Below, piece after piece: positions 1 to 64,000 of a stretch of DNA of 64,000 bases; position 1 is the first letter of the stretch, and each line of letters opens with the position of its first letter. Source of the stretch: Bacteroidota bacterium (GTDB taxonomy: Bacteria; Bacteroidota; Bacteroidia; Sphingobacteriales; Sphingobacteriaceae); NCBI GenBank assembly GCA_013288685.1, contig JABDBM010000001.1:89513-153512 (forward strand), given 5' to 3'. Position numbers and translations under genes: made by a program. The notes beneath the pieces were generated by a model. That model was not told the origin of the DNA, did not search any database, and saw only the letters and a program-made list of their open reading frames with translations.

Positions 1-1
1 T

Positions 2-3000
2 TCCGCGCAGTTCAGTATATCAGGCAGGGTTTTAAACCAGCCTGATAAAAAACCTGTAGCCGATGCCAGTGTGTTTTTAAGCAACTCTTCTGTCGGCGCC
101 AAAACTGCAAATGATGGTACTTTTATATTAAGCAATGTAAAATCAGGTAAGTATCAATTAATTATATCAATAATTGGTTTTGAAACTTATAGCCAAACCA
201 TAACTGTAAACGATAGCAAGATGGCTTTAGGCGATATCGAAATATTGCCTAAACTGCTCATTTTAAATGAAGTTACCGTAAAGGCCACGCGTATAACAGA
301 TGTTAACAGGCAAAAATATTTGTCGTGGTTTAAAGATGAATTTTTAGGAAAATCCAACCTTGCACTTGATTGTAAAATAGTAAATCCGGAAATACTCTAT
401 TTGCATTTTGATGAAGAACAAAATATACTTACTGCTTCGTCATCTGATTTTTTATTGATTGAAAACCCAGGTTTGGGGTATAAAATCAAATATCTGCTTA
501 AACATTTTTCATTAAATCTTAGCGACCGGAGCGCCATCCGGGTACAGTTTGAGGGATCTGTTTTATTTGAAAATATGACAGGAACGGTTTCAAAGGAACA
601 ACGCTGGCAAAAGAGGCGGCTGGATGTCTACCAAAATTCTTCCATGCATTTTCTTCGTGCGGCGCTCAATGATCAAATAGAAAACGAAGGATTCACGGCG
701 TTTCAATTAGATGTGACGCCTAATCCTCAGCGTCCGCCGGATAGTATAATTAATGCTAAGACCAGTTTCTTTGAAATCTTTAAAAATAGAAATAACAACT
801 ACCAGGACTCCCTTTCGTTTTGGAAAAAGAAAGCGGCATTACCTAAAATGATTAAAAACAACAACGTTAAAATTTTTAGTAAAGATGATATTATAAAACC
901 GACCAACGAGAAAGGTATATATGCACTCTTCTCCGGAAATAATAACGGAAGTATCCAGGTTACATATAATAAATATCATCAACGTATGAGTGATGAAAGC
1001 ACCCGTTTGGATTTTAGAAAAAAATCTGTTCTATTTGACAACAATGGTGTAATTATAGATCCCGACGGTCTGTCAATAACCGGCGCCTGGAGTAGAAACA
1101 GGGTGGCCGAGCTGTTGCCTGTTGATTATGAACCGCCTTCGCAAACTGTAAACGATGTTGGAAGTGACATCCATCAATCCACTGCTCAAAGACTTTCGGC
1201 CCCGTTAAAAGCTGATTTGTTGAAAATTACAGCAGCATCCGATAGTTTAAATAAAATACTTCCTTTCGAAAAGATATACCTACAGTTCGATAAACCGTAT
1301 TATGCCATAGGTGATACCATTTGGTTTAAAGCTTATCTTTTAAATTCCGCATTACAGGCTTCGGGTAAAAGCGGGATTTTAAATATCGACATGCTGAGTG
1401 ATAGTGGCAAAATAGTAAAACAATATCGCTTGCCGGTACAGAATGGGCTTAGCTGGGGCAACCTTTTTTTGGATGATAAAGATTTTACGCTAGGAACCTG
1501 TACCCTGCGTGCCTATACCAATTGGATGCGCAATTTCGGAGATGCGTATTTTTATTATCAAACAATTGCGGTGAGTGGCCCCAATGAAAACACGCTGCTG
1601 GTTAATACTTTATATAATGCAACATCGCCAAACGGCAATACTACTGTAAATGCCAGGCTTTTATTCAGTACCATCAACCAAACGCCCTACGCAATTGAAC
1701 CCCTGAGTTTACAACTTATAGCTAACGGGAAACATCTAAACAGCCAGAAAGTACAAACCGGAGTTGATGGCGCGCTTGATGTAAACTTTGCAATTCCGCA
1801 AAAAGCGACCAATATGGCCTTAATTGCCGAAAATCGACAGAAAAACAAAAAAGCGATAATACCCATTATATTAAACCGTCCAGCTAATGCCGATGTGCAA
1901 TTTTTACCCGAAGGTGGTAGTTTGGTTGCCGGCTTACCAGCAAATATTGGCTTTAAGGCGGTAGGCGAAGACGGCAAAGGGCTTAACGTTACCGGCACTG
2001 TTTTTAATAGCGCGCAACAGCAGGTGGCAGCATTTAAATCAATACACAACGGGATGGGCTGCTTTGGTTTAACAGTGGTTGCCGGTGAGAATTATACCGC
2101 AAAAGTAACCCTGGCTGATGGCTCGACAAAAGAATATCCCATACTGCAGAGTAAAATCACGGGCACAGTTATACAAATAAAAAATCCATCCGAGGCCGAC
2201 TCTGTTGAGGTAACTGTTGCAACAACCAACGATGTAGTCCAATCGGGTGAAAGTTTCTTTTTAATAGCAAAAGCCAGATCGGTTGTTTGCTACGCGGCCA
2301 TTATTAGCTTTCGTGATGGTAATATCGTGAAAAGAAAAATCGCGAAAAGCTTGTTTCCTTCCGGGATAGCGCGGTTTACTTTAATGACCACAAAATATCA
2401 ACCATTAAATGAACGACTCATTTTTATCGACCATAACGACAATTTGAATATAAAGGTGATCACTGCTAAGCCATTTTATGGTAAGCGTGATAGTGTTGGC
2501 ATAAAACTAAAGGTAACAGATCAAAATGGCGGTGCGGTAACCGGCAATTTTTCTGTTGCGGTTACCGATAATGCTACGGTTAAACCGGATAGCGTAAACG
2601 GAAAAAACATCGTCAATCATATCCTGCTCACCTCCTGTTTAAAAGGATATGTTGAAACACCTGCCTGGTATTTTTCATCAAAAAGCGCCGAAAAGTGGCA
2701 GGCCCTGGATAACTTGTTGCTCACCCAGGGCTGGACAGCGTACGATTGGCAACAGATACTAAACCCACAACCTATAACTTTTGAAGCCGAAACCGAATTT
2801 ATGGTAAAAGGTCATGTTTTTAACCTGTTTAATAAGCCGGTTAAAGCATCGCATGTGCTTTTGTTTTCAAAGTCGCCGGCAATGTTGTTGGATACTGTTA
2901 CCAACGATAATGGGAGCTTTGTTTTTGATCACCTTCCGCAAATTGATACGCCCATATTTACGTTAAAGGCGGTCAACAAAAACGGTAAAAGTTTTAATGT

Positions 3001-4006
3001 AGGTATAACTGTTGATGAGATAAAACCTCCAGATTTTATAAAACCAAGTGCCCCGGCGTTGATGCCCTGGTACGTAAACAGCGATACCACATTGCTTAAC
3101 TATACAAAAACCAAGGCTCTTTTAATACAGCAGAATTATCGCGCCGGCGGCCATTTATTAAAAGAGGTAAAAATAACCGCGAAAAAAATAATAAAGGATT
3201 CACAGAATTTGAATGGCCCGGGCGATGCTGATTTAGTGTTGGATGAAAAAGATATGGAAAAAGCAGGCAAAAAAACGCTGTTGCAATTGCTGGAGGAAAA
3301 TGTGAAGGGTTTTGGCGAAAGTATTTTTGCCCAGGGAGGATTTAAGGCGATGCAGGATAGCTTTTTAATGGCATACGTAGCCGAACATAAAACAATGCAA
3401 TGGTATTTTGTTAATCGCAAGCCTGTAAAATTTATTTTCGACGGAGTTTCACTCGCCCAGGTTATTTCAAGCCCGGAAGACCCCGTATTTTTTTTGACGA
3501 TTAAAGATTATCTCAGCGGGCATTCGGCCGAGGATGTAAAAGGTATAGAGGTAATTCATAGTCCGGGTTACGCTGCGGCATACCTAACACGATTCGCCCC
3601 CGACCATTTATTAATCGACGCCATTTACCATAATCCGCCAGTAAATATTGCTCCATCAGATATAGCCATCGTTGAGATAACTACACGTGGCGGTCATGGT
3701 CCTTTAATTGACTACACACCTGGCATGTATTTGTATAAACCTTTGCCCATTAGCGAGCCAAAACAATTTTACAAACTAAAATATGCTATAAGAGATACTG
3801 CTAATCACGACATGGATTTGCGATCAACCATTGATTGGGAACCCAACATCATCACCGATAAAAACGGCGAGGCTACTTTTTCGTTTTATACCGCCGATAA
3901 ACCATCAACCTACTTCATCATCATCAATGGGGCCGACATGAATGGCAACCTGGGCTTTAAAACAGCAAAAATAAAGGTGGTAGTAAACAACGGGGCGGGT
4001 AAATAG
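2..4006 (+). CDS. Large surface protein with CarboxypepD_reg, MG2-like and TonB-plug-like regions (5' end missing)
   Basis: The frame is open from the left edge, so the true start lies outside the window; the GTG at 71 is internal. The first residues form a CarboxypepD_reg-like beta-sandwich (around nt 14-240, with the words DGTFILSNVKSG and IIGFETYS). An alpha-2-macroglobulin MG2-like segment follows at about nt 1255-1575 (KIYLQFDKPYYAIGDTIWFK). Near nt 3420-3690 there is a plug-like stretch (IFDGVSL, then VEITTRGG). The C-terminus has the usual ending of this group, WEPNIITDKNGEATFSFYT. No 22-strand beta-barrel follows, so this is not a full TonB receptor. Such proteins are common in Bacteroidota and are probably exported to the periplasm or outer membrane; substrate and partner are unknown. 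Family assignment is fairly sure, function is not. Confidence 0.8.
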   Translation, partial: SAQFSISGRVLNQPDKKPVADASVFLSNSSVGAKTANDGTFILSNVKSGKYQLIISIIGFETYSQTITVNDSKMALGDIEILPKLLILNEVTVKATRITDVNRQKYLSWFKDEFLGKSNLALDCKIVNPEILYLHFDEEQNILTASSSDFLLIENPGLGYKIKYLLKHFSLNLSDRSAIRVQFEGSVLFENMTGTVSKEQRWQKRRLDVYQNSSMHFLRAALNDQIENEGFTAFQLDVTPNPQRPPDSIINAKTSFFEIFKNRNNNYQDSLSFWKKKAALPKMIKNNNVKIFSKDDIIKPTNEKGIYALFSGNNNGSIQVTYNKYHQRMSDESTRLDFRKKSVLFDNNGVIIDPDGLSITGAWSRNRVAELLPVDYEPPSQTVNDVGSDIHQSTAQRLSAPLKADLLKITAASDSLNKILPFEKIYLQFDKPYYAIGDTIWFKAYLLNSALQASGKSGILNIDMLSDSGKIVKQYRLPVQNGLSWGNLFLDDKDFTLGTCTLRAYTNWMRNFGDAYFYYQTIAVSGPNENTLLVNTLYNATSPNGNTTVNARLLFSTINQTPYAIEPLSLQLIANGKHLNSQKVQTGVDGALDVNFAIPQKATNMALIAENRQKNKKAIIPIILNRPANADVQFLPEGGSLVAGLPANIGFKAVGEDGKGLNVTGTVFNSAQQQVAAFKSIHNGMGCFGLTVVAGENYTAKVTLADGSTKEYPILQSKITGTVIQIKNPSEADSVEVTVATTNDVVQSGESFFLIAKARSVVCYAAIISFRDGNIVKRKIAKSLFPSGIARFTLMTTKYQPLNERLIFIDHNDNLNIKVITAKPFYGKRDSVGIKLKVTDQNGGAVTGNFSVAVTDNATVKPDSVNGKNIVNHILLTSCLKGYVETPAWYFSSKSAEKWQALDNLLLTQGWTAYDWQQILNPQPITFEAETEFMVKGHVFNLFNKPVKASHVLLFSKSPAMLLDTVTNDNGSFVFDHLPQIDTPIFTLKAVNKNGKSFNVGITVDEIKPPDFIKPSAPALMPWYVNSDTTLLNYTKTKALLIQQNYRAGGHLLKEVKITAKKIIKDSQNLNGPGDADLVLDEKDMEKAGKKTLLQLLEENVKGFGESIFAQGGFKAMQDSFLMAYVAEHKTMQWYFVNRKPVKFIFDGVSLAQVISSPEDPVFFLTIKDYLSGHSAEDVKGIEVIHSPGYAAAYLTRFAPDHLLIDAIYHNPPVNIAPSDIAIVEITTRGGHGPLIDYTPGMYLYKPLPISEPKQFYKLKYAIRDTANHDMDLRSTIDWEPNIITDKNGEATFSFYTADKPSTYFIIINGADMNGNLGFKTAKIKVVVNNGAGK

Positions 4007-4028
4007 CTGGTTAGCTATACTTCATAAC

Positions 4029-4048
4029 TTGTGATAAGGTTTAGGTTT
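4029..4048 (+). repeat. Dispersed 20-mer, copy 1
   Basis: TTGTGATAAGGTTTAGGTTT occurs here and, in the same orientation and without mismatch, at 53467-53486. Both copies lie just outside the 3' end of a gene. Confidence 0.7.
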
Positions 4049-4328
4049 TAATAAAGTTTAGGTTTGCTAAAAATAGAACGAAAACGAATTCCGCACTACC
4101 GTATAAATACCTTTTTTGTATACGTATTTCTACGCATCTTTCAATTATATATGTTTTTATTCCTTGATTCGTCGTTTCAATGATTGAATATCATTTTCCG
4201 GTACAATTTAGCTGGAAGCTGCTGGCATATAGCCTTTTAATTAAACCGACTCATAGCTTGCGATAAGGTATAGGCTGGTGATAAGGCTTAAGTACGGTAA
4301 AGATAAGGTAGGTTGGGATGAGCTGAAA

Positions 4329-4364
4329 GCGTAGAACTACGCATTTTTGTACGTAGTTCTACGC
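4329..4364. terminator. Hairpin downstream of the Hint gene
   Basis: Perfect 13-bp inverted repeat, GCGTAGAACTACG at 4329-4341 and CGTAGTTCTACGC at 4352-4364, with a 10-nt loop. It begins 5 nt beyond the Hint gene stop codon. On the minus strand it is followed by only a short run of T, so it may be a weak terminator or a binding site. Confidence 0.5.
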
Positions 4365-4368
4365 ATAG

Positions 4369-5364
4369 TTATTTTTGCATAACCATTACATCATTCAATA
4401 ATAAAGTGCTGCCACTATCGGCAACAATATTGTATACGTTTTGAACGCCACCGCCATGTTCATTTTTTTGCAATACGGTAAATGTTTCGTACTTCCCTTT
4501 TGCGTTATTAAAACACAGTACTTGCTGACCAACAGCTATATCACCCATTTTAACGTTGCCTTGTTGGGTAAGCATTGGGTGGTTGGGTGTGGCCTGTACT
4601 ACTTTGGCATTCAACAATACCAATTGTCCTGTTGCGGTGTTAGTCTGTATTGCGGAAATAAGGGTAAGTTGAGTAAGGGCATAGTTTTTGGCGGCATGCA
4701 CGGTTAGTTCTTTTACTACGGTAACTGATAACTTCTTCGTAACCGGATCAATAGTGGTTACTTCATCGCCGCTTTTTACATTTTTAAGCAGTTTTTTCGA
4801 GCCATTACCCATCGTTACCTCTTCATCACCGGGGAAGCAGATATCGTTACCATAAGTGGCGGCTTCCTCTTTCATATCCTTACCATTATTAAGTGCCTTG
4901 TATTGCTGAAAACTTAGCTCTTTGGATAATACGTAGGATAGCTTCAGTATAAAATTGGTTTCAACCTTGTTAATATTATCAATATCCTGAAAATATTGTG
5001 CCCATACTTTGGCGTCGGCTGTAAAATCAGGCATTAGCGCCTGGAATCTTTTCCCGGTTTCGTTGGTATAAAAAATCATCAGGCCAATTTCCTGCCTGCC
5101 TTCTTTGGCAACTAATTTGTAAAGATCGATCCGTTTTTTAAGACCATCGGCGCCGGTAATAAAATAGGGTTTGCGGTTTTCGTAACGGTCAAGCACGTAG
5201 GCGTTGTCGAATTTGATATAGGTGTCATTATCCAAGTCGTTTATGGAATAAGTGAGGGCCTTGGTATACTCGGCCATAGTAAGCGGCCGCGGGTTAACCG
5301 TTACCTGTTGGGCATGGCAAAAAAATGCCGGGACTAAAAAAAGTAGGAGTAGTAGTTTGCGCAT
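4369..5364 (-). CDS. Secreted protein with C-terminal Hint (hedgehog/intein) domain
   Basis: 331 aa. Residues 1-19 are a signal peptide ending in CHAQQ. Residues 20-170 form a domain I do not recognise. The Hint domain starts at Cys176 (DICFPGDEEV, the usual first block with the catalytic Cys), has the block-B word TPNHP with His262, and ends with YNIVADSG...LLLNDVMV. Inteins and hedgehog Hint domains promote an N-to-S acyl shift at that Cys and cleave the chain. Here the protein stops where the Asn-nucleophile splice junction would be, so there is no C-extein and splicing is not possible; only release or transfer of the N-terminal domain is conceivable. No neighbour in the same operon. Domain call is firm; activity is inferred. 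Confidence 0.8.
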   Translation of the reverse strand: MRKLLLLLFLVPAFFCHAQQVTVNPRPLTMAEYTKALTYSINDLDNDTYIKFDNAYVLDRYENRKPYFITGADGLKKRIDLYKLVAKEGRQEIGLMIFYTNETGKRFQALMPDFTADAKVWAQYFQDIDNINKVETNFILKLSYVLSKELSFQQYKALNNGKDMKEEAATYGNDICFPGDEEVTMGNGSKKLLKNVKSGDEVTTIDPVTKKLSVTVVKELTVHAAKNYALTQLTLISAIQTNTATGQLVLLNAKVVQATPNHPMLTQQGNVKMGDIAVGQQVLCFNNAKGKYETFTVLQKNEHGGGVQNVYNIVADSGSTLLLNDVMVMQK

Positions 5365-5390
5365 TGTTGTAATAATTTATAAAATAACAT

Positions 5391-5508
5391 TTGTCATCCT
5401 GAGCGCAGCGAAGGATCTTCTGTGATATGCTGTACCGCTCACATGTTTCATCATGCATCGTTCGTTACGTATGTCGGAGAAGATCCTTCGCTGCGCTCAG
5501 GATGACAA
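5391..5508. repeat. Dispersed palindrome, CATCCTGAG type
   Basis: Perfect 31-bp inverted repeat: left arm 5391-5421 (core CATCCTGAGCGCAGCGAAGG), right arm 5478-5508, with a 56-nt spacer. A diverged relative lies at 35176-35284 between sdhA and sdhB. It sits between the aminotransferase and Hint genes and could fold in RNA and act as a terminator, though no clear T-run follows. Confidence 0.85.
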
Positions 5509-5522
5509 AAGAAGAAAAAAGG

Positions 5523-6716
5523 TTATGATATCTCTTTAAAAGCATCTGCAAATGCCTCCATTTCGTCCATGCGGCCAATGCTGATACGGCACCAGTCTTG
5601 CCCGGCGAGTTTCCAGTTGCGTAAGCCTACGCCGCGTTTCATCATTTCTTGTACAAACTTCAGTCCATCCATTTTAAGTGGGAACATTACAAAGTTAGTG
5701 GACGATGGGATATAAGTATAGCCCTCCTTAGTTAAAGTAGCGTACAAAAACTCTTTAGAAGCCATTGTTTTTTTGAAGGCATCCTGCAAGTAATCTGTTT
5801 CGCGGTAGCCGGCAATTGCAGCGGCTATAGTTGGGGCAGTGATATTAAAAGCGCCAACGGTGTATATAGAAAGGGTGGTAATCGTATCGGGCTGGGCCAC
5901 AATGTAACCGCAACGCAAGCCGGCAAAGCCGTAAAGCTTGCTGAAGGTACGGGCCACAATTACGTTTTGATTGGCTTTTACAGCGCTGATGAGTGTAGTG
6001 CCTTGCGGATCGGGCAGGTAATCGATATAAGCTTCATCAATAAAAACGGTTACTTTTTTAGATACGCGTTCACAAAAATCTTTCAGCTTTTGGGTATCCA
6101 ATACTGTACCGGTTGGGTTATTGGGGTTGCAGATGTACACCAATCCGGTGTTGCTGTCAATTTTAGCCTCCATGGCATCCAGGTCAAGCTTGTAATCAGC
6201 CGTTACCGGTACTTTTATCCATTTGCCTTCAAAAAGTTCGGCGTGCGTTGGCAGGTCCTCGTATGACGGATCGCCGGTGATAATACTTTTACCGCCTTTG
6301 CTAAAATGCATGGCCGCAGCCAGTAATAGGGGCGAGGAACCTGAATCTATCAAAACGTTTTTAGGATCAATCCCTTCGTACTCAGCAATTTTTCCAGACA
6401 GGGTTGCTATTTGCCGCATCGGGTATTGATAACTGTGGTCGATGGAGTCCTGTATAGCCTTTTTTGCTGTGGCCGATGGTCCAAAGGGGTTTTCATTGGC
6501 AAAAAGGCGCGCCTTTAAAACATCAGGCGCGCCCTGCAATACCGATTGCTCGGTTATGCGCGCAGTCCTTGCTGTTTTACGAATTACCGGCATAGCGGCT
6601 AATTTTTCTATAGTACCCGAAAAGAAAGCCAGTCCGCCGGCCATCAGTGCGCTGGATTTAATCCAGTTTCTGCGGTTAATTGAGTTTGCCATATCGTTTT
6701 TGTTTAGTGAGTTCAT
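5523..6716 (-). CDS. PLP aminotransferase, class I/II (HisC-like), with Tat-type signal
   Basis: 397 aa. Transfers an amino group between an amino acid and a 2-oxo acid with pyridoxal phosphate. Visible landmarks are NPNNPTG (197-203), DEAY (227-230), the Schiff-base lysine in RTFSKLYG (Lys260) and Arg268 in GLRCGY. The fold is closest to histidinol-phosphate aminotransferases, but residues 14-40 carry a twin-arginine-like signal (RRNWIK followed by a hydrophobic stretch), unusual for a biosynthetic enzyme. The ATG at 6716 overlaps the end of the amine oxidase by 4 nt (ATGA), so the two are translationally coupled; Met9 at 6692 is an alternative start. Substrate unknown; a role in histidine synthesis is unlikely given the signal. 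Confidence 0.82.
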   Translation of the reverse strand: MNSLNKNDMANSINRRNWIKSSALMAGGLAFFSGTIEKLAAMPVIRKTARTARITEQSVLQGAPDVLKARLFANENPFGPSATAKKAIQDSIDHSYQYPMRQIATLSGKIAEYEGIDPKNVLIDSGSSPLLLAAAMHFSKGGKSIITGDPSYEDLPTHAELFEGKWIKVPVTADYKLDLDAMEAKIDSNTGLVYICNPNNPTGTVLDTQKLKDFCERVSKKVTVFIDEAYIDYLPDPQGTTLISAVKANQNVIVARTFSKLYGFAGLRCGYIVAQPDTITTLSIYTVGAFNITAPTIAAAIAGYRETDYLQDAFKKTMASKEFLYATLTKEGYTYIPSSTNFVMFPLKMDGLKFVQEMMKRGVGLRNWKLAGQDWCRISIGRMDEMEAFADAFKEIS

Positions 6717-8311
6717 CCTTTTGTTGCGCCTGTAGGGTAGTTTAACTTTTGTTCGGTTACGCGGCCGTGCAGGGCGGCAACCACACTCCTGGCCGATTCA
6801 AATGCCCCGGCCATCCAGGCGTTCAGGTACGTTAAATGTTCGCCGGCAAAGTATACCTGTTTATCGGGCTTCAATAAGGCAGGGTACTGCGTTTTGCGTG
6901 TGTCGTTGGTATAAACAGCCCAGCCGCCCAGGCTGTATTGCGTTTTATGCCAGCTAACCGAGTACGATTGCTCAAACTCCGCATCATATTGCGGATGTAT
7001 CAGCCTGCCCTTTTGCAGCGCCAGTTTTTCGCGATCAGCAAAGCTCAATTCGCCTGTGCGTTGCGCCTTTTCGTTAAAATTATAATAGCCTATCAGTATG
7101 CCTTTTTTCGACAAGTAATCATACGAGGGATAAAAAATCTGCGTTAAATCGTTATTGGTATGGGTAATGCCGCCATAAATATGCTCATCCTCCTCCCAAA
7201 AACGGCGTTTAAATTGCAAGCCAATTTTTCCGGTTTGCATGTAGCTGATGTAGTCAATTGCCCGGCTAACGTCACCCGAAAAATTGTTGTTTACATTGCT
7301 CAATACCGGTAACGGCAGGGTGCAGATACAAAAATCGGCTTGTAGAGAATGCTCGCCATCCTTGTCTTTATAAACAACTTTTACTCCATCGGGTATATTG
7401 GTAATATTGGTGACTTCGGCACCCAGTTTTAAATTGGGGACAATCTGTTGCTGCAGGGCCTTGGCTATATGGTCCATACCGCCTACGGCCTGGAACATGG
7501 TCATCTGCAATTCGTAAGTATATTCGGCCACATTATAAAAATCGGGGTCCATTAGGCCCGATTGAATAATATAAGCCAGCTTATATGCATCGGCAACTTT
7601 GCCGGGCTTATCTCCGGCACCCGGAGGCTCCGAGTATCCACGGCGTGCGGAGGCTTTGTATAATTTGTCGGCATCAAGGCCGCCCTCGGCCATAAGGTAT
7701 TCAATTACTTTTTCGCCGTCTTCTTTGGTCATGGGAGCATCCAAACCGCTGTGGTCAATACTTTTTGCCAGCAATTCGGTCATATAGCCACGCACATCAT
7801 TATGGATTTCCCTTGCCCGTACCTTTTTGTTGGATAATGCCCCTTTGCCTTCCGCAAAATAATAAGCACTTTCATTAACATTATTGTAAACCTGTATAGG
7901 TATGCCCAGTTCCCTGCAATAATGTAAAGTAAGCTCGTGGTTATGCGGTATGCGCGATGGCCCTGCATTAAAATACTGCCCATCATCAAACCGTGCGGTT
8001 GTTTGCGCCTGGCCAACTTCGGTATTAACGCTGTTATTCCTGATGCTCCAGCAACGGCCACCGGCCCGTTCGCGGGCTTCCAATATGGTGCAGTTATAAC
8101 CCAACTTGTTTAATTCATAGGCGCAGGTCATGCCCGCCAGGCCGCCACCCAATATCACCACTTTTTTCCCGGTGCCCTTGCCGGGCAAATTGAATGAATA
8201 AGCAGGCGCAGGGCGCAACATACCCAAAGCCAGCATGGCCGGGTAGGCGCCGCCTGCCAGCATAGCGCCTTTAGTTAAAAAATTACGTCTGCTAATGTTA
8301 TTTAATGCCAC
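6713..8311 (-). CDS. Flavin monoamine oxidase family protein with Tat-type signal
   Basis: 532 aa. FAD enzyme oxidising amines or amino acids. Residues 8-14 are RRNFLTK followed by a hydrophobic stretch, a twin-arginine signal. The dinucleotide-binding motif ILGGGLAGM lies at about 53-61, followed by EARERAGGRC, typical of the amine oxidase family. The C-terminal FAD motif is VYFAGEHLTY...WMAGAFESA. It is the first gene of a two-gene unit with the aminotransferase. Because Tat exports folded cofactor-loaded proteins, both enzymes probably work in the periplasm on the same class of amino compound. L-amino acid oxidase and tryptophan 2-monooxygenase-like enzymes are related; I cannot tell the substrate. 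Confidence 0.85.
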   Translation of the reverse strand: MALNNISRRNFLTKGAMLAGGAYPAMLALGMLRPAPAYSFNLPGKGTGKKVVILGGGLAGMTCAYELNKLGYNCTILEARERAGGRCWSIRNNSVNTEVGQAQTTARFDDGQYFNAGPSRIPHNHELTLHYCRELGIPIQVYNNVNESAYYFAEGKGALSNKKVRAREIHNDVRGYMTELLAKSIDHSGLDAPMTKEDGEKVIEYLMAEGGLDADKLYKASARRGYSEPPGAGDKPGKVADAYKLAYIIQSGLMDPDFYNVAEYTYELQMTMFQAVGGMDHIAKALQQQIVPNLKLGAEVTNITNIPDGVKVVYKDKDGEHSLQADFCICTLPLPVLSNVNNNFSGDVSRAIDYISYMQTGKIGLQFKRRFWEEDEHIYGGITHTNNDLTQIFYPSYDYLSKKGILIGYYNFNEKAQRTGELSFADREKLALQKGRLIHPQYDAEFEQSYSVSWHKTQYSLGGWAVYTNDTRKTQYPALLKPDKQVYFAGEHLTYLNAWMAGAFESARSVVAALHGRVTEQKLNYPTGATKG

Positions 8312-8535
8312 AAATGATAATAATTCTGATTGATAGTCGAAAATAAGATAAAAATTTCTATTTTTTTACAATCTACAGCAGTTTATTTGGATTTTGACGT
8401 TAATTTGGTAAGAATAAGGTTGGTGTTTTTCGATTTTGACAAGAAAAACGGGAATACTTTGAGGATATGGAATTTGATGGTGATGTGTTTTTAACATGGG
8501 TGTTGGCTGGGATAGTGGTTAACGCATGTTCTATA

Positions 8536-8579
8536 CGATGGGCGTTGCCCATCGCTAACGGATTGTGCCCTTTCAGGGC
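8536..8579. repeat. Paired small palindromes
   Basis: CGATGGGC-GTT-GCCCATCG (8536-8554) followed by GCCCT-TTC-AGGGC (8567-8579). The pair looks like a short dispersed repeat, but no second copy is present in this window. Confidence 0.5.
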
Positions 8580-8731
8580 TGGGATCGAAATTTTAATACA
8601 TCCATCTTATATCATTGCAACGCGGTAAGACATGTTTACAAATATATGTCGGCTCTTGGCTTAAACATTATACTTAATCTCTTGTCTCAGTTCTGAACGT
8701 TTGTATTTGTGTAGTTTGCCGGGTTGGCGGG

Positions 8732-8751
8732 AGACGCGAAGTATCGCGTCT
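8732..8751. repeat. GACGCG palindrome downstream of the hybrid kinase
   Basis: AGACGCGA-AGTA-TCGCGTCT, 8-bp perfect arms, 13 nt beyond the kinase stop codon. It could help terminate transcription but lacks a T-run on the minus strand. Confidence 0.55.
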
Positions 8752-8764
8752 TTACTGGGGGCGC

Positions 8765-11605
8765 TTATAACAATTCATTCACATCGCGCCCGTAATGCTC
8801 TTTAAACAGCTTGCTGAAATAGGCCGGTGTTTCGAACCCTGCCACATACGAAATTTCGGATATGGTGCGATAACGGCCGCTTTCTATTGCTTCGCGGGCA
8901 ATTTGCAGCCGTATGGCGCGGATATATTTATTGGGTGTAAGGCCGGTAATATCTTTAATTCGCCGGAAAAGCTGGCGTTCGCTTATGGCCATATCATCGC
9001 TCAGCATGGCAATATTCAAATCAGTTTTACCGATGTATTTTCTCACCAGTTCTTCCAGATCGGCCAGCCAAACCAAATCAGCGGGGGATACGTGCGGCGT
9101 TTTCTCCGGTGTGTCTTCGGATGGGTTTGTCTCCTGGTTCGGTAATTCGGCAAACTCCTGCTCATCCTGTACCGTAAAACTCAGCCTGTCGCCGGCATTG
9201 CGTATCAGGTTGCCTGCGCGTGCAAGCAGTTCGCTGCTGATAAACGGCTTGGTTAAATAATCATCAACACCGGTGTTCAGTGCTTTCAGCCTGTTTTCGT
9301 TATCGCCTAAAGCGGTCAAAATAATTACCGGTATCCTAAAATACGCTGCATCGTGTTTTAAGTGGTAGAGCAATGCAAATCCGTCCATTTCGGGCATCAT
9401 CACATCGGTAATAATCAAGTCGGGCTGTTCAGGCATGGTTTTCAGCATATCCAGCGCTTCCTTTCCATTGAAGGCTGTTACCACCCGGTAAAAAGGCCTC
9501 ACAATAGAGCTGATATACTGCGCCATTTCGCGGTGGTCTTCCACCAGCATCACCAGCTTTTCGCCGCCGCTGCTGGTAACTTCGGCTATGGTTTCTGTCG
9601 TAAATTGGGCATAATCAACCATTGCGTGGTTAGCTGCTGCTATTTTTGGTATCGATGCTTTAAAAATAGCGCCCGCCCCGAAGGTGCTTTTAACTGTGAT
9701 AGTACCGCCCATTAGTTCTGCAAACTCCTGCGCAATAGCAAGGCCTATACCTGTTCCGCCTTCGGTCAACGCCTCGTCCCGGTTGCCCTGGTAATAGCGG
9801 TCGAAAATAAGCGGCACATCATCGGGGTGTATGCCGCGGCCGGTATCGGTAACCGTAAATTCAATCAAGCCTTCATTCATCGCAGCGGCTATGTGCACCG
9901 ATCCGCCGGTTGGCGTAAACTTAATAGCATTGCTCAGCAGGTTATTGGCAATTTTTTCGAACTTATCGGCGTCAAGCTGCACAAACGTTTCCGCTTCAAT
10001 GGCGTTGGTTATGGTGTAATTGATGTTTTTGTAATCCGCAGATGAGGCAAAGCCCTGGTAAATAACATTCATAAACCAGCCCAAATCCACCGGTTTTAAT
10101 TTTACCGAGAGCGTACCTGCCTCAATTTTACCTAAATCGAGCAGTTCGTTAACCATATTCAACAATTTTTTACCATTGCGTGCCACTGCCAGCAAATAGC
10201 CTTGCTGCTCCTGCCCGTCAATATCTTTTTTGTTTAACAGTTGCTCGGTAGGGCCAATGATCAATGTTAAAGGTGTGCGCAATTCATGACTGATGTTGGC
10301 AAAAAAACGGGTCTTCATGGCATCCAGGCGGGCAAGTTGCCGGTGGCGCTCGTTTAACAGGGCAGCTTCCCGCTTATCCTTGTAAGCCAGCCAGCGAAAG
10401 GCAGCAACCATGCCCAGCAATAGTATGACGGAGATTGCGATAATAAAATCGCGTTGCAGGGTAGCTTCCTTTTCGTGATCTGCCGCAATGAGCAGGCGTT
10501 TATCGGCATTGTACTTTTCGGCAAGTTCGGTGGCAGCCTTATCCTTATCAGCGTTGCTTATGCTATCACTAACGGCGTCAAATTTATCGGTATAATCCAA
10601 CGCATTTTTATAATCGCCAAGCGCTTTATAAGCCTTCGTTAATTGGGAATAAATATTCCTCAATTCAACGAGGCTTCCTTGTCCACCCGCCTGTATGGCC
10701 AGTGCCTGGTTACTGTAATCAATGGCCTTTTTATAATTTTTAAGGTCGATTTCGCAAGTCGTCAGTTCATTCAATGAGTGTTTCTCCAGTGCGATAAACT
10801 TGTTGGCTCTTGAAATGGCTATCGATTGCTGCTGTAAGGCTTCAGCCTGGCTAAATTTACCCTGATTTTCGTATATCCGGCCGAGGTTACCGAGGTATTG
10901 CGCCTTTGTATAGTCCGATAACCCTGCCAGATAGGGCGGCGCCAGCAGCATTTCCTGGTATTTGGCAGCCAGCTGCAGGTTTGCCGGGGTGCGAATAGGC
11001 TTTGTTGAATAAAGATTGGAAAGCGTGCTTAAGCAAAACGTATACATTGCCGTATCTTTTAAGCTTTCGGCATCCTTTGCGGCCCGTAAGGCATAAGGAA
11101 GCGCCTTTTGAGGATCGCCCATTTCGCGGTACAGATCTGATATACAATTGAGGGAAAGAATGCCCTGTTTTTTCCAGCCGTTGGCATCCGTTTTTCTTAA
11201 CATATCAAAAGCAACACTTAAGGCTTCCACGTTTTTGCCCTGCCGGCCCAGCATGTAGGCAATCATGTTGGTAGCGCTGGTATACGTTGCCGGGTCCCTA
11301 ACCGAAGTAAGTTTAGTGGCCTGGCGCGCCAAATCGAGCGCCCGGCTGTCATCGCCATTCCTAAAAACCTTCATCGATTGGGTATATAATACCTGGGCTT
11401 CAAAAAGCTGGTCGTGATTTTTTTGTGCTAAAGCGATCAATTGCCGGGCATACATTTCGGACGAATCCTTGTTCTTGATCTTCTTGAACGTTTTCAAAAG
11501 CAAATCATTCCCCGTTTTTTGAGCAACCAAAACAGAGCATGGCAACAACAATAAAAGGACAGCAATAAATTTTAGCCTGTACAATATGGATGGGTTTAAC
11601 AACAT
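8765..11605 (-). CDS. Hybrid two-component system protein (TPR sensor, histidine kinase, receiver, AraC output)
   Basis: 946 aa from the ATG at 11605; a TTG at 11620 is also in frame but less likely. In order: signal peptide or anchor (about 1-28), periplasmic TPR-like helices (about 35-370), one membrane segment (about 388-408), HisKA with FFANISHELRTP (phospho-His near 440), HATPase_c with NAIKFTPTGG and GGTGIGLAIAQ, receiver with DVMMPEMDG (phospho-Asp near 734) and Lys in YLTKPF, then an AraC-type helix-turn-helix at the end (LFRRIKDITGLTPNKYIR). The whole signalling chain is in one protein, as in Bacteroidota HTCS regulators, but the sensor is TPR rather than a beta-propeller. No polysaccharide-utilisation genes are adjacent, so the target is unknown. 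Confidence 0.92.
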   Translation of the reverse strand: MLLNPSILYRLKFIAVLLLLLPCSVLVAQKTGNDLLLKTFKKIKNKDSSEMYARQLIALAQKNHDQLFEAQVLYTQSMKVFRNGDDSRALDLARQATKLTSVRDPATYTSATNMIAYMLGRQGKNVEALSVAFDMLRKTDANGWKKQGILSLNCISDLYREMGDPQKALPYALRAAKDAESLKDTAMYTFCLSTLSNLYSTKPIRTPANLQLAAKYQEMLLAPPYLAGLSDYTKAQYLGNLGRIYENQGKFSQAEALQQQSIAISRANKFIALEKHSLNELTTCEIDLKNYKKAIDYSNQALAIQAGGQGSLVELRNIYSQLTKAYKALGDYKNALDYTDKFDAVSDSISNADKDKAATELAEKYNADKRLLIAADHEKEATLQRDFIIAISVILLLGMVAAFRWLAYKDKREAALLNERHRQLARLDAMKTRFFANISHELRTPLTLIIGPTEQLLNKKDIDGQEQQGYLLAVARNGKKLLNMVNELLDLGKIEAGTLSVKLKPVDLGWFMNVIYQGFASSADYKNINYTITNAIEAETFVQLDADKFEKIANNLLSNAIKFTPTGGSVHIAAAMNEGLIEFTVTDTGRGIHPDDVPLIFDRYYQGNRDEALTEGGTGIGLAIAQEFAELMGGTITVKSTFGAGAIFKASIPKIAAANHAMVDYAQFTTETIAEVTSSGGEKLVMLVEDHREMAQYISSIVRPFYRVVTAFNGKEALDMLKTMPEQPDLIITDVMMPEMDGFALLYHLKHDAAYFRIPVIILTALGDNENRLKALNTGVDDYLTKPFISSELLARAGNLIRNAGDRLSFTVQDEQEFAELPNQETNPSEDTPEKTPHVSPADLVWLADLEELVRKYIGKTDLNIAMLSDDMAISERQLFRRIKDITGLTPNKYIRAIRLQIAREAIESGRYRTISEISYVAGFETPAYFSKLFKEHYGRDVNELL

Positions 11606-11671
11606 TATCAAGGTGTCCAATTTACATTTTTATTCCATTTGGATACAAATGCAACGGTTATATTACGACAC

Positions 11672-11697
11672 AAAAAAAGCGGCATTCAGCCGCTCTT
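11672..11697 (-). terminator. Rho-independent terminator after the Spy-like gene
   Basis: On the minus strand AGCGGC-TGAAT-GCCGCT is followed by seven T. It lies between the small secreted protein and the hybrid kinase and separates them transcriptionally. Confidence 0.8.
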
Positions 11698-11719
11698 TAT
11701 AAAAATGTAGATTTGATGC

Positions 11720-12094
11720 TTATGATCCCCAGCCGTCACCCCAGCCGTTAGCTTGCTTGCTATTAGAATCCTTTAATAACTCGTTGTATTTGATGGCCTG
11801 GCGGCGGGTGAGCACGGCCTTAATCTTCCTCACGGTTGCCATACGCAACGGACGTATTTTTTCCATCATCTTATCGGTATTACCGTTTTCTTCTTTTTTG
11901 ATCTTTTCAAATTTTCTTTCCGATTCCTGGTAAATATCCGCTACCCTGGCTGTTTGCCTGTCGCTTAGCCGCAATTCTTTCTGCAATCCCTTAGCTTTTT
12001 CCCTTGGATCAGAATCCGTCCGGCCAACAGTCCCGGCACGGCTTACTGCTGTAAACCCCATGAGCAAACAGCATACTAACAATATTTTTTTCAT
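11720..12094 (-). CDS. Small secreted helical protein, Spy/CpxP-like (LTxxQ)
   Basis: 124 aa. Signal peptide 1-20 (ends SRAG). The rest is charged and helical, with two LTxxQ-like words, LSDRQ and LTRRQ, as in Spy/CpxP periplasmic proteins that bind unfolded proteins or sense envelope stress. The C-terminus is Gly/Trp rich (GWGDGWGS). It has its own terminator before the hybrid kinase, so the two are not one operon; a functional link with that sensor is only a guess. The chaperone role is inferred from the motif and is weak. Confidence 0.6.
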   Translation of the reverse strand: MKKILLVCCLLMGFTAVSRAGTVGRTDSDPREKAKGLQKELRLSDRQTARVADIYQESERKFEKIKKEENGNTDKMMEKIRPLRMATVRKIKAVLTRRQAIKYNELLKDSNSKQANGWGDGWGS

Positions 12095-12230
12095 TTTTTG
12101 GTGTTTTAATGGTTTTATAATCCCTACACCTAACGGTGCGTATTTGAAAACAGCATCGACCGAAAATTGTTTTGCAAAGTGGCCGCTGGCGTAAATCGTT
12201 TAGACTTACGTTTCATTTTGAAAACAAGCT

Positions 12231-12260
12231 TTGAACCATGATTCGTAGGATTAGGGGATT
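12231..12260 (+). repeat. Half copy of the ATTCGTAGGATT repeat
   Basis: The core CCATGATTCGTAGGATT matches one arm of the full palindromes at 34171-34269 and 54869-54965. No second arm is present here. Confidence 0.65.
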
Positions 12261-12291
12261 GAAGGATGTAAAGCAGGATTTTGAAACAGGG

Positions 12292-12897
12292 CTAAAGTTC
12301 CGTAAATAGCTTTAACTGCGGATCGCTAACCCTAAACGTACGACGGTGATACGGCGTATAGCCAATTTTTAAAACTGTTTCGCGGTGTTTTATGGTGGGA
12401 TAGCCTTTATTTTTATGCCAGTCGTACTCGGGATGTTCGGCAGCTATTTTTTTCATGTAATCGTCGCGATAGGTTTTGGCCAGGATGGACGCCGCCGCAA
12501 TGCTGAAGTATTTGGCATCGCCTTCAACAATGCATTGGTGAGGAGTGGATTTGTATTTGTTAAACCGGTTGCCGTCGATAATTAAAAATTGTGGACTGGT
12601 TGTTAGTTTATCCAGTGCCCGATGCATAGCCAGGAAGGAAGCATTCAGTATATTGATCGCATCTATTTCTACATTATCAACCGAAGCAATGGCGTAAGCA
12701 ATGGCTTTTTGTTCAATTTCAATTCGTAATTCGTACCGTACGTCTTCTGATAACTGTTTGGAGTCATTCAGCAGGTCGTGGTTGAAATCATCAGGAAGTA
12801 TAACAGCCGCAGCAAACACGGGTCCCGCAAGGCAACCGCGACCTGCTTCATCGCAGCCCGCTTCCAGGAATTCGTATTGATATCGGGATAATAACAT
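12292..12897 (-). CDS. rnhB: Ribonuclease HII
   Basis: 201 aa, normal length. Cleaves the RNA strand of RNA-DNA hybrids and starts removal of ribonucleotides from DNA. The family motif [14 protein letters not shown] is present with catalytic Asp16 and Glu17; the third acidic residue is in LIIDGN (Asp108). The segment [15 protein letters not shown] is also typical. Single gene between the Spy-like gene and the PP2C phosphatase, both on the same strand but separated by intergenic repeats. Confidence 0.97.
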
Positions 12898-12928
12898 TAT
12901 TTTTTTCGGATGTTGCTATCCCCACTGA

Positions 12929-13038
12929 ATGTCATTTCGAACGCAGTGAGAAATCTTATACGTCATGTATTAGACGCTATGCATAGCCAGTCGCGCATCT
13001 TTGTAAAGATTTCTCCTCGTTCCTCGTCGAAATGACAT
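12929..13038. repeat. Dispersed inverted repeat, GTCATTTCGA type
   Basis: Left arm from 12929 (GTCATTTCGAACGCAGTGAG) and right arm 13006-13038 (ending CGTCGAAATGACAT) are inverted and imperfect, with about 50 nt between. A single half of the same type lies near 59555-59579. It sits between the PP2C gene and rnhB. Confidence 0.7.
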
Positions 13039-13053
13039 CGGGAGGGTAGAGGG

Positions 13054-14292
13054 TTAAAATATTTTCAAAGTTAGCAAAGTCACATCGTCAATTGGCTTGC
13101 CTTTTATTACCAAATCAATATGATCCATCAGTAACTGGTTAAAATCTTCGGGGCACAAATTGCCATTGGTTTTTACAAAGTCAATCAAATGTTGCTCCTC
13201 CCACATTTTGGTATCGTGGTTGGAGTGATCCATCAAGCCATCGGTATAATTTACTAACAAGCTTCCGGGTTCAATATCAATTTCGCCCTGGTTCAAAAAT
13301 GGCAGTTCGTCAAAAACGCCGATCATGGTAGTACCTAATTGCAGAGTTATTATTTCACCCTTCGAAAAAAGAATGGTGGCATTGTGGCCAGCATTGATGT
13401 AATTAAGCTTTCGGGTATTTTCGTTGTATTTTGCAAGGAAGAGGGTAATAAACCGTTCGCCTTTGGTGTTGTTGAGCACTATTTTGTTGAGACGCTCAAT
13501 CACGTTAGTTAAATCTTCCTCAACCGCCGACCATGCATGCAAACTGGCCTGGAAATTTGCCATTAGTAAAGCCGCCGATATTCCCTTGCCCGATACATCG
13601 GCAATACACCATAAAAATTCATGATCATTAAGCCGGATGAAATCAAAATAATCGCCGCCGATGTTTTGATGGGGGATGTACCTGGCGCCAACCTCCACAC
13701 TTTTGTCCTTATAGCTTTTTAATGGGATCAGCATGTTTTGCACTTCAACAGCCAGTTCCATTTCGCGCTGAAAACGTTCAGATAATAATCGTTCTTTAAA
13801 AAGCTTCTTATTTTCCAGTGCAACTACAATAACATTTATTACTGTTTGGATGAAATTCAAATCGTTGTTCAGCAATTCGGCCGAAGTGTTAAAATCGCCG
13901 ATGAGGGCAAATGCCAGCGCCTTTTTTTTATGATAAATGGGGATAAAATAATCGTATTTATTGAGCAATCCGTCTTCGTGATCAGCTACAGCGGCGATGT
14001 TTTTTACTTTATTCATTTTAAGGCAGGCAGTGTGCAAGGTGCCAACCTGTTCAATATCACCACCATATTTTGAGAGCAGAACGTAACCGCCGTCTTTTTC
14101 AATTAGAAAGCGAAGTTTGCCAACCTGCAGATAGCTTTTTAAAATTACCTGCAGCATTTGTATCAATACCGGCGTGCCCGTATCCTTATTAATTGCCTGG
14201 GTAACTTCCAGCAAGGCGTTTAATTCGGTTTGCCGCTTTAGCAGTAACCGTATTAAATCGTCTTCGGGCGACATATCATCAATATTTTGCAT
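13054..14292 (-). CDS. GAF-domain PP2C/SpoIIE-type protein phosphatase
   Basis: 412 aa. A GAF-like sensor domain (about 15-170) precedes an RsbU/SpoIIE-type serine phosphatase (about 195-412). Metal-binding landmarks are IGGDYFDF, CIADVSGKG and NYTDGLMD. Such enzymes usually dephosphorylate an anti-anti-sigma factor and feed a partner-switching pathway. No RsbW or RsbV homologue is in this window. The gene stands alone between the opp-type permease and rnhB. Confidence 0.88.
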   Translation of the reverse strand: MQNIDDMSPEDDLIRLLLKRQTELNALLEVTQAINKDTGTPVLIQMLQVILKSYLQVGKLRFLIEKDGGYVLLSKYGGDIEQVGTLHTACLKMNKVKNIAAVADHEDGLLNKYDYFIPIYHKKKALAFALIGDFNTSAELLNNDLNFIQTVINVIVVALENKKLFKERLLSERFQREMELAVEVQNMLIPLKSYKDKSVEVGARYIPHQNIGGDYFDFIRLNDHEFLWCIADVSGKGISAALLMANFQASLHAWSAVEEDLTNVIERLNKIVLNNTKGERFITLFLAKYNENTRKLNYINAGHNATILFSKGEIITLQLGTTMIGVFDELPFLNQGEIDIEPGSLLVNYTDGLMDHSNHDTKMWEEQHLIDFVKTNGNLCPEDFNQLLMDHIDLVIKGKPIDDVTLLTLKIF

Positions 14293-14331
14293 CAGTAGTT
14301 AAAGGAAGCCTAAAATAAAGAATATTTTTTT

Positions 14332-15429
14332 TTAAAAGCGGGTACTTTGTGATTTTATATCAAAAGCATCGCGCAAGCCAACGGTTACCAGGTTAAAAGC
14401 GTACACCAAGAGCATAATAGCCAACCCGGGAGCAATAGCCAAAAAGGCCGAATCCATTACAATATAGCCATAATGCTCCTTAATCATGCTGCCCCAGGTA
14501 GGCATTGGCGGCTGTGCGCCGAAGCCCAAAAAACTTAGTCCGGCCTCTAATAATATAGCCGACGCAAAGTTGGAGGAGGCAATAACCAGGATAGGCCCAA
14601 TTATATTTGGCAAAATATGCCTGCTGATGATGCGGCGATTGCTAAACCCTAAGGAGCGTGCCGCTTCAATATATTCTACCTGTTTTAAGCTCATTACCTG
14701 CCCGCGTACTACCCTTGCCACTTCAACCCACATGGACAAACCCACCGCAATAAATATTTGCCACAGGCCCTTGCCCAGTGCAAATGATATGGCTATAACC
14801 AGCAACAAGGCAGGGAGCGACCACAAGATATTCATGAGCCAGCTTAAGGTCGCATCAATCCATCCACCAAAATAACCGGCTATTGCGCCAATGGTTACGC
14901 CTAATAGCATACTAATGATAACCGCCATTAGTCCAACCGAAAGGGATATTCTTGTTCCCAACAACAGGCGGCTCAACAAATCGCGACCGTAAACGTCGGT
15001 GCCCAGCCAAAAGGTTTTAAAAACAATTACGCCCCGGCGGAGGCTGGGGGGTAATAAATAAGCTTTCTTTTCCGGTTTGTCTTCGGTACCGATGTATTCA
15101 TCAACATAAACTGAATCTTTTGCAAAGTGGTAATCAGTAATCGGAATATCGTGGTAAAAGGATGGCTGACCGGAAAGCATCTTCCTAAAAATATTAACGG
15201 TATCCACAGGCTCGGGTTTGCGTAGCCGCAGGAACATGAATGTCGAACCGGGCTTTTTGATGCTTAGCTGTATCGTCATGTTATTAGCCATTGGAGTAGA
15301 ATCGGGCATAATTAAATATCCCAATATGGCCACTAATAACGTGATGATGATGAATACCAGGCCGGCAACGGCAATTTTATTGCGCTTAAATATTTTCCAG
15401 GTGCGTTGCGAGGGACTAAGATCAGTCAA
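14332..15429 (-). CDS. Peptide-type ABC transporter permease (DppC/OppC family)
   Basis: 365 aa. Inner-membrane half-channel of a peptide or nickel-type importer. One N-terminal membrane helix (about 17-38) follows the KRNK positive patch. About 105 periplasmic residues follow, longer than in E. coli DppC, then five helices. The cytoplasmic EAA loop EAARSLGFSNRR contacts the ATPase. The only start that fits is TTG at 15429; a stop lies six codons upstream. The matching DppB-type permease is at 20214-21272, about 5 kb away. No ATPase or binding protein is in the window. Confidence 0.9.
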   Translation of the reverse strand: MTDLSPSQRTWKIFKRNKIAVAGLVFIIITLLVAILGYLIMPDSTPMANNMTIQLSIKKPGSTFMFLRLRKPEPVDTVNIFRKMLSGQPSFYHDIPITDYHFAKDSVYVDEYIGTEDKPEKKAYLLPPSLRRGVIVFKTFWLGTDVYGRDLLSRLLLGTRISLSVGLMAVIISMLLGVTIGAIAGYFGGWIDATLSWLMNILWSLPALLLVIAISFALGKGLWQIFIAVGLSMWVEVARVVRGQVMSLKQVEYIEAARSLGFSNRRIISRHILPNIIGPILVIASSNFASAILLEAGLSFLGFGAQPPMPTWGSMIKEHYGYIVMDSAFLAIAPGLAIMLLVYAFNLVTVGLRDAFDIKSQSTRF

Positions 15430-15458
15430 AGCGGTTGTTTTTGGCTAAAGATAGGGGA

Positions 15459-15584
15459 AAGTTTGCAGTTTTCAGGGGGCGGCTTGCAGTTTGAGACGGA
15501 CATCGGGAAAGTTGGCAGCGGGTAGTTGGACGTGGCACTGCCAACTGTGAAGCATGCCCACTGCAAACTGCCCACTGAAACCTG
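15459..15584. repeat. Degenerate GCAGTTTG inverted repeat
   Basis: The gap between the permease and the glycosyltransferase consists of words such as GTTTGCAGTTTTCAG on the left and ACTGCAAACTGCCCACTG on the right, in inverted orientation with intermediate variants. It resembles other word-like inverted repeats in this window. Confidence 0.55.
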
Positions 15585-16736
15585 CTACCTCACCACCCTT
15601 CCTTTCCAGGTATAGGTAGTGGCATTGCCGATAAACCCGATGTAAATTAAATAAATAACGTGCAGCGGGATGATAATAATAAGCAACCATACCAATTTTA
15701 CGCGTTTAAAAAACCGGGCTATAGGTAGTAAAAACATCAGTTCGAACAGGTATTTTAAGATAAATTGCAGCGCAAAAACTTTGAAAAACAAAACATCATA
15801 AAACCCTAAACCAGCATTTACCAATAGTGATACGTTGAACAGCCAGATGGAAACCAAAACGGCCACTACTTTTTTGTCTTTATACTTTACCGATTTGGAT
15901 GCCCAGCGGCGGCGCTGCTGCATAAATTCTTTCAGGTTGGGTTTGGCGTGGGTAAATACCACTGCATCGTATCGTTTTAAAAAGCCGATCTTCCCGGGAA
16001 AACGCACAGCCACTTTTTGCAACAGCAGTTCATCATCGCCCGAAGCCAACTCGTCAATTCCTTTAAAACCGCCTACTTCGTAAAATACATCTTTTCGATA
16101 AGCCAGGTTGGCTCCGTTGCAGGTGGATGCACGGCCATTGCCTATAAATGCGGCGCCAACGCCAATGAGGTAACTAAATTCCAGCGTTTGCATCCGTTCG
16201 AACAAGGATTTTTCCTCGAAATAGCCTACCGGGGAGGAGACCATTACCGGATTGTGCTGTTCATAGTAGCCTACCACTGTTGACAGCCATTTGCTGCCCA
16301 TACGGCAATCGGCATCGGTAGCTACCATCAGCTCGCCGGTTGATAGTTTGATGGCATCAGCAATAGCTTTCTTTTTGTACGAGTTTAGCGGCTTATCTTC
16401 ATTCAACTGCAATAGTTGAACGCCCCTGTCGGCGTAGCTTTTAATGATTTGTGAGGTGCGGTCGGTTGAGTGATCGTCGACTATTATAATTTCGGTCAGA
16501 TGTTTGGGGTAATCCTGGGCCAGTATATCTTCAATAGTTAAATGTATTTTTTCCTCCTCGTTACGGGCGGCAATCATCACTGTTACTTTGGTGGTGAAAC
16601 CGGAGGTTTTTATTTGAGGGCGCTTTACAGCTGCCCATCCAACAATAAGATAAACCAATACCGACAGGTAGAAGACGGTAAGCAATAACGACGGAATACT
16701 AAGCAGTGCGATCAAAGAATTTGAGTTTAAATACAA
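15585..16736 (-). CDS. Family 2 glycosyltransferase, membrane-bound
   Basis: 383 aa. One N-terminal membrane helix, then a GT-A fold: VMIAARNEEE, IIIVDDHSTDRT, TDADCRMG (DxD), and the processive-type QQRRRWASKS. Three helices close the protein. It probably adds sugars to a lipid-linked or exported glycan at the inner membrane. The reading frame overlaps the 3' end of the YbhN-like gene by 38 nt if the TTG at 16736 is used; the TTG at 16715 is an alternative, and no ATG fits. The tight coupling suggests both act on the same lipid or glycan. Confidence 0.88.
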   Translation of the reverse strand: MYLNSNSLIALLSIPSLLLTVFYLSVLVYLIVGWAAVKRPQIKTSGFTTKVTVMIAARNEEEKIHLTIEDILAQDYPKHLTEIIIVDDHSTDRTSQIIKSYADRGVQLLQLNEDKPLNSYKKKAIADAIKLSTGELMVATDADCRMGSKWLSTVVGYYEQHNPVMVSSPVGYFEEKSLFERMQTLEFSYLIGVGAAFIGNGRASTCNGANLAYRKDVFYEVGGFKGIDELASGDDELLLQKVAVRFPGKIGFLKRYDAVVFTHAKPNLKEFMQQRRRWASKSVKYKDKKVVAVLVSIWLFNVSLLVNAGLGFYDVLFFKVFALQFILKYLFELMFLLPIARFFKRVKLVWLLIIIIPLHVIYLIYIGFIGNATTYTWKGRVVR

Positions 16737-17673
16737 ATACAGAACCTAAAATAGCTGGAATTATCAGGTTAATAATATAAATAACCGAAACACCAGCAAT
16801 TACAGCAACGGTTTGATGGGTTACGAACTTAAATATAGTGCCTGCGGTGAGCGCCCTTACGCCAATGTCCAACAAATCTAACGATGGTACAGCCGACTGA
16901 ACGAAGAAAAAAACAAACATCAGTAAGGCTATTTGCCAAATAGGTATTTCGGGTACCAGCAAGTGGATAATCAGGTAATATTGAAAGGTAAAAACCAAAA
17001 ACCGCGCCAGGCAAAACCACATGATATGCAATAGTTCTATGCTTTTGTACTTGCCCATAATATCAAAAAAACGATGGAATTTCTTAAGGAATTTGATACG
17101 GTTAAGCAAGTATACCATCCATTTGATATGGAAATAAAAAACGAGCATTACAATCATGAACCCAACCGCAACCACAGTAATGCCCAGCATAAACCATTGA
17201 TTGAGCGGAATAAATGTATACAAGAACCATACGCTGGCACCAGCCCCCAGCACATTGGTGATTACATTTTGCCCGAACGAACCCACTGCCATAGCAAAAA
17301 CGCCGTGGATGCGTTTTCGATTGGGCAAAAACATCACCCTGCCACCATATTCGCCAATGCGGTTGGGCGTAAATACGGCCCAGGCTAATCCGCAAAAAAC
17401 GGCTTCAATAGCCTTCCAAACCGACATGGGATACAGAATCCGGGTTAAATGCCACCACTTTAATGATTCGAGCACCCAGTTTACCACCATTAACAACACG
17501 ATAAATACAAGGGTAATGATCACCCTATCGTGGCTGATGTGGGCAATAGAAATTTTAAAGTGCTTATAGTTATCGCTATTTTTTAAAATGCGGTGATACA
17601 CATACCAAAACGTTAGCAATAAAATGCCAAGCTTAAGCAGATACGAAAACAGTTTTTTAGCGCGGGCAGTCAA
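16699..17673 (-). CDS. YbhN/AglD-like flippase-type membrane protein
   Basis: 324 aa, about eight membrane helices, of the lysylphosphatidylglycerol-synthase transmembrane (UPF0104) type. The words FTPNRIGEYGGR near residues 100-111 and the Ser/Pro-rich SAVPSLDLLDIGVRA are typical. The family includes MprF flippase domains and proteins that assist glycolipid synthesis. The start is TTG at 17673 (ACT GCC CGC follow); a stop lies upstream in frame and no ATG is near. It is upstream of and overlaps the glycosyltransferase gene. Confidence 0.82.
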   Translation of the reverse strand: MTARAKKLFSYLLKLGILLLTFWYVYHRILKNSDNYKHFKISIAHISHDRVIITLVFIVLLMVVNWVLESLKWWHLTRILYPMSVWKAIEAVFCGLAWAVFTPNRIGEYGGRVMFLPNRKRIHGVFAMAVGSFGQNVITNVLGAGASVWFLYTFIPLNQWFMLGITVVAVGFMIVMLVFYFHIKWMVYLLNRIKFLKKFHRFFDIMGKYKSIELLHIMWFCLARFLVFTFQYYLIIHLLVPEIPIWQIALLMFVFFFVQSAVPSLDLLDIGVRALTAGTIFKFVTHQTVAVIAGVSVIYIINLIIPAILGSVFVFKLKFFDRTA

Positions 17674-17727
17674 AAGGTAGCTATTTTGTGCAAGTTTACG
17701 AATTTAGTTCATAGTTGATGGTGAAAA

Positions 17728-17851
17728 AGTCCACGGTCCATAGTCCATGGTAAAAAGATCGTTGGCGCTATCAAAATAACCTCCTGGAACCTATTGGGAT
17801 ATTTTATTCAGCGTCTTTCTACTATGGACTATGGACCATCGACTATGGACT
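17728..17851. repeat. Inverted repeat of CTATGGAC words
   Basis: Left arm 17728-17750 (AGTCCACGGTCCATAGTCC...) and right arm 17822-17851 (CTATGGACTATGGACCATCG...) are near-complementary, with about 70 nt between. Related words (CTATGAACTATGAACCATC) occur at 27250-27270 and 20200-20217. Confidence 0.65.
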
Positions 17852-17858
17852 CCCCCCT

Positions 17859-18701
17859 CTACCTCATTCTCGTTTTCAAAAACGCTATGGTATATCCGTA
17901 AGCTTCTTTGGTGGCATCGCTGTTATAAATAGGGCTGCTGGGATTAGCGAAACCATGGTCGGCTTCGTATTGGTGTACATATAGTTTTTTGCCGGCGTTT
18001 TTCATATCATCACTAAATTTGGCAACTACCTTTGGGTTTATCCATTGGTCCTTGTTGGCAAAATTGCCCAATACATCGCAGTTAAGCGTTTTAAGGCGGT
18101 TAACATCCTGCTCGGGCATGCCGTAGTACATTACGCAACCTGCTGCCTGTTTGCCCGCCAGTAAGGTGGTTTGCAAACTCCAGCCACCGCCGAAACACCA
18201 GCCAATGGTTGCAATATGTGCCTTAGGGCCAACATAAGCAATGGCGCCGTTAATGATGGCTTTTGCCCGGTCGTCGGTTACGCTTTGCATGTATTTGCCG
18301 GCATCTTCACGGGTGGTGGCTACTTTGCCGTCGTAAAGGTCCAGATCGAGCACGTTTACATTGCCAAGGGCATTGTAAATTTTTTCGGATTCTGCCTTTA
18401 CAAAATCATTCAGTCCCCACCATTCGTGGATAACGAGAATGTAGTTGTTGGTAGGATTTTTAGCCATCAGGATGTAGGCATTGGCATCCTTGCCGCCGGT
18501 TGTTTGGTAGGTAATGGCTTTGCCAATAGTGCTTTGAAAATGAAATTTGATCGGATTTTTATGCGACATCCGGAAATCTTTATTGGAGGCCAGCATAGCA
18601 AACTGTTGTGTTGCCGATTGTTTACAACATGCCATTTTACTTTGACTAAAAGCCAGTACACTTCCGCAAAGCAGCAATGTTAAAAGGAAAAGTTTTTTCA
18701 T
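17859..18701 (-). CDS. Secreted dienelactone hydrolase family protein
   Basis: 280 aa. Signal peptide 1-20 (ends AFSQ). Alpha/beta hydrolase of the dienelactone type: the nucleophile is Cys169 in GWCFGGG, with Asp218 (NKDQW) and His249 (ADHGFA) completing the triad, and Glu93 in HEWWG at the oxyanion side. The family hydrolyses lactones and esters. The signal peptide places it in the periplasm, so a carbohydrate-ester or lactone substrate is possible. It stands alone, with an inverted repeat downstream. Confidence 0.88.
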   Translation of the reverse strand: MKKLFLLTLLLCGSVLAFSQSKMACCKQSATQQFAMLASNKDFRMSHKNPIKFHFQSTIGKAITYQTTGGKDANAYILMAKNPTNNYILVIHEWWGLNDFVKAESEKIYNALGNVNVLDLDLYDGKVATTREDAGKYMQSVTDDRAKAIINGAIAYVGPKAHIATIGWCFGGGWSLQTTLLAGKQAAGCVMYYGMPEQDVNRLKTLNCDVLGNFANKDQWINPKVVAKFSDDMKNAGKKLYVHQYEADHGFANPSSPIYNSDATKEAYGYTIAFLKTRMR

Positions 18702-18846
18702 TGTTTTATGTTTTTTTATGTGATTTTAAAGATTGTTCAATTAAGTGGTTAAACAACCAATATTAGGGTATTTTTGTTTGCGAACATATAATAGTTACGT
18801 TAATAAATTGGCAAAGGTTGTAACTTACGCAAATCATATTTAACCA

Positions 18847-19515
18847 ATGGACCCAGAATTTATAACCTACCAAAAATTTAACGACCCAGCTTTGGCGGAA
18901 GAACTTGCTGAACAATTAGATAAACATCATATAGCTTATGCGCTGGATGAAGAATCATTCAGGTTTGATCCCGGTATGGTTTTGAGCCATGCAACCAGGG
19001 AATATACGGTAAAAATAAAGGCGGAAGACTTTGAAAAGGTAAATGAACTGTTAAAGCAGGAAGAGATTGAAGATGTTAGCAAAATAGACCAGGATTATTA
19101 TCTGTTTAGCTTTACCGACGACGAATTGATGGATGTGATAGCCAAAGCCGATGAGTGGAACCCCTTTGATATAGTGCTTGCCCGTAAGCTGCTTGCCGAA
19201 AGGGGTAAAAACATAACCGATGAACAAATAGCAATAATTCACAAAAAAAGAATTGAGGAATTAAAAGCGCCGGATGCGCCGCAAACCTTTTGGATAGTTA
19301 TTGGATATTTGGTTGCTTTGGTTGGCGGTGTAATGGGAATTTTTATAGGCTGGTATTTATTTAAAGGCAAAAAAACACTGCCTAATGGCGAAAGGGTTTT
19401 TGAATACAGCGAGAATGACAGGCACCACGGTAAACGGATATTTTATTTATCGATTGTAGTTTTTGTGATTGCTGTTGGGTTTAAGTTAGCGCCGGTGTTT
19501 TCGAAAAATTATTAA
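18847..19515 (+). CDS. DUF2007-like protein with two C-terminal membrane helices
   Basis: 222 aa. Residues 1-75 (ITYQKFNDPALAEELAEQL, then YTVKIKAEDFEKVNELL) look like the DUF2007 putative signal-transducing domain. Two membrane helices lie at about 148-172 and 197-217, with a short cytoplasmic or periplasmic loop between them. No catalytic motif is visible. It is convergent with aroK and shares a palindromic terminator with it. Function unknown. Confidence 0.7.
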   Translation: MDPEFITYQKFNDPALAEELAEQLDKHHIAYALDEESFRFDPGMVLSHATREYTVKIKAEDFEKVNELLKQEEIEDVSKIDQDYYLFSFTDDELMDVIAKADEWNPFDIVLARKLLAERGKNITDEQIAIIHKKRIEELKAPDAPQTFWIVIGYLVALVGGVMGIFIGWYLFKGKKTLPNGERVFEYSENDRHHGKRIFYLSIVVFVIAVGFKLAPVFSKNY

Positions 19516-19527
19516 TTACCGAAGAGT

Positions 19528-19560
19528 AGATTTGCGAAGTTTTTAAAACTTCGCAAATCT
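19528..19560. terminator. Bidirectional palindromic terminator
   Basis: A 33-nt palindrome with 16-bp perfect arms (AGATTTGCGAAGTTTT / AAAACTTCGCAAATCT) around one T. It fills the gap between the convergent DUF2007-like gene and aroK, ending at the aroK stop codon. Confidence 0.7.
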
Positions 19561-20103
19561 TTAAACCTGCTTCGTGAGTGACTGTATTACCTTATCGGCC
19601 GTTAAGCCTAACCCATCGGTAATAACCGTAGCCTGCATATAAAATGGATCCCTTTCAGTTAGTTTATCAGCAATAAAAGTTACCAATGCTTCGCCATGTT
19701 TTTCGCGCAGCAGGGGGCGTTTTTCCTTTTCTTTTTCCAGTCGGCCGGCTAAGGTTTTAGCGGGCAGTTTAATGTAAACTGATTGGCCATGGGTATTTAT
19801 CCATTGTATATTGTCAAAAAAACAAGGCAGACCACCACCAGTGGATACTACCGCATTTTCGGGATAGCTGGTTTGTTTTAACACTGCTGATTCCAGCTTG
19901 CGGAAAGATTCTTCTCCATATTGGGCGAAGTATTGCGTAATGGTCATGCCTTCCTGTGCTTCCAGGATATGGTCAAGGTCCATAAAATCTACACCCAGGC
20001 GGTTTGCAAGCCGGCGACCTAAGGTGGTTTTACCGCTGCCCATAAAGCCTATCAGGAAAATGAGGCCCAAGCCTTTAGTGGTCTCTTTAAAATTCTTATC
20101 CAT
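19561..20103 (-). CDS. aroK: Shikimate kinase
   Basis: 180 aa. Phosphorylates shikimate in the pathway to chorismate. The P-loop is GFMGSGKTT (residues 19-27); MDLDHILE gives the shikimate-binding Asp, FRKLE the arginine, STGGGLP the GGG substrate motif, and EKRPLL the lid. Length is normal. It lies downstream of the DppB-type permease, 110 nt away, on the same strand. Confidence 0.96.
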   Translation of the reverse strand: MDKNFKETTKGLGLIFLIGFMGSGKTTLGRRLANRLGVDFMDLDHILEAQEGMTITQYFAQYGEESFRKLESAVLKQTSYPENAVVSTGGGLPCFFDNIQWINTHGQSVYIKLPAKTLAGRLEKEKEKRPLLREKHGEALVTFIADKLTERDPFYMQATVITDGLGLTADKVIQSLTKQV

Positions 20104-20213
20104 TATTATACAAATCTACGGATCAGGATAGTTTGGTAAACCCCACTCTTCACCCGCCCCAAGGTAGGAATCGCTCGGGGCCACCGCTTTTTCCTCAGGC
20201 TATGAACCATGAA

Positions 20214-21272
20214 CTACACAAGCTTCACCCTCGGATCGACCCAAACATAAATAATATCCACCAAAATATTTATCACCACAAAAATAAAGGCAATAAACAG
20301 GATAGAACCCATCACCACCGGGAAATCTGCCATCTCCAATGCGTCAACCGTGGTTTTCCCCAGGCCATTATAGCCAAATACATATTCTACAAAAAAAGAG
20401 CCCGCCAGTAGTGAGGCAAACCAGTTGGCAATAGCGGTTATTACGGGGTTAAGGGCGTTTTTTAACGCATGGCGGTAAATAATGGCATTATTACTTAAAC
20501 CCTTGGCTTTAGCCGTGCGGATATAATCCTGCGCCAGCACATCAAGCATAGCGTTGCGGGTAAGCTGCACAATGATGGCCAGCGGACGCAGACCCAAGGT
20601 AACCATGGGCAAAATTAGGTTGCGCCAGCTAATAACTTCGCCCTTGAAGGGATCGTAAGTGTACAAGCTGCCCGACATGTTCAAGCCAGTATACTTCGTT
20701 AATTCGAAACCAAATATCCAGGCGATAATAATGCCGGCAAAAAACGAAGGAGCCGATACGCCTAAAGTAGAAAAGCCGATGGCCAGTTTATCAATCCAGG
20801 TATTTTGATGTACCGCGCTGATCACACCTAAAAATACCCCGATAATGATGGCAAAAAGCATAGCCGTTGTGGCCAGCACCAGGGTGTTGGGTATAACTTC
20901 GAGCAATAACTTCGCTACCTCTTTATGGGTTTGATAAGAACGCCGTAAATAGGGCCATTTTATAGCCAGCACTTTTGCCGAAGACACCCGGAACAGTTTT
21001 ACATAATGATAGCGCTGTTGCTCGTTGCTGGTATTTAAGTGGATACCAATGGGCGATAGGTCGTTTAAATAATAAACAAATTGTACAGGTACAGGTTTAT
21101 CCAAACCAAATTCCTTGCGTACAGCTTGTAGTGATTGTACATCGGCGCGTTGTCCCTGGGTCATGCGTGCAGGGTCCACCGGTAAAATATTGAACAGAAA
21201 AAATACCACTACCACAATACCCAGCATTACTGCCATACCATAAAATAGCTTACGGACGAGGTAGGAGACCAT
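20214..21272 (-). CDS. Peptide-type ABC transporter permease (DppB/OppB family)
   Basis: 352 aa, six helices. N-terminal LVRKLFYGMAVMLGIVVVVFF and PVDPARMTQG are typical of DppB, and the EAA-type loop is RTAKAKGLSNNAII. It pairs with the DppC-type protein at 14332-15429 to make a heterodimeric importer. The stop of the DoxX gene is only 5 nt upstream, so the two are cotranscribed. Separation of the two permeases by several unrelated genes is unusual. Confidence 0.9.
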   Translation of the reverse strand: MVSYLVRKLFYGMAVMLGIVVVVFFLFNILPVDPARMTQGQRADVQSLQAVRKEFGLDKPVPVQFVYYLNDLSPIGIHLNTSNEQQRYHYVKLFRVSSAKVLAIKWPYLRRSYQTHKEVAKLLLEVIPNTLVLATTAMLFAIIIGVFLGVISAVHQNTWIDKLAIGFSTLGVSAPSFFAGIIIAWIFGFELTKYTGLNMSGSLYTYDPFKGEVISWRNLILPMVTLGLRPLAIIVQLTRNAMLDVLAQDYIRTAKAKGLSNNAIIYRHALKNALNPVITAIANWFASLLAGSFFVEYVFGYNGLGKTTVDALEMADFPVVMGSILFIAFIFVVINILVDIIYVWVDPRVKLV

Positions 21273-21277
21273 TGTTT

Positions 21278-22447
21278 CTATTGCTGAAAATATTTCTTGG
21301 TTAACTCATCCAAATTAGGCATGGAATGATAGTGCCATTTGTTAATCACTGTTCCATTCTTCATCAGGAATATTCCGGGATTGGCCCGCACCATTGTTTT
21401 TAGCGGAACGCCGTCGGCATAAAATATCTCGACAGCTAAATGATGTGCTTTGCTAAATGCCTCGGCATCAGCCGCAGAGTTTGAAGTGAGCAGTACCGTA
21501 CGGGTGTTGAAATTTTGCTGTAGATTGATGGCCAGTGCGTTTAACCGGTTAATGGCATCGATATTGGTTGTGCTTAAATCATAAGCAACAATAATTACGT
21601 TATTGTATGGATTGGTGAGCAACTCATTATTGTAATTGGTGCCTTGTGCATCCTGGATACCTAAATCCATAATCTTGGGCGAAAATCCTTTTTTTACCAG
21701 CCGGCTTTCGGGTTCGCCTACTACTTCCCAGTTATTATCTTTCCAGATGTTGCTGCTCAGGTAGTCGGTGTTGTTCATCACCTTAGTTTCTTTTGTTTTT
21801 TTATTTTTAAGATGATAGGTGAGTTCAAACTCATCGGGTTTTGCGCCCGGTGGGGTTTTCATCTCATCGGGGATATTGGCGCCTACTTTATAGGGTAAAA
21901 AATCAATTACCGGTAAAAAGTTGTAGGTATATAAGCCCAAACCCACGGATATAATGGCGGCTAATATCAACAGCATATCAGCTGTTTTGGCAATAAAAAG
22001 CGGTTGTATTTGGGTGCGATTAAAAAACAGCAGCAATATCAGCAACAGCAAAAACAAATCTTTGCTGAACGACTGCCAGGGTGTTAACGGAATAGCATCG
22101 CCAAAGCAGCCGCAGGTTTGCACAACCTGGAAGTAGGCCGAATAAAATGTTAAAAATGCAAAAAAGATGATAAGCAGTAATAGGCCCCATGCTACCGATT
22201 TAGCGCGAACGCCAATTAATAATGCAAAGCCCAATACCATTTCCAATGCGCACAGTACAATGGCCAATGTTAATGACAGTCCACTTAAAAAAGTAAGGTG
22301 AAAAACCTCAAAATATTCTTCCAGTTTGTACGAAAAGCCCAGTGGATCGTTAATTTTAACAAGACCGGAAAATATAAAAAGCAGCCCCACAAATATCCTG
22401 GCTGCCCATAGCCACCATGTTGTTGAATTATTATTGATTTTATTCAT
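21278..22447 (-). CDS. DoxX protein of the BT_3928 type
   Basis: 389 aa. The N-terminal half is a four-helix DoxX domain (ARIFVGLLFIFSGLVKINDP, later TCGCFGDAIPLTPWQS). The C-terminal half (about 175-389) has a thioredoxin-like layout without a CxxC pair. Fused proteins of this kind are common in Bacteroidota and often lie near shikimate kinase. Role unknown, probably linked to respiratory or redox reactions at the inner membrane. It is first in a unit with the permease and perhaps aroK. Confidence 0.85.
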   Translation of the reverse strand: MNKINNNSTTWWLWAARIFVGLLFIFSGLVKINDPLGFSYKLEEYFEVFHLTFLSGLSLTLAIVLCALEMVLGFALLIGVRAKSVAWGLLLLIIFFAFLTFYSAYFQVVQTCGCFGDAIPLTPWQSFSKDLFLLLLILLLFFNRTQIQPLFIAKTADMLLILAAIISVGLGLYTYNFLPVIDFLPYKVGANIPDEMKTPPGAKPDEFELTYHLKNKKTKETKVMNNTDYLSSNIWKDNNWEVVGEPESRLVKKGFSPKIMDLGIQDAQGTNYNNELLTNPYNNVIIVAYDLSTTNIDAINRLNALAINLQQNFNTRTVLLTSNSAADAEAFSKAHHLAVEIFYADGVPLKTMVRANPGIFLMKNGTVINKWHYHSMPNLDELTKKYFQQ

Positions 22448-22474
22448 TTTCTTTGTTGAAATGTCGTACTTTTT

Positions 22475-22559
22475 GTTGTAAAGTTGGAACGTTGTAAAGT
22501 TGAAATGTTATTTTAATATTCACCAACTTTAAAACATTACAACCTTTCAACATTACAAC
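22475..22559. repeat. Inverted repeat of TTGTAAAGTTG words
   Basis: Left arm 22475-22509 (GTTGTAAAGTTGGAACGTTG...) and right arm 22525-22559 (...CAACATTACAAC) are near-complementary, with 15 nt between. It fills the divergent gap between the DoxX gene and folP and so lies where both promoters should be. Confidence 0.65.
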
Positions 22560-22568
22560 AATTTACCA

Positions 22569-23423
22569 GTGGCTAAAGATACATTTTTTCGGAAAAAGGA
22601 AACCTTAAATGCGGGCGGCAGGCTGATTGATTTAAGCCATCCCAAAGTAATGGGCATTATTAACCTAACGCCAGATTCTTTTTATGCAGGGAGCCGGAAG
22701 CAGGGGATTGATGAAGCACTGATGCAAGCGGGGAAAATGCTGGATGAGGGTGCTGCTTTTTTGGATATCGGCGCTTATTCGTCACGCCCCGGTGCTGATG
22801 ATATTTCGGTGCAGGAGGAAATGGACCGTTTGTTGCCGGTTGTTGAAGCCATTGCTTTGAATTTCTCTGACGCGGTTTTGTCTATCGATACCTTTCGCGC
22901 ACAAATAGCCGAAGCAGCCATTGTTGCTGGGGCACATATCATTAATGATATTTCCGGAGGTCAATTAGATGCCGATATGTTTGCCACTATTGCCCGCCTG
23001 CAGGTTCCTTATATTTTAATGCATACCAAAGGGACCCCGCAAAATATGCAGCAACTGGCGAATTATGAAGATGTTTTTGCGGAGGTATATGATTATTTTG
23101 CTGATAAATATCACCAGCTAAAACAGCTTGGCGTACACGATGTGATTATCGATCCCGGTTTTGGCTTTGCTAAAAAGCCGGAGCATAGCTATGCGCTGAT
23201 GAGTCGTTTACAGGATTTCGGTGCGTTGCAATTACCCTTATTGACGGGCATATCCCGCAAAAAAATGATTTATGGGTTATTGGGTAATACTGCAGCCGAT
23301 GCCTTGAATGGCACCACGGTGTTGAATACCATTGCATTAACGAAAGGTAGCAATATATTGCGTGTTCATGATGTAAAGGAAGCAGTAGAGGCTGTTAAGA
23401 TTTGGGAGATGTGTCAAGTCTGA
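22569..23423 (+). CDS. folP: Dihydropteroate synthase
   Basis: 284 aa. Condenses p-aminobenzoate with 6-hydroxymethyl-dihydropterin diphosphate to dihydropteroate in folate synthesis. Landmarks are VMGIINLTPDSFYAGSR, DIGAYSSRPGAD, LSIDTFRA, INDISGG and DPGFGFAK. The start is GTG at 22569; the next Met is inside the first strand of the barrel and would remove conserved residues. It is divergent from the DoxX gene. Confidence 0.96.
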   Translation: MAKDTFFRKKETLNAGGRLIDLSHPKVMGIINLTPDSFYAGSRKQGIDEALMQAGKMLDEGAAFLDIGAYSSRPGADDISVQEEMDRLLPVVEAIALNFSDAVLSIDTFRAQIAEAAIVAGAHIINDISGGQLDADMFATIARLQVPYILMHTKGTPQNMQQLANYEDVFAEVYDYFADKYHQLKQLGVHDVIIDPGFGFAKKPEHSYALMSRLQDFGALQLPLLTGISRKKMIYGLLGNTAADALNGTTVLNTIALTKGSNILRVHDVKEAVEAVKIWEMCQV

Positions 23424-23455
23424 AGTCTTGAGTCGAAAGTCTTAAGTTTTTAGAA
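23419..23455 (+). repeat. AAGTCTTGAGTC-type word repeat
   Basis: Between folP and the small protein gene: AAGTCTGAAGTCTTGAGTCG then AAAGTCTTAAGTTT. Quasi-periodic AGTCT words, similar in style to the other intergenic word repeats. Confidence 0.45.
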
Positions 23456-23496
23456 AGGAACAAACTATCTTGTACCTCAATTATTATTGAAAAATC

Positions 23497-23703
23497 ATGA
23501 TTACAATGACAGACACTGAAGTAAAGCAAAAAGGCTTATATGCTTTGCTCAACGCATTAGGCGAGGTAGACGCGGACCGTTTTATTACCTTATTAAACAG
23601 AGAGCCTTTTGACTACACCATTTGGCAGCGCGACATTTTTGAGAATATGGACGTTAATGAAATAAGTTCAAAAGCTATGGCGCTTAGAAAGAAAAGTTCA
23701 TAA
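23497..23703 (+). CDS. Conserved small hypothetical protein
   Basis: 68 aa from ATG 23497 (Met4 at 23506 also possible). The sequence VKQKGLYALLNALGEVDADRF, then FDYTIWQRDIFENMDV, has the look of a small conserved family found in several phyla, sometimes near toxin genes; I cannot assign it. It is soluble and mixed-charge. It ends 5 nt before the stop of the convergent TPR gene. Confidence 0.65.
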   Translation: MITMTDTEVKQKGLYALLNALGEVDADRFITLLNREPFDYTIWQRDIFENMDVNEISSKAMALRKKSS

Positions 23704-23708
23704 TCTTA

Positions 23709-24743
23709 TTACTTACAAAACTTACTGATATTATCTTTTGCTGGTGCATAACCCAAATTGGCCGCTTTATTCCAGTCGGCGCAAGCGCCGTCTTTATCGC
23801 CCGCATGGTTCCTGGCATCAGCGCGGTTACTGTAAGCTTCTTTATATTCGGGGTACAAATCTATTGCTTCATTAAAGTCTTTTATCGCATTTTCATAATC
23901 GCCACCAAGGCTTTTCGCCTCACCTATGGCTTCGTATATGTTTGATTTAAATAAGTAGCTGTTTGGTATTTGTGTATCCTTAAAAAGAGATAGTGCTGCC
24001 GTAAAATCTTCAATAGCACTTTTATAATCGCCTATCTTCAATAGCGCGTGTCCCCTGTTCATATAAGTGGCCTGATCGGCTTTTATCGCGATGGATTGTG
24101 TATAGCTGTTAATAGCACCCTTATAATCCTTCATTTCCTGTTTGACAATACCTATGCTATTATAGTATATCCATGTATATTTTTCATCTAACGAAGCAGC
24201 TGATTTATAATCTTGTATGGCGCCTTCATAATCCTTAAGCGTCCATTTGGCGCTGGCCCTGTTGGCATAGGCATTGATGTTTTTAGGGGCGAGCGATATG
24301 ACTTCGGTATTATCCTGAATTGATCCTGCGTAGTCCTTTAAGTTGTATTTAGCGTTAGCCCTTCGCTGAAAAGCAATCGGGCTGTTGGGTTCCAATGCTA
24401 TCCATTGATCATAATCAGCAATGGCAGCCTTTTTATCAAGCGCTGACAGATTGATAAATGCGCGTTCGTTATATGCGTTAACATCTTTCGGGTTTATAAC
24501 AAGCGCATCTGTAAGGTCGGCTACGGCGCCTTTATAATTACCCTGGAGGTCCTTTGCCTTTGCTCTTTTATGATAGGCATCTGCATATTTGGGGTTTAGC
24601 GATATAGCCTGGCTGAAGTATTCTTCAGCTTCGCGGTATTTGGCGCTGTCCAATTTTTGGTTCCCAAGTTTAAAATACTTTTTCGCTGTTTGGGAAAAGG
24701 TTAATGCAGGGAAAAGCAGGATTAGGATTAATAGATTTTTCAT
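23709..24743 (-). CDS. Secreted tetratricopeptide repeat protein
   Basis: 344 aa from ATG 24743 (a GTG at 24749 is also in frame). Signal peptide 1-18 (ends FSQ). The rest is about nine TPR units of 34 residues with recurring words such as GDYKSAIEDF and LNPKYADAYHKRA. TPR arrays bind other proteins; no catalytic domain is attached. Single gene upstream of the GH3 gene's 3' end. Confidence 0.88.
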   Translation of the reverse strand: MKNLLILILLFPALTFSQTAKKYFKLGNQKLDSAKYREAEEYFSQAISLNPKYADAYHKRAKAKDLQGNYKGAVADLTDALVINPKDVNAYNERAFINLSALDKKAAIADYDQWIALEPNSPIAFQRRANAKYNLKDYAGSIQDNTEVISLAPKNINAYANRASAKWTLKDYEGAIQDYKSAASLDEKYTWIYYNSIGIVKQEMKDYKGAINSYTQSIAIKADQATYMNRGHALLKIGDYKSAIEDFTAALSLFKDTQIPNSYLFKSNIYEAIGEAKSLGGDYENAIKDFNEAIDLYPEYKEAYSNRADARNHAGDKDGACADWNKAANLGYAPAKDNISKFCK

Positions 24744-24804
24744 TGGCACAATTTAATGGCTTCCTTCAAAAATACAAATAATAGAACGATACTGGTTATC
24801 AACG

Positions 24805-26325
24805 TTATCCCACCAATTCCATCATCTTTAAAATGCTATCTACATATTCGCGGTTGTTGGCCAGGCGCGGTACTTTATGCTGATTACCTAACTTACCTTT
24901 GCCCTTCATCCAGTTAAAGAAAGTTCCTTGCGGGGCCTTTCGTACTATTGGGCGGCGCAGGGCCATATCTTTAAAGCGCTTGGCATCATAGTCGGAATTG
25001 ATACGGCGCAGGGTTTGGTCCATAATGTCAACAAAACGCTCAAATTCGGCGGGCTTTTTTTCAAATTCAATAATCCATTCGTGGGCACCACATTCGTCGC
25101 CGTTAAAGTATACCGGGGCAGCTGTATAGTCGCGAATGATTGCGCCGGTTTGCTGACAGGCTTCATCAAGGGCTCGCTCGGCATTATCAATAATCAGTTC
25201 TTCGCCAAAGGCATTGATAAAGTGTTTGGTGCGACCTGTTACCTGTATCCTGAAAGGCGATAATGAGGTAAACCTTACGGTATCGCCAATTAAATAGCGC
25301 CAAAGCCCGGCATTAGTGCTGATGATGGGGGCATAGTTTTTACCGAGTTCCACTTCATCCAATATCAGAGTTTTGGGGCTTTCATCGTGCAAGTTTTCCA
25401 GGGGTAAAAACTCGTAGAAGATGCCATAATCAAGCATCAGTAACATCTCTCCTGGTTCCTTTGTATCCTGTATTCCAAAAAAACCTTCGGAGGCGTTGTA
25501 GTTTTCCAGGTAATACATATCCTCATTCGGGATCAGTTTTTTAAACTGCTCGCGGTAGGGCGTAAAGTTTACCGCACCATGAAAATACATCTCGAGGTTG
25601 GGCCAAACTTCCAGCAGGTTTTTTTTGCCGGTTATTTCCAGTATGCGTTTAAACAACAGTATATTCCAGGTGGGTACGCCGCTCAGACTGGTTACGTTAA
25701 CATCCTTAGTGGCGTAAGCCATGCGTTCAATTTTTTCTTCAAAATCGTCCAGCAGGGCTATGTCGAGGTGCGGTGTACGGTGAAACTCGGCCCAAAGGGG
25801 GAGGTTTTTCATCAGCACAGCCGACAAATCGCCAAAGGAAGTATCAGGATGAAACTCGCTTACCTGCTGACTGCCGCCCAGGGTCAAAATCTTCCCGGTA
25901 AACATACGGGCATTGGGTACGTTATTAAAGTAGATGGTGAGCAAATCCTTGCCGCCTTTAAAATGGCATTCCTCCAGCGCTTCCTCGCTTACGGGGATAT
26001 ACTTACTGCGGTCGCTCGTGGTGCCCGATGATTTTGCAAACCAGCGGATTTCCGATGGCCAAAGCACATTTTGTTCGCCCCGCAGCATGCGCTCGATATA
26101 GGGTTTTAGCGTATCGTAAGTTTGTATGGGTACCCGTTCTTTAAACTGGGCCAAATGGGTAATGCTTTTAAATCCATATTTTTTGCCCCACTCGGTGTTT
26201 TCAGCCGATGATATTAACTGTTCAAACCATTCTTCCTGTACCTCGTTAGGATATTTCATAAAAAGCTCTATCTGGTGAATACGCTTTTTCATGAACCAGG
26301 TAAATACCGAGTTAAAAATCTCCAT
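24805..26325 (-). CDS. GH3 auxin-responsive-family acyl-acid amido synthetase-like protein
   Basis: 506 aa, normal for the family. GH3 enzymes adenylate a carboxylic acid and join it to an amino acid. The ATP-binding motifs are visible: SSGTTSDRSKYIPVS (near residue 118), YNASEGFFGIQD and the YLIGD word of motif III in LWRYLIGDTVRF. Bacterial members are common in Bacteroidota; plant members conjugate auxin or jasmonate, but the bacterial substrate is not known. It is 12 nt downstream of lptB and probably cotranscribed, which argues for an envelope-related rather than hormone role. Confidence 0.9.
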   Translation of the reverse strand: MEIFNSVFTWFMKKRIHQIELFMKYPNEVQEEWFEQLISSAENTEWGKKYGFKSITHLAQFKERVPIQTYDTLKPYIERMLRGEQNVLWPSEIRWFAKSSGTTSDRSKYIPVSEEALEECHFKGGKDLLTIYFNNVPNARMFTGKILTLGGSQQVSEFHPDTSFGDLSAVLMKNLPLWAEFHRTPHLDIALLDDFEEKIERMAYATKDVNVTSLSGVPTWNILLFKRILEITGKKNLLEVWPNLEMYFHGAVNFTPYREQFKKLIPNEDMYYLENYNASEGFFGIQDTKEPGEMLLMLDYGIFYEFLPLENLHDESPKTLILDEVELGKNYAPIISTNAGLWRYLIGDTVRFTSLSPFRIQVTGRTKHFINAFGEELIIDNAERALDEACQQTGAIIRDYTAAPVYFNGDECGAHEWIIEFEKKPAEFERFVDIMDQTLRRINSDYDAKRFKDMALRRPIVRKAPQGTFFNWMKGKGKLGNQHKVPRLANNREYVDSILKMMELVG

Positions 26326-26337
26326 AGGCTATCGCGA

Positions 26338-27096
26338 TTAAAATCCGCCTGTAGTTGGAGGCGGAAATACTTTTCTTTTCAAAACAAAATTTGCACCCAG
26401 GTAAACCTTGCGCACCATCTCATTTGCCGCCAGCACTTCGGGTTCGCCCGATTCTAATATTTTACCCTCAAAAAGCAGGTAGGCCCGGTCGGTTATCGAA
26501 AGGGTCTCCTGCACATTATGGTCGGTTATTAATATACCTATGTTTCGGTGTTTTAACTTGGCCACCATGGCCTGTATTTCTTCAACCGCAATTGGATCGA
26601 CACCCGCAAAAGGTTCATCCAATAATATAAAGTTTGGTTCGGCCGCCAGGGCCCGGGCAATTTCGGTACGCCGGCGCTCGCCACCCGATAGCAGATCACC
26701 ACGGTTGCGACGCACCTTGTGCAAGCTAAATTCGTCTATCAGTTGTTCCAGTTTGTCCTGCTGCCGGGCTTTTGGCATATTGCCCATTTCCAGCACTGCC
26801 TTTATATTATCCTCAACCGAAAGTTTCCGAAAAACCGAAGCCTCCTGCGCCAGGTAGCCAATCCCCTTTTGCGCGCGGCGGTACATCGGGTCGTTAGTGA
26901 TGTCTTTATCATCCAAAAAAATAGTGCCTTCGTTTGGTTTTATCAGGCCCACAATCATATAAAACGAAGTAGTTTTCCCGGCGCCGTTAGGGCCAAGCAA
27001 ACCTACAATTTCGCCTTGCGCTACGTTGAAAGACACATCGTTTACAACGGTACGCTGTTTATATTTTTTTAATAAATTTTCTGCCCGAAGGATCAT
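26338..27096 (-). CDS. lptB: Lipopolysaccharide export ABC transporter ATPase
   Basis: 252 aa. Energises extraction of LPS from the inner membrane with LptF/LptG. Walker [11 protein letters not shown], the LptB words [16 protein letters not shown], signature LSGGERRR, Walker [14 protein letters not shown] and the H-loop ITDHNV are all present. The partner permeases are not in this window. GH3 follows directly. Confidence 0.96.
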
Positions 27097-27099
27097 TTA

Positions 27100-27285
27100 T
27101 TTGGGGATTACAGTGATTAAATTTTGATTACAGTGATTATTTTTTTTGATTACATTGATTTTTGATCACAGATTTACGCTGATTTCTTTGATTACGCAGA
27201 TTGCCTTTGTTAGCCATCTTTTACCTTTCAGCTTTATCCTCTACTTTAGGCTATGAACTATGAACCATCAGCTATGAACTCCCTA
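27100..27285. repeat. GATTACAGTGATT word-repeat block
   Basis: Upstream of lptB: several copies of GATTACAGTGATT-like words, then GATCACAGATTTACGCTGAT, then TTTTACCTTTCAGCTTT and CTATGAACTATGAACCATC. The same order of the first three elements occurs at 51411-51540, upstream of another minus-strand gene. Copies of the first element occur at 58634-58711 and, reversed, at 34271-34312 and 59605-59653. Confidence 0.7.
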
Positions 27286-28986
27286 ATCACTAAATCTCAT
27301 TCCTTTTATATTCAATTGTATCGATCTCCGCTCTTGCCATACGTTTTCTTCTATAGAATAACAAATGTCAAAAGGTACATCTTTTTTTATTTTAGATAAC
27401 TGTTCGCCCTGGTTAAAAGCTATTGCCGCAAAACCCGGCGAACCTTCCTGTATTACGGTCATCTTAACATGGCTTTCGCCAACCAGACCGGCAATGCCGC
27501 TAACATACACATTTTTGCTAAGGAAAACAGGCGCCATATTCTCGGGACCGAAGGGTGCAAATTGGTTCAATACGCGGAAAAATTTGGGTTCTATCTGGCT
27601 TAAACGTAATTCGGCGTCAATTTGTATCTGTTGTATTAATTGTTCGGGTTTTATACTTGCCGATACTACTTCTTCAAATCTGTCGGCAAATGCTTCCACG
27701 TTTTCCGGATGCATGGTGAGCCCCGCCGCATATTTATGGCCGCCAAATTGAATCAGCAAATCGCTGCATCCGCACAGCGCTTCGTACAAATCAAATCCGA
27801 CGACTGAACGCGCCGAACCGGCCACATGTCCGTTTGAACGCGTAAGCACGATAGTAGGCCGGTAATACTTCTCGGTTAGCCGCGATGCTACAATCCCGAT
27901 AACACCTTTATGCCAGTTCTCGCTATATACAACGGTCGATTTACGGCTTATTAATGCTTCATCATTATCAATGATACTTAGCGCCTCGTCGGTGATATGC
28001 AAATCGTGGCCCTTGCGCTCAGTATTGCGTACGTTTATCATCTGGCTTTTTTCTTTGGCCACATCGGTATTATCCGTAATCAGCAACTCAACAGCATGTT
28101 TGGCATCATCAATGCGCCCGGCGGCATTAATGCGCGGACCTAATGAAAAAACAACATCCGATATGGTGTAGTTGGTTGTTTTACCAGCCACTTCCATCAG
28201 CGTTTTTACGCCTATACAGGGATTACTATTTATTTTTTGTACCCCGAGGTGGGCCAGTACCCGGTTTTCGCCGGTGATGTGCACAATATCGCAGGCTATG
28301 CTGATGGCGGCTAAATCATAATAGCAGCTCACTTCCTCAAACGGAATGTCATTTTTTTCGGCATAAGCCTGTATCAGCTTAAAGCCGATGCCACAGCCCG
28401 AAAGTTCTTTATAAGGATAATCACAGTCCTGACGTTTAGGATCCAATACCGCTACCGCCGCAGGCAATTCATCCCCTGGCAAGTGGTGGTCACAAATGAT
28501 GTAATCAATGCCTTTGGTATTGGCGTAAGCAATTTTATCAACCGATTTTATTCCGCAGTCCAGCGCTATAATCAGGCTAAAGCCGTTTGCTGCTGCATAG
28601 TCAATGCTTAGCGTGGATATGCCATAGCCTTCTTTGTATCGGTCGGGGATATAATATTCCAGGTTATCGCAATAGTTTTTAAAGAAACCGTAAACTACCG
28701 AAACTGCGGTGGTGCCGTCAACATCATAATCACCATATATCAATATTTTTTCGCCGGTGGCAATGGCAGTTTCTATACGCAAAATGGCTTTTTCCATATC
28801 AGCCATCAGGAAGGGATCGTGCAGGTGACGCTCGTCGGGCCGAAAAAACAGGCGGGCTTCTTCGTAGGATTTAATTCCTCTGTGTATCAGTAGGCTGCTT
28901 AAAACGGTATCGATATTGAGGGCGGCGGCTAATGCTTGTATTTCTTGTTCATCGGCATTATCCCTTATTGCCCACCGTTTATTCAT
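27283..28986 (-). CDS. recJ: Single-stranded-DNA-specific 5'-3' exonuclease RecJ
   Basis: 567 aa from ATG 28986 (MNKRWAIRDN). The frame extends 18 codons further to 29040, but that would overlap the divergent MBL gene and adds a hydrophobic stretch foreign to RecJ. The DHH phosphoesterase motifs are ILIYGDYDVDGTTA, IALDCGIKS, ICDHHLPG and LGPRINAAGR; the DHHA1 region has QFGGHKYAAGL. Acts in recombination and mismatch repair. Confidence 0.95.
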   Translation of the reverse strand: MNKRWAIRDNADEQEIQALAAALNIDTVLSSLLIHRGIKSYEEARLFFRPDERHLHDPFLMADMEKAILRIETAIATGEKILIYGDYDVDGTTAVSVVYGFFKNYCDNLEYYIPDRYKEGYGISTLSIDYAAANGFSLIIALDCGIKSVDKIAYANTKGIDYIICDHHLPGDELPAAVAVLDPKRQDCDYPYKELSGCGIGFKLIQAYAEKNDIPFEEVSCYYDLAAISIACDIVHITGENRVLAHLGVQKINSNPCIGVKTLMEVAGKTTNYTISDVVFSLGPRINAAGRIDDAKHAVELLITDNTDVAKEKSQMINVRNTERKGHDLHITDEALSIIDNDEALISRKSTVVYSENWHKGVIGIVASRLTEKYYRPTIVLTRSNGHVAGSARSVVGFDLYEALCGCSDLLIQFGGHKYAAGLTMHPENVEAFADRFEEVVSASIKPEQLIQQIQIDAELRLSQIEPKFFRVLNQFAPFGPENMAPVFLSKNVYVSGIAGLVGESHVKMTVIQEGSPGFAAIAFNQGEQLSKIKKDVPFDICYSIEENVWQERRSIQLNIKGMRFSD

Positions 28987-29025
28987 ATCTTTGTGTTTAA
29001 AAAAAGTAAAGATAAGGCAAATATA
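28986..29025. promoter_or_regulatory. Divergent promoter region, recJ / MBL hydrolase
   Basis: The 40-nt gap holds a TAnnTTTG-type -7 element on each strand: TATCTTTG at 28986-28993 (plus) and TATATTTG at 29018-29025 (minus). No convincing -33 element was found at the expected distance, so this is tentative. Confidence 0.3.
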
Positions 29026-29026
29026 A

Positions 29027-29797
29027 ATGAAAATATTCACCCTCGGCGAAGGCTCTTACTCTGTTGATGCCACTAAAAAATTTATTCCCTTTAACCCCGA
29101 AACTGATAACTTCAGGGAGCGGCCGGCATCCTTATTTATTCACGTAAATCCTTTTCTGATAAAAACAGACACCGACCTGATTGTGCTGGATACCGGGCTT
29201 GGCTATAAAGATACCCGCGACGAATTGATTATACATCAGCATATCCGCAACGCAGGTTTCGATCCGGATGACGTAACTTTGGTTTTAATGTCGCACCTGC
29301 ATTACGATCATTCGGGTGGCTTGGTAGTTGAGCATAGTGGCAAACTAAATCCCAGTTTCCCTAATGCCGAACATGTAATTCAGCAAAAAGAGTGGGAGAC
29401 AGGCCTTTCGGGTAAATCGTCATCTTATCATAAAGAAATTTTTGAGGCATTAAATGGTGCAGTGAAATTAACGTTGGTTGATGGCTCGGGCGAATTCAGA
29501 TCGGGCATCAGGTACGAACTGTCTGGCGGTCACTCGCCGTTTCACCAGGTGTTTTGGATGGAAATTGAAGGAACCAAATGCTTTTTTGGTGGCGATGAAC
29601 TGCCGGAACCTGAACAACTGATCCGTAAGTTTGTGGCCAAGTATGATTATGATGGCCGTAAGGCAATGCAATTGCGCGAAGAATATGGTAAAAAAGCGGC
29701 CGAAGAAGGCTGGACCTGTTTATTTTATCATGCTAAATCTTTGGCAGTGGGTAACGTAAGTTACCAGGATGATCATTTTAAGATAGATCCTGCTTAA
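29027..29797 (+). CDS. Metallo-beta-lactamase fold hydrolase
   Basis: 256 aa, cytoplasmic. The zinc motif SHLHYDHSGG is intact, with later ELSGGHSPFHQV and FFGGDELPEPE supplying further ligands. It resembles lactonase- or glyoxalase-II-like hydrolases; substrate unknown. Divergent from recJ; its last 4 nt overlap those of the convergent response regulator gene. Confidence 0.87.
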   Translation: MKIFTLGEGSYSVDATKKFIPFNPETDNFRERPASLFIHVNPFLIKTDTDLIVLDTGLGYKDTRDELIIHQHIRNAGFDPDDVTLVLMSHLHYDHSGGLVVEHSGKLNPSFPNAEHVIQQKEWETGLSGKSSSYHKEIFEALNGAVKLTLVDGSGEFRSGIRYELSGGHSPFHQVFWMEIEGTKCFFGGDELPEPEQLIRKFVAKYDYDGRKAMQLREEYGKKAAEEGWTCLFYHAKSLAVGNVSYQDDHFKIDPA

Positions 29798-30213
29798 GCA
29801 GGATCTTCAACTTTAAAAAGTTCTTTTATTTTTTCCACATTTAGTGGTTTCGAGATAAAATCTTTTACCAGCGGGTATGATCGGGCTTTATTGATGTCAT
29901 TGCTGAATACCGAGGACGAAATGATAAAAATTTTGCATTTGCCGGCCGGGTCAATATTTAAACGTTTGTATTCGTCTAAAAACTCCCATCCGTTCATAAT
30001 AGGCATGTTTATATCCAGTAAAATATAATCGGGTAATTTTTCGGGGTCCTTGCGTTGTATCTCCACCAGCTGATCAATAGCAAACTTACCGTTAAGGCAG
30101 GCCATTATCTCAGTATTTAATAAAGCTTTCTTTATTAATTTTATTGAAATGAAGTTGTTTATTTCATCATCATCAACGAGTAACACACTTACGGATCTGC
30201 TATTAAAGTTCAT
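29794..30213 (-). CDS. Single-domain response regulator
   Basis: 139 aa, a receiver domain only. VLLVDDDEINN gives the acidic pair, LLDINMPIMNGWEF the phospho-Asp, IISSS the switch Ser in place of Thr, and FISKPL the conserved Lys. There is no output domain, so it must act by protein interaction or phosphotransfer. No kinase is adjacent. Confidence 0.92.
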   Translation of the reverse strand: MNFNSRSVSVLLVDDDEINNFISIKLIKKALLNTEIMACLNGKFAIDQLVEIQRKDPEKLPDYILLDINMPIMNGWEFLDEYKRLNIDPAGKCKIFIISSSVFSNDINKARSYPLVKDFISKPLNVEKIKELFKVEDPA

Positions 30214-30382
30214 ATATCAATCTATTCTGATATTGCTTTATACGGTACAAAAATTTAAAAGGTTATGCCTTTTATGAATAGCACACAGATAAATCAGTTA
30301 ATAGTATCCGGGGGTAACGCACTATTAATATCATTTAATTCATCCTTAGCTATTGTGCAATAATAATCAATCGGTTATTTAA

Positions 30383-30414
30383 TTGGTTAATATTGATTAA
30401 AATTAATATTTTAG
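30383..30414 (+). promoter_or_regulatory. Candidate promoter of the zinc protease gene
   Basis: TTGG at 30383-30386 and TATTTTAG at 30407-30414, 20 nt apart, near the Bacteroidota consensus (TTTG and TAnnTTTG, one mismatch each). The leader to the ATG at 30435 would be short. Confidence 0.35.
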
Positions 30415-30434
30415 ACTGAACAATGCAACTTATC

Positions 30435-32861
30435 ATGAAAAAAATTCATTTGCTCTTTTTCTTTCTCGTTACCGCCTTTCAATTTGCCTATAGCCAAAAA
30501 TCAGATGATTTTGAGTTAAAAACTCATGGATTAAGCAAATATACAGGGTATTACAGTTTTTACTGGGACGAAAAAACAGGGCGCATATTGTTAGAAATTG
30601 ATAAATTCAATACCGAATTTCTATATGTTAACTCCCTTCCGGCCGGCGTTGGATCAAATGACCTGGGGTTGGACCGCGGACAAATAGGGGATAGCCGTAT
30701 TGTAAAGTTTATTAAATCGGGGCCAAAAATTCTTCTGGTGCAGCCCAATTATGCATACCGGGCAGTAAGTAACAATGCTGATGAACGAAAATCGGTAGAG
30801 GAAGCTTTTGCGCAATCGGTTATTTGGGGTTTTAAAGCCGAGGCGCAGGACAGCAGCAGGGTCTTAATTGATTTTACGCCTTTTTTGCTGCGTGATGCTC
30901 ATGGCATTGCCGACAGATTAGGCGCTGCCAACCAGGGGAATTATAACCTTGATGAAACACGGTCGGCCGTTTACCTGCCTAACACCAAGAGTTTCCCCGA
31001 TAATTCGGAGTTTGAGGCCACTATTACCCTAACCGGGAAGGCTAAGGGGGCCGAAATTAGTTCGGTAACGCCCGACCCAAATGCGGTAACGGTGCGGATG
31101 CATCACTCATTTATTAAATTACCCGATGATAATTATAAACCGCGATTATTTGATCCGCGGTCGGGGTTTTATGATAACGCATATATGGATTATGCCACAC
31201 CGATAGACCAGCCTATTGTAAAACATTTTATAACACGCCACCGCCTGCAAAAGAAGGACCCATCGGCTGCGATGAGCGAACCGGTAAAACCCATCATTTA
31301 TTATGTTGACCGCGGCGCACCCGAGCCTGTTCGCACTGCCCTGTTGGAAGGTGCAGCATGGTGGAACCAGGCTTTTGAGGCAGCCGGTTATAAAAATGCT
31401 TTCCAGGTAAAACTATTGCCCGAGGATGCCGACCCGATGGACATCAGGTATAATATTATACAATGGGTACATCGCTCAACCAGGGGATGGAGTTATGGTA
31501 TGTCAATTGTTGACCCACGCACCGGCGAGATTATTAAAGGCCAGGTTTCATTAGGCTCCCTGCGCGACAGGCAGGATTTTTTAATTGCCGAAGGCTTTTT
31601 ACAACCTTATGAAGATGGAAAACCAGTTAGCGATGGTATGATGAAATTAGCCATTGCCCGTTTGCATCAGCTTGCAGCACACGAGGTTGGGCATACTTTG
31701 GGTATGCAGCATAATTTTGCCTCCAGCGTAAATAACCGCGCTTCGGTAATGGATTACCCACCACCGTTTGCCGGATTGAAGGCTGACGGTACGATTGATC
31801 TGTCTAACGCCTACACCACCTCCATTGGTGGCTGGGATAAACGGGCCGTCCTTTATGCCTACCAGGATTTTGCGCCAGGTACCGACGAAAATGCGGCATT
31901 AAAGAACATTATGGCCGAAACGCTGAAACAAGGCTTTTTATATATTACCGACGAAGACGCCCGGCCCGAGGGGGGCGCTCACCCGCTGGCCCACTTATGG
32001 GATAACGGTACCAATGCAGCCGATGAGCTAAACCGGCTGATGGTGATCCGCAAGCACATACTGGATAATTTCTCGGAAAAGGCCATAAGGCAGGATGCAC
32101 CGATGGCTACGCTGGAGGAAGTTTTGGTGCCTATGTACCTGCTGCAACGTTACCAGGTGGAGGCGGCGTCAAAAATGTTAGGCGGACTATATTATACCTA
32201 TGCGGTAAAGAACGACGGACAGGTGACAACCAAATTTATCCCCCCAGCCGAGCAATGGAAGGCGTTTAACGCGCTGATGACCACCATCAGCCCGGAAGCG
32301 TTGGCGCTGCCCGAAAAGCTGATTGAAAAAATACCTCCCCGGCCCGATGGTTATCCGCGCACAAGGGAAATGTTTAAATCGCGCACAGGTTTAACTTTTG
32401 ATCCATTAGGCGCTGCTGAATCCGCAGCAGGCACCACGTTGGCCTTTATGCTGCAGCCACAACGGGCAGCACGGTTGGTTGAATACCGGGCACGTGACAG
32501 CAGCCAGCCCGGCTTGATAGCGGTGTTGGATAAGTTGATAGCCCAAACCTGGAAAACTCCGCAGCTACCCGGTTACAAAGGCGAGATATCTCGTACTGTT
32601 AATAACCTGGTTTTAAAACAACTACTGATATTGGCCGCAAATTCGCAGGCTACTGAGAACGTAAGAGGTATTGCATTAATGGAAATTGATAGTTTAAAAA
32701 AGTGGATGAACAGCGCGGTTAAATCGTCGACCGAAAATCAAAGAGCTAATTTGCTATTTGGCTTATCGCAAATTGAAGCTTTTGAGAAAAACCCGGATCA
32801 ATTTAAACCTGCACCTGAATTAAATATGCCTGATGGCAGTCCGATTGGGAGTGATGAATAA
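30435..32861 (+). CDS. Secreted zinc-dependent metalloprotease (DUF5117/DUF5118 type)
   Basis: 808 aa from ATG 30435; an ATG at 30423 adds four residues. Signal peptide about 1-21 (ends FAYSQ). The zinc site is AAHEVGHTLGMQHNF, near residue 415, of the HExxHxxGxxH gluzincin/metzincin type. The N-terminal region (KYTGYYSFYWDEKTGRILLEI) and the central YYVDRGAPEPVRTALLEGA match this large Bacteroidota and Proteobacteria family. It is probably periplasmic or surface-located; substrate unknown. Confidence 0.88.
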   Translation: MKKIHLLFFFLVTAFQFAYSQKSDDFELKTHGLSKYTGYYSFYWDEKTGRILLEIDKFNTEFLYVNSLPAGVGSNDLGLDRGQIGDSRIVKFIKSGPKILLVQPNYAYRAVSNNADERKSVEEAFAQSVIWGFKAEAQDSSRVLIDFTPFLLRDAHGIADRLGAANQGNYNLDETRSAVYLPNTKSFPDNSEFEATITLTGKAKGAEISSVTPDPNAVTVRMHHSFIKLPDDNYKPRLFDPRSGFYDNAYMDYATPIDQPIVKHFITRHRLQKKDPSAAMSEPVKPIIYYVDRGAPEPVRTALLEGAAWWNQAFEAAGYKNAFQVKLLPEDADPMDIRYNIIQWVHRSTRGWSYGMSIVDPRTGEIIKGQVSLGSLRDRQDFLIAEGFLQPYEDGKPVSDGMMKLAIARLHQLAAHEVGHTLGMQHNFASSVNNRASVMDYPPPFAGLKADGTIDLSNAYTTSIGGWDKRAVLYAYQDFAPGTDENAALKNIMAETLKQGFLYITDEDARPEGGAHPLAHLWDNGTNAADELNRLMVIRKHILDNFSEKAIRQDAPMATLEEVLVPMYLLQRYQVEAASKMLGGLYYTYAVKNDGQVTTKFIPPAEQWKAFNALMTTISPEALALPEKLIEKIPPRPDGYPRTREMFKSRTGLTFDPLGAAESAAGTTLAFMLQPQRAARLVEYRARDSSQPGLIAVLDKLIAQTWKTPQLPGYKGEISRTVNNLVLKQLLILAANSQATENVRGIALMEIDSLKKWMNSAVKSSTENQRANLLFGLSQIEAFEKNPDQFKPAPELNMPDGSPIGSDE

Positions 32862-32876
32862 ATGATCATATCGCTT

Positions 32877-32911
32877 AAGCCTTACGAAGTAATTAAAACA
32901 TCGTAAGGTTT
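32877..32911. terminator. Bidirectional terminator
   Basis: AAGCCTTACGA (32877-32887) and TCGTAAGGTTT (32901-32911) form an 11-bp stem with one wobble pair, followed by a T-rich tail. It lies between the convergent protease and lipoprotein genes. Confidence 0.7.
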
Positions 32912-32916
32912 AATTT

Positions 32917-33387
32917 TTATTTAGCCAGCACCATAATTTGCGGAGTGCTTTGGCGTGTATAAACCAGCGCCCCGTTATAGGTAACCGAACTGAGCACCAT
33001 GAATGGGCAACATCCACCGGTTGTACCGGTTTTAAACAGTAAAATATCGATCGGTTTATCGGCAACCTGCATGGTTACAGTATCTACAGGGTGGGCCGGC
33101 ACCACAAATACAGTAAAGAGCCTGGTTGTAGAGTCGGCCCGCAAAATGGCGGAATCAGCAACTCCGTTTATAATGTGTTTCATTTTTAGCTGGCTGGCTT
33201 TATAAGGGCCACCCCAAAAAAGATCCTGGCCGGTTGTTTTATCAACCACTTTAAAACTCACGTTTGGAATTACTGCTGCTATCGCGGGACATATCCCGCT
33301 GCATTTGGTGACACTGGTTGAACTGCATCCTGTTCCAATAATGGAAAATAACAAAAGGGAAGCAAGGAAATACATTGATGGTTTCAT
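32917..33387 (-). CDS. Hypothetical lipoprotein
   Basis: 156 aa from ATG 33387 (MKPSMYFLASLLL). The frame runs on to a GTG at 33510, but that part lacks signal features. The lipobox is IIGTGC near residue 21, so it is anchored in the outer or inner membrane. The mature part is beta-rich (VSFKVVDKTTGQDLFWGG, then TVTMQVADKPIDILLFKTG), with GTTGGCCPFM. No family recognised. Confidence 0.7.
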   Translation of the reverse strand: MKPSMYFLASLLLFSIIGTGCSSTSVTKCSGICPAIAAVIPNVSFKVVDKTTGQDLFWGGPYKASQLKMKHIINGVADSAILRADSTTRLFTVFVVPAHPVDTVTMQVADKPIDILLFKTGTTGGCCPFMVLSSVTYNGALVYTRQSTPQIMVLAK

Positions 33388-33596
33388 AGCGACAACGTTG
33401 ATAAATATAATAGCATTACGTGTTAAATCTTTGCACCGTAACAGCTTATTCATTAAATAGTTGCCCGGGAGGCGCTCATTTAGCTGAAAGCCGCCGCCCT
33501 GCATTTTCACATGCCCCTCTGCTATAAATTACCGGTGATGCAACCAATTTTAACAATATTTCATCTTAACCATATAACCCTCAATATTTTAATAAG

Positions 33597-34151
33597 ATGA
33601 AAAAAATACTATCCAACAGAAAATCAATACTGTCTATTCTGCTCATGTTGTGTTTTGCATGTACAGTACAAGCACAGAATAAAACAAAACGAATAGGCAA
33701 CAGACCACGGTCGGGTTCGGCAAATAGCAGCTTTGATATGGTTAAGGGCTACCAGGTAGCCGTTAAAATGAACGCGGGTCACAAGCCTGTACAGTTGCTG
33801 CAATTGAATTTTGATGCTGAAAATGTTAGTGCCGACAGTATTAAATTTAAAGTGAACGTTTACGAATTTGACGGCATTACGCCCGGAGAAAATTTAATTA
33901 AACAGGATGTTATTGGCACCATACCCGAAGGAAAAAACCGCGTAAATGTTAATTTGGAACCGTACAACATTACCGCGAAAGGAAGTTTACTGGTGGCTGT
34001 TGAATGGTTAAAAAGCGGCCATGCCGAAAATCACTTTGCCATTGGCTTATTTAACGGCGGCACCTACCTGTTTAAAAATAATCAATGGAAAAAAGTCCCC
34101 GTCGCCGGCGTTGATTTTAACATGCTGGTGCGGAAGCTAAGCAGGGCGTGA
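33597..34151 (+). CDS. Hypothetical secreted beta-rich protein
   Basis: 184 aa. Signal peptide about 1-26 (ends TVQAQ). The mature part alternates strands (VKMNAGHKPVQLLQLNF, FKVNVYEFDGITPGEN, GSLLVAVEWLK), like a carbohydrate-binding or jelly-roll sandwich, without catalytic residues. Single gene, divergent from the lipoprotein gene. Function unknown. Confidence 0.7.
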   Translation: MKKILSNRKSILSILLMLCFACTVQAQNKTKRIGNRPRSGSANSSFDMVKGYQVAVKMNAGHKPVQLLQLNFDAENVSADSIKFKVNVYEFDGITPGENLIKQDVIGTIPEGKNRVNVNLEPYNITAKGSLLVAVEWLKSGHAENHFAIGLFNGGTYLFKNNQWKKVPVAGVDFNMLVRKLSRA

Positions 34152-34170
34152 GAGTCTCCTGTTAGGATGT

Positions 34171-34269
34171 ATGAGCCATGATTCGCAGGATTTGAGGATT
34201 ACAGGATAATAGTAAGATATAAAATGCTTATGTCATGGCAATCCTTAAATCCTGCGAATCAAGGTTCAT
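34171..34269. repeat. Dispersed palindrome, ATTCGCAGGATT type
   Basis: Left arm 34171-34199 (core TGATTCGCAGGATTTGAGGA) and right arm 34241-34269 are near-perfect inverted repeats of 29 nt with about 41 nt between. A sister copy with compensating changes lies at 54869-54965, and a half copy at 12231-12260. Confidence 0.82.
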
Positions 34270-34270
34270 A

Positions 34271-34312
34271 TAATCACCGTAATCTTCACAAAATCGCCGT
34301 AATCCCCAAATA
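34271..34312 (-). repeat. Reverse copy of the GATTACAGTGATT word repeat
   Basis: AATCACCGTAATCTTCAC, then AAATCGCCGTAATCCCCAAA, the reverse complement of the elements at 27100 and 51411. It directly follows the palindrome at 34171-34269. Confidence 0.6.
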
Positions 34313-34342
34313 AAAAAAGCCCGAAGAGATATCTCCCCAGGC
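34312..34342 (-). terminator. Terminator of the sdhCAB operon
   Basis: On the minus strand, GCCTGGGGAGAT pairs with ATCTCTTCGGGC (12 bp including wobble pairs) and is followed by TTTTTTT. It lies about 30 nt beyond the sdhB stop codon. Confidence 0.75.
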
Positions 34343-34368
34343 CTTACAGATTAAACATTGTTTTGTCT

Positions 34369-35160
34369 TTATTCGCCGGTGGCATGCTCATGCACACCTT
34401 CTTCGCGGAACAGCTTGGCACTGAAAAAATCGTTATTCATGCGGCTGATGTTGGTCATTTTTATTTCTTTAGGGCATTCGGCCTCGCAGGCGCCGGTGTT
34501 AGTGCAATTACCAAATCCTTCGGCGTCCATTTGCGCAACCATGGCCTGTACGCGGCTGTAACGCTCGGGTTGGCCCTGCGGCAACATGCCTAATTGGGTA
34601 ACCTTTGCCGATACAAACAGCATAGCAGACGCGTTTTTACAAGCTGCTACACAAGCGCCGCAACCAATACAAGTTGCAGAGTTAAAAGCCTCGTCGGCAA
34701 TTACTTTTGGGATCGGTATAGCGTTGGCATCAATAGTAACACCTGTGTTTACCGAAACGAAACCCCCAGCTTGCTGTATACGGTCGAATGCTGAACGGTC
34801 AACTGCCAAATCTTTTATTACCGGGAAGGCTGCTGCGCGCCATGGTTCAATCACAATAATTTCGCCATCGTGAAAAGTACGCATGTGCAATTGGCAGGTG
34901 GTAATAGCATTTTTAGGCCCATGCGGGTGCCCGTTGATGTACAGCGAACACATACCGCAAATGCCTTCGCGGCAATCATGGTCAAAATGGATAGGTTCGT
35001 CACCTTTATGGATCAGGCCTTCATTTACCACGTCCAGCATTTCCAGGAACGACATATCCGGCGAAATGCCTTCGGCTTTATAAGTCACAAATGCGCCCTT
35101 GGTGTCGGCATTCTTCTGCCTCCATACTTTAAGCGTCAGGTTCATGTTTCCAGTACTCAT
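34369..35160 (-). CDS. sdhB: Succinate dehydrogenase/fumarate reductase iron-sulfur subunit
   Basis: 263 aa. Carries electrons from the flavin to quinone. The plant-type [2Fe-2S] cysteines are in CREGICGMC, the [4Fe-4S] motif is [11 protein letters not shown] and the third cluster is in [12 protein letters not shown]. It is the last gene of sdhCAB. A dispersed palindrome separates it from sdhA. Confidence 0.96.
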
Positions 35161-35175
35161 GTTTTGTTAAATTTC

Positions 35176-35284
35176 TTTGTCATCCTAAACAAAGTGAAGG
35201 ATCTTCTGCGATGTGCTTATCGAACTATGCAAAGTTTGCACTTGCAGGATTCAGAAGATTCTTCACTTCGTTCAGAATGACAAA
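35176..35284. repeat. Dispersed inverted repeat inside the sdh operon (sdhA-sdhB)
   Basis: Left arm about 35176-35207 (TTTGTCATCCTAAACAAAG...) and right arm about 35252-35284 (...TTCAGAATGACAAAT). It is a diverged relative of the palindrome at 5391-5508 and fills the whole 132-nt gap between sdhA and sdhB. Confidence 0.75.
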
Positions 35285-35292
35285 TTGTTAAT

Positions 35293-37227
35293 TTATTTAT
35301 AACTCCTTTGAGTTAAGTGAACAAACTCAAAATCAAGGACTTCCTTATTCAATACTTCGGGCTGATTATCCCCTTTATATTCCCAGGCTGCTACGAAAGC
35401 AAAATGCTCATCATCGCGCATAGCTTCACCTTCCGGAGTTTGCGATTCCAAACGGAAGTGGCCACCGCATGATTCTTTACGCATCAGTGCATCATCTACC
35501 ATCAGCTCGCCAAGTTCAAGGAAGTCAGCTACACGTCCGGCTCTTTCTAACGAAGCGTTAACTTCTTCATTAGCGCCTACAACAATGGCGTTTTTCCAGA
35601 AGTCGGCACGCAGGGCTTGTATCAAGCCTTTGGCTTTAGTTAAACCTTCTTCGGTACGGGCCATGCCGCAGTATTCCCACATAATATGGCCCAAATCGCG
35701 GTGATATTCGTTTACTGTTTTGGTGCCTTTTAATGCCAGCAATTTGTTGATGCGGGCAATCACATCCTGCTTGGTTTGCTCAAAGGCAGGGTGCTTGGTG
35801 TCAACCGGTTTTGGTCCGATAGTGGCTAAGTAATCACCTAAAGTATAAGGGATTACGAAATAACCATCGGCTAAGCCCTGCATCAAAGCAGAAGCGCCCA
35901 AACGGTTAGCCCCGTGATCGCTAAAGTTACATTCGCCTAAGGCGTATAAGCCCGGGATATTGGTGCTCAAGTTATAATCCACCCATAGGCCGCCCATTGT
36001 ATAATGCACCGCAGGGTATATCCGCATAGGTTGTTTGTAAGGGTCTTCGTCGGTAATTTGATAGTACATATCAAACAGGTTACCATATTTGGCCGCTACA
36101 GCGTCTTTACCTAAGCGGTGTATCGCATCGGCAAAATCCAAAAATACTGCAAAACCTGAGCCTCCCACGCCGCGACCGTCATCCACCATTTCCTTGGCGT
36201 TACGTGAAGCCACATCGCGCGGAACAAGGTTACCGAATGAAGGATATTTGCGTTCAAGGAAGTAATCACGGTCGTCTTCCTTAACCTGGTCGGCCCGGAT
36301 AGCGCCTTTGCGCAATTGCTCGGCAACTGCGACTGTTTTTGGCGCCCAAACCCGGCCGTCGTTACGCAACGACTCGGACATCAGCGTCAATTTCGACTGA
36401 TGATCACCCGTTACCGGGATACAGGTTGGGTGAATTTGTGTATAGCAGGGGTTAGCAAAATATGCACCACGTTTGTGCGCCCGCCATGCAGCAGTAACAT
36501 TTGAGCCTATTGCATTGGTCGACAGGTAAAACACGTTGCCGTAACCGCCTGTGCAAAGCAATACGGCATGGCCGCTATGGGTTTCAATTTCGCCTGTTAT
36601 TAAATTACGGGTAACAATACCTTTGGCTTGTCCGTCAACGGTCACCACGTCCAGCATTTCGGTACGGGTGTACATTTTTACCTTGCCCAAATGTATCTGG
36701 CGGTTTAAGGCTGAGTAAGCACCTAATAATAGTTGTTGTCCGGTTTGTCCGCGTGCATAAAACGTACGCGAAACCTGCGAGCCACCAAATGAACGGTTAT
36801 CCAGTAAGCCACCGTATTCGCGGGCAAATGGAACACCTTGTGCAACACATTGGTCGATAATATTTACCGATACTTCGGCCAGACGGTACACATTGCCTTC
36901 GCGGGCACGGTAATCTCCACCTTTAATGGTATCGTAAAATAAACGATAAACACTATCGCCATCGTTTTGATAATTTTTGGCAGCATTAATACCCCCCTGC
37001 GCAGCAATAGAGTGTGCACGACGCGGGCTGTCCTGGAAACAGAATGCCTTTACATTATAACCCAGTTCGGCTAACGAAGCCGCAGCAGCGCCGCCTGCAA
37101 GGCCGGTACCTACTACAATAACATCGTATTTACGCTTATTGGCCGGGTTAACCAGTTTTAAGTTAAATTTATGCTTGCTCCATTTTTCGGCTAATGGACC
37201 TTCAGGAATTTTAGCGTCTAAACTCAT
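35293..37227 (-). CDS. sdhA: Succinate dehydrogenase/fumarate reductase flavoprotein subunit
   Basis: 644 aa from ATG 37227 ([10 protein letters not shown]); the frame extends to a TTG at 37251 inside an intergenic repeat. FAD motif [21 protein letters not shown] near the N-terminus, [16 protein letters not shown] around the covalent FAD His, and [15 protein letters not shown] and [16 protein letters not shown] of the substrate site. Length and insertions match the three-subunit Bacteroidota/epsilon-type enzyme with one cytochrome b. Confidence 0.96.
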
Positions 37228-37248
37228 CTCTTTTATGTTTTTTAGAGG

Positions 37249-37321
37249 CAAGAAATCAAGCGTCAGGAATCAAGAAATCACTTTTTCAATCTTGGCTCTT
37301 GCATCTTGTTGTCTTGATTCT
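37249..37321. repeat. Inverted repeat of CAAGAAATCAAG words (sdhC-sdhA gap)
   Basis: Left part CAAGAAATCAAGCGTCAGG and GAATCAAGAAATCA, right part TCTTGGCTCTTGCATCTTG and GTCTTGATTCT. The arms are inverted and imperfect. The same vocabulary occurs at 40678-40763. Confidence 0.65.
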
Positions 37322-37324
37322 ATC

Positions 37325-38104
37325 TTATTTTAAGCTTTGTATATAATAAACCACCGGCATTGCCGCAAAACCAAGCGGAATGATTACCGCAAACAACCAT
37401 GTGCCAATTGCCGAAACTATTGGCGTGTACTTACGGTGCACCCATCCCAGCGTACGGAACGCACTTTGAAAGCCATGCAATAAGTGGAATGAAACAGCAA
37501 ACATGGCAATCACGTAAAATATCACGTAGATTAAGTTGCTGAAACTGCTTGCCACCCGTGCATGCAAATCCTTTACCCGTACAATTTCAACATTGTTTTC
37601 TACCGATACGGACTTTTCAAAGCCTGGGGAGGCCTGATAAATGCCAGATTTAGTTTCACCTGTTGCCAAATCGGTTTTGTACTCCTTAAAACCCAGCTTA
37701 TCGCTGAATTTATAGTTGAACCAAAAATCGCCCATGTGGATGACCAAAAACAAAAACAAGATAGACCCCAGCAGGCCCATGTTTTTTGACGACCAGGTTG
37801 CCGTTGACTTGTTTACTTCGGCATACCTAACCGGGCGGGCCTTTCGGTTTTTAATGGTTAAAATTAAAGCATAAAGCGCATGTACCAGTATCGACAGGTA
37901 CAGCAGGTAGGCAATAACTTCAATCGGCGGGAAATGCGTAAGGAAATTGGCGTACACATTAAACCCGAAACCATCATCATTACTGAACAATAAAAGGTTG
38001 CCGCCAAGGTGCACAATTAAAAAAGTACACAGAAACAAGCCCGTTAAAGCCATGATCAGCTTTTTGCCCAACGATGAGTTAAAGGTTTGTTTAAATTCGC
38101 TCAT
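37325..38104 (-). CDS. sdhC: Succinate dehydrogenase cytochrome b subunit
   Basis: 259 aa, five membrane helices, diheme b type. The words FNSSLGKKLIMALTGLFL, CTFLIVHLGGNLLLF and VSFHLLHGFQSAFRTLGW contain the candidate heme His residues. It anchors SdhAB in the inner membrane and reacts with menaquinone. It is first in the operon, preceded by a good promoter candidate. Confidence 0.95.
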   Translation of the reverse strand: MSEFKQTFNSSLGKKLIMALTGLFLCTFLIVHLGGNLLLFSNDDGFGFNVYANFLTHFPPIEVIAYLLYLSILVHALYALILTIKNRKARPVRYAEVNKSTATWSSKNMGLLGSILFLFLVIHMGDFWFNYKFSDKLGFKEYKTDLATGETKSGIYQASPGFEKSVSVENNVEIVRVKDLHARVASSFSNLIYVIFYVIAMFAVSFHLLHGFQSAFRTLGWVHRKYTPIVSAIGTWLFAVIIPLGFAAMPVVYYIQSLK

Positions 38105-38125
38105 TAGAAATCAGATTTATTGGGG

Positions 38126-38158
38126 CAAAAGTATTTAATATATGCCAAAAGATACAAA
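38126..38158 (-). promoter_or_regulatory. Candidate promoter of sdhCAB
   Basis: On the minus strand a perfect TAnnTTTG -7 element (TACTTTTG, 38126-38133) and a TTTG -33 element (38155-38158) lie 21 nt apart. The 5' leader to the sdhC ATG would be about 15-20 nt. Confidence 0.55.
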
Positions 38159-38286
38159 TGGATTTAGCTTATTGAATAGCATTTAGCTATTTAGAAACAA
38201 TCTAAAAAGGTGGTGCGCCCGGGGGCGCATTTTTTAATGATTAATTTGCTTTATTTGTATCCAGTTAAATCAAGATTAAACCCGCA

Positions 38287-39201
38287 ATGCGCCAAATTAA
38301 ACCACCTAAGCCCGGAAAGTACATTGACCTTTTAGTTGACTTTGCGTTCAAGAAGATATTTGGCAGTGACCCCAATAAAGATTTACTGATAGCGTTTTTA
38401 AATGCCATTTTTATAGGGCGAAAAGTGATAGTTGATTTGATTTATAATAAAAATGAGCATCCCGGCGAATCGGGGTATGAAGGCGGCGTTATATTCGATT
38501 TACTTTGCACTGGTGATAATGGTGAAAGGTTTTTGATAGAAGTTCAACGTGGCACACAAGGGCGGTTTAAGGAAAGGGCCTTGTTTTATGCCGCGAGGTT
38601 AATAAGCGATCAGGCTCCAAAAGGTGACCGTGCCGGGTGGGCCTATGATATCGACGAGGTTTACCTCATTGCGTTGTTAGAGGATTTTATACTGGAGGGT
38701 AGTAAGGCTGATGAATATATGCACGATATTTGCCTTTGCAACAGGAAAACCGGTGAAATATTTTACGATAAATTAGGGTTTACATACATCGAATTACGTA
38801 ATTTTGTTAAGATTGAAGAAGAACTGGAAAGCGATTTGGATAAATGGCTTTACGTGCTGAAAAACATGAGCCGTTTTGAAAAGATACCCGTTTATCTGCG
38901 AAAGCCAATATTTGAAAAACTATTTAACATTGCCGAATACAGCAATTTAACCAAGGAGGAAAAAAAGATGTACGATAGTAATTTAAAATACAAATGGGAC
39001 AATGAGAACGTGCGGGCGTATGAGAAAGAATTGGCTGCTAAAGAAAAGGAAATAGCAGTGAAGGAAGCAGTTGAGCAACAACACGCGAAAGAAGTTGAGA
39101 ACATGAGAAATGTTGCCAGGGAGCTAAAAAAAGAGGGGCTAGGCGCTGAATTCATCGCGAAAACCACAAAGCTTCCTATTGAGGAAATAGAAAAGCTATA
39201 A
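38287..39201 (+). CDS. Rpn family nuclease (PD-(D/E)XK), putative abortive-type defence protein
   Basis: 304 aa. Residues 1-205 are the PD-(D/E)XK_2 nuclease: DFAFKKIFGS, GEDGG-like GGVIFDLLC for the catalytic Asp, and LIEVQRG for the ExQ pair. From about 210 on the protein is charged and coiled-coil (AYEKELAAKEKEIAVKEAV), ending EFIAKTTKLPIEEIEKL. Rpn proteins were first seen as recombination-promoting nucleases and are now reported as phage-defence nucleases restrained by a short product made from an internal start. Here an in-frame ATG at 38968 (Met228) follows AAGGAGG at 38953-38959 by 8 nt, a good candidate for such a start. A truncated second copy of the C-terminal part follows. Confidence 0.9.
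   Translation: MRQIKPPKPGKYIDLLVDFAFKKIFGSDPNKDLLIAFLNAIFIGRKVIVDLIYNKNEHPGESGYEGGVIFDLLCTGDNGERFLIEVQRGTQGRFKERALFYAARLISDQAPKGDRAGWAYDIDEVYLIALLEDFILEGSKADEYMHDICLCNRKTGEIFYDKLGFTYIELRNFVKIEEELESDLDKWLYVLKNMSRFEKIPVYLRKPIFEKLFNIAEYSNLTKEEKKMYDSNLKYKWDNENVRAYEKELAAKEKEIAVKEAVEQQHAKEVENMRNVARELKKEGLGAEFIAKTTKLPIEEIEKL
38953..38970 (+). promoter_or_regulatory. Candidate internal ribosome binding site and start within the Rpn gene
   Basis: AAGGAGG (38953-38959), 8 nt, then ATG (38968-38970) in frame with the nuclease; the product would be 77 aa. The caution is that the purine run also encodes Lys-Glu-Glu-Lys-Lys, and Bacteroidota ribosomes rely little on Shine-Dalgarno pairing. Confidence 0.4.
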
Positions 39202-39203
39202 TT

Positions 39204-39511
39204 TCAATTCAAAAATCCTTAACAGTTGCAGAATACACTAATTTAACCATGGAGGAAAGCAAAATGTACGATAGCAATATGAAATACAAGTGGGACAATG
39301 CGAATGTGAAGGCGTATGAAAGGGTGATAGCTATTAAGGAGAAGGAGGAAGCAGTTAAGGCAGCAGTAAAAAACGTGCAGGAACAAGTGAACATCCGATG
39401 GATAGAAAAAATGAAGAACATGGCAATCGAATTGAAGAAAGAGAAAAAATACCTGCTGCTAAAATTTCAAAATACACCGAACTTTCGATCGAAGAAATAG
39501 AAAAGCTATAA
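39204..39511 (+). pseudogene. Detached, frameshifted copy of the Rpn C-terminal region
   Basis: Reading from 39204 gives SLTVAEYTNLTMEESKMYDS, which mirrors the intact gene's NIAEYSNLTKEEKKMYDS. The similarity continues through KYKWDNANVKAYE. Near the A6 run at 39444-39449 the frame shifts; in the new frame the sequence ends IPAAKISKYTELSIEEIEKL and a stop at 39509-39511, matching the intact ending. The nuclease half is missing. Without the shift the open frame from ATG 39249 is 83 aa ending at 39500; GGAGG (39251-39255) also precedes ATG 39264 by 8 nt. It may be decay of a tandem duplicate or a small antitoxin-like gene. Confidence 0.75.
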
Positions 39512-39535
39512 TTATACTTCAGGTCCTTATCATCA

Positions 39536-40675
39536 ATGAAATACCTTTCAATTCCACTATTCGCCATCCTGCTAAGCGGCTGCATTAAAAAAGCCGATAT
39601 TGAATTTACCGGCGAAGCGCCCGGCGTTAAAAGCGGCGTTTTTATCGTCAAAACCGTTAGCGACAGCACGGTTTACGGCGAGAATATTAAAGACGGTAAA
39701 TTTGCCGTTTCGAAAAGGCCGCTCAAATATCCCGGTTACTACACTATAAACGTTACGGACGATGCTAATAACGATAATCACTCTCCTTTTGAGGTTTATT
39801 TGGAAGGCGGAAAGTATAAAATCGAGACTGAGGAGGGTAAATTGTATAAATATCCTAAAATAACCTCGAGCTCAAAAATACAGGAACAGCTTTCGGCCTT
39901 TTATACCATAGTTGATAAAGTAAGTTCGGGGACCGCGCAGGTGGTAAAACAAATAAACCAGGAAATAAAAGATAAGGAAAAAAGCTCGTCGCCACAGGAA
40001 TATACGCGGATGCTGAATAAACTTACCGATGCGCAAAATAACATGCTTACCAATAACGTGGTAGCATTTAAGCAGTTTATTGCGGCCTATCCAAACAGTG
40101 AAATCAGCGCGCATTTAATGGGCAAACTCAACTATGATGATGACCCTGCTACGTATTATGCCATTTATAAAACACTTACACCGGCAGCCCGGAACTCGGA
40201 CGAAGGTAAAGAACTTGGCGAGCGGCTGGGTCATTTGGTTAAGCTGGTGGTTGGTGCAAAAGCTCCGGCCATTGTTGGCAACACGCCGGATGGAAAGCCG
40301 TTTGACCAAAAAAGTATTAACAGTAAGGTAATTGTAGTCGATTTTTGGAAGGTAGGTAATGATTTTAGCAAACAAAATCATCTGCAATTTGCAGATATTT
40401 TGAACAGGATTAAGGATCCGAAAAAGCTGGCTATAGTGAGCGTTTCGCTTGGTTCCAGGAAAGATTGGTGGACCTATGCCATAACCCAGGATAATTTGAC
40501 CTGGACACAAGTTACCGATTTAAAGGGTGATGATTCGCCAAACGCCGCTAATTGGAATATTACCCAAATCCCCACTTATTATCTTTTAGATAGTAACTGG
40601 AATATTGTTGAACGCAATATTGACATAGGCCGGATTGAGTTTGAAGTGAATGATTATTTGAAAAAACACAGGTAA
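39536..40675 (+). CDS. Thioredoxin-fold lipoprotein lacking catalytic cysteines
   Basis: 379 aa. Lipobox LLSGC at residues 12-16. Residues 20-110 look like the DUF4369 domain (GVFIVKTVSDSTVYGENIKD), followed by a helical part (about 115-240) and a TlpA/AhpC-type domain (VGAKAPAIVGNTPDGKPF, then VIVVDFWKVGNDFSKQNH). In this family the last word normally reads FWASWCGPC; here both cysteines are gone, and cis-Pro is kept in ITQIPTYYLLD. Disulfide chemistry is therefore unlikely and a structural or binding role more likely. Confidence 0.82.
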   Translation: MKYLSIPLFAILLSGCIKKADIEFTGEAPGVKSGVFIVKTVSDSTVYGENIKDGKFAVSKRPLKYPGYYTINVTDDANNDNHSPFEVYLEGGKYKIETEEGKLYKYPKITSSSKIQEQLSAFYTIVDKVSSGTAQVVKQINQEIKDKEKSSSPQEYTRMLNKLTDAQNNMLTNNVVAFKQFIAAYPNSEISAHLMGKLNYDDDPATYYAIYKTLTPAARNSDEGKELGERLGHLVKLVVGAKAPAIVGNTPDGKPFDQKSINSKVIVVDFWKVGNDFSKQNHLQFADILNRIKDPKKLAIVSVSLGSRKDWWTYAITQDNLTWTQVTDLKGDDSPNAANWNITQIPTYYLLDSNWNIVERNIDIGRIEFEVNDYLKKHR

Positions 40676-40677
40676 AG

Positions 40678-40763
40678 GAGAAGCAAGACGGTAAGAGGCA
40701 AGATGCAAGAGAAGAAGAGCCATTAAATTCTTGGGTCTTGATTCTTGTCGTCTTTACTCTTTC
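40678..40763. repeat. Inverted repeat of GGCAAGATGCAAGAG words
   Basis: Left part GGTAAGAGGCAAGATGCAAG, right part TTCTTGGGTCTTGATTCTTG. Same vocabulary as 37249-37321. It lies between the convergent lipoprotein and pdeM genes. Confidence 0.6.
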
Positions 40764-40766
40764 CCC

Positions 40767-41459
40767 CTAATCTATAGCAATCACCTTATCTTTTGTTACC
40801 GCGAAAATTTTATCGGTTTTATTACTGCGGATAGCCACTTTACCTGTGAACTTTCCGAAGGACGGTAATACGGCCTGGTTGGCACCAAATGCAAAACACG
40901 GTAGTGTAACATGCGCCCGCCCCCGGCCTGTCAAACTAACGCCCGGGTGGATGTGCCCGCAAAATACGTAGCCCTTTGCCGGTTGCAAAGCATCATCTGT
41001 TTGAGGGTGATGAAGCATTAAAAAAGGTCCCATCAGCAATTCATCTTGCAAAATAATATTAAGCTGATGGTAATACGAGTCATCAATAATATCATGATTG
41101 CCTCTAACGAGGATAATTTCGAGCCTGGGAAACTGGCTTCGCCACAAAATAAACCAATCCCAGTCGTTATTCATATCGCTGTGAAACAAATCGCCAAGGA
41201 AGATTAGTTTTTCGGGTTTATGCTCGTGAATCAAATCTGACAGTACTGCCAGGTCACTTTGTTCCATATTTAACGGCACTGCTATGCCTGCTTTGCGGAA
41301 GTGGCCAACTTTACCTAAATGTACATCGGCCGCAATCAGCGCTTTTTCCTGCTGCCAGTAGACAGCTTTTTGTGGCAGTAATAGTAAATCCTGATTTAAT
41401 AGATTAAAAGAGAGGGCAGTAGCGGTAGTCATCGCGCAAAAATAACAATCGATATTCAT
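40767..41459 (-). CDS. pdeM: Ligase-associated DNA damage response endonuclease PdeM
   Basis: 230 aa. Calcineurin-type phosphoesterase: AADVHLGKVGHFRKAG, FLGDLFHSD, VRGNHD and CGHIHPG bind two metals. PdeM usually neighbours ligase LigD-like enzymes, an exonuclease and an Lhr helicase; none is here. The ATG at 41459 gives MNIDCYFCA first; the internal Met10 at 41432 gives a more typical N-terminus and may be the true start. Confidence 0.9.
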   Translation of the reverse strand: MNIDCYFCAMTTATALSFNLLNQDLLLLPQKAVYWQQEKALIAADVHLGKVGHFRKAGIAVPLNMEQSDLAVLSDLIHEHKPEKLIFLGDLFHSDMNNDWDWFILWRSQFPRLEIILVRGNHDIIDDSYYHQLNIILQDELLMGPFLMLHHPQTDDALQPAKGYVFCGHIHPGVSLTGRGRAHVTLPCFAFGANQAVLPSFGKFTGKVAIRSNKTDKIFAVTKDKVIAID

Positions 41460-41541
41460 TTGTAATTATTAATGCAGTTTTTGGCAGATAATATTTACTT
41501 TCAGGGGCTGCAAAACGGGTTACTGGATTTTATCATAATAC

Positions 41542-42651
41542 ATGAAACAACATTTACAAAAAATTGACTTTTTAAGAGGCATTGCAATATTGATGGTGTT
41601 TGTATTTCATAGTGAGAGTGCCTTATATCCTGATTTTTTGGTATTAACTTATAAGCAGAATGGAATTATAAATGCACCAGGCGTCAAAAGTTTGATTTTG
41701 AACTTGTCGCCCCCCGCGTTTGGGTGGACTGGTGTCACTTTGTTTTTTATTATTAGCGGCTTTTTAATTCATTTAGGCTATTTAAGAAATCAGGATAGCT
41801 TTAGCATCCGCACTTTTTATAGCAAACGGTTTTGGAGAATATTCCCTGCATACTGGTTGGCATTGTTTTTCTTTTGTTTTTGCACCGGTGGATTTTGGTT
41901 GTATTTTTTTTATCGCACAGGGTTTGAGAATTTTGTACTTCACGTATTTGCTTTGCATAACTTACTGCCTGCCACGTTTTACACAATTAATCCTTCTTAT
42001 TGGAGCATAGCCGTCGAAGTCCAGCTGTATTTAATTTATCCTGTTTTATTATATGTGCGAAAAAGAATAGGTATCGGCAAAACTTTTATATTGATTCTTT
42101 TGCTTTCGTTGACTACCTTAATGTTAGAAATTATCTTCGATAATAAAAATGTATTTGGCTATCGGTATTCGGTTATTGAATTTTGGTTCGAATGGGCAGC
42201 AGGCGCTTATATGGCTGAAGCGTATTTTAATGATAAGCGTATATTAAAAAATGCAGGCCTTTTGATTAGTTTGCTGTTGCTGTTGTTGCTGATACCCGGT
42301 AAATATTTTGTGTATACAAATTACTTTTTAATATATATAGCCACCCTGTCGTGGGTTATATTTATTGATTGGCTACTGGGCAATAAAAAAATTAAAATGG
42401 AAAGCCGTTTTTCGAAATTAATTATCAATATTGGCTTATGCAGTTACAGCATCTATTTAATACATCAGCCGTTTTTATTTGATATGGTTAATTTTTTCAA
42501 TATCATTTCCAACAAACATTTAACCCGGATACTGAATATTGTTCCGGCTTTTGCCGTCATTTTTTTAATATCATGGTCTTTATATCAATACGTCGAGCTT
42601 CCTTCTGTAGCATTTGGAAATAAACTCAGAAAACGAAAGGAAAATCAGTGA
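41542..42651 (+). CDS. Acyltransferase family 3 (OafA/YrhL-like) membrane protein, copy 1
   Basis: 369 aa, about ten membrane helices. N-terminal KIDFLRGIAILMVFVFHSES contains the catalytic His region; FFIISGFLIHLGY and YSKRFWRIFPAYWL follow, then YWSIAVEVQLYL. The family O-acylates surface polysaccharides or lipids. The next gene is a close paralogue in the same operon, starting at a GTG that overlaps this stop codon. Confidence 0.9.
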   Translation: MKQHLQKIDFLRGIAILMVFVFHSESALYPDFLVLTYKQNGIINAPGVKSLILNLSPPAFGWTGVTLFFIISGFLIHLGYLRNQDSFSIRTFYSKRFWRIFPAYWLALFFFCFCTGGFWLYFFYRTGFENFVLHVFALHNLLPATFYTINPSYWSIAVEVQLYLIYPVLLYVRKRIGIGKTFILILLLSLTTLMLEIIFDNKNVFGYRYSVIEFWFEWAAGAYMAEAYFNDKRILKNAGLLISLLLLLLLIPGKYFVYTNYFLIYIATLSWVIFIDWLLGNKKIKMESRFSKLIINIGLCSYSIYLIHQPFLFDMVNFFNIISNKHLTRILNIVPAFAVIFLISWSLYQYVELPSVAFGNKLRKRKENQ

Positions 42652-43751
42652 AACAACACTTACTAAAGATCGACTTTTTACGGGGAATTGCTATACTGCT
42701 GGTATTCGTGTACCATTGCCAGGAAGTAATGTTTCCGGGCTACCTGGGTAGTTATAATGCCAATGGTATCATCAATACGTCCGGTACAAAAAGCATTGTC
42801 CTTAATTTTTCGCCAACCGCATTCGGATGGGCGGGCGTGGTACTGTTTTTTGTAATAAGCGGTTTTTTAATTCATTTGGGATATTTAAAAAATCAGGAAA
42901 ATTTTGATGTCCGTATGTTTTACAGCAAACGGTTTTGGCGCATCTTTCCGCCGTATTGGCTAAGCTTAGTTTTTATTGGTTTTTCAACCGGCAGCCTGTG
43001 GTATTATCTTTTTTCGAAGCAGGGATTTACCGACTTTTTCTTACACCTTGTCACGCTGCATAACTTTACCGACCGTACTTTCTTTTCTATCAATAAATCA
43101 TACTGGAGCCTGGCAGTGGAAGTTCAGCTGTATTTAATTTATCCATTTTTGTTGTTGATGAGGCGAAAAATAGGCATGAGGGCCTCCTTTGCCGCCACGC
43201 TCATTCTCTCCATCCTTTTGATACTGCTGGGGCTGTTTTTTAATAATTTCGGCACCGTGTTTACTTACGCCAAATCAGTTTTTGAACTTTGGTTTATATG
43301 GGCGGCCGGTGCGTATTTTGCTGAATTATATTTCAACGGAAAAACCATCCTGAAAAGAGGCGGCCTGCCCGCTTTTTTAGTTTGTGTATTACTGCTCACT
43401 ATTTCTAAATATTACATTTACTTTGATTATTTTGAATATCACATAGCTACCCTGGCTTTCATCCTGTTTATCGACTGGTTTTTACAGGCGGATAACGTAA
43501 CCATGAACAGTCATTTCTCAAAAAGTATGATTGCAGTGGGATTGTGCAGTTACAGTATTTATTTAATACATCAGCCTTATTTAAATAACCTGCTCCATTT
43601 TTTCGATATCATTTCACAAAAACATGCAGTAAGACTGCTCAATGTTATTCCGGCGTTCATAGTTGTTTTCTTAATTTCCTGGGCATTGTATCAGTTTGTT
43701 GAACTGCCATCGGTAGCGTTGGGGAAGAAGTTGCGGGATCGTTTGAAATAA
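42648..43751 (+). CDS. Acyltransferase family 3 (OafA/YrhL-like) membrane protein, copy 2
   Basis: 367 aa, colinear with copy 1 over its whole length (for example KIDFLRGIAILLVFVYHCQE, FVISGFLIHLGYLKN, YSKRFWRIFPPYWL). It starts at GTG 42648, overlapping the TGA of copy 1 (GTGA), so the two are translated together. It ends just before a terminator shared with degP. The pair arose by tandem duplication; each may modify a different position or acceptor. Confidence 0.9.
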   Translation: MKQHLLKIDFLRGIAILLVFVYHCQEVMFPGYLGSYNANGIINTSGTKSIVLNFSPTAFGWAGVVLFFVISGFLIHLGYLKNQENFDVRMFYSKRFWRIFPPYWLSLVFIGFSTGSLWYYLFSKQGFTDFFLHLVTLHNFTDRTFFSINKSYWSLAVEVQLYLIYPFLLLMRRKIGMRASFAATLILSILLILLGLFFNNFGTVFTYAKSVFELWFIWAAGAYFAELYFNGKTILKRGGLPAFLVCVLLLTISKYYIYFDYFEYHIATLAFILFIDWFLQADNVTMNSHFSKSMIAVGLCSYSIYLIHQPYLNNLLHFFDIISQKHAVRLLNVIPAFIVVFLISWALYQFVELPSVALGKKLRDRLK

Positions 43752-43757
43752 TTGCAT

Positions 43758-43788
43758 AAAAAAGCCCGGTTTCACAACCAGGCTTTTT
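43758..43788. terminator. Bidirectional terminator (acyltransferase / degP)
   Basis: AAAAAGCCCGGTT-TCAC-AACCAGGCTTTTT: a 13-bp stem with one C-A mismatch that becomes a G-U pair in the minus-strand transcript. T-runs lie on both sides. Confidence 0.8.
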
Positions 43789-43811
43789 GTGCAAAAATGA
43801 ATGATTCTATT

Positions 43812-45365
43812 TTATTGTACTTCGAACGGTAATACCAGCTTCGATCCATCAGGGTAGTAACCCGAGAATACAATGGTACTGGTACGAAGATTTGACAGGA
43901 TTTTATCAATATCCTCAACCGAAGTAACAGGCTGCCTGTTCACCGATGTAATTACCGATCCTACAGGTATTTCGGCGTTATCAAATACACCACCGTCACG
44001 AACCTGGGTTACCAAAACACCCGAACGTACATTGAATTTCTGTTTTTCGGCAGGCGACAGCGCTTTAAAGCTGGCGCCTAATTTATTGTATAACTCCTCT
44101 GCCGATTTTGATACTGCAACCTTTGGCATTGGCATATCGGCTTTCAGTGTCACGGTAAAGCTTTTCTCTTCGTTGCCGCGCAGTACGGTTAGGTGTATCT
44201 TGTCACCAGGGCCCAAACGGCCAACACGTTCCTGTAAATCCGATGATTCATAAACCGGGTTGCCTTCAACTTTGCTGATGATATCGCCTTGTTGTACACC
44301 CGCCTGTGCAGCACCGCCACCTGGAACTACCTGATCTACATACAAACCAACGGTTTTGTCGGTTTTTAGGCGTTCGGCATTATCCTGGTTAAGCTCGGTA
44401 AATGTAACACCTACAAATCCGCGTTTTACAGCGCCAAACTTTTGAATATCATCCAGCACCTTTTTAGCAAGGTTAATAGGGATGGCAAAACCATAACCTT
44501 CGTACGAACCGGTATGCGATGCAATGGCCGAGTTAATGCCAATCAATTCGCCGTTGGTGTTTACCAACGCGCCACCGCTGTTACCCGGGTTAATAGCCGC
44601 ATCAGTTTGTATAAACGATTCAATGGCTTTATTTAACCGTGGCTGATCGCCCCTGTTTTGAGTGCGGCCGAAGGGGTTTTGATTTGCGTCCTGATTATCC
44701 TCAGAGCCAATTATACCAATATTACGGCCTTTCGCGCTAATAATACCGGCAGTAACGGTTGAAGTTAACTTAAACGGATTACCTACAGCCAATACCCATT
44801 CGCCAACCCGGGTGTTATCCGAATTTCCTAATTTTACGATTGGCAAATTGCTGCCTTCAATTTTAATGAGGGCAAGGTCGGTGCTGGGGTCAGTACCGAT
44901 AACTTTAGCTTTAAAATCGCGGTGATCGTTGGTCACTACTTCAATTTTTTCGGCTTTATCAACCACGTGGTTATTGGTAACGATATAGCCGTCGGGCGAA
45001 ATAATTACCCCCGAACCTGAAGCCATTTGCGGCTGCATTTGCTGCGGGCGCATCTGCTGACCAAACATATCGCCAAACATTTGCTGTAACTGGCTTTGCT
45101 GATCGTTACCGGCTTTATTTGAATAGGTAGTGCGGATATAAACCACGGCAGGAGTTACTACAGCAGCCGCCTCAGTAAAATCAACCTGTCCGGCCGACGA
45201 TAAATTACCCGTGGGCGGTGTTAAATGATTGCTTGTAAAATAAACTTTTTGCTTGTCCTCAAAACTCATGTTAGCGGTATACCTGTTCTCCACAAGCTTG
45301 TATGCCCCTAACGCCATAGCACCGCCAATAAATGCGGTTAATAATGTTAAACCAAACTTTTTCAT
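43812..45365 (-). CDS. degP: Periplasmic serine protease, DegP/HtrA (Do) family
   Basis: 517 aa. N-terminal signal anchor (about 5-25), then a trypsin-like protease with His133 (NNHVVDK), Asp163 (STDLALIKI) and Ser263 (NPGNSGGAL), and two PDZ domains (about 310-400 and 420-515). The LA loop is rich in Gln and Met (QQMRPQQMQPQMA), an unusual composition but in the usual place. Degrades or refolds damaged envelope proteins. Convergent with the acyltransferase pair. Confidence 0.95.
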   Translation of the reverse strand: MKKFGLTLLTAFIGGAMALGAYKLVENRYTANMSFEDKQKVYFTSNHLTPPTGNLSSAGQVDFTEAAAVVTPAVVYIRTTYSNKAGNDQQSQLQQMFGDMFGQQMRPQQMQPQMASGSGVIISPDGYIVTNNHVVDKAEKIEVVTNDHRDFKAKVIGTDPSTDLALIKIEGSNLPIVKLGNSDNTRVGEWVLAVGNPFKLTSTVTAGIISAKGRNIGIIGSEDNQDANQNPFGRTQNRGDQPRLNKAIESFIQTDAAINPGNSGGALVNTNGELIGINSAIASHTGSYEGYGFAIPINLAKKVLDDIQKFGAVKRGFVGVTFTELNQDNAERLKTDKTVGLYVDQVVPGGGAAQAGVQQGDIISKVEGNPVYESSDLQERVGRLGPGDKIHLTVLRGNEEKSFTVTLKADMPMPKVAVSKSAEELYNKLGASFKALSPAEKQKFNVRSGVLVTQVRDGGVFDNAEIPVGSVITSVNRQPVTSVEDIDKILSNLRTSTIVFSGYYPDGSKLVLPFEVQ

Positions 45366-45603
45366 CTTTCTAATTTGTTTTTCGTATTATAATTTTCAAA
45401 AACGCACCCGGAAAAGCGTCACCTTATACCGGATTATATTAAATTTTTATTTTTTACAGTAAACCGGGAATATTCTTCTCTTTTCTTTATAGGTTTACTT
45501 TTTATTTAACAAAATTAATACCATATAGACGTTATAATCAATATTAAGTTATTGAGTTTTTTGTTAAAATTTGTTAAATATAACACAACGGGAGATTTTA
45601 ATT

Positions 45604-46389
45604 GTGAAAATACATTTTTATAAATACCAGGGTGCCGGTAACGATTTTGTTTTAGTAGATAATCGCGATAACGCTATCAACCACCACAGCCCAAAGCTGA
45701 TTTCCAGCTTGTGCGACCGCCGTTTTGGCATTGGCGGCGACGGAATGATGTTTCTGCAAAACAGGGAGGGATATGATTTTGAGATGGTTTATTATAATGC
45801 CGACGGCCAGCCCAGCAGCATGTGCGGCAACGGTGGCCGCTGTATTGTGGCCTTTGCCAAACATTTGGGTGTTATTGACAGCGAAACCAACTTTTTGGCA
45901 GTTGATGGCCCGCATTATGCCAAAATTTCAGCAGAGGGCGATTGGGTGAGCCTGCAAATGATAGATGTTAACGAAGTAAATACCGACGCGGATGCTTATG
46001 TATTAAACACCGGTTCGCCGCATTATGTGCAATTGGTTGAAGGCCTAAAAGATAAAAATGTTTTTAACGACGGTAGCGCTATCCGTAATAACGACACTTA
46101 TCGCGCACATGGCATCAATGTAAACTTTGTAGAACCAAACGATACCGGCTATTTTGTACGCACCTTTGAACGCGGGGTGGAAGATGAAACCTACGCCTGC
46201 GGTACCGGGGTAACTGCTGTAGCGCTGGCCATGGCCAAACATAACGGCCAAAGCGGGCACATTACAACACCCATAAAAGTTTTAGGCGGCGATTTGAATA
46301 TCCGGTTTAATTATGATGGTAATAAGTTTGAAGATATTTTTTTAGAAGGGCCGGCGGTGAAGGTGTTTGAGGGGGAAGTGGAGATTTAA
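45604..46389 (+). CDS. dapF: Diaminopimelate epimerase
   Basis: 261 aa from GTG 45604, giving MKIHFYKYQGAGNDF, which matches the family start; the frame extends to a TTG at 45571 with residues foreign to the family. GGGAG lies about 10 nt upstream of this GTG. The two catalytic cysteines are in MCGNGGRC and ACGTGV. Converts LL- to meso-diaminopimelate for lysine and peptidoglycan. It is followed by a small gene on the same strand. Confidence 0.96.
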   Translation: MKIHFYKYQGAGNDFVLVDNRDNAINHHSPKLISSLCDRRFGIGGDGMMFLQNREGYDFEMVYYNADGQPSSMCGNGGRCIVAFAKHLGVIDSETNFLAVDGPHYAKISAEGDWVSLQMIDVNEVNTDADAYVLNTGSPHYVQLVEGLKDKNVFNDGSAIRNNDTYRAHGINVNFVEPNDTGYFVRTFERGVEDETYACGTGVTAVALAMAKHNGQSGHITTPIKVLGGDLNIRFNYDGNKFEDIFLEGPAVKVFEGEVEI

Positions 46390-46430
46390 TGGGCAGTTGA
46401 TTAAGTTGGATTAAGTGAGTAGTTAAAATA

Positions 46431-46607
46431 ATGAAAAACGAAAAAAAGGAAGCGCTGTTAGTTCAAATTGATGAATCTCTCAATAAATATGATAATGCGA
46501 TATTATCTCCCGAAAAACAAGCCAAATATGATGAAATATTGCGGGTATCCGGACACCCCGGGGATGCACTGAAACGATTGATTGCAGCCGGTAAACTTCA
46601 CGGTTGA
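46431..46607 (+). CDS. Small hypothetical protein (58 aa)
   Basis: The frame ATG 46431 to TGA 46607 gives MKNEKKEALLVQIDESLNKY... ending RLIAAGKLHG. Composition is that of a soluble helical protein, with the words YDNAILSPEKQAKYDEILR. It is 41 nt downstream of dapF on the same strand and ends before a hairpin. No family recognised; natural-looking codon use supports it. Confidence 0.5.
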   Translation: MKNEKKEALLVQIDESLNKYDNAILSPEKQAKYDEILRVSGHPGDALKRLIAAGKLHG

Positions 46608-46627
46608 GAAATTTCAATAAATATAAT

Positions 46628-46648
46628 TGTGCAAGTGCCGCTTGCACA
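46628..46648. terminator. Hairpin between convergent genes
   Basis: TGTGCAAG-TGCCG-CTTGCACA, 8-bp perfect arms, followed by an A/T-rich tail on the minus strand. It lies between the 58-aa gene and the PNPOx-like gene. Confidence 0.5.
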
Positions 46649-46655
46649 GTTACTA

Positions 46656-47081
46656 TTATCGGAACGGCGCCGCGATCTCCTCAACCACCACCGGCACATT
46701 AAAATTACTATACCGTAGCCACTTAGGCGTAATTTTAAAATGAACAATGTGCGGCCAGGTATCAGCCCGCTCCCGCCCATCTTTAAAAACATTAAAATAA
46801 ATTTCTTTTAAATTATCGCCTTTAGTTCCTGTTAATTCCGTTGCAATGCCTTCGTATTGTAAGGTTGTTTCGTTATCCCAGCCAATTACTAAAGCCAAAT
46901 TGGGGTTTTGTATGATGTTTTGATATTTGCGCGAGGTTTTAACCGTATCAAAAACAATCTCCAAATCTTTTGAAATGGCGAAGCCTATCAACGCCGCTTC
47001 AGGTTTTTGATCTTTTGATACAGATGATATTACCGCCAGGGTATGCTGTTTTATAAAATCGTAAAAAAATTCCTTATTCAT
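46656..47081 (-). CDS. Pyridoxamine 5'-phosphate oxidase-like FMN-binding protein
   Basis: 141 aa, split-barrel flavin-binding fold: FIKQHTLAVISSVSKDQKPE, then DTVKTSRKYQNIIQNPNLAL. It is shorter than true PdxH and lacks its C-terminal arginine patch, so it is probably a general stress-type or unknown flavoprotein. Single gene, cytoplasmic. Confidence 0.85.
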   Translation of the reverse strand: MNKEFFYDFIKQHTLAVISSVSKDQKPEAALIGFAISKDLEIVFDTVKTSRKYQNIIQNPNLALVIGWDNETTLQYEGIATELTGTKGDNLKEIYFNVFKDGRERADTWPHIVHFKITPKWLRYSNFNVPVVVEEIAAPFR

Positions 47082-47294
47082 CGGGGGTTAAACTTTAATC
47101 TAATTTACATCTTTTACGGTCAGTGCTTTCTACTATTTTATCGGATTTACGGCCAATGAACTAATGAACAAATGAACCAATAAACTACCACTGTTAATAA
47201 TTATTTAACCCAACAGATTTCCGGTTACGGAAAAAACTGTTTACGTTTGAATTTTTTGTTGATGTAACTTCTAATATATTTTTTGTTTGATAAT

Positions 47295-50195
47295 ATGTTA
47301 CGAGTCGACAGCAGCAAACCTTGCCAGATAATTTATGCTATTGCCAGGCATGAATACCTGTCGTATGTAATTGAACCCCATATAGTTCAGCTTAATCCCA
47401 ATGGCGAGTTTTCGCTCACTTACCAGCGTTTATTCTCGAACACCGCTAAAGAATTTTTGCAATACCTGGACGAAACCGACATTAAACTGGTGAAGCTATT
47501 GGAAGAGATGGAGCAGGGTAACATCATTAAACGCTTCCACAAAAAGGTAATACGCCCTTTTGAGTTTTTTAGCAAAATATTTAACGAACAGCTTTTTGAT
47601 ACCATAAGGCCCAAAATTGAAAAGCGCATGAATGAGGTACTGGGCATGTTGGGCAACAAGCAATTGTACCAAATGAGCAAGGAAGGCTACCCCGCCGAGC
47701 GCAAGCTGGAAATTGCTACCGAAGCTGCAACTGTGCTTTTTCACTTCCGCCGCAACGAGGAGGAGATCAGGTATTTTCCTACCATAAAATACCAGGGCAT
47801 GCGCATTGAGTTTATGTTTAAAAATGCGGAGGTTATTTGCAACCACCCTGCCTGGATGTTGCTGGGCGATACCATGCATTATTTTGAAAAGGAAATTGAA
47901 GGGAAAAAACTTGTACCGTTTTTAAACAAACGATATATCGCCATTCCCCGCTCGTCCGAGCATTCGTATTTTGAAAAGTTTGTTGCTCCGCTGATTGAGA
48001 AGCATCATGTTTATGCAGAAGGGTTCACGATCAACACCGAAAAGTACGATGCCCACCCACTTTTAAGGCCAGTTTATGTTGACGGCGGCGTATCGCAATT
48101 GCAGCTTTGCTTTAAGTATGCCGGCTATATTTTCCCTTACGGGGATGAACGGCATATTTCGGTACGGATGGAGCAAAACGGCGACCACTATACCTTTCAT
48201 CGAATTAAACGATCAGTAACCTGGGAGAAAAATAAACTGCACCAGTTGGAAGCGATGGGTTTAAAAATGGTTTCCTCACTGTTCGCTAACCTTGAAGTAG
48301 CCACAACCGACGAGGATACAGACCTGTCCTTTTCCGCGTTCGATTGGCTTAACCAGCACTACAATAAACTAATTGAAGAGGGTTATGAAATTGAGCAGCC
48401 CGCAAAAGATGCCAAAAAACGCTATGTTTTTGGCAATAGTACTGTAAACCTTGAACTGAAGGAAAATAACGATTGGTTTGATATTCACGCCATAGTATAT
48501 TTTGGGGAGTATGCTATTCCGTTTATCAAGCTCCGAAACCATATTCTTAATCATAAACGGGAGTTTACATTGCCATCAGGCGATATCGCTATTATCCCCG
48601 AAAAATGGTTTTCGCAATACAGCAGCCTGCTATATTTTACCGAGGGGACGGATGAACTTAGACTGCGCAAACATCATATAGGCCTGGTAACCGAACTGGA
48701 ACAAGGCGAGATGGCCCAGGTGACCATTAACCGCAAACTGCAAAAGTTAAGCGAGTTTGAAGAGATGGAAGATATTGCCTTGCCTGTAAACTTCACCGGT
48801 AGCTTAAGGCCTTATCAAAAGGCGGGGTATAACTGGTTCCATTTTTTAAAGGAATACCGTTTCGGAGGCTGCCTGGCGGATGATATGGGTTTGGGCAAAA
48901 CCATACAAACCCTGGCCCTACTGCAAAAACACAAGGAAGATGCCGAAGCGGCAGGCGGCAAAAGCACCTCACTGATTATAATGCCTACGTCGCTTATATA
49001 CAACTGGTTGAACGAGGCTACCAAATTTGCCCCGCAGCTACGGTTGATGGTGCACACAGGTACGCAGCGTTACAAATCGCCGGAGGTGTTTTACAATTAC
49101 GATGTGGTGATTACCACTTATGGCATCAGCCGGATAGATATCGACTTGCTGACCACCCATTATTTTGATTATGTGATATTGGACGAAAGTCAGAATATTA
49201 AAAACCCATCGTCAAAATCGTTTCAGGCGGTAAATCAGTTAAAATCCCGTTTTAAGCTGATACTGAGCGGTACCCCGGTGGAAAATACCGTTAACGATTT
49301 GTGGACGCAAATGAGTTTCATCAACCCGGGCCTGTTGGGCGGCCAGCAGTTTTTTATGAATGAGTTTGTAACGCCTATCGAGAAGAAAAAGGACGAGGTA
49401 AAAGCCCGCAAACTACAGGCATTAATAAAACCATTTGTTTTGCGTCGCACCAAGGAACAGGTAGCTACCGAGCTGCCGCCAAAAACTGAAAATTTGTTCT
49501 ACTGCCAGATGAGCGAAGAACAATCGGCCGTGTATGAACAGGTAAAATCGGAATATCGTAACGAATTGCTCCAAAGCCTGGAAGATGGCACCTTCGCCCA
49601 GAAGCAGATACAGGTGTTACAGGGCCTGATAAAGTTAAGACAAATTGCCAACCACCCGGTAATGATTGACAAGGACTATGAGGGCGATTCGGGCAAGTTT
49701 GAGAACGTGGTACATACGCTGAAAACAGTGCTGGATGGCGGGCATAAAGTGCTTATTTTCTCGCAATTTGTGAAACAGCTGGCCATTTACCGCGAACATG
49801 TGGAAACAGAAGGCATCCCTTACGTGTACCTTGACGGTGGCACCCAAAACCGGGGCGATGTGGTCAAACAATTCCAGGAGGACCCCAAAACCAGGGTGTT
49901 CCTGATCTCGATAAAGGCCGGTGGGGTGGGCTTAAACCTTACCGAAGCCGACTACGTTTTCATCCTCGACCCATGGTGGAACCCGGCCGTGGAGCAACAG
50001 GCTATTGACCGCACGCACCGCATTGGCCAAACCAAAAATGTATTCATCTATAAATTTATTACCAAAGATACTGTTGAAGAGAAGATATTGGCGCTGCAGC
50101 ACCGAAAGCTAAGCGTGGCAAGAGCCTTAATTACCACCGAGGATAGCTTTATCAAATCCCTTTCGCTGGATGATATCAAGGAGATTTTAGGGTAG
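47295..50195 (+). CDS. SNF2-family DEAD/DEAH helicase-like ATPase
   Basis: 966 aa from ATG 47295; a TTG four codons earlier is the only other option. About 500 N-terminal residues are of the bacterial SNF2 type without a SWIM zinc finger. The ATPase follows: Walker A ADDMGLGKTIQT, Walker B VILDESQNIKN, SGTPVENT, and the second RecA-like domain with LISIKAGGVGLNLTEAD and DRTHRIGQTKNV. It moves along duplex DNA or remodels protein-DNA complexes; the cellular role of the bacterial group is poorly known. No methylase or nuclease neighbour points to defence. Confidence 0.92.
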   Translation: MLRVDSSKPCQIIYAIARHEYLSYVIEPHIVQLNPNGEFSLTYQRLFSNTAKEFLQYLDETDIKLVKLLEEMEQGNIIKRFHKKVIRPFEFFSKIFNEQLFDTIRPKIEKRMNEVLGMLGNKQLYQMSKEGYPAERKLEIATEAATVLFHFRRNEEEIRYFPTIKYQGMRIEFMFKNAEVICNHPAWMLLGDTMHYFEKEIEGKKLVPFLNKRYIAIPRSSEHSYFEKFVAPLIEKHHVYAEGFTINTEKYDAHPLLRPVYVDGGVSQLQLCFKYAGYIFPYGDERHISVRMEQNGDHYTFHRIKRSVTWEKNKLHQLEAMGLKMVSSLFANLEVATTDEDTDLSFSAFDWLNQHYNKLIEEGYEIEQPAKDAKKRYVFGNSTVNLELKENNDWFDIHAIVYFGEYAIPFIKLRNHILNHKREFTLPSGDIAIIPEKWFSQYSSLLYFTEGTDELRLRKHHIGLVTELEQGEMAQVTINRKLQKLSEFEEMEDIALPVNFTGSLRPYQKAGYNWFHFLKEYRFGGCLADDMGLGKTIQTLALLQKHKEDAEAAGGKSTSLIIMPTSLIYNWLNEATKFAPQLRLMVHTGTQRYKSPEVFYNYDVVITTYGISRIDIDLLTTHYFDYVILDESQNIKNPSSKSFQAVNQLKSRFKLILSGTPVENTVNDLWTQMSFINPGLLGGQQFFMNEFVTPIEKKKDEVKARKLQALIKPFVLRRTKEQVATELPPKTENLFYCQMSEEQSAVYEQVKSEYRNELLQSLEDGTFAQKQIQVLQGLIKLRQIANHPVMIDKDYEGDSGKFENVVHTLKTVLDGGHKVLIFSQFVKQLAIYREHVETEGIPYVYLDGGTQNRGDVVKQFQEDPKTRVFLISIKAGGVGLNLTEADYVFILDPWWNPAVEQQAIDRTHRIGQTKNVFIYKFITKDTVEEKILALQHRKLSVARALITTEDSFIKSLSLDDIKEILG

Positions 50196-50202
50196 GGAAG
50201 TC

Positions 50203-50262
50203 GGGGGAATCCGGAAAGTCAGTAGAGTCCGAAAAGTCGGAAAGACCGGAAAGTTATGAAAG
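50203..50262 (+). repeat. Word repeat GGAAAGTCNG
   Basis: After the SNF2 gene: GGAATCCGGAAAGTCAGTAG, then AGTCCGAAAAGTCGGAAAG and ACCGGAAAGT. Direct short-period words, degenerate. Confidence 0.5.
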
Positions 50263-50295
50263 CCGTTATGTGTGCAAATGATATGTAACATTGTA

Positions 50296-50318
50296 GGGGC
50301 TACCCTTGTGGTTGCCCC
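50296..50318. repeat. GGGGC/GCCCC palindrome
   Basis: GGGGCTACC-CTTGT-GGTTGCCCC with one mismatch. It lies between the convergent SNF2 and phosphoribosyltransferase genes and may work as a terminator, although no T-run follows. Confidence 0.5.
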
Positions 50319-50344
50319 AAAGTGCTGGGTGGAAGCTTGTCCTG

Positions 50345-50854
50345 CTATCTCAAATAAACTGCGTCCTCTTCGCCTTCTTCATCTAACACTACATCCACAA
50401 ACTCCTTTAACACAGTTGAAAGCGCAATGCCTGCATAATCAGTAGTCATCGGGAACTTTTTGTGGTTGCGGTCAATGAGTACGGCGGTACGTAGTTTTTT
50501 GAGTGGTACGTTAATAAATACGCCAAAGCCATAGGCCAGGGTTTTGCCGCTATTCAGTACATCATCAACCAAAATTACCACCTGGTTGCTACAATCCTGT
50601 ACATCAAAGTCAATGGACGCATTTAAGCTGGTACTTTGCTTATCCAGTTCGATACCGATTAATTTGCTTTTAAACGGCGCAATTTCGTCCAGGATAGCCT
50701 TTATCCGTTTAGCAATTTTATCGCCACGGGGCAAAATTCCTGCAATCAGGATTTCTTCCTCGTCAAAGTTGTCCTCCAGTATCTGGTAGGCAATACGATC
50801 AATCTTTTGCTGTATTTGCTGGTGGTTTAGCACCAGGATGTGTTTTTCAGTCAT
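50345..50854 (-). CDS. Phosphoribosyltransferase (PyrR-like)
   Basis: 169 aa. The PRPP-binding loop VVILVDDVLNSGKTLAYGF is intact, as is the ILIAGILPRGDKIAKRI loop. Type I PRTase fold similar to PyrR and hypoxanthine enzymes. Base specificity cannot be read from the sequence, and no pyr genes are near. Confidence 0.85.
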   Translation of the reverse strand: MTEKHILVLNHQQIQQKIDRIAYQILEDNFDEEEILIAGILPRGDKIAKRIKAILDEIAPFKSKLIGIELDKQSTSLNASIDFDVQDCSNQVVILVDDVLNSGKTLAYGFGVFINVPLKKLRTAVLIDRNHKKFPMTTDYAGIALSTVLKEFVDVVLDEEGEEDAVYLR

Positions 50855-51008
50855 ATTCTGAATTTATACACTGTCGTTATTTTGTTGGGAATAATTGTGC
50901 GGTGGCAGGGAGGCTATTTTATTCAATTGCTCCCATTTTGCGTTCTCCAGAGCGGAAAGTGCCGGACAAGCCAAATTTATAAATTCCTGCTTAATAAAGT
51001 GCAACAAA

Positions 51009-51407
51009 TTATTCTTTCACATAAGGATAATAAACAAAATTAGCCCCCTCGGGCACTACCACGAATACGCACATAAAATCATTCGGGTTTTTATAGCTGC
51101 TGATAAAGCGTTCTTTTAATATTTCTTTTATTATACCTTTTTCTACAAATTCTTCGAGGGTTGAGGCGTGTATGCTCCATTCGGTATTTAAATCGTAGCG
51201 GTCCAGTATCAGCTCGCCCAAATTGAGTTCGTGCTGATGCGCTATAAAAATAGGGTAGTTGGAAAGCCCCTCTACCATAATTTCAACCGCTACTTCGTGG
51301 ATCGACTCGTTAAAAAACTTTAAGTCCTTCTCCAAACTCAATAACGGGCTCTCTTTTTTAGTCCCTTCGCTATGACGATCTTCGTTTAGCAGTTCTTCCG
51401 GTTCCAT
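51009..51407 (-). CDS. Conserved hypothetical protein
   Basis: 132 aa, acidic N-terminus (EPEELLNEDRHSE), then a mixed alpha/beta domain (HEVAVEIMVEGLSNYPIFIA, then FMCVFVVVPEGANFVYYPY). No signal peptide and no catalytic motif. It lies between the phosphoribosyltransferase and rlmD genes on the same strand, preceded by a dispersed repeat. Not recognised. Confidence 0.65.
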   Translation of the reverse strand: MEPEELLNEDRHSEGTKKESPLLSLEKDLKFFNESIHEVAVEIMVEGLSNYPIFIAHQHELNLGELILDRYDLNTEWSIHASTLEEFVEKGIIKEILKERFISSYKNPNDFMCVFVVVPEGANFVYYPYVKE

Positions 51408-51410
51408 GTT

Positions 51411-51560
51411 TTTTGTGATTACAGTGATTTAATTTTGATTACACCGATTTTGATCGCAGATTTACACTGATTTTTTTTGATTGCACTGATTCTTATTAGT
51501 CGGCGACCCATTACCTTTCGCCTTTTACCTTTCAGCTTTTGCCTAACGTCTTATCTCCAA
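51411..51560. repeat. GATTACAGTGATT word-repeat block, second copy
   Basis: GTGATTACAGTGATTTAATT, GATTACACCGATTTTGATCG, then CAGATTTACACTGATTTTTT, and about 35 nt later TTACCTTTCAGCTTT. Same order of parts as at 27100-27240. It lies between rlmD and the hypothetical gene. Confidence 0.7.
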
Positions 51561-51563
51561 CCT

Positions 51564-52970
51564 CTAATCTCTTAACAAAAGTAACACCACATTCTCCACA
51601 TGCTGCGTATGGGGGAACATATCCACCGGCTGAATTTTTACGGTATCGTATTTTTCTTTTAGCACCAGCAAATCACGGGCCTGTGTTGCTGCGTTGCAAC
51701 TTACGTACACAATTTTTGGGGCCTCAATTTCCATCAGGCGGGCAACCACATCGGGGTGCATGCCCGCGCGCGGCGGGTCGGTAATGATTACATCGGGCTT
51801 GCCGTGTTCGGCTACAAAATCTGCTACCAATACATCTTTCATATCGCCGGCAAAAAATTTGGTATTGGTAACATTATTGATGGCCGAATTAATTTTTGCA
51901 TCCTCAATGGCCGATGGCACGTATTCAACACCAACTACTTCTTTTACATGGCCGGCAATAAAATTGGCAATAGTGCCTGCGCCGGTGTACAAATCATAAA
52001 CCAGTTCGTGGCCTTTAAAGCCGGCAAAATCGCGGGTTATTTCGTATAATTTTAAGGCCTGGATAGAATTGGTTTGGTAAAATGATTTTGGTCCGATGCG
52101 GAAGCGGATGCCTTCCATTTCTTCATGAATATATTCGGGCCCTTTGTAAACTAACACCTCCTGGTCAAAAATGGTATCGTTCTTTTTTTGGTTGATGATA
52201 TACAGCAGCGAAGTTATCTCCGGAAATTTACCATTAATAAAACTCATTAGCTTTTCCACTTCTTCCTCATCCGCGTAAGCAAAAACTACTATCACCATCA
52301 CCTCGCCGGTTGATGAAGTTCGTACAATGAGGTTACGCAAGGCACCGGCATGACCCTTTAAATCGTAAAAACTATAGCCATTTTGCAGCACAAACTCGCG
52401 AATGCTGTTGCGCAGCGTATTGGATGGTTCGGCCTGTAGCCAGCAGTGGTTGATATCCAATATCTTATCAAAACGACCGGGAATGTGAAACCCCAGCGCA
52501 TTCATGTTCAGCGTTTCGTTATCGCGGTTTTCACCATCGTTGAGCCAGCGTTTGTTGCTGAAAGTATATTCCAGTTTATTACGGTAATATTTGTCTTCGG
52601 GCGAGGGTATTATCGGCGATATGCCGCTAACATCAATTTTTGCCAAACGCCCCAAAGCATCGGCTACCGATTTTTGCTTGAATTTTAGTTGGGCGGGGTA
52701 AGTCATGTGTTGCCACTTGCAGCCGCCGCAGGTGCCAAAATGTTCGCAGAAAGGTTGGGTTCGGTATTCGGATGCTTGTTTTAGGTCGGTAATTTTACCT
52801 TCGCCAAAGTTTTTTTTACGGCGGTAAACTTCCACATCAACAATATCGCCGGGCACGGCTTTATCAACAAAAATAACAAAGTCTTCATCTTTGCCTACAC
52901 CTTTACCTTCTTCGGCTATATCTATAATAGCAACGTCTTCAAAAAACCTCTTTTTAGCAACTTGATTCAT
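51564..52970 (-). CDS. rlmD: 23S rRNA (uracil-5-)-methyltransferase RlmD
   Basis: 468 aa. TRAM domain at 10-65, then the [4Fe-4S] cysteines in CEHFGTCGGCKWQH. The methyltransferase part has FYQTNSIQAL, LVYDLYTGAGTIANFIA, DPPRAGMHP and the catalytic Cys in YVSCNAATQARDL. Methylates U1939 (E. coli numbering) of 23S rRNA; RlmD or a close RumA-type paralogue. Confidence 0.94.
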   Translation of the reverse strand: MNQVAKKRFFEDVAIIDIAEEGKGVGKDEDFVIFVDKAVPGDIVDVEVYRRKKNFGEGKITDLKQASEYRTQPFCEHFGTCGGCKWQHMTYPAQLKFKQKSVADALGRLAKIDVSGISPIIPSPEDKYYRNKLEYTFSNKRWLNDGENRDNETLNMNALGFHIPGRFDKILDINHCWLQAEPSNTLRNSIREFVLQNGYSFYDLKGHAGALRNLIVRTSSTGEVMVIVVFAYADEEEVEKLMSFINGKFPEITSLLYIINQKKNDTIFDQEVLVYKGPEYIHEEMEGIRFRIGPKSFYQTNSIQALKLYEITRDFAGFKGHELVYDLYTGAGTIANFIAGHVKEVVGVEYVPSAIEDAKINSAINNVTNTKFFAGDMKDVLVADFVAEHGKPDVIITDPPRAGMHPDVVARLMEIEAPKIVYVSCNAATQARDLLVLKEKYDTVKIQPVDMFPHTQHVENVVLLLLRD

Positions 52971-53228
52971 CAGGGTGCAAAGTTAATTGTATTTGGGAAT
53001 AAATTTGCTGCTTTTTGAGCGAGGGATGGTGGTTGATTTTTACCGCCGGGCAAGGAGGGGGCACAAATGACGCGAAGATTTTTGATTGCGAAACTCTGGA
53101 TTAAGGAGCTGGCATTTTCCTGTTGAATTGTTTTTACCCTTATCTAGTGTAAAATCTCAAATTTGGAGAGCAGGTCAAAAGCAATTTCACCCGCCTTATA
53201 AAGGCGTTAGCTTTAAAAATAGCATCCA

Positions 53229-53336
53229 TCAAATAAACAGGTTTGGAAACGATTCCCAAAAATCATCCTCCTCAACTTCTGCCGTATCAAACAGCTCATC
53301 TATTAGCTCCGAAAATTCAGTTAACTCCCTACTCAT
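53229..53336 (-). CDS. Possible very small acidic protein (35 aa)
   Basis: ATG 53336 to TGA 53229 encodes MSRELTEFSELIDELF... ending WESFPNLFI. Very acidic (about ten Glu/Asp) and helix-like, with no frameshifts or rare stretches. The frame on the opposite strand over the same segment is low-complexity Ser/Asn and looks spurious, which favours this one. It could be a small anti-factor; family unknown. Confidence 0.35.
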   Translation of the reverse strand: MSRELTEFSELIDELFDTAEVEEDDFWESFPNLFI

Positions 53337-53466
53337 GGCTTAAATGTTTAAATGGTGACAATATAGGTATTTTTTATACTAAAAACCAAATCGGTATTGT
53401 GAATTTTTTTTAAAATTTATTTTTATTGAAAATAATGCTTAAAGATTGAGTTTCTGAATTGTTTAA

Positions 53467-53486
53467 TTGTGATAAGGTTTAGGTTT
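53467..53486 (+). repeat. Dispersed 20-mer, copy 2
   Basis: Exact match to 4029-4048 (TTGTGATAAGGTTTAGGTTT). Confidence 0.7.
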
Positions 53487-53504
53487 AATGAACCCGAAAT
53501 TGCT

Positions 53505-53960
53505 TTAATCTTCAGTTTTCGTTTCTTCTATATAATATTGCCGCTGGCCCAATTTGTAATACCAGGTGCCGCCGCCAACACATAAAAAACTGACAAGCAA
53601 GGCATTTCCACAGCCATCATTGTAGTTTAAAATCTCGGTCGATGGAAAATATGCAAGGAAGGTCCCGAGTGTTAATAAAGTACCTACAATGAATATCGCG
53701 CAATCTCTTACCAATAAATTATGGATGTATATTATCGAAATCATAACCGCTATAAAGAAAACTACACAGGTGATTAATGACAAAATCAGTTCAATTACTA
53801 CAAAAATTAGATAGGCGCCAAAAAGTTCTCCTATGTTTTCATTGTATATTGGCTGATTTGTTCTTTCTACGCAAATAGTAATAACAAGCATCAGGAGTGG
53901 CGCAATCGCCGCGTTTGTTATCCATACTTTTAAACTGTATAATAATGAATCGAATGCCAT
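53505..53960 (-). CDS. Small membrane protein, paralogue 3 of 3
   Basis: 151 aa, four membrane helices (about 14-28, 50-78, 85-105, 118-132). It shares with its two neighbours SLKVWITNAAIAPLL near the N-terminus and GGGTWYYKLG at the C-terminus. The three genes lie 7-9 nt apart and must be cotranscribed. No family recognised. Confidence 0.65.
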   Translation of the reverse strand: MAFDSLLYSLKVWITNAAIAPLLMLVITICVERTNQPIYNENIGELFGAYLIFVVIELILSLITCVVFFIAVMISIIYIHNLLVRDCAIFIVGTLLTLGTFLAYFPSTEILNYNDGCGNALLVSFLCVGGGTWYYKLGQRQYYIEETKTED

Positions 53961-53967
53961 AGCTTTA

Positions 53968-54399
53968 TTAAAATTTTAATCCTCTTGTTAGGTTCCGCCG
54001 GTAATACCAACAGCTGCAGCCAACACATACGCAGTTAACTAGCATAAGACTTCCGAAGTATCCGTTTTCATCTATAAGATCGGTTAGCGAAAAAAAAGTG
54101 AAAAATGTGCTTATGGTTAATAGAACGCCTGCAACGCAAATGAACAAATTTCTTGGTGCAGATTTAGAGAACAACGGCATGGCGCTCAAAACAGTCCAGG
54201 AGAAAAACATCCACGTTATGGATGAAAATATCAATTCACCCGCCGTAAAACCCAAATAATTCCAAATGTCGGTTATCTTCGTGTCAAATCTCTGGCTCAG
54301 CCGTGCCCCTGTGAAAATTGTAACAATTAAAAATAAAAAGGGGGCAAATATAACGGTGGTTAACCATACCTTTAATGTATATAATAAAACATTTTCCAT
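53968..54399 (-). CDS. Small membrane protein, paralogue 2 of 3
   Basis: 143 aa, four membrane helices. N-terminal TLKVWLTTVIFAPFLFLIVT aligns with both neighbours, and the C-terminal part ends CVGCSCWYYRRN. Cysteines cluster in the last helix (VNCVCVGCSC), more than in the third paralogue. Function unknown. Confidence 0.65.
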   Translation of the reverse strand: MENVLLYTLKVWLTTVIFAPFLFLIVTIFTGARLSQRFDTKITDIWNYLGFTAGELIFSSITWMFFSWTVLSAMPLFSKSAPRNLFICVAGVLLTISTFFTFFSLTDLIDENGYFGSLMLVNCVCVGCSCWYYRRNLTRGLKF

Positions 54400-54408
54400 T
54401 TAAAAAAA

Positions 54409-54855
54409 TTAATCTTCCGCTGGTTCCAGCCGGTAATACCATATCCCCCAACCCATACAAATACAGTTACAAATCATCACACACGTTACCTTATCCGTAA
54501 CATTAAAAACATTATTTGGCGATAGATAAATAATGCAGGTAGCCGCCGTTAATAAAATACCCTCAGTGAAAACGAGCCATATCCTTACGGCCGGTTTGGC
54601 TACCACTGATACGGTGTATTGAACGGCCACCAAAAACGCCATCCACGGAATAAACGAAAAGCAAACTTCCAGGAAAACAAATGCCAGGTAGCCGAACAGG
54701 CTGTTATGCAGCACTTGCTTAAAGCTTTGGTGGTATACGCCCTCGTTGCAAAACGTTAATATCATAAATAGCATGGGTGCCATTACCACACTGGTAAGCC
54801 ATACCCGTATGCTGTAGCCGAAGGTGTAACATATCATTCTGTTGATCATAATCAT
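54409..54855 (-). CDS. Small membrane protein, paralogue 1 of 3
   Basis: 148 aa; start ambiguous among ATG 54855, 54849 and 54837. Four membrane helices, N-terminal SIRVWLTSVVMAPMLFMILT and C-terminal NCICMGWGIWYYRLEP. It is first of the three-gene array, preceded by a dispersed palindrome. Function unknown. Confidence 0.65.
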   Translation of the reverse strand: MIMINRMICYTFGYSIRVWLTSVVMAPMLFMILTFCNEGVYHQSFKQVLHNSLFGYLAFVFLEVCFSFIPWMAFLVAVQYTVSVVAKPAVRIWLVFTEGILLTAATCIIYLSPNNVFNVTDKVTCVMICNCICMGWGIWYYRLEPAED

Positions 54856-54868
54856 TGTGTTTTTGTCG

Positions 54869-54965
54869 GAACCTTGATTCGTAGGATTTGAGGATTATAG
54901 GATTGCGTCGCTTAAAAGAAATCAAAGCGATCAGGGCAATCCTCAAATCCTACGAATCATGGTTC
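54869..54965. repeat. Dispersed palindrome, ATTCGTAGGATT type
   Basis: Left arm 54869-54896 (core TTGATTCGTAGGATTTGAGG) and right arm 54938-54965 are inverted with one mismatch over 28 bp; about 41 nt between. Sister of 34171-34269, with T/C exchanged in both arms of the two copies (GTAGG here, GCAGG there), so pairing is kept. Confidence 0.82.
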
Positions 54966-54969
54966 AGAT

Positions 54970-56307
54970 TTATTCCCTATCCCAGCTAATCCTTCTTGAA
55001 AAATACATCAGCGTTGCCACGATGATAAACAGGGCCACACTGCCAAACAACAGCGACAAGGTTTCTAACTGTATGATGATGAATATGAACCCATAAAACA
55101 CCGACAGAATGAATGTAAATAATATAGCCACCGTTTGCTGTTTGAGCAGCGATGCGGTAAATACCGCGATTAATACAATGGTTGAAACGGAGGATATGAG
55201 GTAGGCCCAGTTATACCCCACCTGCTCGGCAAAGGATAACAATAGCGTATAATAGACCACCATAGCTGCGCCAATCAGGATGTAATTAAAAACATGTACC
55301 CGCTGTTTTTTAATAATCTCGGCCAGGAAAAGCGATATAAATGTGAGCAGGATAATAAGGGTTGAATATTTGGTGGTGCGCAAAATTTTGCGGTACTGAT
55401 CAATCGGCAATTGCATGCGTACACCGAAAACAGCATTTGCACGCTCTTTTTTTGCGGTTAATACCGTGTCGTTATTTACCCATTGTTGAGGGAATGGCCT
55501 GTTGTAATACATCATGTGCCATTTAGCATCGAAACCGCTGGCGCTTTGGGATTTGCCGTCAGGTAAAAAGCGACCGGGGAATTCGGGCGAAGCCCAGTCG
55601 CTGCTGATTTCCACATCGGTAGTTTTGGCGGTATGTAAAAAGAATAACTCGTTGCTTCCCTTTAAATCAAGATGGTAGCTAAAATTAAAGCCCTGGTCTT
55701 TTTGCAGCGGGAAGTTTACCTGCAAACCCTTATCAAAAGGAATTTTATCATCCAGTGCAGGTTCCGGCGTGTAATCTTGTCCTTGCATGGTTACTACCGC
55801 GCTGTTTTTTAAGCCTTTCATATCGGTTATGCTAAAAACCAGCCGGGCTTTATCGTATAAAACAGCTGAGGGGTCAATGCCCGCCGCTGTTAGGTCGGGT
55901 TTGCTAAAACTGCCAGTGATGGCAATGTCGGAATTGTAGACAGTAGCATCGTAAATCCCTTTTTGAAAAGGCTCGGTTTTTACGGCTGCCTTTACCTGCA
56001 AGGTTTGCGGTAATACATAAAGCATGTTCATTTCCTCGCGGGTAATTTGTTTGCCGTTACCATCGGTAGCAGTAACTTGTTTTTTATAAGGCAGCATTAA
56101 CACCGGCCCCTGCACCAGCTGACTGTCGGCCCATTTGGCTGCTACGCTGGCCCGCTGATCCTGCTGATAACCTTCGCGATCAATAATAAGTCCTTGTATC
56201 CACGCGGAAGGGATGAGGAAAAGAATAATAAGAGCAGCAATAAGCGCCACCTTAATTAAGATGGAGTCGATAAGCCAGTTTGGTTTAGTTTTGGTTGGTT
56301 CTGTCAT
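54970..56307 (-). CDS. creD: Cell envelope integrity protein CreD
   Basis: 445 aa. One N-terminal helix (about 17-37), a large periplasmic domain (40-310) and five or six C-terminal helices. The words LIIDREGYQQ, VLYVLPQTLQVKAAVKTEPF and FGVRMQLPIDQYRKILRTTKYSTL are typical of CreD. In E. coli it belongs to the CreBC regulon and protects the envelope. Here it is the last gene of a four-gene unit with a winged-helix regulator and two membrane proteins. Confidence 0.92.
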   Translation of the reverse strand: MTEPTKTKPNWLIDSILIKVALIAALIILFLIPSAWIQGLIIDREGYQQDQRASVAAKWADSQLVQGPVLMLPYKKQVTATDGNGKQITREEMNMLYVLPQTLQVKAAVKTEPFQKGIYDATVYNSDIAITGSFSKPDLTAAGIDPSAVLYDKARLVFSITDMKGLKNSAVVTMQGQDYTPEPALDDKIPFDKGLQVNFPLQKDQGFNFSYHLDLKGSNELFFLHTAKTTDVEISSDWASPEFPGRFLPDGKSQSASGFDAKWHMMYYNRPFPQQWVNNDTVLTAKKERANAVFGVRMQLPIDQYRKILRTTKYSTLIILLTFISLFLAEIIKKQRVHVFNYILIGAAMVVYYTLLLSFAEQVGYNWAYLISSVSTIVLIAVFTASLLKQQTVAILFTFILSVFYGFIFIIIQLETLSLLFGSVALFIIVATLMYFSRRISWDRE

Positions 56308-56363
56308 GATTGTTTAGTTAAAAGTACTTTGTATTTCAAAGTAAATAGATAAAAAAATAGTGC

Positions 56364-56579
56364 TTAGTTGGTAATTGTTTTTTGTTTTGCAGCTGTAATT
56401 ACCAGGTAGCTGTTTAAAGCCAGCAGGCACATCAGGCCTATATAGGATGCTTTCTGGGGCATTGTGCCGCTGAAACCCTCTTTTACACCATTGTAGGTAA
56501 CCCACAAAATAAAAAGGACATTCCCCGCAATAGCAGCGGTGCGCATCAGCAGCATTAAGGTTTTGTTTTGCATGATCAT
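56364..56579 (-). CDS. Small two-helix membrane protein of the creD operon
   Basis: 71 aa, two hydrophobic helices (about 9-30 and 44-62) separated by a short polar loop, ending AAKQKTITN. Starts at ATG 56579 or 56573. 20 nt beyond the regulator's stop and 56 nt before creD. Function unknown; position suggests membership of the same operon. Confidence 0.6.
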   Translation of the reverse strand: MIMQNKTLMLLMRTAAIAGNVLFILWVTYNGVKEGFSGTMPQKASYIGLMCLLALNSYLVITAAKQKTITN

Positions 56580-56599
56580 TCGTTTTAATGGTCGAGAAA

Positions 56600-56905
56600 T
56601 TATTTTGCTTTTTGTTGTTTTATCAATTGTTCCAGGGCATCCAAATGCTGTTTGAAGGCAGTTTTACCCTTTTCGGTAGATTCATAGTTGGTATTTGGCT
56701 TTCGCCCGAGAAACGATTTATGTACCACAATATATTCCTCCTTTTCCAATGCTTTAAGGTGCGATGCCAGGTTGCCGTCGGTAGTATCCAGCAGTTCCTT
56801 TAACGAATTAAAGTCGTACCGGTCGTTCACCATCAGCACACTCATTATCTGCAACCTTAAACGGTTCTCAAATGCTTTATCAAGTTTTTCAAAAGGAACT
56901 TTCAC
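56600..56905 (-). CDS. Winged-helix transcriptional regulator of the creD operon
   Basis: 101 aa, the HTH_34 (winged-helix) type: ENRLRLQIMSVLMVNDRYDF, LKELLDTTDGNLASHLKALE as the recognition helix, and the wing HKSFLGRKPNTNYESTEKG. It starts at GTG 56905, overlapping the upstream gene by 4 nt (GTGA). It probably represses this operon in answer to a signal from the membrane protein upstream. Confidence 0.85.
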   Translation of the reverse strand: MKVPFEKLDKAFENRLRLQIMSVLMVNDRYDFNSLKELLDTTDGNLASHLKALEKEEYIVVHKSFLGRKPNTNYESTEKGKTAFKQHLDALEQLIKQQKAK

Positions 56906-57501
56906 TTGTCGTATTTAAAGTACATCATGCTGCCGTATATAATGTGCAGCACACCAAAACCAATGGCCCAAAATAACAATCCGTAGCCGGGTAAGCAAGC
57001 GGCAATTAAACCAATTACAACTTCGCAGAGTCCCAGGTATTTAACATCGGTAAAGGTAAAATTACTGGCGCCAACTAAGGCAAGGCCGTAAAAAATTAGC
57101 GAGGTTGGGGCGACAACGCTATAATGCCCATGGTATAAAAAAATAAAGATAAAAAGCCCGCCACTAACTAAGGGCACCGCCATGTTAAATAGCAGGGCCC
57201 GGCTTACATTACCCCAAATAGCCTGGCCGCGCCTTTTGGCCTTGCGGGCGGTTAAAATATAACCAGTAACCAGCGAGGCAATCAATACCGCGAGCGCAAT
57301 TGCTGCCAGGCCATATATGCTATAAAGAACACCAAACGTGGCCGAGCCGCCGTAAATGATATTATAAGCCACCCCTGCACCGATAAGCGCATAAACGCCG
57401 GCCAATACGCCCGATAAGCCGCTAAGGGATATAAACTTTGAGGAACGCTCCATCAGGTTGCGTATGGAGGCTAACTCGTCCTGTATTTCTTTTTCTTCCA
57501 C
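56902..57501 (-). CDS. Polytopic membrane protein, first gene of the creD operon
   Basis: 199 aa from GTG 57501, about six membrane helices after a short cytoplasmic helix (EIQDELASIRNLMERSSKF). No enzyme motif. Such a protein next to an HTH_34 regulator is common in Bacteroidota and may sense envelope conditions; this is inference from context. Overlaps the regulator gene by 4 nt. Confidence 0.7.
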   Translation of the reverse strand: MEEKEIQDELASIRNLMERSSKFISLSGLSGVLAGVYALIGAGVAYNIIYGGSATFGVLYSIYGLAAIALAVLIASLVTGYILTARKAKRRGQAIWGNVSRALLFNMAVPLVSGGLFIFIFLYHGHYSVVAPTSLIFYGLALVGASNFTFTDVKYLGLCEVVIGLIAACLPGYGLLFWAIGFGVLHIIYGSMMYFKYDK

Positions 57502-57578
57502 GTAAAAGTACTTTGTTGTTCAAAGTAAATAATAAAATCTTATACTTGCAAATAATTACCAAACAATTGTGATAAAAT

Positions 57579-58124
57579 ATGAAAAAAGCGAATTCGTTCA
57601 TGGTCATTTTCGTCTTAACATGTTTTAACTATTCATGTTATTACAGCAATCCAGTGGAGAGAAACCATGTTGTTTTTAAAGATCAGATTAAAAATGTACA
57701 GGATTCATTAATAAAAATGAGAGCATTGTTAAAAAAACTTCCCATTGACATCAAAGGGCTTAACACCAGGTACTTTTTTGAAAATGAAGTTTTGTTTATC
57801 AATAGCGAGCCGTGTGGAAAAATTGATTCATTCAAGATTGATACAGTTAAAGTTCTTTCAAAATTTAGTAATAATGAGAAAATGCAGTTCCTGATTTTAG
57901 CGAAGTATCTGCAGCGAAATTATATTACTTGCGGCTATTTTGATTTGAGCGCAAATCTATGGCTGTTTGAATATCGCGTTTTGCCGGATAATACGTTTAA
58001 CGATTCCAGATCCATTACAATATTAAGCGATAAAGAAGATCAACTATTAGAACCTTTTTTCAGAATCCTGGATCGTAAAAATATGGTTTGCTTAATAGTC
58101 TCTAAAGAAGCAAAAATTAGATGA
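57579..58124 (+). CDS. Hypothetical lipoprotein
   Basis: 181 aa. Hydrophobic leader then lipobox-like FNYSC near residue 20. The rest is mixed alpha/beta and charged, without recognisable domain (NTRYFFENEVLFINSEPCGK). Divergent from the creD operon across about 77 nt. Confidence 0.6.
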   Translation: MKKANSFMVIFVLTCFNYSCYYSNPVERNHVVFKDQIKNVQDSLIKMRALLKKLPIDIKGLNTRYFFENEVLFINSEPCGKIDSFKIDTVKVLSKFSNNEKMQFLILAKYLQRNYITCGYFDLSANLWLFEYRVLPDNTFNDSRSITILSDKEDQLLEPFFRILDRKNMVCLIVSKEAKIR

Positions 58125-58175
58125 CAAATTCAATGGTCATAGTCGTGTTCATAAGAGAATTGAGTGGCTTATGAT

Positions 58176-58574
58176 CTAAAATAACTCCGATAAAACCATG
58201 ATCAAAACAACAAACCCAACGTAGAAGCCAAAACCATAAAGCGTCCATCGTATGAGTTCCCTGGCTTTTCTGTCGTACCCGTCTGCTCTAAAAGTACCGG
58301 CAAACATAAACAGTATGATACCTGGGAACATAAAAGCAAGTATTTTAGGAGTGGTATCAAGCGGGGTATTTGCCTTGGCGTCATCAATTGCTTTTTCCCG
58401 GGTAATTTCCTGGTTTACGATGGTTACCTGTTCATCCGATAAATCGCGGCGCTCATATTCTCTTTTTGCTGCCTCCAATGCATTGGGCTGATAATCATCT
58501 GGCGGACCGTTGATGATTTTTATCAAATCGGCATCGGTGCGCTTGCGCATTACATCGTCAAATTGGTTTTCCAT
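58176..58574 (-). CDS. Hypothetical two-helix membrane protein
   Basis: 132 aa. Soluble N-terminal 80 residues of the 'protease-like short helix' kind (DADLIKIINGPPDDYQPNAL, then AAKREYERRDLSDEQV), followed by two membrane helices (about 82-97 and 108-130). Function unknown. Single gene. Confidence 0.6.
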   Translation of the reverse strand: MENQFDDVMRKRTDADLIKIINGPPDDYQPNALEAAKREYERRDLSDEQVTIVNQEITREKAIDDAKANTPLDTTPKILAFMFPGIILFMFAGTFRADGYDRKARELIRWTLYGFGFYVGFVVLIMVLSELF

Positions 58575-58633
58575 TGGTTAAGTGATTATCTAAGGTTACT
58601 GGCCCTAAGATAGCGGTATTTCGGATTTATTTT

Positions 58634-58711
58634 TGGGGATTACAGTGATTTTAGGGTGATTACACCGATTTTTTGTTTGCGCCGCATAAAATCGATTTTG
58701 CAGATTTTTGA
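58634..58711 (+). repeat. GATTACAGTGATT word repeat, left of the flanked gene
   Basis: GGGGATTACAGTGATTTTAG, then GGTGATTACACCGATTTTTT. The reversed partner at 59605-59653 lies on the other side of the gene at 58780-59493. Confidence 0.7.
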
Positions 58712-58779
58712 ATTCTAACAAATTAATCAGGCAATTTTCCGATCTTTCAATCCTTATTCTATTATTAACTATAACCTTC

Positions 58780-59493
58780 GTGAAATCAGACTTAGACGAA
58801 CTTATTGAATCGCTTGAAATAGAAGAGCAATCGCTCAATAAGTTAATTGAAGCATGTCTAAAAGAACGCGACTACCTGGGCGCACATTATCATTCGATAG
58901 CTTTAGATAAAGTAAATCATCAGTTACAAGTTTTTAACAGTTTCAAAGGATCTTTATATAGCGCGAAATTAGGTTTGCAAATGATGATGGAAGATTTGGA
59001 TAATATCAACATTGATCCAAATCTTGCGGAATATGTTCGCAGACACTGGGAAACGAGAATTGAAGAACAAAAAGAAAAAATCGCAAAACTAAGCTTGCAA
59101 AAAGACAGGCCATTATACGACGACCAAAAGATCGACGATGCTTTATTCGATTTGTTTAACGGAGTTTGCAAGGGTTTTAAGTTAATTTTAGAGAGTGACG
59201 AAAGCCTGTGTTTAAATTTTGAAATATCAGAAATTAACATTTTGAACATAATTGTACACATACCAGAAGAGATGTATGATGATTATTCATTAAATGATTA
59301 TTCAGAAAGGACCATTGTCCAGGCATTCGAGGGGTTAGGATTTAAATTAAATGATAACGGAGATTTAGCCTATAAATATGATATTCGGGATTTCAAAGAC
59401 GCAACAATAATTAAGATGCTTTTAGCGCGAATTATTTATGACACTTTATTTTATGGCCAATATGCCAATGTTGCCACGCTGGAATATTATTAA
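58780..59493 (+). CDS. Hypothetical coiled-coil protein flanked by inverted repeats
   Basis: 237 aa from GTG 58780 (MKSDLDELIESLEIEEQSL); the frame extends to a TTG at 58708 inside a dispersed repeat, with a hydrophobic stretch that looks like chance. Residues 1-130 are charged helices (HWETRIEEQKEKIAKLSLQK); the C-terminal half is mixed, with an acidic DYSLNDYSERTIVQAFEGL. No family recognised. It is A/T-richer than its neighbours by eye, and inverted copies of the GATTACAGTGATT repeat bracket it. Confidence 0.65.
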   Translation: MKSDLDELIESLEIEEQSLNKLIEACLKERDYLGAHYHSIALDKVNHQLQVFNSFKGSLYSAKLGLQMMMEDLDNINIDPNLAEYVRRHWETRIEEQKEKIAKLSLQKDRPLYDDQKIDDALFDLFNGVCKGFKLILESDESLCLNFEISEINILNIIVHIPEEMYDDYSLNDYSERTIVQAFEGLGFKLNDNGDLAYKYDIRDFKDATIIKMLLARIIYDTLFYGQYANVATLEYY

Positions 59494-59554
59494 TTTAACG
59501 CTTAAATGATAGGTTAACTGACAACGCATGACGGACAAGCGAGGTTTGTAAGGT

Positions 59555-59579
59555 TTTCTCACTGCGTTCGAAATGGCAT
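59555..59579 (-). repeat. Half copy of the GTCATTTCGA repeat
   Basis: TTTCTCACTGCGTTCGAAAT corresponds, reversed, to the left arm of the element at 12929-13038. Confidence 0.55.
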
Positions 59580-59604
59580 AGAAGGAGACATATAAAAGTA
59601 AAAG

Positions 59605-59653
59605 AATCACCGTAATCACCCTCAAATCACTGTAATCCCAAAAAATAATCCCC
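59605..59653 (-). repeat. GATTACAGTGATT word repeat, right of the flanked gene
   Basis: Reads GAATCACCGTAATCACCC and CTCAAATCACTGTAATCCCA; reverse complement agrees with 58634-58711 over roughly 38 nt with few mismatches. Confidence 0.7.
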
Positions 59654-59660
59654 AAAAAAA

Positions 59661-60242
59661 CTAAATTGTTATTGCCGCCTTCACCAAGTAAGGCAAAATC
59701 TCTTTTTGAAAAGAAACAAAGTTTTTGCGCACATCACTGTCGCTTACTGATGTAAAGGCAAAGCTGAAAACAATATCCTTGCTGCATTTTATTAAAAAAC
59801 GCAGGCGCTGCTGGTAGGTTTCGTGTTTGCGGATGCCGCTGAGTTGTGAGAAGGCATTTACCAACATTTCTTCGAGCTCGTTGGATAAATTTTTGAGAAA
59901 AGCCTGTGAGTTGGCCGATTCGCGGATAAAATCCCAACCGATAAATTCATTACATACGGTGTACGACAAGCGGCAGGTTTTCATGATCAGGATATTGAGG
60001 TGGGCTTCCTCATCCATTTCGGGCGTGTTTTGATTAATCAGGTCGTCGACACTTAGTTTAATATACTCCATCAGCAAGGCATGCAAAATTGCCTCCTTGC
60101 TCTCGAAGTATTTATAAATAGTGGCCTTGGCTATCTTGGCCTTTTTAGCAATTTCGTTAACGCTGGTTTTATGATAACCGAATTTGCGAAACAAATCCTG
60201 CGCTGCGCGCTTAATGCTTTCTTTTATTTTGTCGGCTTCCAT
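59661..60242 (-). CDS. TetR/AcrR family transcriptional regulator
   Basis: 193 aa. N-terminal helix-turn-helix DLFRKFGYHKTSVNEIAKKA...KATIYKYFESKEAIL at about 17-55, followed by a ligand-binding all-helical domain. It stands alone, and the next gene downstream on its strand is the hypothetical region, so the target operon is not evident. Confidence 0.92.
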   Translation of the reverse strand: MEADKIKESIKRAAQDLFRKFGYHKTSVNEIAKKAKIAKATIYKYFESKEAILHALLMEYIKLSVDDLINQNTPEMDEEAHLNILIMKTCRLSYTVCNEFIGWDFIRESANSQAFLKNLSNELEEMLVNAFSQLSGIRKHETYQQRLRFLIKCSKDIVFSFAFTSVSDSDVRKNFVSFQKEILPYLVKAAITI

Positions 60243-60312
60243 GTATTCAGCTACAAATATCTTAAAAATACTAACATTTACGCTATCCTGTTTGTGTGGG
60301 ACTTATTGAAGA

Positions 60313-60732
60313 TTAAAAATTTGAAACAAATATCTCGAAGTTGCTCACTGTAATGTCATACGATTTAAGCGACCGGGTAGCCGGAGCCTTTACAGGTGTA
60401 CCGTCAATCAGCGAAAACTTGGCGCCGCTGCATGGGTCGGTTACGGTGAAACCTCCCGAATCGAGCGTTACGGCGCAATGGTTTTGGGGTAGGTAGCTGC
60501 TACAGCGGTCGTAGGCGGCATAACTGCCGTCGGCCTCGCGGTGTAAAATTAAACCGGCAACGCCATAACCATTAATTAGTACCGTGCCGCCCGGAACATT
60601 GAGGGCGCTCAGGCGGGGGTCGGTTATAGATGCCTGAAAGTTAATGGCAACATTGGGCACTGCATCGCCGCTTTTTCCGCAGCTCAGCAGGCTTAATGTT
60701 GCCATCAATAAAAGAAGAAACTTCTTTATCAT
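60313..60732 (-). CDS. Rieske-like lipoprotein without cluster ligands
   Basis: 139 aa. Lipobox LLSC near residue 18. Residues 50-125 follow the Rieske layout: GLILHREADGSYAAYDRCSS, then DPCSGAKFSLIDGTPVKAPA and TRSLKSYDI, which parallels CPCHGSxFd...GPAxxPL. The CxH and CxxH ligand pairs are not complete (first part CSSYLPQNHC, second CSGA), so a [2Fe-2S] cluster is unlikely. It starts inside the last codons of pheS (4-nt overlap) and ends the operon. Confidence 0.65.
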   Translation of the reverse strand: MIKKFLLLLMATLSLLSCGKSGDAVPNVAINFQASITDPRLSALNVPGGTVLINGYGVAGLILHREADGSYAAYDRCSSYLPQNHCAVTLDSGGFTVTDPCSGAKFSLIDGTPVKAPATRSLKSYDITVSNFEIFVSNF

Positions 60733-61763
60733 ATTGTCTCTGTTTGAAACTGTTTTAAAAAACGAACATCGTTTTCAGAGAATAAACGCAAATCGCGTAT
60801 CACATATTTTAAGTTAGTAATTCTTTCTATACCCATACCGAATGCAAAGCCGGTAAATTTCTTGCTGTCGATGCCGCAGTTTTCCAAAACGTTGGGGTCA
60901 ACCATCCCGCAGCCTAAAATCTCCACCCAGCCGCTGTATTTGCACATGTTGCAGCCCGAGCCGCCGCAGATGGTGCAGGAAATGTCCATTTCGGCCGATG
61001 GCTCGGTAAACGGGAAGTAGGATGGCCTGAAACGTACTTTGGTTCCTTCGCCATACAATTCCTGAACGAAATGATAAAGCGTTTGCTTTAAATCGGAGAA
61101 TGAAACGTTTTCATCCACATACAAACCTTCCACCTGGTGAAAAAAACAATGCGCCCGTGCCGAAATAGCTTCGTTACGGTAAACCCGGCCCGGCATAATA
61201 GCACGGAACGGCGGTTTGCCCTGCTCCATCATCCGCACCTGTACCGATGAGGTATGCGTACGTAAAGCGATATCATCCTTACCATGGTTTTTCTTGATAA
61301 AGAAAGTATCCTGCATGTCCCTGGCCGGATGCTCTTCGGGAAAGTTTAATGCCGAAAAGTTATGCCAGTCGTCTTCAATCTCGGGTCCTTCGGCCACCAC
61401 GAAGCCTAAACGTTTAAAAATATCGATAATCTCAATCCGCACCAGCGATAGGGGGTGGCGCGATCCGATATTGAAACCGTCACCAGGCAAGGTAAGATCG
61501 ATCTCGGATTTCGAATGTTCGATTTCGGAATTAAGACCCTCCTTTAATTCCTCGTATTTTGCTTCGGCCAGTTGTTTAAACTGGTTAAGTACTTTACCAA
61601 AAGTGCGTTTTTCTTCGGGACCAACGGTTTTAAATTGCTCAAAAAGGTCTTTGATAATTCCTTTGGTACCTAAAAATTTGATGCGGAATGTTTCCAGTTC
61701 ATCGGCATTAGCGGGTAAAAACGTGTTGATCTCGGTGGTATATTGGTCTATTTGGGCTTGCAT
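60729..61763 (-). CDS. pheS: Phenylalanyl-tRNA synthetase alpha subunit
   Basis: 344 aa. N-terminal coiled coil, then the class II core: motif 2 AISARAHCFFHQVEGLYVDE and motif 3 FAFGMGIERITNLKYVIRD. A four-cysteine knot (CTICGGSGCNMCKYSGW) is present. pheT is not in the window. Its ATG overlaps the PIN toxin stop codon (TAATG), and its end overlaps the next gene by 4 nt. Confidence 0.97.
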   Translation of the reverse strand: MQAQIDQYTTEINTFLPANADELETFRIKFLGTKGIIKDLFEQFKTVGPEEKRTFGKVLNQFKQLAEAKYEELKEGLNSEIEHSKSEIDLTLPGDGFNIGSRHPLSLVRIEIIDIFKRLGFVVAEGPEIEDDWHNFSALNFPEEHPARDMQDTFFIKKNHGKDDIALRTHTSSVQVRMMEQGKPPFRAIMPGRVYRNEAISARAHCFFHQVEGLYVDENVSFSDLKQTLYHFVQELYGEGTKVRFRPSYFPFTEPSAEMDISCTICGGSGCNMCKYSGWVEILGCGMVDPNVLENCGIDSKKFTGFAFGMGIERITNLKYVIRDLRLFSENDVRFLKQFQTETI

Positions 61764-62170
61764 TATAATGTTCTTAAAAATTGTTCGGCGGTTAACACCG
61801 GGATAGTTGAGTTTTTATAGTCTTTTATGTTTCGGGTGATAATTACTTCAGCTCCCGCATTTTTTGCAGTAAAAAATTGAACAGCGTCTTCAAAATCTGT
61901 AAAGTTGCTGTTAAATGCCAAATCGATTATCGACTGATTTACTTCAGTTATCGAAACAATACTTCTTAATCGCTTTAACAACTCCATTTTTGTTGATGGA
62001 GATAATTTATTTAAAAAATAGCAGGTATTTATAAAAGCTGTGGGCGATGTTATGGCTTTTAATTGCGCTTGATAACAAAGTTCCAATAAATTAGCCGCAG
62101 CGATATAAAATGGTTCCCGGCGAAGCGTTGCATCAAGCATGATATCGCTGTCAAGAAATATTTTTCTCAT
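61763..62170 (-). CDS. PIN-domain toxin
   Basis: 135 aa. PIN-fold ribonuclease: FLDSDIMLDATLRREPFY contains the first acidic residues, and TDFEDAVQFFTAKNAG and ITRNIKDY the others. It forms a pair with the antitoxin gene upstream (4-nt overlap, ATGA). It ends where pheS begins. Such toxins cleave tRNA, rRNA or mRNA. Confidence 0.9.
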   Translation of the reverse strand: MRKIFLDSDIMLDATLRREPFYIAAANLLELCYQAQLKAITSPTAFINTCYFLNKLSPSTKMELLKRLRSIVSITEVNQSIIDLAFNSNFTDFEDAVQFFTAKNAGAEVIITRNIKDYKNSTIPVLTAEQFLRTL

Positions 62171-62427
62171 ATTCCATATTTCTCTTCCAGGTGCTTGTGA
62201 TACTCCGCTTTGTGATCAAAGTCGGGCGTTGCATGATCTACAACAACCAAACTCTTAACCCAGTCCGAGAGTTCAGCTTCTTCCTTCATACGAAAAGGTT
62301 CCATTTCAGTTTGCACCTCTTTTTTGAAAAAGCTTTCAACAATTTTTGAAACGCTCGTGTTCCTTTTTTTAGCAACAGTTTTGATCTGATCTATTAAATC
62401 CGGCTCAATATTTAGCGTTAGTTTCAT
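62167..62427 (-). CDS. Ribbon-helix-helix-type antitoxin (DUF6364-like)
   Basis: 86 aa. N-terminal MKLTLNIEPDLIDQIKTVAKK and NTSVSKIVESFF is the RHH DNA-binding segment; the acidic tail (ELSDWVKSLVVVDHATPDF) would neutralise the PIN toxin. First gene of the four-gene chain, so its autoregulation would also control pheS. Confidence 0.88.
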   Translation of the reverse strand: MKLTLNIEPDLIDQIKTVAKKRNTSVSKIVESFFKKEVQTEMEPFRMKEEAELSDWVKSLVVVDHATPDFDHKAEYHKHLEEKYGI

Positions 62428-62468
62428 AGCTCCTATTTATACGTACAAATATAAACAACTTATACGTA

Positions 62469-63659
62469 TTATTTGATCACCCCCAACTCCTTGCCTACCT
62501 TACTAAATGCAGCAATAGCCTTATCTAAATGCTCCCTGTCGTGCCCGGCCGAAATCTGTACCCGGATGCGGGCCTTGCCTTGTGGTACCACCGGGTAGTA
62601 AAAGCCAATTACATAAATGCCTTCATCCAGCATTTTTGCGGCAAATTCCTGTGCCAATTTAGCATCGTACAGCATCACCGGTACAATAGGATGTACGCCG
62701 GGTTTAATGTCAAACCCTGCTTCGGTCATTTTTTGGCGGAAATATTGTGTATTCACCTCCAACTTATCGCGCAGATCAGTTGTTTCGCTCAGCATATCCA
62801 AAACTGCTATGGAAGCCCCTGTAATAGATGGCGCCAGCGTATTGGAAAAAAGGTACGGGCGCGACCGCTGCCTCAGCATATCAATAATTTCCTTACGACC
62901 CGAGGTGAACCCACCTGATGCACCGCCTAAAGCTTTGCCTAAGGTGCCGGTAATTATATCAATTTTACCCATTACGCCATGATGCTCGTGCGTACCGCGA
63001 CCGGTTTTACCCATAAAGCCCGAGCAATGGCTCTCGTCAATCATTACCAAAGCATTGTATTGTTCGGCCAGGGCGCAAATTTTATCCAATTGGGCAATAG
63101 TGCCATCCATGCTAAACGCACCATCTGTTACAATAATGCGGTGACGACAATCAGCAGTCGCTTTCAATTTTTCCTCTAAATCGGCCATATCATCATGCTT
63201 ATAACGCTGACGCTGTGCCTTGCATAAGCGCACACCATCAATAATAGAGGCATGGTTCAATTCATCCGAAATAATGGCGTCCTGCTCGTTAAATAAGGGT
63301 TCAAACACACCGCCGTTAGCATCGAAAGCTGCGGCATATAATATGGTGTCTTCGGTGCCTAAAAATTCGGCTATCTTTTTTTCCAGTTGCTTGTGGATAT
63401 CCTGGGTACCGCAAATAAACCGTACGGACGACAGTCCGTAGCCGTGCGTATCCATGGCCTCTTTAGCAGCCGCAATTACTTTAGGGTGCGCCGAAAGGCC
63501 CAAATAGTTATTGGCGCAAAAGTTTATTACGTGTTTACCGCCCTGAACTTCAATATCGGCGCCTTGTTTGGAGGTGATAATGCGTTCTCTTTTATATAAA
63601 CCTGCTTCTTCAATAGCTGCAAGCTCCTGCTGCAAAACCGGCTTTAGTGTGTTGTACAT
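62469..63659 (-). CDS. kbl: 2-Amino-3-ketobutyrate CoA ligase (glycine C-acetyltransferase)
   Basis: 396 aa. PLP enzyme of the alpha-oxoamine synthase family, joining glycine and acetyl-CoA or cleaving 2-amino-3-ketobutyrate in threonine breakdown. Landmarks are [46 protein letters not shown] and the PLP lysine in [13 protein letters not shown]. The tdh partner is not visible. A 99-bp tandem repeat begins just upstream. Confidence 0.95.
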
Positions 63660-63678
63660 GGTTAAAATAATTAAGCGG

Positions 63679-63686
63679 CAAAATTA
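63679..63686 (-). promoter_or_regulatory. Candidate -7 element of kbl
   Basis: TAATTTTG on the minus strand fits TAnnTTTG; no clear -33 element lies upstream, because that position is in the repeat region. Leader to ATG 63659 would be about 14 nt. Confidence 0.3.
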
Positions 63687-63690
63687 ACTC

Positions 63691-64000
63691 GAATTCGTGG
63701 AATTTATGGAATTAATGGAATGTACTTTGTAAAAATTAGAAGAATTGTAGAATTGAACTTTAGGAAATTCGATAAGTTCTTTAATTCTATGAATTCGAGA
63801 ATTCGCAGAATTTATGGAATGTACTTTGTAAAAATTAGAAGAATTGTAGAATTGAACTTTAGGAAATTCGATAAGTTCTTTAATTCTATGAATTCGAGAA
63901 TTCGCGGAATTAATGGAATGTACTTTGTAAAAATTAGAAGAATTGTAGAATTGAACTTTAGGAAATTCGATAAGTTCTTTAATTCTATGAATTCGAGAAT
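63691..64000. repeat. 99-bp tandem repeat running off the right edge
   Basis: The word TGTACTTTGTAAAAATTAG starts at 63721, 63820 and 63919, a period of exactly 99. The first two units are complete and the third is cut at 64000; 63691-63720 is the tail of an earlier unit. Units differ only at a few bases, near GCAGAATTTATGG versus GCGGAATTAATGG. Each unit contains a rough inverted repeat (GAATTGTAGAATTGAACTT against AAGTTCTTTAATTCTATG). Confidence 0.95.

Follow-up and report, generated by a model that had tools for sequence, protein, structure and literature searches.

A conserved, Shine–Dalgarno-led ATG inside a Mucilaginibacter rpn gene, predicted to start a 77-residue likely nuclease inhibitor, and a probably decaying tandem copy of its C-terminal region

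Can a nuclease gene of the Bacteroidia, whose ribosomes reportedly fail at Shine–Dalgarno (SD) recognition (PMC9976891), carry the SD-led start of its own inhibitor within its coding region, and what is the second copy of its C-terminal region that lies directly behind it? Both questions are raised by an rpn gene of a Mucilaginibacter metagenome-assembled genome in a stretch of 64,000 nucleotides (contig JABDBM010000001.1, positions 89,513 to 153,512), which we call the window. The first-pass annotation had pointed to AAGGAGG 8 nt ahead of an in-frame ATG at 38968, giving a 77-residue C-terminal product, and both the coordinates and the reading frame check out. The explanation that we favor, and hold with good confidence, is that this ATG, codon 228, is SD-led, conserved in most of the family relatives sampled, and predicted to start the 77-residue product, that this product is a likely inhibitor of the nuclease, as expected by homology with E. 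coli Rpn, and that the tandem duplicate of the C-terminal region is probably decaying.

The gene belongs to the Rpn (PDDEXK_2) nuclease family, with two family models above their cut-offs on the 304-residue ORF (PF12784, E 2.8e-72 and 243.6 bits against a cut-off of 27.4; TIGR01784, 78.1 bits against 52.1). Across 50 aligned proteins, D71, E85, and Q87 are invariant and correspond to the conserved acidic motif of the PD-(D/E)XK type; we take them to be the catalytic residues. When the Rpn model was compared with PDB structures, nothing was returned at E 0.001 (the top match was a restriction endonuclease subunit, E 0.013), and a PDB sequence search gave three matches with a lowest E of 0.76. 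The gene and its copy are a local insert (38104–39536), since in 18 of the 19 relatives' loci compared the two flanking genes are near neighbors and rpn is absent. There, the sdhC-like gene (a name that we presume from the adjoining sdhA- and sdhB-like ORFs) is 161–754 nt from the redoxin-like gene, and the distance is at most 350 nt in 17 of the 19. None of these 19 loci held an rpn match, and in two of them a second redoxin-like match lies between the two genes. The same genome has another rpn gene (L002, G000:C20:27402-28265), 71% identical to that of the window and likewise with AAGGAGG ahead of ATG228. Farther along the window, at 41542–43751, two similar ORFs of 369 and 367 aa stand in tandem with a 4-nt overlap, the second starting with GTG; from their sequence, our guess is that they are membrane acyltransferase-like.

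Table 1. Features of the rpn locus, in positions of the window.
Feature	Position	Strand	Basis
sdhC-like gene, left neighbor of the rpn insert	37325..38104	-	next to redoxin-like gene(s) in relatives without rpn
rpn, full-length RpnL-like, 304 aa, PD-(D/E)XK nuclease family	38287..39201	+	PF12784 and TIGR01784
AAGGAGG, internal Shine–Dalgarno sequence, codons 223–225	38953..38959	+	conservation in the family; pairing with the 16S tail
Predicted internal ORF, RpnS-like, 77 aa from Met228	38968..39201	+	conservation of Met228; copies in relatives; model
Tandem duplicate of the sequence coding for the C-terminal region	39208..39521	+	own neighbor is the best match among the C-termini of 144 homologues, 75% nucleotide identity
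Present ORF of the copy, 83 aa from ATG 39249, 78 aa from ATG 39264	39249..39500	+	ORF list
GGAGG of the copy, 8 nt ahead of ATG 39264	39251..39255	+	sequence; 16S-tail pairing -9.3 kcal/mol
A-rich stretch, approximate point where the family tail leaves the copy's frame	39441..39453	+	tail ..IPAAKISKYTELSIEEIEKL in the other frame
Thioredoxin/redoxin-like gene, right neighbor of the rpn insert	39536..40675	+	Thioredoxin_8, 32.4 bits (cut-off 27)

In a single gene, such a motif would prove little, because 39 of 358 internal in-frame ATGs in the 54 window genes (ORFs of at least 120 aa, with the first ATG taken as the start) pair with the 16S tail at -7 kcal/mol or better, the strongest at -13.3. 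GGAGG at -15 to -5 precedes two of the 358, the rpn ATG at 38968 included. What makes a conserved internal SD striking is its setting: none of the 54 window genes has GGAGG at -18 to -4 of its start, and the ribosomes of this class are said to ignore SDs (PMC9976891). Any of GGAG, GAGG, or AGGA is found in that interval at 2 of the 54 starts. The anti-SD itself is intact, as the 16S tail of the window genome reads GGAATACCTCCTTTCT; two 16S-tail patterns had no match in five genomes each, and an Rfam model located the 16S genes in three of three. According to McNutt et al. (2023, PMC9976891), the anti-SD is concealed by bS21, bS18, and bS6, strong SDs benefit from ribosomes that lack bS21, and adding a strong SD in wild-type F. 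johnsoniae made reporter output somewhat lower. The same report describes rpsU (bS21), which resembles rpn in having a conserved SD, rare for the class, that pairs with the 16S tail. Pairing at rpsU is much tighter (-20.9 to -21.9 kcal/mol in five of five genomes, in our calculation rather than theirs), and the SD of rpn sits inside a coding region. Median pairing was -11.8 kcal/mol at 87 internal rpn starts versus -2.3 at the 54 window gene starts; with the window gene at -11.2, both rpn values miss the threshold of the rpsU-type strong-SD class (below -13). Bacteroidetes are reported to do without SDs and to favor an A at -3 (PMC6847099). A Kozak-like A as the main signal at the rpn internal start was unsupported by the counts at that position (36 A, 35 G, and 3 C; n = 74).

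The evidence that carries the internal start is comparative. Relatives were present, among the matches listed, in 27 of the 149 genus genomes and in 143 of the 399 that made up the family sample; the loci taken from them were hand-picked from the best listed places (at most five candidates scored for nearly all family genomes) and form a non-random sample. The family set comprises 144 ORFs with matches to the nuclease model as well as the C-terminal one (60 in the genus, 84 outside it) and excludes L001 and L003, which duplicate the window; it contains a few truncated ORFs and fragments of broken genes (e.g., L065, L146, L054, L062). The first-pass annotation had named conservation of the Met228 codon in close homologues as one of its checks, and the residue is present in 126 of the 144. 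Among these Met228 genes, Glu224 is encoded by GAG in 120 of 122 cases and Lys223 by AAG in 92 of 97; elsewhere in the same genes, each of the two codons has a mean fraction of 0.33. The pair Lys-Glu is written AAGGAG in 88 of 95 cases at the site and, in the rest of the 144 genes, in 33 of 321. Ranked by codon bias among 175 columns, E224 comes first and K223 third, and the two rank second and third for fewest synonymous changes among 92 two-fold columns. On a tree built from the nuclease domain alone, with the internal-start site left out, we counted five such changes in 86 genes at E224 and five in 75 at K223, against a two-fold-column median of 0.244 per gene. GGAGG is retained even where residue 223 is a different one (CCG-GAG-GAA in 15 of 126, AGG-GAG-GAA in 6 of 126), and where that residue is Pro, Arg, or Met its codon mostly ends in G (CCGGAGGAA 15, AGGGAGGAA 6, and ATGGAGGAA 2, with CCAGAGGAA 2 and ATGCAGGAA 1 as contrary cases, each out of 126). 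We can consequently rule out GGAGG as a side effect of encoding Lys-Glu-Glu, since the codons used are rare ones and the G is mostly kept when residue 223 is Pro, Arg, or Met.

A conserved GGAGG could also serve some other nucleic-acid purpose, such as ribosome pausing at an SD-like sequence within the gene or a DNA site for duplicating or swapping tails, with Met228 merely a conserved residue. We consider this unlikely. It would fit with the anti-SD being reportedly hidden in Bacteroidia ribosomes (PMC9976891), and with 19 of 34 adjacent copies in which homology restarts at or just ahead of the ATG, behind GGAGG, which puts the GGAGG/ATG site close to a recombination border. Against it, GGAGG tracks an ATG lying 5 or 8 nt downstream. 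In a nonredundant set of 92 genes below 85% nucleotide identity, GGAGG was found in 63 of 74 genes with ATG228, in 12 of 13 with ATG227 only, and in none of the five with neither; that is, in 75 of 87 genes with an ATG at either codon, and missing from the other 12. This association rests on few events, because the ATG state switches only three times on the nuclease-domain tree, and its Fisher values ignore phylogeny. Outside the family, among 72 ORFs that include cyanobacteria and other phyla and in which the 228 equivalent is placed by alignment only, 67 lack the ATG, and of these 65 also lack GGAGG and two have it. Glu224 in the ORFs without the ATG is GAA in 20 and GAG in 7; of the five with the ATG, one has GGAGG, so that both features occur together in 1 of 72. 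(One comparison outside the family left out L177–L198, which are the same places as genus loci, and the 72-ORF comparison left out nine own-family loci.) Outside the family, the 228 position gives no support to the idea of an ancient internal start shared by all Rpn. One rpn gene from another family of the class (L290) has AAGGAGG with an ATG at the 227 equivalent. Also at odds with a purpose other than initiation, GGAGG is kept in nine of nine orphan C-terminal ORFs that have no nuclease-domain match in their locus and are clear of the ends of contigs and loci (L073, L158, and L159, at contig ends, and L152, at a locus edge, are omitted from this count). In addition, Thr222 leans toward ACA (38 of 60 against an expected 0.29, in the 92 nonredundant genes), extending the match with the 16S tail to AAAGGAGG. 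The intragenic start proposed in the first-pass annotation thus has strong comparative support, both from the nucleotide conservation of GGAGG and ATG and from relatives' free copies that start there (19 of 34), and a predicted internal start with a ribosome-binding site ahead of the Rpn C-terminal domain is strongly supported as conserved sequence.

What this start would be for can be approached through the RpnL/RpnS systems of E. coli (RpnA–E and RpnP2) described by Zhong et al. (2023, PMC10327210). Shared with them are a PD-(D/E)XK nuclease domain at the N-terminus; an internal start with a ribosome-binding site, here read from sequence; a C-terminal domain that varies by four residues; a variable stretch about 20 residues past the internal Met; and a predicted long first helix followed by two short ones, as in the topology reported for RpnAS. 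In our family alignment the variable stretch begins at that same distance, and C-terminal lengths move in four-residue steps, with 51 of 60 genus ORFs in one class modulo 4; the 77 residues of the window gene fall outside this common class. In the Rpn model (mean pLDDT 90.8), the helices span 223–282, 287–294, and 298–303, so a three-helix short form with a long first helix is matched within the full-length prediction, by topology rather than by superposition on RpnAS. The window gene differs from the E. coli systems in belonging to the PF12784 branch, in Sphingobacteriaceae, and in having an internal SD conserved in a class that reportedly does not use SDs (PMC9976891). By homology to E. coli Rpn, the short form would be translated from Met228, would dimerize through its long first helix, and would inhibit DNA cleavage by the full-length protein; the role of the system may be phage defense. 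By the same homology, full-length Rpn is a likely DNA-cutting toxin and the short form its likely inhibitor.

The first-pass annotation had also described a second C-terminal copy right behind rpn. Two blocks match between gene and copy, 38912–39071 with 39208–39367 (76%) and 39160–39211 with 39470–39521 (77%), which confirms the copy; together they form a head-to-tail tandem duplicate that is nearly free of spacer. The GGAGG–ATG spacing given for it was likewise correct, and the copy has an extra, earlier in-frame ATG (39249) at the position of the parent's Lys223. The last 20 or so residues of its ORF are off-frame, and the family tail (..SIEEIEKL) is found in another frame that ends at 39511. 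The window copy is consequently not an intact free-standing RpnS of the YpaA/RpnES type. A Pfam search of it for DUF4351 (PF14261) gave no match; the only entry up to E 1 was Rep3_N, at 0.026 and below its cut-off.

Is this copy simply a functionless pseudogene? We lean toward that answer, given its frameshifted tail and the broken tails of 6 of the 34 adjacent copies in the family, of which it is one. On the other side, it retains GGAGG, the spacing, and the ATG, and its first 22 codons differ from those of its neighbor with a dN of 0.15 and 7.5 differences at 9.7 synonymous sites. The tail itself, moreover, can be read whole in a different frame, which makes the frameshift either recent or an assembly error. 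Our reading is that the copy would have arisen from its own neighbor and been retained long enough for synonymous differences to accumulate, and that the frame of its tail may have been lost recently, if the frameshift is not an error of the assembly. The first-pass annotation had offered a decayed relic or a new small protein; the former is probably right, and the case for an intact new small protein is the weaker one.

Whether copies of this kind are conserved had been left to an alignment of related Rpn loci, and there they recur: 34 C-terminal ORFs follow either an rpn gene or a copy, spread over 30 of the 144 loci (23 of 60 in the genus and 7 of 84 outside it), not counting L072 (decayed) and L011 (degenerate). 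Most of them (28 of 34) extend to the conserved tail. At four loci (L048, L050, L019, L134), a single rpn gene is followed by two consecutive C-terminal copies. Duplication events were fewer than copies, as L010/L012, L079/L130, and L067/L068 each look like one copy seen in two genomes. The copies come in two forms. In 19 of the 34, an ATG at the 228 equivalent lies 2–47 nt past the preceding stop (2–5 nt in eight of them); none of the 19 has GGAGG, and one (L153) keeps an SD-like stretch. Another 12, the window's included, also retain a stretch of sequence ahead of the ATG, and 5 of these 12 have GGAGG. Two copies at L134 and one at L138 lay outside the start anchor of our script and were left out of the length, similarity, and dN/dS tables. 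The kind is already known, since YpaA/RpnES is present in E. coli, as is a downstream RpnCS (PMC10327210). As there, a second RpnS region forms a separate downstream gene of apparently local origin. The Sphingobacteriaceae copies differ from what that source describes for YpaA/RpnES in being frequent, in their two forms, and in a length mostly unlike the neighbor's; that of the window differs further in its frameshift and in having no DUF4351 match.

The first-pass annotation proposed that the copy may yield a free-standing antitoxin-like protein. For the kind, this holds up: most copies reach the tail, and the intact ones look to be under purifying selection (23 pairs with their neighbors, pooled: dN 0.11, dS 0.72, dN/dS 0.16, omitting L007 and L049, which have the other tail type; control pairs of genes gave a median dN/dS of 0.21, n = 173). 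For the window copy, it holds up less well, as that copy is frameshifted. In E. coli RpnC, the repeat numbers of the short and long forms must match (PMC10327210), yet the length of the copy equals that of its neighbor in just 2 of 25 cases, about what chance would give (0.105), which makes restraint of neighbors by copies doubtful and weakens the reading of the copies as simple antitoxin back-ups. A serious competitor, to which we give somewhat less than even chances, is that the downstream copies are reserve or orphan tails, serving as cassettes for swapping C-termini or as immunity against other Rpn. Beyond the poor length match, it accords with the low dN/dS of the intact copies, with the own neighbor being the top match for 15 of the 31 copies compared, and with L007 and L049, where the downstream copy has a tail type unlike that of the full gene, which suggests tail exchange. 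Counting against it, none of the loci compared showed a tail exchange under way, and the repeat-match rule comes from RpnC only and may not apply here (PMC10327210). Given the length mismatch, we give a role of the copies as spare inhibitors of the neighboring protein no more weight than one as reserve tails or as immunity to other Rpn.

From E. coli, both RpnS made within the gene and further copies of it downstream have already been described (PMC10327210). What appears to be new is a conserved SD-led internal start, likely that of the antitoxin, in an SD-poor lineage; no report of such an rpn start in Bacteroidota was found in the literature searched, most subscription journals being outside it. 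New as well is that the C-terminal copies are rarely matched in length to the neighboring gene. A far more speculative thought, to which we give very little credence, is that in Sphingobacteriaceae the antitoxin start is tied to a strong SD that bS21-free ribosomes would read well and ordinary ones poorly, so that the antitoxin would report the state of bS21. If that were true, a phage that loads its own bS21 or disturbs that of the host would shift the level of antitoxin and turn the nuclease on. Leaving that thought aside, the SD-led start at Met228 offers codon-level comparative evidence for an intragenic start, likely the antitoxin's, where ribosomes are thought not to use SDs. Internal rpn starts are thereby a further place, besides rpsU and rpsR (PMC9976891), in which to ask what role SDs have in Bacteroidia, and the frequent, mismatched C-terminal copies are natural pairs that make the specificity of RpnS testable.
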